Positions 1 through 41,006 of a DNA stretch of 41,006 bases are shown piece by piece (within the stretch, counting starts at the first letter, position 1; each line of letters begins with the position of its first letter). The position numbers were made by a program, and so were the translations under genes. The notes beneath the pieces were generated by a model. The model was not told the origin of the DNA and did no database searches. It saw nothing but the letters and a program-made list of their open reading frames with translations. The stretch is from Bacteroidales bacterium (GTDB taxonomy: Bacteria > Bacteroidota > Bacteroidia > Bacteroidales > VadinHA17): positions 1 to 41,006 of the forward strand of contig JAAZBN010000252.1 of assembly GCA_012513795.1 (NCBI GenBank), read 5' to 3'.

Positions 1-1
1 C

Positions 2-121
2 TCCCGAACCCGCCCGCCCTGCAGGCTGGCACCTTCGCTGAAATTGCCCACCGGGCAATTTCTTAACGCTCGGTCCGGTTCGAGCCCCAGCTGGATCACG
101 AGGCCACAGGAAGGCTGCTGA
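2..121 (+). CDS. C-terminal tail of a CDS cut by the window edge; resembles the tails often annotated on Bacteroidota GIY-YIG nuclease ORFs
   Basis: Open frame from the left edge, SRTRPPCRLAPSLKLPTGQFLNARSGSSPSWITRPQEGC*, stop at 119-121, followed by a terminator-like hairpin. Family call is from the tail composition only; no catalytic domain is visible. Confidence 0.3.
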   Translation, partial: SRTRPPCRLAPSLKLPTGQFLNARSGSSPSWITRPQEGC

Positions 122-129
122 CACAGAGA

Positions 130-160
130 AAGGGCTATCCCGATGGGACAGCCCTTCTCT
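130..160 (+). terminator. Rho-independent terminator-like hairpin
   Basis: AAGGGCT-a-TCCC-gat-GGGA-c-AGCCCTT followed by CTCTTTTC, just downstream of the stop at 121. Confidence 0.6.
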
Positions 161-179
161 TTTCATCTGTATGTCATAG

Positions 180-650
180 TTACTTTGACAACACAGGTAT
201 CTGCCTGCTTATCGACTCCTCTAGTGAGATGAGAGTTTCGGTCCGCATAATGCCGGTGATGGCCTGTATCTTTTCTGTCAGGACCTCACGCAGATGCTCA
301 TTGTCATGCGTATAGACCTTGATAAAGAGTGAATAGTTGCCGGTAGTGTAGTGACATTCAATGACTTCAGGAATATCCTTCAGTTTATTGATCACCTCCT
401 TGTATTTCCCCGGATTGTCAAGATAGAGACCTATGTATGCACAGGTCCTGAACCCGACAAGTATAGGGTCAACCTTAAACTCAGATCCTTTTATAACACC
501 CAGCCGGATCAGTCGCTGAACCCTCTGATGGATAGCTGCACCTGATACGTTGCAGTCGCGTGCAACCTCGAGATACGGGATCCTCGCATTCTTGGTTATG
601 ATGTCCAGTATCTTTCTGTCCAGATTGTCAATTTGCAAATTTTCTGCCAT
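180..650 (-). CDS. Lrp/AsnC family transcriptional regulator
   Basis: 156 aa; N-terminal HTH (LDRKILDIITKNARIPYLEVARDCNVSGAAIHQRVQRL) and AsnC ligand-binding domain (VIECHYTTGNYSLFIKV). Confidence 0.93.
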   Translation of the reverse strand: MAENLQIDNLDRKILDIITKNARIPYLEVARDCNVSGAAIHQRVQRLIRLGVIKGSEFKVDPILVGFRTCAYIGLYLDNPGKYKEVINKLKDIPEVIECHYTTGNYSLFIKVYTHDNEHLREVLTEKIQAITGIMRTETLISLEESISRQIPVLSK

Positions 651-721
651 GATTACTTTCTATAATTTAGTCAATGAATACAATTCCGCCCTTAAAGTTA
701 CAAATTTAAAGCAAATTGAAA

Positions 722-1636
722 TTATATCCTATTTATTATACCAGTAATTCTTCTGACAGAATCCAGATTTTTTCCAACCAGGAATTTCTCAATACCCTTT
801 TTCACATCAATTCCCGTTCGCGGCTCGATGAATGATGCCGTACCCACCTGTATGGCTGTAGCCCCTGCCATCAGGAATTCGAGGGCGTCTGTTGCATTCA
901 TTATCCCTCCGAGGCCGATCACGGGTATATTGACAGTCCGGGCCACCTGCCATACCATCCTGAGGGCCACTGGCTTGACTGCCGGCCCCGATAGTCCTCC
1001 GGTGATGGTAGACAGTTTCGGCTTCATGGTTGTCACATCGACAGCCATTCCCAGCAGTGTATTGATCAGTGAAACTGCTTCAGCTCCCTCCTCCTCGGAT
1101 ATGCGGGCAAACTCGGTAATATCTGTCACATTGGGTGAAAGTTTCACTATGAGAGTCTTTCTATAAACCTTCCGGACGGCTGAAATTACCTCCCTGGCTG
1201 AAGCGGGATTAGTCCCGAAGATCATCCCGCCTTTCTTCACGTTGGGGCAGGAGATATTCAGTTCGATGGCGGGAACTGCACTGAGGCGCTGGATTCGTTC
1301 AGACAGTTCGACATAATCCTCAATTGTATTGCCATTTACATTGACAATGACATTTGTGTCATATTCTGCAAGGCGAGGATAGATATTCTTTTCGAAATAG
1401 TCAATTCCTTTATTTTGCAATCCGACAGCGTTGAGCATTCCCGATGCTGTTTCTGCCATCCGGGGGTATTGGTTGCCTTCCCTGGGCTCAAGGGTAGTGC
1501 CCTTAACGATAATTGCCCCGAGTTCAGAAAGATCCATGAAATCATCCAGTTCGGCCCCGTAACCGCATGTTCCGGAGGCAAGCATGACTGGATTACGCAT
1601 CTCGAGTGATCCGATTCTTGTCCTTAGGTCTGCCAT
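722..1636 (-). CDS. pyrD: Dihydroorotate dehydrogenase, type 1B catalytic subunit
   Basis: 304 aa; [35 protein letters not shown] motifs; overlaps pyrK by 13 bp. Confidence 0.95.
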
Positions 1637-2400
1637 TTCAGATGATTGATATTGAATACCGGGCCGTCAGTACAGGAGCAAAGGTTTCCTGAAGTTGTCG
1701 GCACAACGCAGCAGAGGCATATTCCCATTCCGCAGGCCATGAGATTTTCAAGCGATACCTCACAGAAGATATTTCTGCGGCGACACTCGGCAGCCACAGC
1801 CATCATCATCGGTTCAGGACCGCAGCAGTAGACCCTGTCCCACTCCTCTTCCCTGAAGGCGGGGATGTCGGTTACAAAGCCCTTATGTCCCTGTGAACCG
1901 TCCTCGGTGGAGATCCATACCGGTCCCAGCTTCAGAAATTCATCGTGTTCGAGAATCCTGGAGCGATTCCTGAAACCCAGGGCAAAGTGAGGCTGAACAC
2001 CAGATTCGCTTATTTTCCTGGCGAGGTAGAGCAGAGGGGCCATACCGCAGCCGCCACCAGTAAGAATTACCTTCTCGCCTGCCAGGGGTAGGGTGAATGA
2101 ATTGCCCAGAGGATAGATCAGGTTAAGCCTGTCTCCCGGCGTAAGGCGTGACAGTCTTTCAGTTCCCGGCCCGACAGCCTGCACCAGAAGAGAAAGGGTA
2201 CCGGAACCTGTGTCAACGTCGTGTACTGATAGCGGTCTGCGGAGAAAGGTAGCAGGACTGTCATCAACCAGCGCCTGCACAAACTGTCCAGGTCTTATTT
2301 CGGGTAATCCGTCCGCAGATTGTACTCTCAGGAGAAAGAAACCTTCTGTCAGCCTTCTGTTCTCAGTAACCTTAAGATCTTCAACCCGCTTTTTCATCAC
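1624..2400 (-). CDS. pyrK: Dihydroorotate dehydrogenase electron transfer subunit
   Basis: 258 aa; FAD-binding [21 protein letters not shown], and Cys cluster [12 protein letters not shown]...CSCTDGPVF. Confidence 0.94.
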
Positions 2401-2441
2401 GCCACTTTAACAGCAAAAATAGACAATTTAAGGAAACCCGG

Positions 2442-2888
2442 TCAGGTTGGAAGATATTCAGTAAATGTTTTGTCGGAATAGAACATAATGATCCTTGTTA
2501 TACGGCGTGTGCTCAATTCAGATGGCTCACTGTGACCAACTTCACCCTCTGAAGTCATTTCAGAGCTCTCAGAAGTCTCAAAGACTGCCTGCATACTATC
2601 TGTCAGTCCATTCCGCGTTTCTTCCCCTGATCCGTCCGGAGGCATATCATCACCGAATAGGGTGGGCTGGGATACAGTGTTGTACATCGGACCCCTCCCG
2701 AACAACAGCCATTCAGCGGACAGGGAAGAATACCTGTGAAGCATCTTAATCACAAAATCAAGGCTTGGGTTATTTCTTCCGGAAAGAATATGCGAAATCC
2801 CCGAAGCCTGAACGCCAATTTCATCTGCAAACTGGGCGTAACTCTTGTTTTCATTCTGTAAGAAGGCCTGAATCCGATCTTTCATCAT
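2442..2888 (-). CDS. XRE-family helix-turn-helix regulator
   Basis: 148 aa; HTH SYAQFADEIGVQASGISHILSGRNNPSLDFVIKML; variable middle; C-terminal RRITRIIMFYSDKTFTEYLP. Confidence 0.88.
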   Translation of the reverse strand: MMKDRIQAFLQNENKSYAQFADEIGVQASGISHILSGRNNPSLDFVIKMLHRYSSLSAEWLLFGRGPMYNTVSQPTLFGDDMPPDGSGEETRNGLTDSMQAVFETSESSEMTSEGEVGHSEPSELSTRRITRIIMFYSDKTFTEYLPT

Positions 2889-2900
2889 ATAAACAGCTTT

Positions 2901-2959
2901 TTACAAATGTAAATAATTATCATTTTACATCTGTAATTTAATTGTATTTACATGTGTAA
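2901..2959. promoter_or_regulatory. Operator cluster A: three TTACANNTGTAA palindromes
   Basis: TTACAAATGTAA 2901-2912, TTACATCTGTAA 2925-2936, TTACATGTGTAA 2948-2959; spacing 24 and 23 bp; directly upstream of the XRE gene start. Confidence 0.7.
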
Positions 2960-3220
2960 TTATAAAACAGATTATCGTCTTAGATATAGAATTATCCATG
3001 ACGCAAATATGGGTAAACAACCTCTAACTATCTGATCTATTACTGTAGTTTAGAATTTTATATATGTTGATTAACAGTCATATATGTAAAAATTAATATG
3101 CAAATCTAATGAATTGCCCCATCTCATATATAATAAACCTTTATCCCAGGTTTAACTGAATAGCATAATAGTTTGATATACAACATATTATTGTTAACAT
3201 TACAGATTATCAGGAGAACT

Positions 3221-3301
3221 TTACATGAGTATGTCTGATTTGATTACATATGTAAAGATATATTGTAAAGATTCAATGATTTCTTGCGATTACATTTGTA
3301 A
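3221..3301. promoter_or_regulatory. Operator cluster B: two TTACATNTGTAA palindromes plus a degenerate half-site
   Basis: TTACATATGTAA 3244-3255 and TTACATTTGTAA 3290-3301 (46 bp apart); half-site TTACATGAGTAT at 3221-3232, 23 bp before the first. Confidence 0.65.
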
Positions 3302-3540
3302 TTTGTTATTCCGGCCGGTCTGACCTTACAGGTTGATTGTTTATAGTGAGGTGCTTTTCTACCCTCCTGCAGTCAAGTCGTGGAGAATTCAATTTTTTCC
3401 GCCATTCTGTACTGTAGCATGAAATATTAAATTCTGGAAACATAATTTAAAACATCTTTTATGGAGTAATCTTTTAATTATCTTCAACCGCCAAAGGATA
3501 AAGCGCATTTTCTATCTGATCCGGTATTAACATTTAGCAT

Positions 3541-4776
3541 ATGGTTAAAAGAAAATTCTCTCTTGCCATGCATTGGCAGATACTTATCATGCTGGCACTG
3601 GGTGGTTTGTTTGGTTATTTCTTCCCACATCTCACAAAGTATACCAACTGGATGGGTGAAATCTTTCTCCGGGGACTGAACATGGTTATCGTTCCACTCA
3701 TCTTCTGTTCCATCATGACAGGTGTGGCAAGTGTAGGTACTGCTGAGAACCTTGGGCGGTTAGGGTTAAAGACAATGGGGTACTACGTTCTCTCAACCTT
3801 TCTGGCCATAGTCACAGGATTTTTGTTAGTCCAGCTGATTAAGCCGGGCATAGGGGCTGATCTGGGTCTGCAGGTACCTGTGGAAGAAATATCTACGGGC
3901 AAGGAGAGTTTCGGGCAGACGCTGATCAACATTGTTCCCACCAACATCATCAAGGCGATGTCTGAGGCTCACATGCTTTCAATCATCTTCTTTGCGATCC
4001 TGGCGGGATTCTTTGTCACCCGGGTAGGTGAGAAATCCAGGGTAGCGTTGGTTGATGTAGTGACTGCCATTCTGGACGTCATAATGAAGATCACGCTGTT
4101 TGTGATCAGGTTTACTCCCCTGGGAGTCTTCAGCATCATTGCCAAGGTGCTGTCCCAGCAGATCAACAGCGGGAACCAGGTAGGCGAAGTTATTGGCAGC
4201 ATGGGGATATATTTCCTTACCGTGGTGCTTGGCCTGGTCATACAGGGATTCATTACGCTTCCGTTGCTTGTGAAGTTCCTTGGCAGGGCCAATCCGATGA
4301 AGCATCTGAGGAACATGTCAACAGTAATTTTAACAGCCTTCTCCACCTCCTCCTCCAACGCCACGCTCCCTCTTTCCATGGAGACTGTTGAGACAAAGAA
4401 TGGTGTCTCGAACAAGATTGCCAGTTTCACTTTGCCTCTGGGTGCTACCATTAACATGAACGGCACCGCCCTGTATGAATGCGTGGCGGTTATGTTCATT
4501 GCTCAGGCTTACGGCATAGACCTTACGTTGGGTCAGCAGCTGGTAGTGGTGTTTACGGCCCTGCTTGCAGCCATCGGGTCAGCGGGCATCCCCATGGCCG
4601 GCCTTGTAATGATGGCAGTAGTGCTTAATGCTGTGGGATTACCTCTTGAAGGTATCGGACTGATCCTTGCCGTGGACCGTATCCTCGACATGTTCCGGAC
4701 AGCCATCAATGTTTACGGTGATACCTGCGGTGCCGTAATCATTGCCAAGTCAGAAGGAGAAGAGCTCCATGTGTAA
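3541..4776 (+). CDS. Dicarboxylate/amino acid:cation symporter (DAACS family, GltP/DctA-like)
   Basis: 411 aa polytopic protein; serine-rich STSSSNATLPLSME, GATINMNGTALYE, and DRILDMFRTAINVYGD motifs. Confidence 0.95.
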   Translation: MVKRKFSLAMHWQILIMLALGGLFGYFFPHLTKYTNWMGEIFLRGLNMVIVPLIFCSIMTGVASVGTAENLGRLGLKTMGYYVLSTFLAIVTGFLLVQLIKPGIGADLGLQVPVEEISTGKESFGQTLINIVPTNIIKAMSEAHMLSIIFFAILAGFFVTRVGEKSRVALVDVVTAILDVIMKITLFVIRFTPLGVFSIIAKVLSQQINSGNQVGEVIGSMGIYFLTVVLGLVIQGFITLPLLVKFLGRANPMKHLRNMSTVILTAFSTSSSNATLPLSMETVETKNGVSNKIASFTLPLGATINMNGTALYECVAVMFIAQAYGIDLTLGQQLVVVFTALLAAIGSAGIPMAGLVMMAVVLNAVGLPLEGIGLILAVDRILDMFRTAINVYGDTCGAVIIAKSEGEELHV

Positions 4777-4832
4777 TCTGAATCTGCAGTCATCAAAGTT
4801 AAATTGACTGACTGCTGACTGCAGACTGGTTA

Positions 4833-5369
4833 CTATCCGCAGCTGCCGCCGCAGCCGCTGTTTTTGCTGCCGCATGAGGAGCAGCCGCCGGCTGAGGGTC
4901 CCATGAGTTCTTCAGGTGTTGCTTCACGCACACCCACCACCTTTCCGGCAAAATGGAGGTCAGTGCCGGCAAGAGGATGATTGAAATCCATCTTCACGAA
5001 AGCATCCCCGATCTCTACCACAACACCGTTCATGCGGTTACCCTGGGAGTCCATCATAGGGACGGTATTGCCCACGTAGCACACCTCGCTCCTGAGCACA
5101 CCTTCATCCTCAAATATGTTCCTGGGAAGATTTATTACCATCTCTTCTCGCAACTCACCGTAGGCATCAACAGCCGGAAGGCTGAATTCAAATGAAGCTC
5201 CCTCTTCCAGTCCTGCCAGGTTTGCTTCGAATGCCGGCAGGAGTCTGCCTGCCCCGAAGACAAATCCCAGAGGAGCAGTTTCTTCCACCGTCTCTATAAC
5301 CCTGCCATCCCTGTCGCCCTCGTGGAGGGTATAAACCAGTGAAGCAAATCTGTTGTTTTCAATCTTCAT
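4833..5369 (-). CDS. FKBP-type peptidyl-prolyl isomerase, SlyD-like, with Cys/Gly-rich C-terminal tail
   Basis: 178 aa; VYTLHEGDRDGRVIETVEETAPLGFVFGAGRLLPAFEANLAGLEEG and MDFNHPLAGTDLHFAGKVVGVREAT; tail GGCSSCGSKNSGCGGSCG. Confidence 0.93.
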   Translation of the reverse strand: MKIENNRFASLVYTLHEGDRDGRVIETVEETAPLGFVFGAGRLLPAFEANLAGLEEGASFEFSLPAVDAYGELREEMVINLPRNIFEDEGVLRSEVCYVGNTVPMMDSQGNRMNGVVVEIGDAFVKMDFNHPLAGTDLHFAGKVVGVREATPEELMGPSAGGCSSCGSKNSGCGGSCG

Positions 5370-5409
5370 AATTATTTTATTTAAAATACTTTAATATAAT
5401 TCATATAAA

Positions 5410-6048
5410 TTAAAAATAGAACTCTATCCTGATTTCCGGAGTATCATGCAATCCATACTCATTACCGGTAATACTCCATAAGAAGGTGATGTTGAGGCTC
5501 GCTTTTTTGCCTGCCTTCTGTGATATCCCTGCTCCTGCCAGGAAGCTGCCGTAATACATGCGGCCCGAGCCTTCCGGTTCAGTTGTGAAAAAGGCTTTCT
5601 CCAGGCTGAGTGCTTCATACTCTGCATGAGCAAAGATACCGGTATTCATTCCAATGGGAATGATATTGTTCAGATCCTGTATCAGTGTCAGCTGGGTCAT
5701 TGCCCGCCCGCCGTATATTGTGGTTCTGCCAAAAGGATCCTTGAAATATTGAAATGAGGGTCCGGCGCCCACGGCAATCCTCGGAAGAAGCCATATACCC
5801 ACTATAGGCGCTACTTCGATATTCGTCACTGTTCCGAACTGGAGTCCGAATGAGCCTCCGAAGAAGAGTCGCTGTCTCAGCGGAGGAGTCTCCTCCCGTG
5901 TTGTCTTCTCCATCTCCTGTCCGGCCACTCCTGCAGCCATCACCAGCAAAACCGCAATTGTCAGGATCTTTTTCATTATCACCATTAACCTCATTTTGAG
6001 GCTACAAATAAAATCAAAAAAGAGTAAATTTACAGTAAATGACCGCAT
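5410..6048 (-). CDS. Hypothetical exported/outer-membrane beta-barrel-like protein
   Basis: Signal peptide MKKILTIAVLLVMAAGVAGQ (true start probably this downstream Met); alternating hydrophobic segments and terminal aromatic residue (IRIEFYF). Confidence 0.6.
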   Translation of the reverse strand: MRSFTVNLLFFDFICSLKMRLMVIMKKILTIAVLLVMAAGVAGQEMEKTTREETPPLRQRLFFGGSFGLQFGTVTNIEVAPIVGIWLLPRIAVGAGPSFQYFKDPFGRTTIYGGRAMTQLTLIQDLNNIIPIGMNTGIFAHAEYEALSLEKAFFTTEPEGSGRMYYGSFLAGAGISQKAGKKASLNITFLWSITGNEYGLHDTPEIRIEFYF

Positions 6049-6086
6049 TAAATAACTCTTTATCTCACTATTATACTGACAATAAG

Positions 6087-6782
6087 ATGAATATAGTAAT
6101 AACAGGATCTTCTTCAGGTATTGGACGCGAAGTGGCTCTCCGGCTTTCGGATAGCCCGCAAAACAGAATCTATGCTATTGCCCGTGGCACAAAGTCGCTA
6201 CAAAGCCTCTCCGGTGCATCGAGACATGAAAATATAATTGCAGTGCCCATGGATATCACCTCCGGCCAGTCGTCGCTCAGAGAGCTTAAAAACAGGCTGA
6301 AACGGGAGACCGGCAGGCTGGATATACTGATAAACAACGCCGGCCACCTGGTGAACAAGCCTTTTGAGGATCACAGTGAAGCTGATATAGCATCATCTCT
6401 TTCGGTGAATTTTGTCTCTGCAGCAATGCTGACGGCAGAGTTGCTGCCACTGATGGAAAGAGGGTCACATGTGGTTAACATAGGCAGCATGGGAGGGTTT
6501 CAGGGAAGCCTCAAGTTTCCGGGCCTCTCGTGGTACAGTGCCACCAAGGGCGCACTGGCCATTCTTACCGAATGTCTGGCAGCTGAATATTCAGAGAGGG
6601 GCATCTCATTCAACTGTCTCTGTCCGGGTGCTGTGCAGACAGAGATGTTCAGCAAGGCTTTCCCCGGCTTCAGCGCGCCAGTGTCGGCAGCCGACATGGC
6701 ATCATTCATAGCCGATTTTGCCGTTAACGGCAAAAGATTTTTCAACGGGAAGATACTGCCGGTGGCATTGTCATCGCCATAA
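6087..6782 (+). CDS. SDR-family oxidoreductase
   Basis: TGSSSGIGREV, NNAGH, YSATKGALA motifs; ATG at 6087 is a better start than the ORF-track start at 6039. Confidence 0.9.
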   Translation: MNIVITGSSSGIGREVALRLSDSPQNRIYAIARGTKSLQSLSGASRHENIIAVPMDITSGQSSLRELKNRLKRETGRLDILINNAGHLVNKPFEDHSEADIASSLSVNFVSAAMLTAELLPLMERGSHVVNIGSMGGFQGSLKFPGLSWYSATKGALAILTECLAAEYSERGISFNCLCPGAVQTEMFSKAFPGFSAPVSAADMASFIADFAVNGKRFFNGKILPVALSSP

Positions 6783-6792
6783 AGCGGGGCAA

Positions 6793-6880
6793 GGTCGTGC
6801 GGTCGTGCGGTCGTGCGGTCGTGCGGTCTTGCGGTCTTGCGGTCGTGCGGTCTTGCGGTCTTGCGGTCTTGCGGTCGTGT
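6793..6880. repeat. 8-bp tandem array, 11 copies of GGTCKTGC
   Basis: GGTCGTGC x4, GGTCTTGC x2, GGTCGTGC, GGTCTTGC x3, GGTCGTGT read in an unbroken 8-bp phase. Confidence 0.95.
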
Positions 6881-6988
6881 CGGAGCACGGTGCAGATCCC
6901 GGCCGGAGGGCCGGTACATGCAGTCAGTCATACATCAGGATGCAGGGATCAAAAGAGAGTCAACGTTATTCAGGCATTGACTAAAGTC

Positions 6989-7016
6989 AAATCGAAAATC
7001 GACAATCGACAATCCG
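6989..7016. repeat. Short 7-bp-phased tract
   Basis: AAATCGA AAATCGA CAATCGA CAATCCG, ending 3 bp before the buk stop codon. Confidence 0.7.
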
Positions 7017-7019
7017 GAT

Positions 7020-8099
7020 TTATGCTTTGTATTCCTTTACTGAAATTCGGCCAGTGACGGCCAGGTAGCCATTGAATGCCAATGCCTTAAGTTCATCCTC
7101 GCCAGGGTAGACAAAGACCGGGGCAATGTAATTTACCCTCGCCTTGATTCTCTCCACATGAGCGTTATCGTATGCCAGACCTCCTGTCAGAATAACTGAG
7201 TCCACCTCCCCGTGCAGTACGGCTGACATAGCGCCTATCTCCTTGGCTGTCTGGTAGCTGCATCCTTCGATGACCAGGGCTGCATGTGGGTCGCCCTCAC
7301 CGGCCCGTTTTGATGCCTCCATAAAGCTGTTAGTGCCAAGATATGCCACCATTCCGCCCTTTCCGGCCAGCATTGCCTTCACCTCAGCAGGTGTGAACCT
7401 ACCGCTCAGGCAAAGTTCTGCCAGCTGCCATGATGGCAGGCCGCCGCTGCGCTCGGGTGAATAGGGACCATCGCCATTGAGGGCGTTGTTGACATCAATC
7501 ACCCTGCCTCTGCTGTGAGCGCCCACGCTTATCCCTCCGCCCATGTGTGCCACTATCAGGTTAAGATCTTCATACTCTTTGCCTACCGTGGAGGCATAAA
7601 TCCTGGCAACTGCCTTCTGGTTAAGGGCGTGAAAGATCGACCGTCTGCTGATAAGGGGATGTCCCGAGAGTCGTGCCAGAGGATCCAGTTCATCTACCAC
7701 AACGGGATCAACAATATAAGCTCTGGCATCGGGTAACGGATCTGCAATCATGTCGGCAAGCAGTGCACCCAGGTTGCTTGCATGTTCGCCGTTGACAGCT
7801 TCAAAAAGGTGTTTCCTCATCAACTCATTTACCTCGTAGATACCTGATTCAATGGGATTCACGAGTCCTCCCCTGCCCACCACGGCAACAACATCCTGCA
7901 TATCTGTTCCTGCCTTCTTCAGGGCTTCCATTATCAAACTGTACCTGAAAGGCAACTGGTCTGTCATTCTGTGGTATCCGGCCAGTTCATCCGTACTGTG
8001 TCTCAATGTCTCCTCAAGTACCTGTTCGGTCCCGGCATACACAGCAAATTTGGAGCTTGTGGAGCCTGGATTGATTGCCAGTATAAGTCTTTGTTTCAT
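7020..8099 (-). CDS. buk: Butyrate kinase
   Basis: 359 aa ASKHA kinase; ILAINPGSTSSKFAVY, VAHMGGGISVGAH, GDGPYSPERSGGLP motifs. Confidence 0.95.
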   Translation of the reverse strand: MKQRLILAINPGSTSSKFAVYAGTEQVLEETLRHSTDELAGYHRMTDQLPFRYSLIMEALKKAGTDMQDVVAVVGRGGLVNPIESGIYEVNELMRKHLFEAVNGEHASNLGALLADMIADPLPDARAYIVDPVVVDELDPLARLSGHPLISRRSIFHALNQKAVARIYASTVGKEYEDLNLIVAHMGGGISVGAHSRGRVIDVNNALNGDGPYSPERSGGLPSWQLAELCLSGRFTPAEVKAMLAGKGGMVAYLGTNSFMEASKRAGEGDPHAALVIEGCSYQTAKEIGAMSAVLHGEVDSVILTGGLAYDNAHVERIKARVNYIAPVFVYPGEDELKALAFNGYLAVTGRISVKEYKA

Positions 8100-8104
8100 C
8101 CGTT

Positions 8105-9049
8105 CTATCCGTTTTGCGGGGCCATCAGGCAGGAGAGTGCCACGCAGTAATATTTTGAAAGTTCACTTTCGCTTCTTGACATCAGCACCACCGGTTTGGA
8201 TGTGCCGCATATCATCCCTGCCAGTTCTCCCCCTGCGAATAGCATCAGTGCCTTGTAAAAGGGATTGCAGGCTTCAAGCGAAGGGAACAGGAGTATATCT
8301 GCATCACCGGCCACGGGAGTGTTCACTCCTTTTATCTTCACGCTTTCCGGATCACATGCCAGGAAAAGGTCAAGAGGACCATCCATTATACAGTTTTCTA
8401 TCTCGCCGCTTTCGGCCATCCTGCACATCTCATTGTAATCAAGGGTGTTGGGGAAGCGGTCACTCACCTTCTCAGAAGCACCTACAAGGGCTACCCGTGG
8501 CTTATCGATACCAAACCTGCGGGCCATTTCAATGGCATAGCGGGCCATGGCCACCTTCTGTTCAATGTCAGGAAAAGGTAAAACTGCAGTATCAGTAATA
8601 AAAAGGAGCTTATGGTATGCAGGTATCTCCACCGCGCATACATAGCTCATCACCGCCCCGTGAGGCAGAAGGCCCTTCTCTTTGTCCAGAACAGCCCTGA
8701 GGAACTTATCAGTACCCACCAGGCCTTTCATAACTATATCAGCCTCACCCGAGCGGGTCAGTGACACAGCCAGCTCCGCGGCGCTCTTCTCATCAGCTGC
8801 TTCAAGAATCGTAAACCGGCCGGGATCAGCCCCGGTATTCTGACAGGTGCTGAGTATGCGGTCGGGCTGACCAATCATTATAGCATCTACAAATCCCTCA
8901 CTTACTGCACGATACAATGAGCCTACCGTATTGGGGTCCTGTGCACAGGCAACAGCTATCCTCCTCTTTACTCCTGACAACCTTACGGTGTCAGCCATCT
9001 GCCCGAGTGTTGTGATCATATCACTCCTGTCTGGATATTGCTGCAGCAA
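8105..9049 (-). CDS. ptb: Phosphate butyryltransferase family protein (paralog 2)
   Basis: PTA/PTB family; ADIVMKGLVGTDKFLRAVL, FITDTAV, GDADILLFPSLEACNPFYKAL. True start may be the Met at about 9019. Confidence 0.85.
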   Translation of the reverse strand: MLQQYPDRSDMITTLGQMADTVRLSGVKRRIAVACAQDPNTVGSLYRAVSEGFVDAIMIGQPDRILSTCQNTGADPGRFTILEAADEKSAAELAVSLTRSGEADIVMKGLVGTDKFLRAVLDKEKGLLPHGAVMSYVCAVEIPAYHKLLFITDTAVLPFPDIEQKVAMARYAIEMARRFGIDKPRVALVGASEKVSDRFPNTLDYNEMCRMAESGEIENCIMDGPLDLFLACDPESVKIKGVNTPVAGDADILLFPSLEACNPFYKALMLFAGGELAGMICGTSKPVVLMSRSESELSKYYCVALSCLMAPQNG

Positions 9050-9929
9050 GAACTATGCTGTCATACTTGGCCTGGTCAGAGTCGCTTCTTGATGTAAGTA
9101 CTATAGGGGCTGTGGCTCCGAGAATCACGGCTGCCACGCCTGCGTGCGCGAAGAATACAAGTGATTTGTAAAGTACATTGCCCACCTCTATATCCGGCAT
9201 CAGCAACAGGTCAGTATCACCTGCAACATCACTCTTGATTCCCTTATGGGTTGCACTCTCGAGGCTGATGGCGTTATCAAACGCCAGCGGACCGTCTATG
9301 ATGCAATGCCTTATCTGTTCGCGCTGGTTCATCTTTGACAACAGAGCAGCATCAAGTGTGGCCTGCATATTCTCGCTCACCATCTCCACTGCTCCAAGCA
9401 CGGCTACCTTTGGCATCTCTATTCCCAGCCTGTTCAGGCAGGCAACGGAGTTGTTAACTATGGCTATCTTTTCCTGCAGATTGGGAGCAATATTCATTGC
9501 CACGTCAGTTACTGCAATCAGCTTATGGTAAGCTTCCACCTCAAAGATAGCAAAGTGCGACAGCAGAGATCCGGATCTAAGTCCCCATTCCTTGTTCAGC
9601 ACACCCTTGAGCAATGAGGAAGTTCCTACTTTGCCCTTCATCAGTATGTCAGCCTGGTTACTTCGCACCATCCTCACTGCAATTTCCACGGACATTTCCG
9701 TATCAGGCTCATGAACCACCCTTATTCCGGTAAGATCCAGGTTATTCTCAGATGCAATCCTCTGAATTGCATCCCTGTCTCCAACCAGTATAGGTTCAAT
9801 GAATCCGTCGCGTGCGGCCATGAGGACCGAAGAGAGTGAGTTATGATCCTGCGCCGCTGCGAGCACCAGCCTTCTGGTGGGTTTGTCAACGAGCAGCTGC
9901 TTGAGTTCGGACAGGTGCTTTAAAACCAT
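9021..9929 (-). CDS. ptb: Phosphate butyryltransferase (paralog 1)
   Basis: 302 aa; ADILMKGKVGTSSLLKGVL, VTDVAMNIAPNL, AGDTDLLLMPDIEVGNVLYKSL. Confidence 0.9.
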   Translation of the reverse strand: MVLKHLSELKQLLVDKPTRRLVLAAAQDHNSLSSVLMAARDGFIEPILVGDRDAIQRIASENNLDLTGIRVVHEPDTEMSVEIAVRMVRSNQADILMKGKVGTSSLLKGVLNKEWGLRSGSLLSHFAIFEVEAYHKLIAVTDVAMNIAPNLQEKIAIVNNSVACLNRLGIEMPKVAVLGAVEMVSENMQATLDAALLSKMNQREQIRHCIIDGPLAFDNAISLESATHKGIKSDVAGDTDLLLMPDIEVGNVLYKSLVFFAHAGVAAVILGATAPIVLTSRSDSDQAKYDSIVLAAAISRQE

Positions 9930-9941
9930 GATAATATGTAT

Positions 9942-11153
9942 TTAGCGTGTAAGTTTCTCAACTATTACTTTAGTGTCTGAGGCTATCACGAATTCCTCAT
10001 CAGTGGTGACCACCATCACCTTGACCTTTGATGAAGGCTTTGAGATAACCAGGTCTTTGCCCTTAATTCCATGGTTCACTTCCTCGTCAATTTCGATGCC
10101 CACATAATCCATTCTTTCACAGATCATCCTGCGCGCATTGAAGTCGTTCTCGCCAACTCCTGCAGTGAAGATAAGCAGATCTAGTCCATTCATTGCCGCA
10201 ATATATGCACCAATGAACTTCTTGATCTTGTACGCATACATGTTCAGTGCCAGCAAGGCCTTGGGATTGCCCTCATTGGCAGCAATCTCCAGGTCGCGCA
10301 TGTCTGACGAGAGCTGTGAAATGCCTGCCACACCACTCTTCTTATTTATCATATTGTTCACGCCGCTGACGCTAAGTTCTTCTTTATCTGCCAGGTAGAG
10401 CAGAACGCCCGGATCAATCTCGCCAGTGCGTGTTCCCATTATCAGGCCGTCAACCGGGGTAAAGCCCATTGAAGTGTCTATGGATTTGCCGTTCTCAATG
10501 GCTGTGATTGATGCACCGTTGCCCAGGTGGCAGGTGATTATTTTGGATTTATGAAGGTCCATGTTAAGGAGCCTGCAGGCCTTTTCGGCAACGAACCTGT
10601 GGCTTGTCCCATGGAATCCGTACTTGCGGATCCGGTACTTCTCGTAGTACTCGTATGGGATGGCATACATGAAAGCGTAATCGGGCATAGTCTGGTGGAA
10701 AGAGGTATCGAAGACCGCCACCTGAGGTATTCCCGGCAGCAGTTTCTCGCATGAGAGTATACCTTTGAGATGTGCCGGATTGTGCAGGGGTGCCAGTTCA
10801 GAGCACTTCTCTATGTCTCGTTTGACATCGTTGTCAATCAGCACCGACTCCTTGAAGTTTTCACCGCCATGAGCCACGCGGTGACCCACTGCCTTTATCT
10901 CAGAGATGCTTTTGATCACGCCATGGACAGGATGCACAAGCGCCTCCATGACCATGTTAATCCCTACCGTATGATCTGGGATATCCAGCACCACCTTGTA
11001 GTTATCCTTGCCGGCAGGTTTGTGGGTAAGTATGCCGTCGGTCAGCCCGATTCTTTCAAGCAGTCCTTTTGCCAGGACCCTGGCGCTGTCCTGCATGTCA
11101 AACAGCTGATACTTGATTGAAGAGCTGCCGCAGTTAAGTACGAGAATATTCAT
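9942..11153 (-). CDS. ackA: Acetate kinase
   Basis: 403 aa; MNILVLNCGSSSIKYQLF, HRVAHGG, FDTSFHQTMP, FHGTSHRFV, CHLGNGAS motifs. Confidence 0.98.
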   Translation of the reverse strand: MNILVLNCGSSSIKYQLFDMQDSARVLAKGLLERIGLTDGILTHKPAGKDNYKVVLDIPDHTVGINMVMEALVHPVHGVIKSISEIKAVGHRVAHGGENFKESVLIDNDVKRDIEKCSELAPLHNPAHLKGILSCEKLLPGIPQVAVFDTSFHQTMPDYAFMYAIPYEYYEKYRIRKYGFHGTSHRFVAEKACRLLNMDLHKSKIITCHLGNGASITAIENGKSIDTSMGFTPVDGLIMGTRTGEIDPGVLLYLADKEELSVSGVNNMINKKSGVAGISQLSSDMRDLEIAANEGNPKALLALNMYAYKIKKFIGAYIAAMNGLDLLIFTAGVGENDFNARRMICERMDYVGIEIDEEVNHGIKGKDLVISKPSSKVKVMVVTTDEEFVIASDTKVIVEKLTR

Positions 11154-11166
11154 GATTTTGATATGG

Positions 11167-12174
11167 TTATTTTGTTAAGCCGGCTGCCTGGTTGGCAGTT
11201 ATGGCAACTACGTTTATGATGTCACTGACAGAACAACCCCTGGAGAGGTCGTTTATTGGTGCTGCCATCCCCTGTAGCACCGGACCGATGGCCTGTGCAT
11301 GTGCCAGTCTCTCAACCAGCTTATAAGCTATGTTGCCGCACTCCAGGTTGGGGAAGACGAGGACATTGGCCTTACCTGCGATCTTGCTGCCCGGAGCCTT
11401 CTTCTGTCCTATTGCCTCTATCAGGGCTGCATCTGCCTGAAGCTCTCCCTCAAACATAAACTCGGGAGCCATCTCCCTGGCCATCTTCGTGGCACTAACC
11501 ACCTTATCAACCAGCGGGTGCTTTGCACTTCCCATAGTGGAGAAGCTGAGCAGTGCTACCTTGGGTTCAACCCCCACGATAGTCTTCGTGGTCCGGGCAG
11601 TGGCTACCGCTATCTCGGCCAGTTCCTTGTCGGTCGGATCGGGATGGACTGCGCCGTCAGCGAAGACTATGATTCCGTCTGCCCCGAACTCGTTGTCCTT
11701 CAATATCATAATGAACGCGCCCGAGACCACGGAGATACCCGGTGCTGTTTTCACAATCTGGAATGCGGGCCTCAGAACATCTCCTGTGGTGTTCCTTGCT
11801 CCCGCCACCTCACCGTCGGCATCGCCGCTCTTGATCATCATCACTCCCAGGTAAAGCGGATCCTCTATCAGCTTCGATGCTTCCTCAACCGTCAGTCCCT
11901 TGCTCTTGCGGAGCTCTACCATCAATTCTATGTACTGCTTTTTCTTAGGATGATCAACCGGATCAATTATTTCTGCCTTCCCTATGTTCTTCAGACCAAA
12001 CGAGTCTGCCATGGCCCTTATCTCACCCGGATTCCCGAGCAGCGTTATCCGTGCTATGCCTTCTGCCAGCACCGCGTCAGCTGCCTTAAGTGTCCTCTCT
12101 TCCGTTCCCTCGGGCAATACAATCATTTTGTTGTGCCTTTTGGCATTCATTTTGATCTGTTCAAGCAATTCCAT
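11167..12174 (-). CDS. pta: Phosphate acetyltransferase
   Basis: 335 aa; VLPEGTEERTLKAA, DGEVAGARNTTGDVLRPA, VLVFPNLECGNIAYKLVER. Confidence 0.97.
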   Translation of the reverse strand: MELLEQIKMNAKRHNKMIVLPEGTEERTLKAADAVLAEGIARITLLGNPGEIRAMADSFGLKNIGKAEIIDPVDHPKKKQYIELMVELRKSKGLTVEEASKLIEDPLYLGVMMIKSGDADGEVAGARNTTGDVLRPAFQIVKTAPGISVVSGAFIMILKDNEFGADGIIVFADGAVHPDPTDKELAEIAVATARTTKTIVGVEPKVALLSFSTMGSAKHPLVDKVVSATKMAREMAPEFMFEGELQADAALIEAIGQKKAPGSKIAGKANVLVFPNLECGNIAYKLVERLAHAQAIGPVLQGMAAPINDLSRGCSVSDIINVVAITANQAAGLTK

Positions 12175-12360
12175 TGGATATCAATAATTTAGTTAATTTA
12201 TCGTGTCGGGTTAAAAGTACGAAAAAAGTGTAATCCCGCAATTGTCAACTACATGATTAAAGTCAGAATTTTCAAATTTTAGCTCTTTTTTTTCGAAAAA
12301 GCAGTTGCGGCCCTGCCGCGAAACCTTCAAATCCCTATTTTTGATGCTTAATCTGCAGCG

Positions 12361-15312
12361 ATGGAGGAGCAACTCACAGCCACTGCAACAGGATTGCTTG
12401 ATCTTGGCCTCGAGGGCGAGGTGCGCACTGACAGGAGCTCGAGGCTCATGTATGCCACCGATGCGTCCATCTACAGGGAGGAGCCGCTGGCCGTTGTCTA
12501 CCCCCGTAACGCCGCAGATATTAAAAAGCTCCTGGCGTTTGCCGCGAAGCACCGCACCGGCATCATCCCGAGGGCAGCAGGAACCTCACTGGCAGGACAG
12601 GTGGTGGGACCGGGTATTGTGGCCGATCTCTCCCGGCACTTTGGTAAAATACTTGAGATCAATGCTGAAGAGCGCTGGGTAAGGATGGAGCCCGGGGTGG
12701 TCCCCGATGAGCTGAATGCCATTGTTCGCAGTCACGGCCTTCTCTTCGGGCCGGAGACCTCCACCTCCAACAGATGCAACATCGGAGGCATGACAGGCAA
12801 CAATGCCTGTGGCCTGCACTCACTGGTATACGGTTCGGTCAGGGATCACATCCTTGAAGTAAAAGCTATTCTCCATGACGGTTCGGAAGCCGTCTTCGGT
12901 GAGCTTGACGAAGAACAGTACAGCCAGAAATGCGCGCTGCAAAACGCTGAAGGAGAGATATACAGGGAGATTGACCGCATTATGTCAGACCCCGTAAACC
13001 GTGAATCCATAAGGCATGACTACCCTGATTACACCATTCCCCGCCGCAACACCGGTTATGCTCTCGATGACCTCCTTTACAGTGAACCCTTCACTCCCGG
13101 CTCAGGCCGGCGAATCAATCTGGCACGGCTGATCACCGGCTCAGAGGGAACCCTGGCACTGGTGACGGAGGTAAAGATGGGGCTTATTCCCCTTCCGCCA
13201 CCGGTAAAAGCACTCTCCTGCGTTCACCTGAAGCATCGCCACGAAGCCTTCCGGGCAAACCTCATTGCCCTTAAATACAGGCCCTGGGCAGTGGAGCTGA
13301 TTGACAGCAACATTCTCTCACTGGCCGCAACCGTCGAGAGCCAGAAACGAAACAGGTTCTTCATTGAGGGCGAACCGGGTGCATTGCTTATTGTTGAGTT
13401 TTGTGCCGCCGGCCGTGAGGAGATAATAGTTTCAGCCAGCCAGATGGAGGCTGAGATGCAGGCTGAGGGACTGGGATACGCCTTTCCGCTTGTCTGGGGC
13501 CAGGATGTCAAAAAGGTATGGGACCTTCGGAAGGCAGGACTGGGAATCCTGTCAAACATACCCGGTGATGCCAGGCCGATATCCCTGATAGAGGACTGTG
13601 CCGTTGACGTACACCGGCTGGGAGATTTCGTTGAGGATATTGAGAATATGCTTGCCACATATGGCAAAGAGTCTGTATATCATGCACATATCGGTACAGG
13701 CGAGCTGCACATCAGACCACTGATAAACCTTAAGGACCCTGAAGAGGCAAAGCTGCTGCGCACCATTGCTGAAGAGACAGCCCGCATAGTAAAGAGGTAC
13801 CGAGGCTCTATGAGCGGTGAACATGGCGACGGCAGGCTGAGGGGTGAGTTCATACCGCTGATCATCGGGCAGCACAACTATGAGCTTAACAGGCTCATAA
13901 AACGGTGCTTTGACCCGAACGGCATACTCAACCCGGGCAAGATCACTGACACCCCTCCTATGGACAGCTTTCTCCGTTATGAGCCGGGAAGGCTCACACC
14001 GGAGCTGAAGACTTATTACGACTTCTCTGATAGCGGCGGTGTGGTTCGTGCCGCGGAGAAGTGCAACGGCTCGGGCGACTGCCGCAAGAGCAGCACCATG
14101 GGCGGCACCATGTGCCCCAGCTACATGGCCACAGGCGACGAGCGGCTGACCACCAGGGCACGTGCCAACATAATGAGGGAGATGCTCTATGCCGACAGGG
14201 AGAATCCATGGGACAGCAGCGAGATGTATGATATCCTCGATCTCTGCCTGGCATGCAAGGGATGCCGCAGTGAGTGCCCCTCGGGCGTTGACATCGCCAG
14301 GCTCAAATCGGAGTTCCTGCAACACTACAACGATGTGCATCCGCCGTCGCTGCGCACCAGGCTGATAGCCTCGCTGCCGGAGATTTACAGCCTCTTCTCG
14401 TTTATCCCCGGCATCTTCAACTTCTTTGCTGCAAGTAAATACACATCACTGATAATCAAGAAGGTGACAGGTTTTGCCGCAGAGCGAAGCATACCTCTCC
14501 TGGCGCCTATCACCTTCCGCAGGTGGCTGCGAAGGAATCTAACGAAGATTAACCTGCAAGCCCCGGTGGGTGAGGTGTGCCTCTATGTGGACGAGTTCAC
14601 CAATCACAATGACCTTGATGCAGGCATTGCAACTGCCCGCTTGCTCACCGGACTCGGTTACCGTATCACCGTCACGTGCAATGCCGCCAGTGCGCGCACA
14701 TACATCTCCAAAGGGTTTCTCCGCAAAGCGAAGAAGCTGATTATCAAAAACATTAAGACCTTCTCACCGCTTGTCAGCGAAGAACGTCCCCTGGTGGGCA
14801 TAGAGCCCTCGGCCATACTGGGATTCAGGGATGAGTTCCCTGATCTTGCAGGAGATGAGTTGCGTCCTGAAGCACTGAGGCTGGCATCACACACCTACAC
14901 ACTTGAGGAGTTCATTGCCAGGGAGTTCAGTGCGGGAAGGATAAGACGGGAGATGTTCACCGATGCTCCTGTCGAGGTGCTGGTTCACGTGCACTGCCAG
15001 GAGAAGGCTGTCACCACCTCGGCGCCGGTGCTGGCCGCTTTGGGCATTCCTAAGAACTACAAGGTCAGGGAGATACCGTCAGGGTGCTGCGGCATGGCCG
15101 GTGCCTTCGGTTATGAGAAGGAGCACTTTGACCTCTCACAGAAGGTAGGTGAGCTGGTGCTGTTTCCCGAGGTGCGGAAGGCATCTGACACCACCATCAT
15201 CGTTGTCTCCGGCACCAGCTGCCGTCACCAGGTGAAGGACGGCACGGGCAGGAAGACTCTGCATCCGGCGGAAGTACTCTTCGCTGCGCTCAGCAAAGGA
15301 AATAGGCAATAG
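12361..15312 (+). CDS. Fused FAD-binding (GlcD/lactate dehydrogenase-like) and Fe-S-binding (GlpC-like) oxidoreductase
   Basis: 983 aa; PRNAADIKKLLAFA...RAAGTSLAGQ FAD_binding_4 pattern, CLACKGCRSECPSGVDI Fe-S motif, CCG domain SGCCGMAGAFGYEKEH. Confidence 0.92.
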   Translation: MEEQLTATATGLLDLGLEGEVRTDRSSRLMYATDASIYREEPLAVVYPRNAADIKKLLAFAAKHRTGIIPRAAGTSLAGQVVGPGIVADLSRHFGKILEINAEERWVRMEPGVVPDELNAIVRSHGLLFGPETSTSNRCNIGGMTGNNACGLHSLVYGSVRDHILEVKAILHDGSEAVFGELDEEQYSQKCALQNAEGEIYREIDRIMSDPVNRESIRHDYPDYTIPRRNTGYALDDLLYSEPFTPGSGRRINLARLITGSEGTLALVTEVKMGLIPLPPPVKALSCVHLKHRHEAFRANLIALKYRPWAVELIDSNILSLAATVESQKRNRFFIEGEPGALLIVEFCAAGREEIIVSASQMEAEMQAEGLGYAFPLVWGQDVKKVWDLRKAGLGILSNIPGDARPISLIEDCAVDVHRLGDFVEDIENMLATYGKESVYHAHIGTGELHIRPLINLKDPEEAKLLRTIAEETARIVKRYRGSMSGEHGDGRLRGEFIPLIIGQHNYELNRLIKRCFDPNGILNPGKITDTPPMDSFLRYEPGRLTPELKTYYDFSDSGGVVRAAEKCNGSGDCRKSSTMGGTMCPSYMATGDERLTTRARANIMREMLYADRENPWDSSEMYDILDLCLACKGCRSECPSGVDIARLKSEFLQHYNDVHPPSLRTRLIASLPEIYSLFSFIPGIFNFFAASKYTSLIIKKVTGFAAERSIPLLAPITFRRWLRRNLTKINLQAPVGEVCLYVDEFTNHNDLDAGIATARLLTGLGYRITVTCNAASARTYISKGFLRKAKKLIIKNIKTFSPLVSEERPLVGIEPSAILGFRDEFPDLAGDELRPEALRLASHTYTLEEFIAREFSAGRIRREMFTDAPVEVLVHVHCQEKAVTTSAPVLAALGIPKNYKVREIPSGCCGMAGAFGYEKEHFDLSQKVGELVLFPEVRKASDTTIIVVSGTSCRHQVKDGTGRKTLHPAEVLFAALSKGNRQ

Positions 15313-15348
15313 GCAGTAGGCAGCAGGCAGCAGCCTGTAGACTGTAGA
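15300..15348. repeat. Short 7-bp-phased tract overlapping the stop codon of the upstream gene
   Basis: AAATAGG CAATAGG CAGTAGG CAGCAGG CAGCAGC CTGTAGA CTGTAGA. Confidence 0.75.
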
Positions 15349-15365
15349 CTTACCGCTTGTGTAGC

Positions 15366-16175
15366 CTAAATCAGCTCGAAAGGATCGGCGTCACGCCAGA
15401 TGGGCATATCCTCACGGTACCTGTCAAGCGCTTCACGCGGGAGAACGGCAGAGACAACACCCTCGGCGGCTGATTCAAGTGATGCCAGCAGTTCCCCTTT
15501 CGGGCCGATGATGGCCGAATCGCCTGTATATGAGGTGCCGTCGGGATTGACCCCCACACGGTTCACCCCTATCACGTAACATTGGTTTTCAATGGCACGG
15601 GCTACCAGCAGCGCCTTCCAGACACTGCTGCGCACGGCGGGCCAGTTGGCTGAATATATGATAACATCAGTGTCGCCACGGTTCCTTGACCAGACCGGGA
15701 AGCGCAGATCATAGCAAACCTGCAGGTTGAAGCTGAACTCGCGGTAAGGCACCACAACACGCTTATTGCCACGACTGTATACGGTGTGCTCCCCGCTCAT
15801 GGTATGGAGGTGCCGCTTGTCGTAGAAGGTCACCCTGCCGGATGGGGTGACGAAGATCAGGCGGTTGTAAAACAAACCCTCCTCACCTATTATTACGGAC
15901 CCGCAGAGGGCATAACCTCCGGCTGCGGCCCGCTCCTTCATCCACCTTACTGTATGACCGTCCATGTCTTCGGCCAGCGGTGAAGGGTTCATTGTAAAAC
16001 CGGTTGTAAACATCTCAGGCAGAACGACAATTCCGCTGTCTGGAGCTATAATATCAAGCAGGGAAGAGACATGTGCCAGGTTGGCATCCCTATCCTCCCA
16101 CTTAAGGTCGCACTGTACTAACGTTGCTTTCATTGCTGGAAAACCGGACATAAAGATATGAAGTAACATTAACAA
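15366..16175 (-). CDS. Nitrilase-family amidohydrolase (omega-amidase YafV-like)
   Basis: Glu-Lys-Cys motifs VVLPEMFTTGF, FYDKRHLHTM, LQVCYDLRFPVWSRN; likely start is MKATLVQ, internal to the ORF-track call. Confidence 0.9.
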   Translation of the reverse strand: MLMLLHIFMSGFPAMKATLVQCDLKWEDRDANLAHVSSLLDIIAPDSGIVVLPEMFTTGFTMNPSPLAEDMDGHTVRWMKERAAAGGYALCGSVIIGEEGLFYNRLIFVTPSGRVTFYDKRHLHTMSGEHTVYSRGNKRVVVPYREFSFNLQVCYDLRFPVWSRNRGDTDVIIYSANWPAVRSSVWKALLVARAIENQCYVIGVNRVGVNPDGTSYTGDSAIIGPKGELLASLESAAEGVVSAVLPREALDRYREDMPIWRDADPFELI

Positions 16176-16235
16176 AACACCGTCTGCCGGGCAGTGTTCA
16201 GCGGGAAGGCGAATAGATATCCCTTTAAAACAAAA

Positions 16236-16254
16236 AACAGGCCTGTGGCCTGTT
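16236..16254 (-). terminator. Rho-independent terminator of the 16274-17434 gene
   Basis: AACAGGCC-tgt-GGCCTGTT; on the minus strand followed by TTTTGTTTT. Confidence 0.7.
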
Positions 16255-16273
16255 CCCTGTTTGGTTTTAGATC

Positions 16274-17434
16274 TTACTTTCCTGCCTTATCCGCATAATA
16301 CTCTCCAAAAATGGAGGTAATAAGCGGCTTGTAGTAGAGCCAGAAGAACCTTTTCGGATCATTCTCATTGTCTGAATGAAGGAGTGTCTTCGCTCCTTTC
16401 TGGATATTCTTCAGTTTGGCTGTCCAGAATGGTATGTCATTATTGGCAAAATCGCCTGAGAAATAATAGGTACGCTGAACCAGGGGTTCCTGTATCACAG
16501 CCGGGAAAACAGGGGCCAGCTCGTTGGCAAAGAGCAGGGTGTCACCGGCAGGAGTTGTATTCAACACAAATTCAGACAGAACGTTATTGCTTCCCGCATC
16601 AATAATATCAAAACTGTTGGTAAATGCCACCGTTGCCGGAAGGCTGAACCGCTCGGCGTGTGTGGAAGAAGTTTTTATCATTGGCATTGCCGAAGCAAGA
16701 TGCTTGCCCTCTTCAAGGACAATAATACTGTGCTCATTAAGCAGTACTACCCCGGCATTGGTAAAGGTCCATGGTTCACGGTATTGTTTCCGGTACTGTG
16801 CAGGCATCCACGCAGGTGCGCCGTGCTGTGACAATGTGTCAAGTGACCTGTAATACTGGCCTGTCCATCCGGTGGAGGTAATGCCCAGCAGTTCCTCGGT
16901 CTTGAACTTCTCGAGGGGTGCTGTTGGATAATCGAAAGTATTGTATTCAAGAATGACCAGCTTGTCTCTCCTTTTCATTTCAACCATAAGGAGATAGTCG
17001 TTGTTGTTGAGTCCTCCGTATAGTTTACGTGATCTCCGTGTCTTCTTTATCCCCTGATACCAGTCGTTGAAGAAGACACCATAAGTGTCAGTGTAATAGA
17101 GTGCGTCATTATTTTCGGCAAGGTCAATCAGTTCGGTCAGACGGAAGTCCTTCTTCCTGAACTGTTTTTCCCTTACAGGCCTGAGGGGTTCAAAGCCATA
17201 GTAATCTTTACTGGCGGAATAGCTGCCGCCCTTATCTCCTTTTACGAATCTCGCGTTGGTAAGGGTATAGATAAATGAGCGGTGGCCCAGCCTGTCAAGT
17301 GTCGGAACAGTTTTGTCAAGTATAACGACATCAATCGGCTTCTTCTCCTGAAAAGCCCATCTGATGAAGCTCACAGCCGGTATTAACAGCAGTACTGCAA
17401 GAATGATTATTGTGATCAGCAGAGGTTTTCTCAT
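16274..17434 (-). CDS. Membrane-anchored protein of unknown function
   Basis: 386 aa; single N-terminal TM (PLLITIIILAVLLLIPAVSFI), remainder soluble; no family recognised. Confidence 0.75.
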   Translation of the reverse strand: MRKPLLITIIILAVLLLIPAVSFIRWAFQEKKPIDVVILDKTVPTLDRLGHRSFIYTLTNARFVKGDKGGSYSASKDYYGFEPLRPVREKQFRKKDFRLTELIDLAENNDALYYTDTYGVFFNDWYQGIKKTRRSRKLYGGLNNNDYLLMVEMKRRDKLVILEYNTFDYPTAPLEKFKTEELLGITSTGWTGQYYRSLDTLSQHGAPAWMPAQYRKQYREPWTFTNAGVVLLNEHSIIVLEEGKHLASAMPMIKTSSTHAERFSLPATVAFTNSFDIIDAGSNNVLSEFVLNTTPAGDTLLFANELAPVFPAVIQEPLVQRTYYFSGDFANNDIPFWTAKLKNIQKGAKTLLHSDNENDPKRFFWLYYKPLITSIFGEYYADKAGK

Positions 17435-17628
17435 AGTTACCGGAATTTGATAATATCCTGTTACTAAACGAATTCTTAAGACAAACAGTATGCGTGATAT
17501 GAAATTTTCACTGCTAAAAGTATTAATTTATTTGAATCCGGGAAAATATTTTCCACCAATAAAAGAAAAAACATGACGATAGATGCGATTATTGTGATAA
17601 TTTGCATCCTAAACCGCAAAATAGCCAT

Positions 17629-18933
17629 ATGTTTTCAAATCAGCCACTTGCCGACAGATTACGGCCCCGTTCCCTTGAGGAATTTGCCGGCCAGACGCAT
17701 CTCGTTGGTGGTGACGGGGTGCTGAGGAAGGTGATTGAATCGGGGAATGTTCCTTCATTTATCCTGTGGGGGCCGCCGGGAGTTGGGAAAACCACCCTTG
17801 CAAGAATAGTTGCATCGAAGCTGGAGCGTTCATTCTTTCAGCTCAGCGCTGTCCACAGTGGCGTCCGTGAGGTGCGAGAAACGATAGAGAAGGCAAAAAG
17901 CCAGCAGTTCTTCGGCAAACCCAACCCGATACTCTTCATTGATGAGATACACCGATTTAACAAGTCGCAACAGGACTCACTGCTTGGTGCGGTGGAACAG
18001 GGTGTAATAACCCTTATTGGCGCCACCACGGAGAATCCATCCTTTGAGGTTATCTCTCCCCTCCTCTCCCGCTGCCAGGTCTACGTACTGAAACCTCTTG
18101 ATGATGAAATACTTAAGCAGTTGGTCAACCATGCCCTGGAAAATGATTACTATCTCTCACAATACAAGATCAGGGTGGATGAGTACGAGGCACTGATACG
18201 GATCAGCGGCGGGGATGCCCGTAAGCTTTATAATGCACTTGAGCTGGCAGTGTCACTTGAGGCAGAAAAAGGCAGCGAAGAGATAGTCATTACTGACGGG
18301 CTTGTGCTTAGTCATGTACAGCAAAACCTGGCTCTTTATGACAAGAACGGGGAGCAGCATTATGATATAATCTCTGCATTTATCAAGTCGCTCCGCGGCT
18401 CTGATCCCAATGCGGCCATCTACTGGCTTGCAAGGATGGTTGAGGGGGGAGAGGATGTGAAATTCATTGCCCGGCGGATGGTGATCCTGGCCGCAGAGGA
18501 TATTGGTCTGGCCAATCCCAACGCACTTTTACTGGCACAGGCTTGTTTCAATGCAGTCAATCTTGTGGGCTGGCCAGAATCCAGGATCATTCTTTCCGAG
18601 ACGGCCGTTTACCTTGCCACATCACCAAAGAGCAATGCCTCGTACATGGCAATTGAGAAGGCCATCAGTGCGGTACATCAGCATGGCGATCTCTCCGTTC
18701 CGCTCCACCTGCGCAATGCTCCAACAAGGCTGATGAAAGACCTTGGATATCATAAGGGATACAGGTACGCTCATGATTATGAAAACAATTTCGTGGAGGA
18801 CAATTATCTTCCCGAGGAGATTACCGGGACCATCTTTTATGAACCAGGCAATAATGCCAGGGAGCTTGAAATACGAAAGCAAATGGAGGCCAGGTGGAAA
18901 AAAATTTATAACTACAGCAGGAAAAACAAATAA
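17629..18933 (+). CDS. rarA: Replication-associated recombination protein A (AAA+ ATPase)
   Basis: LADRLRPRSLEEFAGQTHLVG, Walker A GPPGVGKTT, Walker B LFIDEIHRFNKSQQD, GATTENPSFEV. Confidence 0.96.
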   Translation: MFSNQPLADRLRPRSLEEFAGQTHLVGGDGVLRKVIESGNVPSFILWGPPGVGKTTLARIVASKLERSFFQLSAVHSGVREVRETIEKAKSQQFFGKPNPILFIDEIHRFNKSQQDSLLGAVEQGVITLIGATTENPSFEVISPLLSRCQVYVLKPLDDEILKQLVNHALENDYYLSQYKIRVDEYEALIRISGGDARKLYNALELAVSLEAEKGSEEIVITDGLVLSHVQQNLALYDKNGEQHYDIISAFIKSLRGSDPNAAIYWLARMVEGGEDVKFIARRMVILAAEDIGLANPNALLLAQACFNAVNLVGWPESRIILSETAVYLATSPKSNASYMAIEKAISAVHQHGDLSVPLHLRNAPTRLMKDLGYHKGYRYAHDYENNFVEDNYLPEEITGTIFYEPGNNARELEIRKQMEARWKKIYNYSRKNK

Positions 18934-18954
18934 AACATTTAGTAAATTTAGCCC

Positions 18955-19782
18955 ATGAAAGTCAGTGAACTGAACATTCCGTTACTGAAATACATTGAAG
19001 AAGGTAATTTCATGCTGTTTGCCGGACCCTGTGTGGTTGAGTCGGAAGAGATGACATTCCGTGTGGCAGCAGAGGTAAAGAAGCTGAGTGACAAGTACAG
19101 GATCCCTCTGGTATTCAAGTCGTCATACCGCAAAGCGAACCGCTCCCGGCTCGATTCTTTCACGGGTATTGGTGATAAAAAGGCACTGGAGATCCTGGCT
19201 GAGGTCCGGAGCAGGTACTCCGTTCCGGTGGTTACTGATATCCATTCTCCCGATGAGGCCAGGATAGCAGCCGGATATGTTGATATGCTGCAGATACCGG
19301 CATTTCTGTGCCGGCAGACCGATCTGCTGGTTGCGGCCGCGGAAACGGGTAAGGTGATCAATGTTAAGAAAGGCCAGTTCCTCTCCGGAGCCGCAATGCG
19401 CTTCGCAGCTGGAAAGATCAGGGAATCAGGCAATGAAAGGGTCATCCTAACCGAGAGGGGCAGCTTCTTTGGCTATAATGACCTGGTTGTGGATATGCGC
19501 AATATTCCTGTAATGCAGAAGACCGGTGCTCCGGTGGTGATGGACATCACTCATTCACTGCAGCAACCCAACCAGGAAGGCGGGGTCTCTGGCGGACAGC
19601 CTGACATGATAGAGACAATTGGCAGGTGTGCCATTGCAGCCGGCGCCGATGGCATTTTCATTGAGACCCATCCGGAACCGGCCACTGCACTTTCTGACGG
19701 CGCCAATATGCTGAGGCTTGATCTGCTTGACAGCCTGCTTCATAAATTAACTTTAATCAGAGCTACAATTAACACCTTTTAA
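18955..19782 (+). CDS. kdsA: 3-deoxy-8-phosphooctulonate synthase
   Basis: 275 aa; FAGPCVVES, FKSSYRKANRSR, MDITHSLQQPN, FIETHPEP. Confidence 0.96.
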   Translation: MKVSELNIPLLKYIEEGNFMLFAGPCVVESEEMTFRVAAEVKKLSDKYRIPLVFKSSYRKANRSRLDSFTGIGDKKALEILAEVRSRYSVPVVTDIHSPDEARIAAGYVDMLQIPAFLCRQTDLLVAAAETGKVINVKKGQFLSGAAMRFAAGKIRESGNERVILTERGSFFGYNDLVVDMRNIPVMQKTGAPVVMDITHSLQQPNQEGGVSGGQPDMIETIGRCAIAAGADGIFIETHPEPATALSDGANMLRLDLLDSLLHKLTLIRATINTF

Positions 19783-19803
19783 TAATCAAACAAACAAAAC
19801 GTT

Positions 19804-20508
19804 ATGAAAAAGTCAATTTTTCTTCTGGCAGCTATTCTGATGGCATCGGTCTGCAGTGCCCAGACGCTGGACGAGATTGCAAACAAGTACTATGCAGCCA
19901 ATGGTCTGGAGAACCTTGAGAAGGCACAGACTTTGATAATACAGGGAAAGACGAGCCAGATGGGGATGGAACTGCCTCTGACCATCATGGTGAAGCGCCC
20001 CGACAAGGTAAAGGTCCTTCAGGAGTATAACGGGATGAAGATAATCATTGCCTTTGACGGTGAGAAGGGATATATGGTCAATCCTCTTACTGGTGCCACA
20101 GATCCTGTTGAGATTCCCGCTGAACAGCTGGGCAGCGTACAGGAATACAACATGTTCAATGACTCCTTCATGAAGGCTTTCAAGGAAGGAAAAGTCACCC
20201 TCAAAGGCGAGGAGGAGGTTGAAGGCAAGCCGGCGTACAAGCTTGCCGTCACCGTTGCTGACGGTTCTGTAACAACGATATTCATTGACAAGGAGACTTT
20301 TCTCACCCTCAAATCCACCCAGACAGTCAGTCAGATGGGACAGGAGATGGAGGTTGAATCATATGTCAGGGAGCACAAGGAGGTGAATGGTGTCAGGTTC
20401 GGATCTGTGATCTCCCAGTTTGTCAACGGAATGGAACTCGGAGGCATGACCCTTGAGAAGATAGAGATAGATACCGAAATTGACGATTCCGTATTTATAA
20501 TCCAATAA
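19804..20508 (+). CDS. Exported LolA-like outer-membrane lipoprotein-sorting-type protein
   Basis: Signal peptide MKKSIFLLAAILMASVCSAQ; TLIIQGKTSQMGMELPLTIMVKRPDKV...YMVNPLTG...IFIDKETFLTLKSTQ pattern. Confidence 0.75.
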   Translation: MKKSIFLLAAILMASVCSAQTLDEIANKYYAANGLENLEKAQTLIIQGKTSQMGMELPLTIMVKRPDKVKVLQEYNGMKIIIAFDGEKGYMVNPLTGATDPVEIPAEQLGSVQEYNMFNDSFMKAFKEGKVTLKGEEEVEGKPAYKLAVTVADGSVTTIFIDKETFLTLKSTQTVSQMGQEMEVESYVREHKEVNGVRFGSVISQFVNGMELGGMTLEKIEIDTEIDDSVFIIQ

Positions 20509-20593
20509 CGGCAGAAAACCCGGCATACGTCCACTTACTGGCAGGTCTGAGATCTGCCGCCGCGTATAACAAAAGATATAACCATCATAAATA

Positions 20594-20626
20594 AACAGAT
20601 GCCGCCCGGTGTGGGCGGCATCTGTT
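20594..20626 (-). terminator. Perfect 14-bp hairpin downstream of rnpB
   Basis: AACAGATGCCGCCC-ggtgt-GGGCGGCATCTGTT; minus-strand continuation TTATTTATG. Could act in both directions. Confidence 0.75.
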
Positions 20627-20634
20627 ATTTCAAA

Positions 20635-21005
20635 GGCAGGCCTGTAAGCCGGGTTCTGTCGGGATGCGGTTCCTGCGAGAGGATGTTGCCTCCCGGTCCG
20701 TCATTTATCTTGCCCCGTCATTGCTGGCGGGGTCATACGACCTACCCCCCGGCTCGGGCGAGCAGCCCTCAGACGCCGGTATACATGGTCTTTCAACCCA
20801 TCAGGTGTACGGCTCCCGGTGTCACCACCGGGACCGGTGAGCTCTTACCTCACCTTTTCACCATTTCCCCACCCGGAGGTGAGGCTGTTGTTTTCTGTTA
20901 CACTGCTATACCCTTTCGGATATCTTCCCGTTAGGAAGGATGGTGCTCTCTGTTGCCCGGACTTTCCTCCCCGACACATGTGTCAGAGCGACGGACCGGC
21001 CTGCC
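20635..21005 (-). ncRNA. rnpB: RNase P RNA, bacterial type A
   Basis: Minus strand 5' GGCAGGCCGGTCCGTCGC...GGGGAGGAAAGTCCGGGCAACAGAGAGC and 3' ...CAGAACCCGGCTTACAGGCCTGCC; termini pair as P1 (GGCAGGCC/GGCCTGCC). Confidence 0.95.
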
Positions 21006-21251
21006 AGGGTACAAAGATAGTCAATAAATACTCTCTTTGAGTTGTCCTCATGATCAGCCACCGCCAACAGCTTTCGGCATGGAATCTTTATAAATAAGCT
21101 GTTACAGATAACCGATGATACTTTAACCACACGGAGCCAAAGGCTTCTCCCGCAGGGCAACTGACATCTTTTTTGCAGGAACCACCCGGCCCGCGGCATG
21201 ATGCTGCAACAGCCTGTCATCAAACGCAGGCCTGAAATGGCCCAGATGACC

Positions 21252-21563
21252 TTATCTCCTGATTGTCACTATTGTAGCGCCATTAAAACCAAACCTGGCA
21301 AAGGGGGCATCATGGCAGCTGCAGGAAGGATATTCAGCTGTGATTACAGAATATATCTCATTTCTCAGCCTGCCGCTCCCGGAGCCGTGGATGAAAACTA
21401 TCTCCTTTTCTCCTGCCCTGATGGCACTGTTAAGCTCCCCCCTCAGCCGTGACAGCTGGCGCTCCAGCGCCTCAGCACCTCCCTGGCCCTGACGAAGATG
21501 AAGGTCAATCTCCCTCACCTTCCTGCCACCTGAAGTCGGATGGGTATTACGGCTTCCTGTCAT
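21252..21563 (-). CDS. Standalone Smr-domain protein
   Basis: 103 aa; REIDLHLRQG, IVFIHGSGSGRLRNEIYSVI, FGFNGATIVTIR, matching the Smr tail seen in Bacteroidota DUF2027 proteins. Confidence 0.8.
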   Translation of the reverse strand: MTGSRNTHPTSGGRKVREIDLHLRQGQGGAEALERQLSRLRGELNSAIRAGEKEIVFIHGSGSGRLRNEIYSVITAEYPSCSCHDAPFARFGFNGATIVTIRR

Positions 21564-21680
21564 AACATGTTAACTGATCTCAAAATTAGCTATTTTTGCC
21601 CGACCCGGAAAGAGTGAGCAGGATTACATCACTCCGGGCACATCCGGATGGCTTGAGGCCTAGATTTTTTTTTACCGGTT

Positions 21681-22919
21681 ATGAAAAACGGTTACGGAGA
21701 TATAAGGATAGCGGATTATACATATGATCTGCCACAGGATCGGATAGCCAGGTATCCCCTGCCTGAAAGGGACAGCTCAAAACTGCTTGTATGGGACGGC
21801 AGCATGATCAGCGACAGGGTTTTCAGGGATTTTCCGGAACTGGTCCCACACGATAATCTGCTGGTATTCAATAATACAAGGGTCATACGTGCCAGGCTGG
21901 TCTTCAGGAAGGAGAGCGGCGCCATGATTGAGATCTTCTGCCTTGAGCCGCACAATCCTTCAGAGTTCTCCATGAACCTGGCTTCAGGAGGTCCGGTTGA
22001 ATGGAAATGCCTCATTGGTAACCTCAAACGGTGGAAGCACGGCATGATGGAATCACGCTTCCTTCATGAAGGCAGTGAATTCAGTCTTACGGCGGAGAGG
22101 ACCGGCACCGAAGGAGACTCCTTCCTGGTCCGTTTTGCCTGGGATGCAACCACCCTCTCCTTTGCGCAGGTTCTTGAAGATCAGGGACACATGCCCATCC
22201 CTCCATACCTGGGAAGAGCTGACGAGGAGAGTGATTCAAACACATACCAAACAACCTACGCACGCATTAACGGATCGGTAGCTGCTCCCACTGCCGGGCT
22301 CCATTTTACTCCTGGCTTAATGAGAGAGCTTGACAGGAAGGGTATTGAACATGCTGAGGTAACTCTTCATGTCAGCGCAGGCACATTCAGGCCAGTGAAA
22401 TCAGAGCTGATAGGTGACCATATGATGCACAGTGAGCATTTTTTCGTCTCAAAAGCCACCCTGAAGCGACTCAGAGGCAGAAAAATAACCGCAGTGGGTA
22501 CTACAACCGTGCGGACACTCGAAAGTCTCTACTGGCTCGGATTGAGCGCGGCAGAAGGAAGGTGGACAGGACCAGGTATTCCATCCGTAACACAATGGGA
22601 ACCATATCAGAAAAAGACAAATGCTGATCCGGCTGACCTGATAGACGCCCTGCTGGAAAAGATGGAGCGTGAAGGTACAGACATTCTGGAGGCAAGAACA
22701 GACATAATAATCATACCCGGCTACAGGTTCAGAATTGTAAACAACCTGCTCACCAACTTTCACCAGCCTCACAGCACACTGCTCCTGCTGGTTGCAGCAT
22801 TTACCGGAGACACATGGAAAAAGATATATGATCATGCCCTGACAGCCGGTTACAGGTTCCTGAGCTACGGAGACTGCATGTTGCTGCCAGGCAATCCTGA
22901 TTATTTCACAACACATTGA
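21681..22919 (+). CDS. queA: S-adenosylmethionine:tRNA ribosyltransferase-isomerase family protein
   Basis: DYTYDLPQDRIARYPLPERDSSKLLV, VFNNTRVIRARL, GHMPIPPYLGR, AAPTAGLHFT, NFHQPHSTLLLLVAAF. Confidence 0.93.
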   Translation: MKNGYGDIRIADYTYDLPQDRIARYPLPERDSSKLLVWDGSMISDRVFRDFPELVPHDNLLVFNNTRVIRARLVFRKESGAMIEIFCLEPHNPSEFSMNLASGGPVEWKCLIGNLKRWKHGMMESRFLHEGSEFSLTAERTGTEGDSFLVRFAWDATTLSFAQVLEDQGHMPIPPYLGRADEESDSNTYQTTYARINGSVAAPTAGLHFTPGLMRELDRKGIEHAEVTLHVSAGTFRPVKSELIGDHMMHSEHFFVSKATLKRLRGRKITAVGTTTVRTLESLYWLGLSAAEGRWTGPGIPSVTQWEPYQKKTNADPADLIDALLEKMEREGTDILEARTDIIIIPGYRFRIVNNLLTNFHQPHSTLLLLVAAFTGDTWKKIYDHALTAGYRFLSYGDCMLLPGNPDYFTTH

Positions 22920-23055
22920 AGGATAAGACTTAAACAATTACAGTCTTTATTACTTGCCTGACTCGGGACAAAAAGCACCAGGTTCAAAATTTCACAAAAA
23001 ATTTTGCATATATGTAAATTACACTTTACATTTGTTGCTGTATACTTTACCTTAA

Positions 23056-23289
23056 ATGAAACTTGGGAACAATATCCGGAGGCTGAGATTTGAGCACAAT
23101 GAGATGTCTCAGGAGGAACTGGCGGTAGGTCTGGGGGTGACCAGGCAGACCATACACTCCATAGAGAAGGGCAAGTTTATTCCGTCTGCCCTGCTTGCCT
23201 TCAGGATTGCGAAGTATTTCAGGAAGAATGTAGAAGATGTTTTCCATCTTATGGATGATAATGATATTTCATTGTCTGAAAGGACGTAA
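23056..23289 (+). CDS. Small XRE-family regulator (YozG-like)
   Basis: 77 aa; NNIRRLRFEHNEMSQEELAVGLGVTRQTIHSIEKGKFIPSALLAFRIAKYF. Confidence 0.93.
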   Translation: MKLGNNIRRLRFEHNEMSQEELAVGLGVTRQTIHSIEKGKFIPSALLAFRIAKYFRKNVEDVFHLMDDNDISLSERT

Positions 23290-23300
23290 AGAGTTACATC

Positions 23301-24218
23301 ATGGAAATGGCAGGTTTATTTCCTACGGCCGGAAACAGGCTCAGGTTAACCGCAACAGTCACGCTGGTGTTGCTGACTTTTTGCTTCCTCTGGCTCTTTT
23401 ATGATCTTTATGCCTATATTGCAATAAAGGGGAAGTCGCCTGATTCTGAGGCAATTGGAAGATTAGCGGGTTTAGGTTTCCCGGTCAGGATCCTCCTTTT
23501 CATTTCATTTGCCGTGCTGCTGCTGAAGGCTTTCAGGAACGGTTTTAAGGCAAGCCTTCCGGTTATTATCACTATCATCACCGGAACTGCCTCAGTAATA
23601 GCAATGTTCTTTGATTTTGCGGCCCTGGACGATATCGGCAATGATTATCTGGTTCACGGATACAGATGCACCGGCGAGTGGTTCTGGCTGTTTGGATCGT
23701 TAATGTTAAGGATGGCCTTTTATATATCACTGGCCTTGTTTATTGTACTGATCATGAGAAGCCAGAGAGCTCTGACAGAGGCCTCCGGGCTGGTTGTGGA
23801 CGAGGCCCTTTTTGAGGCAACACAATGGGTTGGCATTGTATGCGGAATGACAGGTGTTGCATTCACAGTGTATGCATATGCTGTCCTTGGTGATGCTGCT
23901 CTGAAGAGTTGGCTTACGTGGCTTATGCTCTTCTACTGCGCAGTCATTATCATACCCTGGCTGGCCCTTGTGGCCTACTGGATTTTCAGGCTGGCCACCA
24001 AAACTGATCGTACAGTATATGATGAGAAGCAGAGGCATGACCTGGCCTTTTCCGGGATGGTCACCTGGCTGTCATCCATCCCGCTGATGGCTGTAATAAT
24101 GATTATCAACTTTGGAGATGAGTCCCGGGCAACGGCACACCTCTGGTTTCCTTTTTATCTTTTCGCCTCCCTGCTGATCTTCTCAGCCACTCTTCTTACA
24201 AGGTTCAGGAGAGGTTAG
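23301..24218 (+). CDS. Polytopic membrane protein of unknown function
   Basis: 305 aa, about seven hydrophobic segments; 11 bp downstream of the small XRE gene. Confidence 0.75.
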   Translation: MEMAGLFPTAGNRLRLTATVTLVLLTFCFLWLFYDLYAYIAIKGKSPDSEAIGRLAGLGFPVRILLFISFAVLLLKAFRNGFKASLPVIITIITGTASVIAMFFDFAALDDIGNDYLVHGYRCTGEWFWLFGSLMLRMAFYISLALFIVLIMRSQRALTEASGLVVDEALFEATQWVGIVCGMTGVAFTVYAYAVLGDAALKSWLTWLMLFYCAVIIIPWLALVAYWIFRLATKTDRTVYDEKQRHDLAFSGMVTWLSSIPLMAVIMIINFGDESRATAHLWFPFYLFASLLIFSATLLTRFRRG

Positions 24219-24221
24219 CGG

Positions 24222-25322
24222 TCAGCTGTTTTCGGAGAGTATAACCTTCAGTCTTTCTGCAAATTGAGTGACATCATCTGAAGTTGTATCCCAGCTGGTC
24301 ATAAGCCGGTACTCAGAGAGCTGTTCGTTCCAGGGATAAAAGAAGTATTCCCTGCTCAGCAATGCGGCCACCCTTTGTGGCATTATCAGGAAGATGCCGT
24401 TGGCTTCCACTTTCTGGGTGATTTTTATTCCGTTAATCTCCCTCAGCTTCTTCTGCAGTTCGCGGGCCATCCTGTTTGAATGTGCCGCACACTCCTTCCA
24501 GAGGCCGTTGGAGAGGTAGGCGATGTATTGTGCTGCAATGAACCGCATCTTTGACGCCAGTTGCATCCCCTGCTTCCTGATATATTTAAATCCCCCGGAT
24601 AATCCTGGTCTGAGGAAGCAGACCGCCTCGCCGTACATCATTCCGTTCTTTGTTCCTCCGAAGGAGAGGATATCCACACCGGCATCGGTTGTGAATGTGC
24701 GGAACGGCACCCCTAGGGTGACGGCCGCGTTTGCTATCCTTGCACCGTCCATGTGCAACAGCAGACCGTGGTCATGTGTATAATCCGCCAGTTCTCCAAC
24801 CTCTTCAGGAGTATAAACCGTACCCATCTCTGTAGCCTGTGATATTGAAATCACCCTGGGTTGGCTATGATGCTCAAAATCAAATCCGTGCATGTGCCTG
24901 GCAAGCATTTCCGGAGTGATCTTGCCGTCAGGGGTATCCACTGTGAGCACCTTGCATCCGGTAAATTTCTCCGGGGCCCCGCATTCATCGGTCTCAATGT
25001 GGGCGGTATGTGCCGTAATGACCGAGTTCCATGACTGCATCACGCCAGCCAGTCCCAGCACGTTGGCGCCCGTGCCGGTGAAGACGAAAAAGGCCTCTGT
25101 CTCATCACCCAGTTCTTTTCTTATCAGTTCCCTGGCGGTTTCGGTAAAAGGATCATCTCCGTATCCGACGACATGTCCCCTGTTAACGCGCAACAACTCT
25201 TTCATAACTGCAGGATGGACACCTGAATTGTTATCGCTGGCAAAGCCTCTTTTAAGTACCGGTTCGCTCATCTGTTCGCTCTTTAAGATGCGCAATTTAG
25301 TCAAAATGAACTGTCCGGGCAA
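24222..25322 (-). CDS. Low-specificity L-threonine aldolase / beta-eliminating-lyase family
   Basis: FASDNNSGVHPAVMKELLRVN, HIETDECGAPE, HMDGARIANA, DILSFGGTKNGMMYGEAV; start likely MSEPVLKRG at about 25271. Confidence 0.92.
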   Translation of the reverse strand: MPGQFILTKLRILKSEQMSEPVLKRGFASDNNSGVHPAVMKELLRVNRGHVVGYGDDPFTETARELIRKELGDETEAFFVFTGTGANVLGLAGVMQSWNSVITAHTAHIETDECGAPEKFTGCKVLTVDTPDGKITPEMLARHMHGFDFEHHSQPRVISISQATEMGTVYTPEEVGELADYTHDHGLLLHMDGARIANAAVTLGVPFRTFTTDAGVDILSFGGTKNGMMYGEAVCFLRPGLSGGFKYIRKQGMQLASKMRFIAAQYIAYLSNGLWKECAAHSNRMARELQKKLREINGIKITQKVEANGIFLIMPQRVAALLSREYFFYPWNEQLSEYRLMTSWDTTSDDVTQFAERLKVILSENS

Positions 25323-25355
25323 TGTTCTTTAACTATCTTTACGCTTTCCAAGGTT

Positions 25356-26108
25356 ATGACTCGATATTTCATCTTTCTCTCCTACCGCGGCACTGCATAT
25401 CACGGATGGCAGATGCAGCCCGGCAGGCATACGGTTCAGGGTGTGCTGACGAAAGTCCTGAGCACTGTTCTCGCCTCGCAGTTGCCGGTTACCGGTGCCG
25501 GCCGCACTGACACGGGAGTGCATGCATCATTCTTCTGCGCTCACTTTGACAGTATCAGAGACATGCTTGACACAGATGAACAGTTCATATATAATCTGAA
25601 CAGCCTGCTTCCTGCCGACATTGCGGTGAAGAGGATAACAAAGGTCAAGGCCGATGCCAGTGCACGGTTTGATGCCCTTTCGAGGAGCTATACCTATACC
25701 ATCATCCGGGAAAAAGATCCCTTTTCAGCCGACACCGCCTGGCTGCTCTACTGGCATCTGGACGTTGACCGAATGAATGAGGCTGCCGCCATCCTGATGA
25801 ATCACAATGATTTCACAAGCTTCAGCCGGTTGCATGGAAGCAATAAGACCAATTTCTGCCGTGTTACCGCTGCACGGTGGACTGAAGAGAAGGGCAGGCT
25901 CGTCTTCAACATCACGGCTGACAGGTTCCTGCGAAACATGGTAAGGGCAATAGTGGGAACCCTTATTCCGGTAGGCAGAGGGAAGTTATCAGTTGCTGAT
26001 TTTGAGGGTGTCATAGACGGAAAGAACCGGGGGCTGGCAGGACAGTCTGCACCTGCACACGGACTGTCGCTTACCGGAATTGAGTACCCGCCGGAGATCT
26101 TTATCTGA
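25356..26108 (+). CDS. truA: tRNA pseudouridine(38-40) synthase
   Basis: YRGTAYHGWQMQPGRHTVQGVL, GAGRTDTGVHA, FLRNMVRAIVGTL. Confidence 0.96.
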   Translation: MTRYFIFLSYRGTAYHGWQMQPGRHTVQGVLTKVLSTVLASQLPVTGAGRTDTGVHASFFCAHFDSIRDMLDTDEQFIYNLNSLLPADIAVKRITKVKADASARFDALSRSYTYTIIREKDPFSADTAWLLYWHLDVDRMNEAAAILMNHNDFTSFSRLHGSNKTNFCRVTAARWTEEKGRLVFNITADRFLRNMVRAIVGTLIPVGRGKLSVADFEGVIDGKNRGLAGQSAPAHGLSLTGIEYPPEIFI

Positions 26109-26291
26109 TTTCTTGAGCCCTTGACAGGGCTATGTTGAATACCAGCCGGAAGTCTTTATTATAACTTAGAAAGCCCGGGAGTTAATAAGGGACTTTCCCA
26201 GGAGACTCTAGCCTGATCCCTGAAGCGCCCCGTCTTCCAGGAACAGATGCCATACTGCTGATTATCAATTAACAATGTGATCGGGCCGGGT

Positions 26292-27038
26292 TCATTCACT
26301 GTTCCAGATATCCCAGGCCAGTCCAGCCTGGATAAGGAACATTTCCTCTCCGTTGGCTGTAAGGCACCCCTGTTCTTCTCCCCTGGCAAGGAATGATGTC
26401 ACCGGGGGGTTGTAAACCAGGTCAAACAGCAGCTGGCCTTCTCTCAGGTAACTGTAGTCAATGGGTGGCATGGTCTCAGTTGCCGGTGCTGTTCCAAGGG
26501 GTGTGGTATTGACAATAACTCCGGCTTCACTTATCAGTTCACCCGGGAGTTCATCGTATGAGTATCCCCCGCTCAAAGGATATCGTGATACGGGTATTGC
26601 TCTTATATTGAGGTCAAGCAGGGTATGCATAACGCTTTTGGCCGCTCCCCCGGTACCAAGTACCAGGGCACTTTCGGGGAGAGTGACAAGGTTTTTCAGG
26701 AGCGACTCCCTGAAGGCGGGGGCATCGGTGTTATAGCCTTTAAGCCAGGTCCTTCCGTCGCGACGTGAAACCTTCACCGTATTAACAGCTCCTATACCGG
26801 CAGCATCAGGGTCAGTCTCGTCAAGGTAACTGATAACCTTGATCTTCCAGGGAATGGTTACGTTGAATCCACAGAGTTCGGGCTCGCGGGCAATCAGGCC
26901 GGGCAGCATTTCTATAGCGGGGAGTTCAAACTTGCGATAGGCATAGTCTGAAAGTCCTTCCCTTTCAAATTTCTCCGTAAAATGCTTCTGAGAGAATGAG
27001 TGTCCGAGTGGAAATCCTATAATTCCGAAAAGTTTCAT
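26292..27038 (-). CDS. aroE: Shikimate dehydrogenase
   Basis: GIIGFPLGHSFSQKHF, GFNVTIPWK, GAVNTVKV, LVLGTGGAAKSV, NTTPLGT. Confidence 0.95.
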   Translation of the reverse strand: MKLFGIIGFPLGHSFSQKHFTEKFEREGLSDYAYRKFELPAIEMLPGLIAREPELCGFNVTIPWKIKVISYLDETDPDAAGIGAVNTVKVSRRDGRTWLKGYNTDAPAFRESLLKNLVTLPESALVLGTGGAAKSVMHTLLDLNIRAIPVSRYPLSGGYSYDELPGELISEAGVIVNTTPLGTAPATETMPPIDYSYLREGQLLFDLVYNPPVTSFLARGEEQGCLTANGEEMFLIQAGLAWDIWNSE

Positions 27039-27814
27039 TTCATTTCGTCCGGAAGGAAGCTGAAGAAGGTGTCGCTTCTCAGGCCCAGTCGTAATGATTC
27101 GAGAGCAATGATCTCATGCGGGGCAATATTCCCAAGGTTGACGTTGGCCCCGAAGTTTGTTATGAACCATGCCTGTTGCTGCTTAAGCGGGGCTTCCCAG
27201 AGAACATTTTCAAACCCTATCTCCCTGGAGATAGTGTTTATAAGCTCCAGGTTAACCGAGCCGTCGTCGTTATAAATCCCAATGGTACCTGATTCACGCG
27301 CTTCCGCGATGACTTTTACCGATCCGGCCTCCAGTTCAGATTTCATCATCTCCACCCACTGGTCAGGTGAATAGACAATATTCTTCTTTTTTGACCCCAC
27401 CTCTGATATCACGGTGAACTCTTCAGATAATCGGCGTATATAACCGAGCTTTCGGCTATGTTCAAATTCGTAGGAACCGTCAGAAATCTCGACCATACTG
27501 ACGTTGGCTTCCTTCAGGAGTGAGACATACTCGTCATACATGTTTCTGACAACGAATGCCTCAAACAGGGTTCCCCCAAAGTAAACAGTCATGCCAGCAT
27601 CATGGTATGTCTTTATCTTTCTTTCAACCCCGGGAGTAATAATGGAGGTTCCGAAGCCAAGCTTGACGAAATCGGCATAGTTGCCGCCCACGGAGGCAAA
27701 ATCCTCTGCTTCCCTGAGGCTCAGTCCTTTATCCATGACCATTGTAAGTCCTTCTTTTCTGGGCTTGGGGGGTCTTGGGGGAATATGGGTCAGCAGTTCT
27801 CCGGCTTGTTTCAT
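27035..27814 (-). CDS. Phosphosulfolactate synthase-like protein (ComA family)
   Basis: KPRKEGLTMVMDKGL, YADFVKLGFGTS, YFGGTLFEAF, VEISDGS, EVGSKKK, IAEARESGTIGIYND. Confidence 0.9.
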   Translation of the reverse strand: MKQAGELLTHIPPRPPKPRKEGLTMVMDKGLSLREAEDFASVGGNYADFVKLGFGTSIITPGVERKIKTYHDAGMTVYFGGTLFEAFVVRNMYDEYVSLLKEANVSMVEISDGSYEFEHSRKLGYIRRLSEEFTVISEVGSKKKNIVYSPDQWVEMMKSELEAGSVKVIAEARESGTIGIYNDDGSVNLELINTISREIGFENVLWEAPLKQQQAWFITNFGANVNLGNIAPHEIIALESLRLGLRSDTFFSFLPDEMK

Positions 27815-27817
27815 GAT

Positions 27818-29224
27818 TCAGTTGGTTTTTCTGAACAGGCGTTTCATAGCGTTTGTCAGCTTCTCCTCGGGAAGAAGGACAGCGTATTCTTCGAGCACCT
27901 CATGGTCCAGTCTGATAGCCTTGATAAGGTTTTTGGCAGCCTCGGCAAGGTTCCCGGTATGCAGGTATGAGGAAGCGAGCAGGAAATAGGTTCCGGGCAG
28001 TTCTCCGCTCACCCTGGCGGCTTTGGTCAGGATACGAATTGCGGATTTGTATTGCCCGGTCATCATGACAACTATGCCTATTTCAATCCATGCCTCGTCA
28101 TAATAGCCGTCATGGCTGATTGTTTGTGTCCAGCATCTGACAGCCTCCTTAACGTTTCCAAGCATGATATAGGCTTTGCCAAGTGAGAACCAGAAATCAG
28201 GATTCTCCGGATCAAGTTCAAGGGCTTTCTGCAGCGGGCTGATGCTCTCTGCGGGCCTGTTGCGTGACAATGACAGGAGGCCGAGGCCGTACCATGGTTC
28301 GGGGAAGTCCGGGGTGATGTCAATAGCTTCCGTGTAGTATTTGCGGGCCATCACTTCATCGCCGGTCTTGTCATAGCATTCAGCAAGGTAGGTCAGTCCC
28401 TCCATGCTGTCAGGCTCTTCCTCAACAAACTGGCGGTAGACATCCATTGCCTCGGAATATTTTTCGAGGTTGCTCAGAATATTGGCCTTGTTGAAAAGAG
28501 CGAATGTATTTTCAGGATTCAATGCCAGGGCATAATCATATGCTTCAATTGATTTCCCGTATTCGCCTGTCTTATTATAGATTATGCCCAGGTTATACCA
28601 TGCGCTGTCAGAGTAAGGATCCTCATCAAGGTACATGTTATAGTATTTGATGCTGGTATGATGGTTCCCTTTCTTGTCATATGCATAGGCGAGGTCATAG
28701 AGGTGGGCCGGAAAGTCAGCCTCAAGTTCGGCAAGCCTGTGCAGGTAAGGGATGGTCTCCTCATAATAATTGAGGTTCTGCAATACTGAGATGATGCTGA
28801 AAAGGATTGTCTCCTCCTCTTCTGTATCTGTCTGCAGTGCAAGATCGAACACACGCCTGGCGCCGGTGATATCTCCCAGCATAGCGAGTGCTGTGGCCTT
28901 GCACAGGTAAATATCACAGTTCCCCGGTTCTATATTCTCAAGCTTTCTGGCTATGGCAAGAGCCTCGGTGGCTTTTCCTTTCTCAAGCAGCACGCGTGCC
29001 TTCCTGATAAGTATGGGTACTGAATTGGGGTGCAGCTCGCAAGCCAGGGATGTAGCCTCAAAGGCATGCACCGGGTTATTGCCTTCCAGGTAATAATCAA
29101 TTATTGTCTCAAACTCAATGACGTCGAAATAACAGGTTTCCTTGTTCTTGCGCATTCTCTCAAAACGGAGAATTACCTCTTCCACCTCACTGTCATGTAC
29201 AAAGCCGTATTTCTCTTCTTCCAT
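27818..29224 (-). CDS. Tetratricopeptide repeat protein
   Basis: 468 aa; many TPR units, e.g. AWYNLGIIYNKTGEYGKSIEAYDYALALNPENTFALFNKANI. Confidence 0.95.
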   Translation of the reverse strand: MEEEKYGFVHDSEVEEVILRFERMRKNKETCYFDVIEFETIIDYYLEGNNPVHAFEATSLACELHPNSVPILIRKARVLLEKGKATEALAIARKLENIEPGNCDIYLCKATALAMLGDITGARRVFDLALQTDTEEEETILFSIISVLQNLNYYEETIPYLHRLAELEADFPAHLYDLAYAYDKKGNHHTSIKYYNMYLDEDPYSDSAWYNLGIIYNKTGEYGKSIEAYDYALALNPENTFALFNKANILSNLEKYSEAMDVYRQFVEEEPDSMEGLTYLAECYDKTGDEVMARKYYTEAIDITPDFPEPWYGLGLLSLSRNRPAESISPLQKALELDPENPDFWFSLGKAYIMLGNVKEAVRCWTQTISHDGYYDEAWIEIGIVVMMTGQYKSAIRILTKAARVSGELPGTYFLLASSYLHTGNLAEAAKNLIKAIRLDHEVLEEYAVLLPEEKLTNAMKRLFRKTN

Positions 29225-29391
29225 CTCCCCTGAATATTTTGCAAATGTAACACATTAATCAATCGATCAACCTATATGTGACATCAATTATTAACAGGGT
29301 TTTGTATTTATAAACATGATAAACAGTGTTTTGGGAAAAAAATTACCTCCTGACGCAACCATCCGGCGCCCAATCTCATCTTACAATTGAG

Positions 29392-29481
29392 TTCAGAAGC
29401 TTACCCTCAAACCAAATATTACCCTAGAATTAACCTGAATTCTACCTTCTGAAACCGGGCCTTCACGGCCCGGTTTTTTTT
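29392..29481 (+). promoter_or_regulatory. Structured leader ending in a strong terminator (candidate attenuator or sRNA)
   Basis: Outer stem TTCAGAAG 29392-29399 / CTTCTGAA 29446-29453; inner hairpin TAGAATT-aacctg-AATTCTA 29425-29444; terminator AACCGGGCC-ttcac-GGCCCGGTT 29453-29475 plus T-run. Confidence 0.55.
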
Positions 29482-29533
29482 AATGGCCTGATATTAAACC
29501 ATCATGACAACCGTTATCTAATAAACGACTGTC

Positions 29534-30532
29534 ATGATCATCAGCAGGCTATTCTATTTATCAACAGTCTTTTGCATTGTCACAGCGCTAACCAGTTGTC
29601 ATGAGGAGCCGCTCAGGATCAACCATGAACTGGGCATTTTCCCGGATTCGGTCATGGCACTTGAGGGGCTCAACACCGAGTATGATGATTACAATATAGA
29701 CATTGAAGCAGGCTGTATAGAGTCATCCCGGCAGGTGGTTTTCTCTTCCAGCAGAGGAAGCGCAGGAGGCGAGTTTAACATTGTGCAGGGCAAGATCTGG
29801 TACCAGTTCGGACAGACGACAGGTTACTTTCGTTTATATTCCGAGATGACCTCAGATACTTTCCTGGGTAACCTGATTGCTGTCTTCAACACATCAGCCG
29901 ATGAATTTGGTCCCCTGAGGTTTTTTAACAGTCGGAACGGGCTTGAGTATATGGCTGTTGCAACCCTGACTGAAGAGAACGGGCTGGATATTGTGTTTAC
30001 CAGCTATATTCCCACCTATTCTCCTGCCACTCATTTTGACGCCCCCCTTCCCGCAACCCCTTTCAACAGCCCGCACAATGATGCCTATCTTTCCCTGGGT
30101 ACGACGGGCGACACTGCATGGTTTTGTTCCGACAGGGGTGGTAATTTTGACATTTACTGTATCACAAGGCCATGGCAATCTGAACTCGATGAGTGGTTCA
30201 CCTCCGCTCCTGCTCCGGCAGTTAAGGCAGACAGCATCAACAGCAGCCATGATGAGAAGTGTCCGTTCGTAAAGGGGAGGTATATGGTCTTTGCATCTGA
30301 CGTGCCAGGAGGAGAGGGTGGATTTGACCTGTACTATTCAATCTTCCGTGATGGCAAATGGAGTTCCCCGGTCAACATGGGTCCGGAGATCAACTCACCG
30401 GCAAATGAATTCAGACCGGTTCTTGGCATTGATCTTAAGTTTGAGAATCAGTTCCTGGTCTTTTCGTCGGACAGGCCGGGTGGAAAGGGAGGCTTTGATC
30501 TTTATCTTACCGGGATAAGCCTTCCACGGTAA
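29534..30532 (+). CDS. PD40 beta-propeller lipoprotein
   Basis: Lipobox-like TALTSC; repeats VFASDVPGGEGGFDLYYS and VFSSDRPGGKGGFDLYLT. Confidence 0.85.
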   Translation: MIISRLFYLSTVFCIVTALTSCHEEPLRINHELGIFPDSVMALEGLNTEYDDYNIDIEAGCIESSRQVVFSSSRGSAGGEFNIVQGKIWYQFGQTTGYFRLYSEMTSDTFLGNLIAVFNTSADEFGPLRFFNSRNGLEYMAVATLTEENGLDIVFTSYIPTYSPATHFDAPLPATPFNSPHNDAYLSLGTTGDTAWFCSDRGGNFDIYCITRPWQSELDEWFTSAPAPAVKADSINSSHDEKCPFVKGRYMVFASDVPGGEGGFDLYYSIFRDGKWSSPVNMGPEINSPANEFRPVLGIDLKFENQFLVFSSDRPGGKGGFDLYLTGISLPR

Positions 30533-30535
30533 CAA

Positions 30536-31402
30536 TCATCTTCCGGCAGCTTTCAGTGTATTAAGCAGCAATGACACCCTGGTCATCGGGCCCACTCCTC
30601 CCGGAACGGGAGTGATCCATGAGCATCGCGGGGCTACGCTGTCAAAATCAACATCGCCTTTCAGCCTCCATCCTGCTTTTGTGTCAGGGGCTTCAACGCG
30701 TGTGGTGCCCACATCAACCACCACCGCCCCTTCCTTCACCATATCGGCAGTGATGAATCCCGGCTGGCCTATAGCGGCTATTATGATGTCAGCCTTTCTT
30801 ATTGTCTCGGCGATATTGCGTGTACGGCTATGCACTACGGTGACGGTGGCATCCACCCCCTTCTGTGACAAAAGAATGCTCACGGGGCGTCCTACAATAT
30901 TGCTTCTGCCAACCACAACGCACTCTGCACCCTTCAGCGGGATGTTGTACCGTTTCAGCAGTTCCATTATACCTGCAGGGGTTGCAGAAACAAATGAGGG
31001 CAGTCCGGCCGCCATGCGGCCCACATTTACTGGATGGAATCCATCCACATCCTTTTCCGGAGAGATGGTCTCAATGACTCTGCTTTCACGGATATGTTCA
31101 GGCAATGGCAGCTGGACTATCAGTCCGTCAAGATCCGGATCGTCGTTCAGCTCACTCACCTTTGCAAGAAGTTCTTCTTCAGTGACCGTGGCCGGCATCC
31201 TCAGCAGTGTTGATCTGAATCCAACCTCCTCACAGTCCCTGACCTTGTGTGCAACATAGGTCTCACTGCCCCCGTCATTACCGACGAGTATTGCTGCCAG
31301 GTGTGGCACGCGTTTTCCGCCTGCCTTCATTTTTGCGACCTCTGCAGCTATCTCGCCCCGGATTTCAGCTGCGGTCTTCTTTCCGTCAATGATTTGATAC
31401 AT
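30536..31402 (-). CDS. folD: Bifunctional methylenetetrahydrofolate dehydrogenase/cyclohydrolase
   Basis: [62 protein letters not shown]; start at MYQIIDGKK, not the longer ORF-track start in the repeat. Confidence 0.96.
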
Positions 31403-31405
31403 AGG

Positions 31406-31566
31406 GATGTTCGATTTGCGATTTGCGATGTTCAATGTGCGATGTTCAATGTTTGATGTTCGTTGTGCGATTTGCGATGTTCAATGTGCGATGTTCAATG
31501 TGCCTACTGCCGACTGCCAACTGCCGACTGCCAACTGCCAACTGCCGACTGCCAACTGCCAACTGA
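31406..31566. repeat. Heptameric tandem array, 23 phased 7-bp units
   Basis: Units 1-14 are GATGTTC/GATTTGC/AATGTGC type, units 15-23 are CTACTGC/CGACTGC/CAACTGC type; no phase break over 161 bp. Confidence 0.95.
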
Positions 31567-32889
31567 TCATCTCCCCCTGGCTGCCAGTTTTGACAGGTCT
31601 CCTCCTTTGGCCACCATCTTCATTATCTTCCTGGTTTCATCAAACTGTTTCAGGAGCCTGTTGACTTCCGTTACAGTGGTTCCGCTGCCTTCGGCAATCC
31701 GTTTCCTGCGGCTGCCGTTGAGCAGAACAGGGTTTGATCTTTCAGCCGGAGTCATGCTTGAGATGATTGCCTCTATACCCCTGAAGGCGTTATCATCTAT
31801 ATCCAGATTTTTTATTGCCTTGCTGACCCCGGGAATCATTCCCATCAGGTCTTTCATGTTACCCATTTTCTTTATCTGCTGTATCTGTGAGATAAAGTCA
31901 TTAAAGTCAAACTGGTCCTTTGCAATCTTTTTCTGCAGTTTACGAGCCTCAGCCTCATCATACTGTTCCTGGGCCTTTTCCACAAGGCTGACGATATCGC
32001 CCATACCGAGTATCCTGTCAGCCATTCTTTCCGGGTAGAAGATATCTATGGCATCCATCTTCTCGCCGGTACTGACGAACTTGACAGGCTTATTGACCAC
32101 GGATCTGATAGAGAGGGCAGCTCCTCCCCTTGTATCGCCGTCCAGCTTGGTCAGCACAACCCCGTCATAGTCAATTCGTTCATTGAATTCGAAGGCTGTA
32201 TTGACAGCATCCTGGCCAGTCATTGAGTCAACCACGAAGAGAGTCTCATGGGGGCTGACGGCGTTCTTCACTGCTGCTATCTCATTCATCATCTCCTCAT
32301 CAACAGCCAGTCGGCCGGCAGTATCTATTATCACAAGGTCATGCCCGTTTTTCCGGGCCTCCCGGATAGCGTTTTTTGCTATCTCCACGGGGTTGAGGTT
32401 TCCCTCCTCAGTATATACCGGCACTTCTATCTGGGTGCCCAGCACCCTTAGCTGTTCGATAGCAGCAGGTCTGTAAACGTCACCGGCTACCAGGATAGGG
32501 TTTTTACCCCGTTTGCTTTTCAGGTGCTTTGCCAGCTTGGCGCTGAAGGTTGTTTTCCCGCTTCCCTGTAGTCCCGCTATAAGGATTATTGAAGGGTTGG
32601 TTTTAATGTTAATATCGCTCTTCACCCCCCCCATGAGAAGTACCAGTTCGTCATGGACGATCTTGATCATCATCTGTGAGGGTTTGACAGCTTTAAGCAC
32701 ATTCTGGCCCAGAGCCTTCTGCTTAACTGTATCAGTAAACTGTTTGGCGATCTTAAAGTTTACGTCAGCGTCAAGGAGTGCCCTTCGCACATCCTTGAGT
32801 GTCTCTGACACATTGATCTCGCTAATTACTCCTTCTCCCTTCAGTATCTTGAAGGAGCGTTCCAGTCGTTCACTCAGGCTTTCAAACAT
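31567..32889 (-). CDS. ffh: Signal recognition particle protein
   Basis: GLQGSGKTTFSAKLAKHL, DTAGRLAVDEEMM, TKLDGDTRGGAALS, and C-terminal M domain. Confidence 0.97.
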   Translation of the reverse strand: MFESLSERLERSFKILKGEGVISEINVSETLKDVRRALLDADVNFKIAKQFTDTVKQKALGQNVLKAVKPSQMMIKIVHDELVLLMGGVKSDINIKTNPSIILIAGLQGSGKTTFSAKLAKHLKSKRGKNPILVAGDVYRPAAIEQLRVLGTQIEVPVYTEEGNLNPVEIAKNAIREARKNGHDLVIIDTAGRLAVDEEMMNEIAAVKNAVSPHETLFVVDSMTGQDAVNTAFEFNERIDYDGVVLTKLDGDTRGGAALSIRSVVNKPVKFVSTGEKMDAIDIFYPERMADRILGMGDIVSLVEKAQEQYDEAEARKLQKKIAKDQFDFNDFISQIQQIKKMGNMKDLMGMIPGVSKAIKNLDIDDNAFRGIEAIISSMTPAERSNPVLLNGSRRKRIAEGSGTTVTEVNRLLKQFDETRKIMKMVAKGGDLSKLAARGR

Positions 32890-32910
32890 TGTTATTCAAC
32901 TAATTAGGTA

Positions 32911-34698
32911 TTACATTCTTTCAGGGGCCTCAATACCCAGCAGGAAGAGTCCTTTCTCCAGCACCCTGCCGGTAAGTTCGGACAGGCGGAGGCGGAAGCT
33001 GCGTAGGCTTTCATTCTCTTCGCCAAGTATTGAATAATCATGGTAAAACTGGTTGAATTCCCTGGCCAGGTCATAGCAATAGTTTGCTATCAGTGCCGGG
33101 CTCAGTTCCCTTGCAGCCTCCGGCACCAGCAGGTGGAAGTCATTCAGCAGGCTTATGACACTTATCTCCTTTGGATTGGGTATGATTTTTTCATTGCGGT
33201 CAGACACTGATCTGACCCCCATCTCTTCCGCTTTCTTCATCACTGACCGGATGCGGGCGTAGGTATACTGGATGAAGGGGCCGGTGTTGCCGTTGAAATC
33301 AATTGATTCCTTCGGGTTAAAGGTCATGTTCTTCTTCGGATCAACCTTGAGGATGAAGTACTTAAGTGCCCCGAGGCCTATCTGTCTGCATATATTCTCC
33401 CTCTCGCCGGTGCTGTAGCCTCCCAGCTTGCCAAGTTCCTGGGACATGGTTGTGGCGGTGGCGGTCATCCCTGCTATCAGGTCATCTGCATCTACCACCG
33501 TACCTTCGCGCGATTTCATTTTACCCTCCGGGAGTTCCACCATGCCATATGAGAAATGGTGCAGTCCTTTAGCCCATTCGAATCCCATCCGCAGCAGAGT
33601 CAGGGCAAGCACCTGGAAATGATAGTTCTGTTCGTTTCCGACGACATAGATATGCCGGTCAAAATGGTAGTCGTTATACCTTAATACCGCCGTACCGAGG
33701 TCCTGTGTCATATATACTGCCGTACCGTCAGAGCGGAGCAGCAGTTTCATGTCCAGTTTATCCGCGGTGAGGTCTATCCAGACCGAACCATCATCCTTAC
33801 GTATGAGGTGTCCCTCTTCCAGTGAGCGGAGGACGATCTCCTTACCCACCTTGTATGTATCTGATTCGTAGTAGATCCTGTCAAATTCCACGCCCAGGGC
33901 TCTGTAGGTGACATCGAAGCCCTCATAAACCCAGGAGTTCATCATCTGCCAGAGCTCCAGGGTTTCACGGTCACCTTCCTCCCATTTCTTAAGCAGTTGT
34001 CTGGCCTCCTGCATGAGCGGCGCATTCTCACGTGCCTCTTCGGGTGAGGTACCGGCATCCACCAGCGGCTTTATCTGCTCCTTAAGCTTTTGTTCAAACA
34101 GCACATAATAGTCACCCACAAAATGATCTCCCTTTTTTCCTTCGGTGGCCGGGGTGCGTCCATTACCATACAACTGCCAGGCAAGCATTGACTTGCAGAT
34201 ATGTATCCCGCGGTCATTGACGATATTTGTCCTTATCACCTTTTTCCCGGCTGCGGAACAGATCCTTGCGAGTGACCATCCAAGCAGGTTGTTTCTGATA
34301 TGGCCCAGATGGAGTGGCTTGTTGGTGTTGGGTGAGGAGTATTCAATTATCACTGTCTCCGCATCGGGACCGGCTCCGGCGAATCCATATGCGTCGTCAG
34401 CATGCATGGCATCCAGGCGTCTGCTCCATTCCGCAGGGGCGATAACAAGGTTGAGGAACCCCTTGATGACATTATATCCATCAATGGCATCAATCTCACG
34501 TACAAGATATTCACCTATCTCACCAGCCGTCTGTTCCGGTGAACGGTGAGATAGTCTTGCCAGCGGGAAAGCTACCAGGGTGAAGTCGCCTTCAAACTCC
34601 CTTCGTGTCTTCTGAATCTGAAGGAGATCATCATTGGCATTCACCCCGTAAAGGCTTCTCACAGCCTCTCTTATCCCCGATCTGAGCAGCTTTTCCAT
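32911..34698 (-). CDS. argS: Arginyl-tRNA synthetase
   Basis: IIEYSSPNTNKPLHLGHIRNNLLG, VNDRGIHICKSM, EGKMKSREGTVVDADDLI; start likely MEKLLRSG. Confidence 0.96.
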   Translation of the reverse strand: MEKLLRSGIREAVRSLYGVNANDDLLQIQKTRREFEGDFTLVAFPLARLSHRSPEQTAGEIGEYLVREIDAIDGYNVIKGFLNLVIAPAEWSRRLDAMHADDAYGFAGAGPDAETVIIEYSSPNTNKPLHLGHIRNNLLGWSLARICSAAGKKVIRTNIVNDRGIHICKSMLAWQLYGNGRTPATEGKKGDHFVGDYYVLFEQKLKEQIKPLVDAGTSPEEARENAPLMQEARQLLKKWEEGDRETLELWQMMNSWVYEGFDVTYRALGVEFDRIYYESDTYKVGKEIVLRSLEEGHLIRKDDGSVWIDLTADKLDMKLLLRSDGTAVYMTQDLGTAVLRYNDYHFDRHIYVVGNEQNYHFQVLALTLLRMGFEWAKGLHHFSYGMVELPEGKMKSREGTVVDADDLIAGMTATATTMSQELGKLGGYSTGERENICRQIGLGALKYFILKVDPKKNMTFNPKESIDFNGNTGPFIQYTYARIRSVMKKAEEMGVRSVSDRNEKIIPNPKEISVISLLNDFHLLVPEAARELSPALIANYCYDLAREFNQFYHDYSILGEENESLRSFRLRLSELTGRVLEKGLFLLGIEAPERM

Positions 34699-34904
34699 CT
34701 CTTTTATTCTGGCTGCAAATATAGCACAATAGTTTGTTACTTTCAGTCCTGAACCGATCATTGGATGTTGGACAAATTGTTCAAAAAAGTTGATAACTGT
34801 TCATTAATTTTTGACGAAAGCCAAACCGGCATCGGGAAAAACGGTCTATCTTTAGCTTGTACATTGGGGCATCAAGTACATTTCATGGGAAGGAAATACA
34901 GATT

Positions 34905-35363
34905 ATGGTTAAACTACAAGATATCAGGATTGAGGCAACCTCCAAGACGCCGGCTGTAAGTTTTACGGCCGGAACAGGCAATCTGAACTTTACCGGCAAA
35001 TCTCTGCCAGAGAATGCCTCGGGATTTTTTGAACCTCTTTACAAATGGGCATCAGAGTATGCCAAGAATCCGGCAGAGAGCACAAATCTGAAGTTTAATG
35101 TTGACTACTTCAATACTTCCTCCGTGATCTGGATGGGGAAAATATTGAAGGTTCTGACGAAGATTAAGAAGAATGATCATATTTTGTTTGTTCATCTCTA
35201 CTTTGACATTGAGGAATATGACTCAATGGGAGAAGAGGATGTAAGGGAATCCCTTTCTCCCTTCCTTGATGTCACCGCAGATGCAACATGCAGTGTCGGA
35301 ATAAGGCTTTACGGCATTGATGAAGACGGCAATACGCTCAAGGAGAACATTGTTCTCATCTGA
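34905..35363 (+). CDS. SiaC-family regulatory phosphoprotein (DUF1987)
   Basis: IEATSKTPAVSFTAGTGNLNFTGKSLPENASGFFEPLYKWASEY...FNVDYFNTSS. Confidence 0.87.
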   Translation: MVKLQDIRIEATSKTPAVSFTAGTGNLNFTGKSLPENASGFFEPLYKWASEYAKNPAESTNLKFNVDYFNTSSVIWMGKILKVLTKIKKNDHILFVHLYFDIEEYDSMGEEDVRESLSPFLDVTADATCSVGIRLYGIDEDGNTLKENIVLI

Positions 35364-35426
35364 TCAGGCAACCCGGGCTTTTTACGGTTTTTTAGCTTAA
35401 CTTTACAGGATACAACTGCTTTTGTT

Positions 35427-36926
35427 ATGAAAACGGTTAGTCTTTTCCTGGTAATTTTAATTTTTCCACTCATGAACATATTCGGACAGGAACGTAACAG
35501 GCAGCCTGTTGTATCAGGCAGTTTCTATCCTTCCGGCAGTGAACGGCTCAGAAGTGAGCTGGAAGGTTATTTCTCCTCGTTCGTCAGCCCATCTCCGGGC
35601 GTTAGGGTGAGGGCTATCATGGTGCCGCATGCCGGTTATGTCTTCTCCGGTCACACGGCAGCGGCAGGATTTGCTGCTATTCCTGCCGGTGAGACATATG
35701 AAAACATTTTCCTGATAGGCGTCAGTCACAGGTATGCATTTGAGGGCGCTGCAGTTTTCACATCCGGCAACATGGTCACCCCTCTGGGTACTCTGAAGGT
35801 CAACAGGGAACTGGGTAATCAGCTTATCTCGACCAATAAATGGTTTATTGAGAAGAATGAGGCTCACGGACCCGAGCATTCGCTGGAGGTTGAGCTCCCA
35901 TTCATTCAATACAGGTTTGATCCTGCACCGCCCATCATTCCCATTCTGATAGGGACACGCAACCTTACTGTTTTGAAGGGAATAGCATCAGGATTGCAGC
36001 CCTGGTTCAATGAGCGCAATCTCTTCATAATCAGCAGTGATTTTTCTCACTACCCCTCCTACGCGGATGCCTGCCGCGTTGACAAAATGACAAGTGATGC
36101 CATCGTTAAGGGTGATCCTGAAGGGTTTTTACGCACTATAAGGAATATTGAATCGTCCGGTGTTGACAATCTTGCCACTGCGATGTGTGGCTGGCCTGCC
36201 GGCCTGATACTGTTGTATCTTGCTGAAAAGAGTGACGGCCTGTTATTCCGCAATGTGGAATACACAAATTCAGGTGATTCACCCATGGGTTCGGACGATG
36301 AGGTTGTAGGATACAATGCCATAGTGCTGGAGCAGAGGACTGCCGGAAGGAAAGAGAGGCCCGCGCAGGAAGCCTTCACCCTCACCACCCCTGAAAAGAA
36401 AGTGCTTCTCTCAATTGCCCGGGAGGCTATCCTGGCAAGACTGGAGCGACGCAAGCCCTCATCCGTGGATGAGGCCAGGCTGACATCCCGCCTGTGCGAA
36501 CCTCTCGGTGCCTTTGTCACCTTGACCTCCAGGGGAGACCTGAGAGGTTGTATCGGTCGTTTCACCTCCTCTGATCCACTATGGGAAGTGGTCAGTGCCA
36601 TGGCAACGGAAGCAGCCTTCAGCGACCCCCGCTTTCCACCGCTGACAAAAGATGAATATCCCTCGATACATATTGAGATATCGGTTCTGGGGCCAATGAA
36701 GAAGATACAGTCTGCTGATGAAATAAAGATCGGGCGTCATGGCATTTACCTGAAGAAGGGTTATCGCTCGGGCACCCTCCTGCCGCAGGTGGCTACTGAG
36801 CGCGGCTGGAGCGTGGAGCAATTCCTCGGGTACTGTGCCCGTGACAAGGCCGGGATCGGATGGGACGGCTGGAAGGACAGGGAGACTGAGATCTTTGTCT
36901 ATGAAGCTTACGTCTTCGGCGAATAA
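35427..36926 (+). CDS. Exported Memo-AMMECR1 fusion (AmmeMemoRadiSam system proteins B and A)
   Basis: Signal peptide MKTVSLFLVILIFPLMNIFGQ; Memo motifs VPHAGYVFSGHTAA, GVSHRYAF, SSDFSHY, CGWPAG; AMMECR1 motif GAFVTLTSRGDLRGCIGRF. Confidence 0.92.
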   Translation: MKTVSLFLVILIFPLMNIFGQERNRQPVVSGSFYPSGSERLRSELEGYFSSFVSPSPGVRVRAIMVPHAGYVFSGHTAAAGFAAIPAGETYENIFLIGVSHRYAFEGAAVFTSGNMVTPLGTLKVNRELGNQLISTNKWFIEKNEAHGPEHSLEVELPFIQYRFDPAPPIIPILIGTRNLTVLKGIASGLQPWFNERNLFIISSDFSHYPSYADACRVDKMTSDAIVKGDPEGFLRTIRNIESSGVDNLATAMCGWPAGLILLYLAEKSDGLLFRNVEYTNSGDSPMGSDDEVVGYNAIVLEQRTAGRKERPAQEAFTLTTPEKKVLLSIAREAILARLERRKPSSVDEARLTSRLCEPLGAFVTLTSRGDLRGCIGRFTSSDPLWEVVSAMATEAAFSDPRFPPLTKDEYPSIHIEISVLGPMKKIQSADEIKIGRHGIYLKKGYRSGTLLPQVATERGWSVEQFLGYCARDKAGIGWDGWKDRETEIFVYEAYVFGE

Positions 36927-39398
36927 GTGGTTATCATGACCTATCATGTCCTGCCCATAGGATTGACCGTTCTGGTACTTTATATCTTCTCCCTTTACCT
37001 CTCCTCACAGGGTTTCACAGCCAGATTATCCCACCGCAGGTTCTGGAACTGGATATTGCTGGTCTCCTTCCTGGTGACCGGATTGTTTGGTATCTTCCTG
37101 ACTCTCAGGATTAATTACCGCTGGGAGCTGTCCTTTGCTGAGTCACTCAGGCACTGGCATGTGGAGACCGGTATTGCAATGGTGCTCGCAGCTCTCATTC
37201 ATCTTTCATGGCACCTTGGATATTACTTCAGTAAGAAAAGCCGGAACGCCGGAAACCAGTCTGCCCGGGAATCTGCAGGCAAGAGTTCACCTGAGCCCAC
37301 TGCTGCAGGCAAGAGTTCAGCTGATATCGCAGCGGGAAGATTCAGGCCGCTGTTGCTGCTGACCGGTTTTGTCAGCTCATCATCGCAGTTTATCCTGATG
37401 CGCGAGGCAGTCATCCTCGGAGGGGGAACTGAGGCAGTAACGGGACTCTTTCTCTGGCTATGGCTGATAATATCTGCAGCCGGAGCACTGGCGGGTGGCA
37501 GATCAGGGATCACCTCACTGAGGAAGATGATCTGGACGCTCATTGCCTGCACTGCCCTTGCCCCTTTGTTGCTGATCTCGATATCGACAATCATCCTCAG
37601 TCCCGGCCAGACACCCTCCTTTTACCAGACACTGGCCATCATGGGTACATGTGTTGCGCCGGTGACATTCATCTCGGCCCTTATTTTCGTGCGTATATCT
37701 GTCATCAGGTATAACATGGATCTGGCAGATTCAGGCCACAGCTTCGGAGCAGAAACGGCAGGATCAGTTACAGCAGGAATTTTGACCGCCCTTACGGTGA
37801 CTGTCAGAATACCTAATTTCCAGCTCTACCTGCTCATCCTGTTGCTGGCAGTGGTGACAGCTGTCTGGCTGCTTGAAAGAAATGTACATTTAAAGATACC
37901 GGCAATCATCATTGCAGTTTTGCTGGGGGCGGTCCTGTTCATCAAACCGCCCGATCCGTTCATCAGAAGCAAGCTTCTCCGGGGTGTCAGGGCAGAGAAG
38001 AGCACAGACACACCCTATGGCAACATCACAACAGGTCTTTACGGTGGTGAGCTGACGGTCTATTATCACCACAGGCCGCTCTTCTATCCCGGTGACGTGA
38101 TAAGCTCAGAAGAGAACATCCATTATGCCCTCTTGCAGCGCGATAGTTATGACAGAGTGCTTCTCATCTCAGGGGGCCTCAAAAAACACCTGGATGAGTT
38201 AGTAAAGCATCCCATAGCCGCGGTTGATTACTTGGAGCTTGATCCCGGGCTTATAGCAGCCGAGGAAGCCCGTGACACTGTCTGCGGAACCATGAAGGTG
38301 AGAGTAATAAGCAGTGATCCGATGACCTTCATAAGGGAAAATGATTACATATATGACGCTGTCATTCAGCTGATCCCACCACCTTCAACACTGTCAGTGA
38401 GCAGGTTCTACACTGTAGAATATTTCCGGATGGTCCGTGAGCATCTGTCGCCTGATGGCGTATTCATGTGCACACCAATGCCCTGGTTCAACTATTCACC
38501 TGAGAGCTACAGGAGGGGATTTTCTCCCCTTTTTAACGCCCTTTCGTCGGTTTTCAGCCACATTACACTTATTCCCGGCTCCATGCTTTATGTTATTGCT
38601 TCGGAGAGTCCTGTAAGCCCGGAAATAGCTCAGATGGCCGGTCAGAAAGGGATGATCAACAGCTATGTCAATACTGATTATCTTGACGATCATGAGATCA
38701 GGCTCAAGGAAGAGCAGATTCTGTCACAGGTTGACAGGAGAGCAGGGATGAACAGGGCAACAAGGCCTGTCTCCTCCCTGTTTGCCAACATGCTTTCTCT
38801 TGAAAAGATGGGGATGAGGGGAGGCATCATTACTCTTCTGACCGTGCTGATAGCCATTCCATTTTTATTTGCGGCTCGTCGGGGGTTGCTGATGTTCGCC
38901 TCTTCAGCCGGTCTGGCAGGCTACGGAATGATAATGATATTCATTCTGCAGATGGCTGTTGGCAACATCTATATTCTCTCGGCGGTGATCCTGACGCTGC
39001 TGATGGCCGGGCTGGCCACAGGTGCGGTGCTTGGAGAAAGGCTGGCCCTGAAGAAGATCAGCCTCTGCACACTGCTACTGACAGCGATATTCGTCCTGAC
39101 CGGCCTGCTGGCTCCCGCACTGGTCACATCCCCTCCCGGTCCGGTCATAGTATTCCTGTTCATAGCGCTGCCGGTATCAGGCATAATTACCGGGGCTGTC
39201 TACAGGATCCTGACCTCGCGTGACTCAGGCATGGTCACGGGCAAAGTATATTCAGCAGACATGGCCGGTTCGGCCCTGGGATATCTCACGGCAGCCACCC
39301 TGCTTGTGCCGCTGGCAGGTACAGCCAACTCATGTTTTATTCTTGCGGCCCTCATTTTGATATCAGGCACTGTTGCATCGTTGACTATAAAACAGTAG
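36927..39398 (+). CDS. Polytopic membrane protein with spermidine-synthase-like domain
   Basis: 823 aa; N-terminal and C-terminal TM bundles; middle domain TPYGNITTGLYGGELTVYYHHRPLFYPGD...RVLLISGGLKKHLDELVKHPIAAVDYLELDPGLI...FYTVEYFRMVREHLSPDGVFM. GTG start at 36927 or ATG at 36936. Confidence 0.82.
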   Translation: MVIMTYHVLPIGLTVLVLYIFSLYLSSQGFTARLSHRRFWNWILLVSFLVTGLFGIFLTLRINYRWELSFAESLRHWHVETGIAMVLAALIHLSWHLGYYFSKKSRNAGNQSARESAGKSSPEPTAAGKSSADIAAGRFRPLLLLTGFVSSSSQFILMREAVILGGGTEAVTGLFLWLWLIISAAGALAGGRSGITSLRKMIWTLIACTALAPLLLISISTIILSPGQTPSFYQTLAIMGTCVAPVTFISALIFVRISVIRYNMDLADSGHSFGAETAGSVTAGILTALTVTVRIPNFQLYLLILLLAVVTAVWLLERNVHLKIPAIIIAVLLGAVLFIKPPDPFIRSKLLRGVRAEKSTDTPYGNITTGLYGGELTVYYHHRPLFYPGDVISSEENIHYALLQRDSYDRVLLISGGLKKHLDELVKHPIAAVDYLELDPGLIAAEEARDTVCGTMKVRVISSDPMTFIRENDYIYDAVIQLIPPPSTLSVSRFYTVEYFRMVREHLSPDGVFMCTPMPWFNYSPESYRRGFSPLFNALSSVFSHITLIPGSMLYVIASESPVSPEIAQMAGQKGMINSYVNTDYLDDHEIRLKEEQILSQVDRRAGMNRATRPVSSLFANMLSLEKMGMRGGIITLLTVLIAIPFLFAARRGLLMFASSAGLAGYGMIMIFILQMAVGNIYILSAVILTLLMAGLATGAVLGERLALKKISLCTLLLTAIFVLTGLLAPALVTSPPGPVIVFLFIALPVSGIITGAVYRILTSRDSGMVTGKVYSADMAGSALGYLTAATLLVPLAGTANSCFILAALILISGTVASLTIKQ

Positions 39399-39430
39399 CT
39401 TTATAACCGGGCATAGAAACACACATCTGA

Positions 39431-40549
39431 TTGAAAGACAAGGGGAAGAAGATATCAAGGAGGAGCTTTGCCCGGCAGGGGTCGCTGGCTGTTGCCGCAG
39501 GTTTTATTGCACCTGCAGGGAGTGCTGCGTTAATACCTTCCACAGGAGAGAGACTGGCTATGTATCAGGAGCAGAGTGCCCGTGGTGTGGTCTGCCTGAT
39601 CTGTCCCAATGAATGCACCTTAAAGGATGGCGAGCTGAGCGACTGCCGCAACAGGATAGCCAGGAGGTCGAAACTCTATACCATGGCTTACGGCAATCCG
39701 TGTGCTGCCAATATTGATCCGATTGAGAAAAAGCCCCTGTATCATTTTCTTCCCGGAACATCAGCCTTTTCAATAGCTACCGCCGGTTGCAACCTGGCAT
39801 GCCTCAACTGCCAGAACTGGACTATCTCTCAGACTTCACCTGACAAGACGAGGAACTACGACATGCCCCCTGAGGATGTTGTCAGAAGGGCATCAGCCGG
39901 CGGCTGCAGATCAATTGCATACACCTATTCCGAGCCGGTTACCTTTTATGAATACGTGCTGGACACATCAAAAATAGCGCATGAGGAAGGGATCAGGAAC
40001 ATCATGGTCTCAAACGGATATATCAACAAGGAGCCGCTCCGGCAGCTCTGCAAACACATTGACGGTGCCAACATAGACCTCAAGTCATTCAATGACAGCA
40101 CATATCTCAAGCTTACCGGAGGCAGGTTACAGCCTGTCCTGGACAGCCTCAGAACCTATCGTGATGAAGGGGTATGGCTGGAGATCACTCACCTGGTGGT
40201 TCCTGGCTGGACTGACAAGCCTGAAGAGATAAAGCAGATGTGCGGATGGCTGGCCGGGAACGGTTTCAAAGACACGCCGCTCCATTTCAGCCGTTTTCAA
40301 CCGCAGTACAAGCTGGAGCACCTTCCTCCCACTCCCGCAGGCATACTGAACAGGGCGGTGGAGATAGCCAGGAGCGCGGGTATCAGGTACGTATACATGG
40401 GTAACATGCCGGGTTCAGGGTTTGATGACACCATCTGCCCCTCATGCGGAAAGAAGGTGGTGGACCGTAGCGGTTACAGGATAGTTGCTCAAAACCTGAA
40501 AGATGGCAGATGCTCCTGCGGTGCACTGATTCCGGGAGTCTGGCACTGA
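39431..40549 (+). CDS. AmmeMemoRadiSam system radical SAM enzyme with Tat-like leader
   Basis: Leader SRRSFARQGSLAVAAGFIAPAGSAAL; radical SAM CNLACLNC; C-terminal CPSCGKKVVDRSGYR...GRCSCGALIPGVW; TTG start. Confidence 0.92.
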   Translation: MKDKGKKISRRSFARQGSLAVAAGFIAPAGSAALIPSTGERLAMYQEQSARGVVCLICPNECTLKDGELSDCRNRIARRSKLYTMAYGNPCAANIDPIEKKPLYHFLPGTSAFSIATAGCNLACLNCQNWTISQTSPDKTRNYDMPPEDVVRRASAGGCRSIAYTYSEPVTFYEYVLDTSKIAHEEGIRNIMVSNGYINKEPLRQLCKHIDGANIDLKSFNDSTYLKLTGGRLQPVLDSLRTYRDEGVWLEITHLVVPGWTDKPEEIKQMCGWLAGNGFKDTPLHFSRFQPQYKLEHLPPTPAGILNRAVEIARSAGIRYVYMGNMPGSGFDDTICPSCGKKVVDRSGYRIVAQNLKDGRCSCGALIPGVWH

Positions 40550-40564
40550 ATAAATTATCCCTGA

Positions 40565-41006
<442 letters not shown>

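Follow-up and report, generated by a model that had tools for sequence, protein, structure and literature searches.

A probable extracytoplasmic branch of the AmmeMemoRadiSam system with a near-constant membrane protein in Bacteroidales

AmmeMemoRadiSam is a widespread three-part enzyme system, and its families (TIGR04335, TIGR04336 and TIGR04337) and their co-occurrence are already known. The version described here occurs in many Bacteroidales. Memo and AMMECR1 are both found in humans and are linked to disease. In the cytosolic form of the system, Memo stands alone (about 285 aa) and is accompanied by a leaderless radical SAM enzyme (about 340 aa). A related logic is known from the MsrP/MsrQ type, in which a Tat-exported redox enzyme has its own haem membrane subunit. 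The spermidine-synthase fold is combined with membrane helices in the fused MFS/spermidine synthases (NF037959) and in the membrane-bound polyamine aminopropyltransferases (NF002956/PRK03612). The metal ligands of human MEMO1 are H49, H81 and C244, and its primary molecular function is unknown (PMC11081632).

The window, that is the whole stretch of 41,006 nt that was analysed (positions 1 to 41,006 of contig JAAZBN010000252.1, assembly GCA_012513795.1, Bacteroidales), contains three consecutive genes on the + strand at 35427-40549, here called P1, P2 and P3. They are separated by gaps of 9 nt and 32 nt, and the earlier note had rightly described them as same-strand genes with almost no gaps. 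As in the known AmmeMemoRadiSam system, the three components scored over cut-off and were adjacent, and their motifs (CX3CX2C, the Memo metal site and the AMMECR1 RGCxG) were complete. The locus differs from the usual one in that components A and B are fused and preceded by an export signal, a Tat-type leader precedes the radical SAM enzyme, and the set includes a near-constant membrane protein. The cytosolic form coexists with this one in some of the same genomes, for instance G034, G042 and G049. The features are as follows.

35427 to 36926, + strand: P1, Memo-AMMECR1 fusion (AmmeMemoRadiSam B and A in one chain), 499 aa; Pfam and NCBIfam, above cut-off
35427 to 35486, + strand: Sec-type signal peptide at the N-terminus of P1, MKTVSLFLVILIFPLMNIFG then Q; from the sequence
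35505 to 36323, + strand: Memo domain of P1, metal-site residues H68, H101 and C254 retained; Pfam and alignment
36411 to 36917, + strand: AMMECR1 domain of P1 with the motif L-R-G-C-I-G; Pfam and alignment
36936 to 39398, + strand: P2, membrane protein of 820 aa with 17 helices, in which two halves of six helices flank a spermidine-synthase-like domain; hydropathy and AlphaFold2
36936 to 37229, + strand: N-terminal 3-helix domain of P2 with near-invariant H33, H75, H89 and H93, a possible b-haem domain; alignment, DUF4405 below cut-off
37950 to 38816, + strand: P2 domain resembling spermidine synthase, predicted to lie in the periplasm, with invariant E434 and D461 and no Asp at the catalytic positions 478 and 481; sequence, fold and alignment
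39431 to 40549, + strand: P3, AmmeMemoRadiSam radical SAM enzyme, 372 aa, TTG start; TIGR04337
39455 to 39475, + strand: Tat-type leader motif of P3, SRRSFAR; sequence and alignment
39788 to 39811, + strand: CX3CX2C radical SAM [4Fe-4S] motif of P3 (C120, C124 and C127); 29/29

P1 scored 168.7 bits for Memo and 178.6 bits for AMMECR1 in Pfam, and 219.9 and 172.5 against TIGR04336 (cut-off 26) and TIGR04335 (cut-off 99), respectively. These scores and the hydrophobic N-terminus agree with its earlier description as a Memo-AMMECR1 fusion bearing a signal peptide; in many relatives a lipobox cysteine occupies the signal-peptide site in place of the form seen in the window. In the alignment, H68, H101 and C254 corresponded to H49, H81 and C244 of MEMO1 and were present in 25 of 25 sequences, as was an intact RGCxG motif. 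MEMO1 thus shares its metal-site residues with P1, but it is a single domain with neither an AMMECR1 fusion nor an export signal. In the window's own genome (3.13 Mb in 317 contigs, 88% complete), no Memo or AMMECR1 besides P1 was found. P3 matched TIGR04337 with 348.1 bits (cut-off 220), and its TTG start was shared with close relatives. The CX3CX2C motif and eight more cysteines were retained in all 29 aligned homologues. Because the radical SAM, Memo metal and AMMECR1 motifs are intact, the predicted exported enzymes are not decayed copies.

P2 was present in 40 of 60 relatives, and P1, P2 and P3 were adjacent on one strand in the window's genus, in its family and in a number of further families within the order. 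When GTDB genome contigs were scanned separately, 309 P2 relatives were confirmed, and the best 80 of the 309 were analysed. Among these, P1 was upstream of P2 in 72 of the 74 loci with room for it, and P3 followed P2 by no more than 400 nt in 65 of the 70 loci with room; in the other five, P3 was also nearby on the same strand, either at a greater distance or linked through a long overlapping frame. Outside the class, loci from two other families of the phylum (L174 and L177) retained P1-P2-P3, L175 had the order P3-P1-P2, and in L176 the three genes were separated by others. Across 198 genomes of the order, TIGR04337 was found in 45 of 46 genomes with P2 compared to 49 of 152 without it (Fisher p 6e-17, kinship ignored), and coordinates placed the two on one contig within about 5 kb in 34 of the 46. 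Gene order had been named beforehand as a test that could refute the proposal, and P2 adjoined P1 and P3 in most of the 80 loci, so that this test did not refute it. The position of the membrane protein between the parts of the trio was correctly noted earlier, but it belongs to this branch as a fixed additional member and is not an inserted intruder.

The genes argS, a SiaC-like gene and ligA flanked P1-P2-P3 in about 50 loci. They were rejected as partners and attributed to Bacteroidales synteny alone, since they were lost in distant loci while the trio persisted; once the flanks changed, no conserved fourth partner or substrate gene was found in the loci surveyed. The SiaC-like (PF09345) phosphoprotein gene, at 34857-35363 of the window, immediately precedes P1 on the same strand and was kept in 55 of the 80 loci.

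The leader of P3 consists of a Tat-like motif of the [ST]RRxF(L/I)K type followed by a moderately hydrophobic stretch, and in P2 loci it took the form [KR]R-x-F-(ILVA)-(KR). Of 105 distinct P3-type enzymes, 84 had the strict motif [KR]R.F[ILVAMT][KRH] upstream of the first CxxC, compared with 1 of 2126 background stretches of 45 aa from neighbouring proteins, so the leaders did not arise by chance. No Pfam or NCBIfam Tat-signal model was among the matches listed for P3. The earlier identification of P3 as the cognate radical SAM enzyme with a twin-arginine-like leader held, given the TIGR04337 score and the SRRSFAR motif. The window's own genome encodes TatC, as do 56 of the 60 relatives. From its sequence, P3 is predicted to be exported by Tat in a folded state that includes its [4Fe-4S] cluster.

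The presence of a P3 leader agreed with the presence of P2 in the locus in 100 of 104 cases (84 with both and 16 with neither). In P2 loci, 84 of 86 P3 enzymes had a leader, and the two leaderless ones were tandem second copies beside a leadered one (L069 and L160); in loci without P2, 16 of 18 were leaderless, and the two leadered ones came from genomes with P2 on another contig (G031 and G041). A hydrophobic N-terminus was found on P1 in 84 of 86 P2 loci, while 13 of the 15 P1 proteins from loci without P2 had none, giving agreement in 97 of 101 cases. Two of the four exceptions, L059 and L068, come from split-contig genomes that do have P2. A natural control was provided by G058 (L072), which has P1 and P3 without P2 and in which both are leaderless. 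In a tree of P3, the leadered enzymes formed one clade apart from the cytosolic ones (support 100/100) with two later leader losses. Failure of the leaders, with the proteins being cytosolic, had been put forward as a second ground for refutation; this was examined by conservation, and the leaders were found to be conserved and to track P2, so that the proposal was not refuted here either. Two genomes, G027 (L053) and G038 (L090), had an exported-type Memo-AMMECR1 fusion with neither P2 nor an exported radical SAM enzyme, and these fusions are possibly relics or have a different use. In G337 and G353, which have P2, the one type of radical SAM enzyme found had the length of a leaderless one.

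In L069 (G048) and L160, the leaderless second radical SAM gene came directly after the leadered one in the same operon and possibly encodes a cytoplasmic copy of the exported enzyme. The window's genome (G000; L002 and L088) also contained a second TIGR04337 enzyme at 17216-18184 of contig C16, leaderless and without adjacent Memo or AMMECR1, which adjoined a sugar-isomerase-like protein with an RRDFIK leader and an aminotransferase-like gene. A close relative of this enzyme was present in G012 and G014.

The start of P2 was placed at the ATG at 36936 (820 aa) in preference to the GTG at 36927 (823 aa), and the resulting MTYHV is conserved in the genus; the earlier length of 823 aa was therefore revised, and the polytopic character of the protein was confirmed. 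Homologue-averaged hydropathy, the AlphaFold2 model (mean pLDDT 88.5, pTM 0.88) and the internal repeat formed by the halves agreed on 17 helices in the order three N-terminal, six, one, soluble domain, one and six. In 59 sequences, counted with the long linker and the spermidine-synthase-like domain excluded, the K+R content per P2 averaged 12.4 on the cytoplasmic side and 2.3 opposite, with the same direction in 59 of 59. This distribution argues that the N-terminus and the spermidine-synthase-like domain are outside and the C-terminus is inside. Helices 317-336 and 630-646 are predicted to be the two extra ones that turn the domain outward, and topology prediction, which had been proposed as a check, gave 17 helices with the domain predicted to face the periplasm.

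The N-terminal domain of P2 is accessory. Roughly half of the P2 homologues of the order lacked it, as did every homologue seen outside the class, and because of this it cannot be the general electron source. H33, H75, H89 and H93 were each found in 56 to 59 of 59 sequences. H75 and H89 are 14 residues apart on one helix, a spacing that is found in many b-type cytochromes. The commonest Pfam match was DUF4405 (cytochrome b561-like), which was listed for 16 of 30 homologues and stayed below cut-off, at 17.9 bits for the N-terminus of P2 (gathering threshold 26.7); no sequence relative was found in the PDB and no solved fold matched. For these reasons an assignment as a haem domain was not adopted, and haem in this domain is only a possibility.

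The spermidine-synthase-like domain of P2, first suggested in the earlier note, was recovered both by Pfam (Spermine_synth, 38.4 bits) and by its fold, with 1uir as the best PDB match (Foldseek E 1.5e-10, TM-score 0.66 over the target). The sequence IIDLTDP of 1uir aligned with VIQLIPPP of P2, so that the catalytic Asp was replaced by Q478 and the second Asp by P481. Across the family, position 478 was L, Q, M, I, V, A or S and position 481 was P, A, S or G, with no Asp at either position in 59 sequences, and the GGGDG motif of spermidine synthases (GGGEG in the 1uir alignment) was also lost. P2 was thus rejected as an active spermidine synthase, and the replaced catalytic positions exclude aminopropyl transfer as far as a sequence can. 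E434 and D461 were invariant in 59 of 59 sequences and aligned with the nucleoside-binding acidic positions of 1uir; the nucleoside-binding role of these positions and the catalytic role of 478 and 481 are those that we take from family knowledge. From these few conserved residues it is plausible that the domain still binds a SAM-type nucleoside. The best NCBIfam matches of the P2 family were NF037959 and NF002956. The window's P2 reached 54 bits against NF002956, which has a cut-off of 472, and did not match NF037959 at E 0.01, a model matched by 15 of 30 homologues. P2 differs from both groups of proteins in that the catalytic Asp is lost and the domain is predicted to be made periplasmic by the two extra helices.

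Of the envelope-associated modification system suggested in the earlier note, modification is a putative function, and the envelope association is well supported by inference from the adjacency of P2, the leaders, TatC and the topology, because the soluble domain of P2 is predicted to share the periplasmic side with the exported enzymes and the leaders are conserved. With regard to location alone, we give a probability of roughly 0.85 that P1-P2-P3 make up an extracytoplasmic branch of AmmeMemoRadiSam. A SAM-handling role for P2 in addition to this location is a tentative proposal, which we hold at somewhat less than even odds. Its strongest support is the consideration that a radical SAM enzyme outside the cytoplasm would need SAM, and that its near-constant partner has an outward-facing, catalytically altered domain of a SAM-family fold.

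In such a scheme, P1 would be exported by Sec and become a periplasmic protein or lipoprotein, and P3 would fold with its cluster before export by Tat. P2 would span the inner membrane and hold its spermidine-synthase-like domain out into the periplasm, having lost polyamine synthesis and kept the binding of a SAM-type nucleoside. It would then supply SAM to P3 outside the cytoplasm, or remove 5'-deoxyadenosine and methionine, and would dock P3 and P1; the docking of P3 to P2 is something we infer. Where the histidine-rich N-terminal domain is present, it may relay electrons to the cluster of P3, with quinol as their source. P3 would carry out radical chemistry on a putative envelope substrate, and the Memo metal site, which is extradiol-dioxygenase-like, would act in the same pathway. 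The transport of SAM by P2, electrons from a P2 haem and the envelope substrate are speculative. A complete periplasmic radical SAM reaction, in which P2 carries SAM across the membrane to its outward SpeE-like domain and passes it on to P3 while a P2 haem gives the electrons in some lineages, is doubtful. To our knowledge, the periplasm has no supply of SAM or of a low-potential reductant, and radical SAM chemistry is not known to occur outside the cytoplasm. The arrangement would resemble that of MsrP/MsrQ in its logic, with a folded cofactor enzyme outside and a possible b-haem partner.

An alternative with the same location is that P2 is a mere anchor or receptor, a dead scaffold on which P1 and P3 dock, with SAM and electrons arriving by another route or the cluster not serving SAM cleavage. 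The loss of the catalytic aspartates and of GGGDG, the invariance of E392, E393, H396, Y397 and Q401, and the optional N-terminal domain would all suit a scaffold, but a pure scaffold would not need the conserved E434 and D461, and two transporter-like halves of six helices exceed what an anchor requires; we regard this as possible but rather unlikely. P2 could instead itself modify or transport what the pathway yields, such as a lipid, an isoprenoid or a polyamine-like compound made or used by P1 and P3. Its MFS/spermidine-synthase architecture with 12 core helices fits, and Burroughs et al. (2019) reportedly connected Memo contexts with the modification of nucleotide bases and isoprenoids; the lack of a conserved substrate-specific neighbour and the lost polyamine-transfer residues make this reading unlikely. 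Least probable, and in our view quite improbable, is that P3 stays cytoplasmic with a degenerate signal or membrane tether as its leader and only P1 and the P2 domain outside: the leader reads KR instead of RR in 66 of 84 leadered homologues, and radical SAM enzymes require SAM and a reductant that are both cytoplasmic, but all 29 of the leadered homologues compared have R11 and F13 and carry K, R or H at position 15, cytosolic paralogues have no leader, the window's genus has a true RR, and leader presence goes with P2 and with the signal peptide of P1. The KR form is also a weak point of the extracytoplasmic reading: Tat transport of twin-lysine leaders in E. coli is possible only at greatly reduced efficiency, a result that covers twin-lysine and not KR (PMC5449189).

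Returning to the extracytoplasmic branch, an envelope location with a fixed membrane partner would mean that the substrate is to be sought in the cell envelope, and the operon is compact. If P3 truly works outside, SAM and a low-potential electron would be needed there, and P2 would be the candidate supplier; we know of no system that supplies both outside the cytoplasm. If P2 does carry SAM to P3 there, it would be the first known SAM supplier for extracytoplasmic enzymes. In the literature searched, no exported AmmeMemoRadiSam or periplasmic radical SAM enzyme was found; the Memo-AMMECR1 work of Burroughs et al. 2019, which is cited in PMC7159879, may already mention part of this. The leadered, P2-linked branch was not found described there, and the outward placement of the P2 domain by the positive-inside analysis is an addition of the present work.

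Elsewhere in the window, two abutting 7-base tandem repeats of the GATGTTC and TGCCAAC types were located at 31406-31565 between folD-like and ffh-like genes, and spurious open frames arise from them. A further repeat at 6793-6879 consisted of 11 tandem copies of the 8-mer GGTCGTGC.
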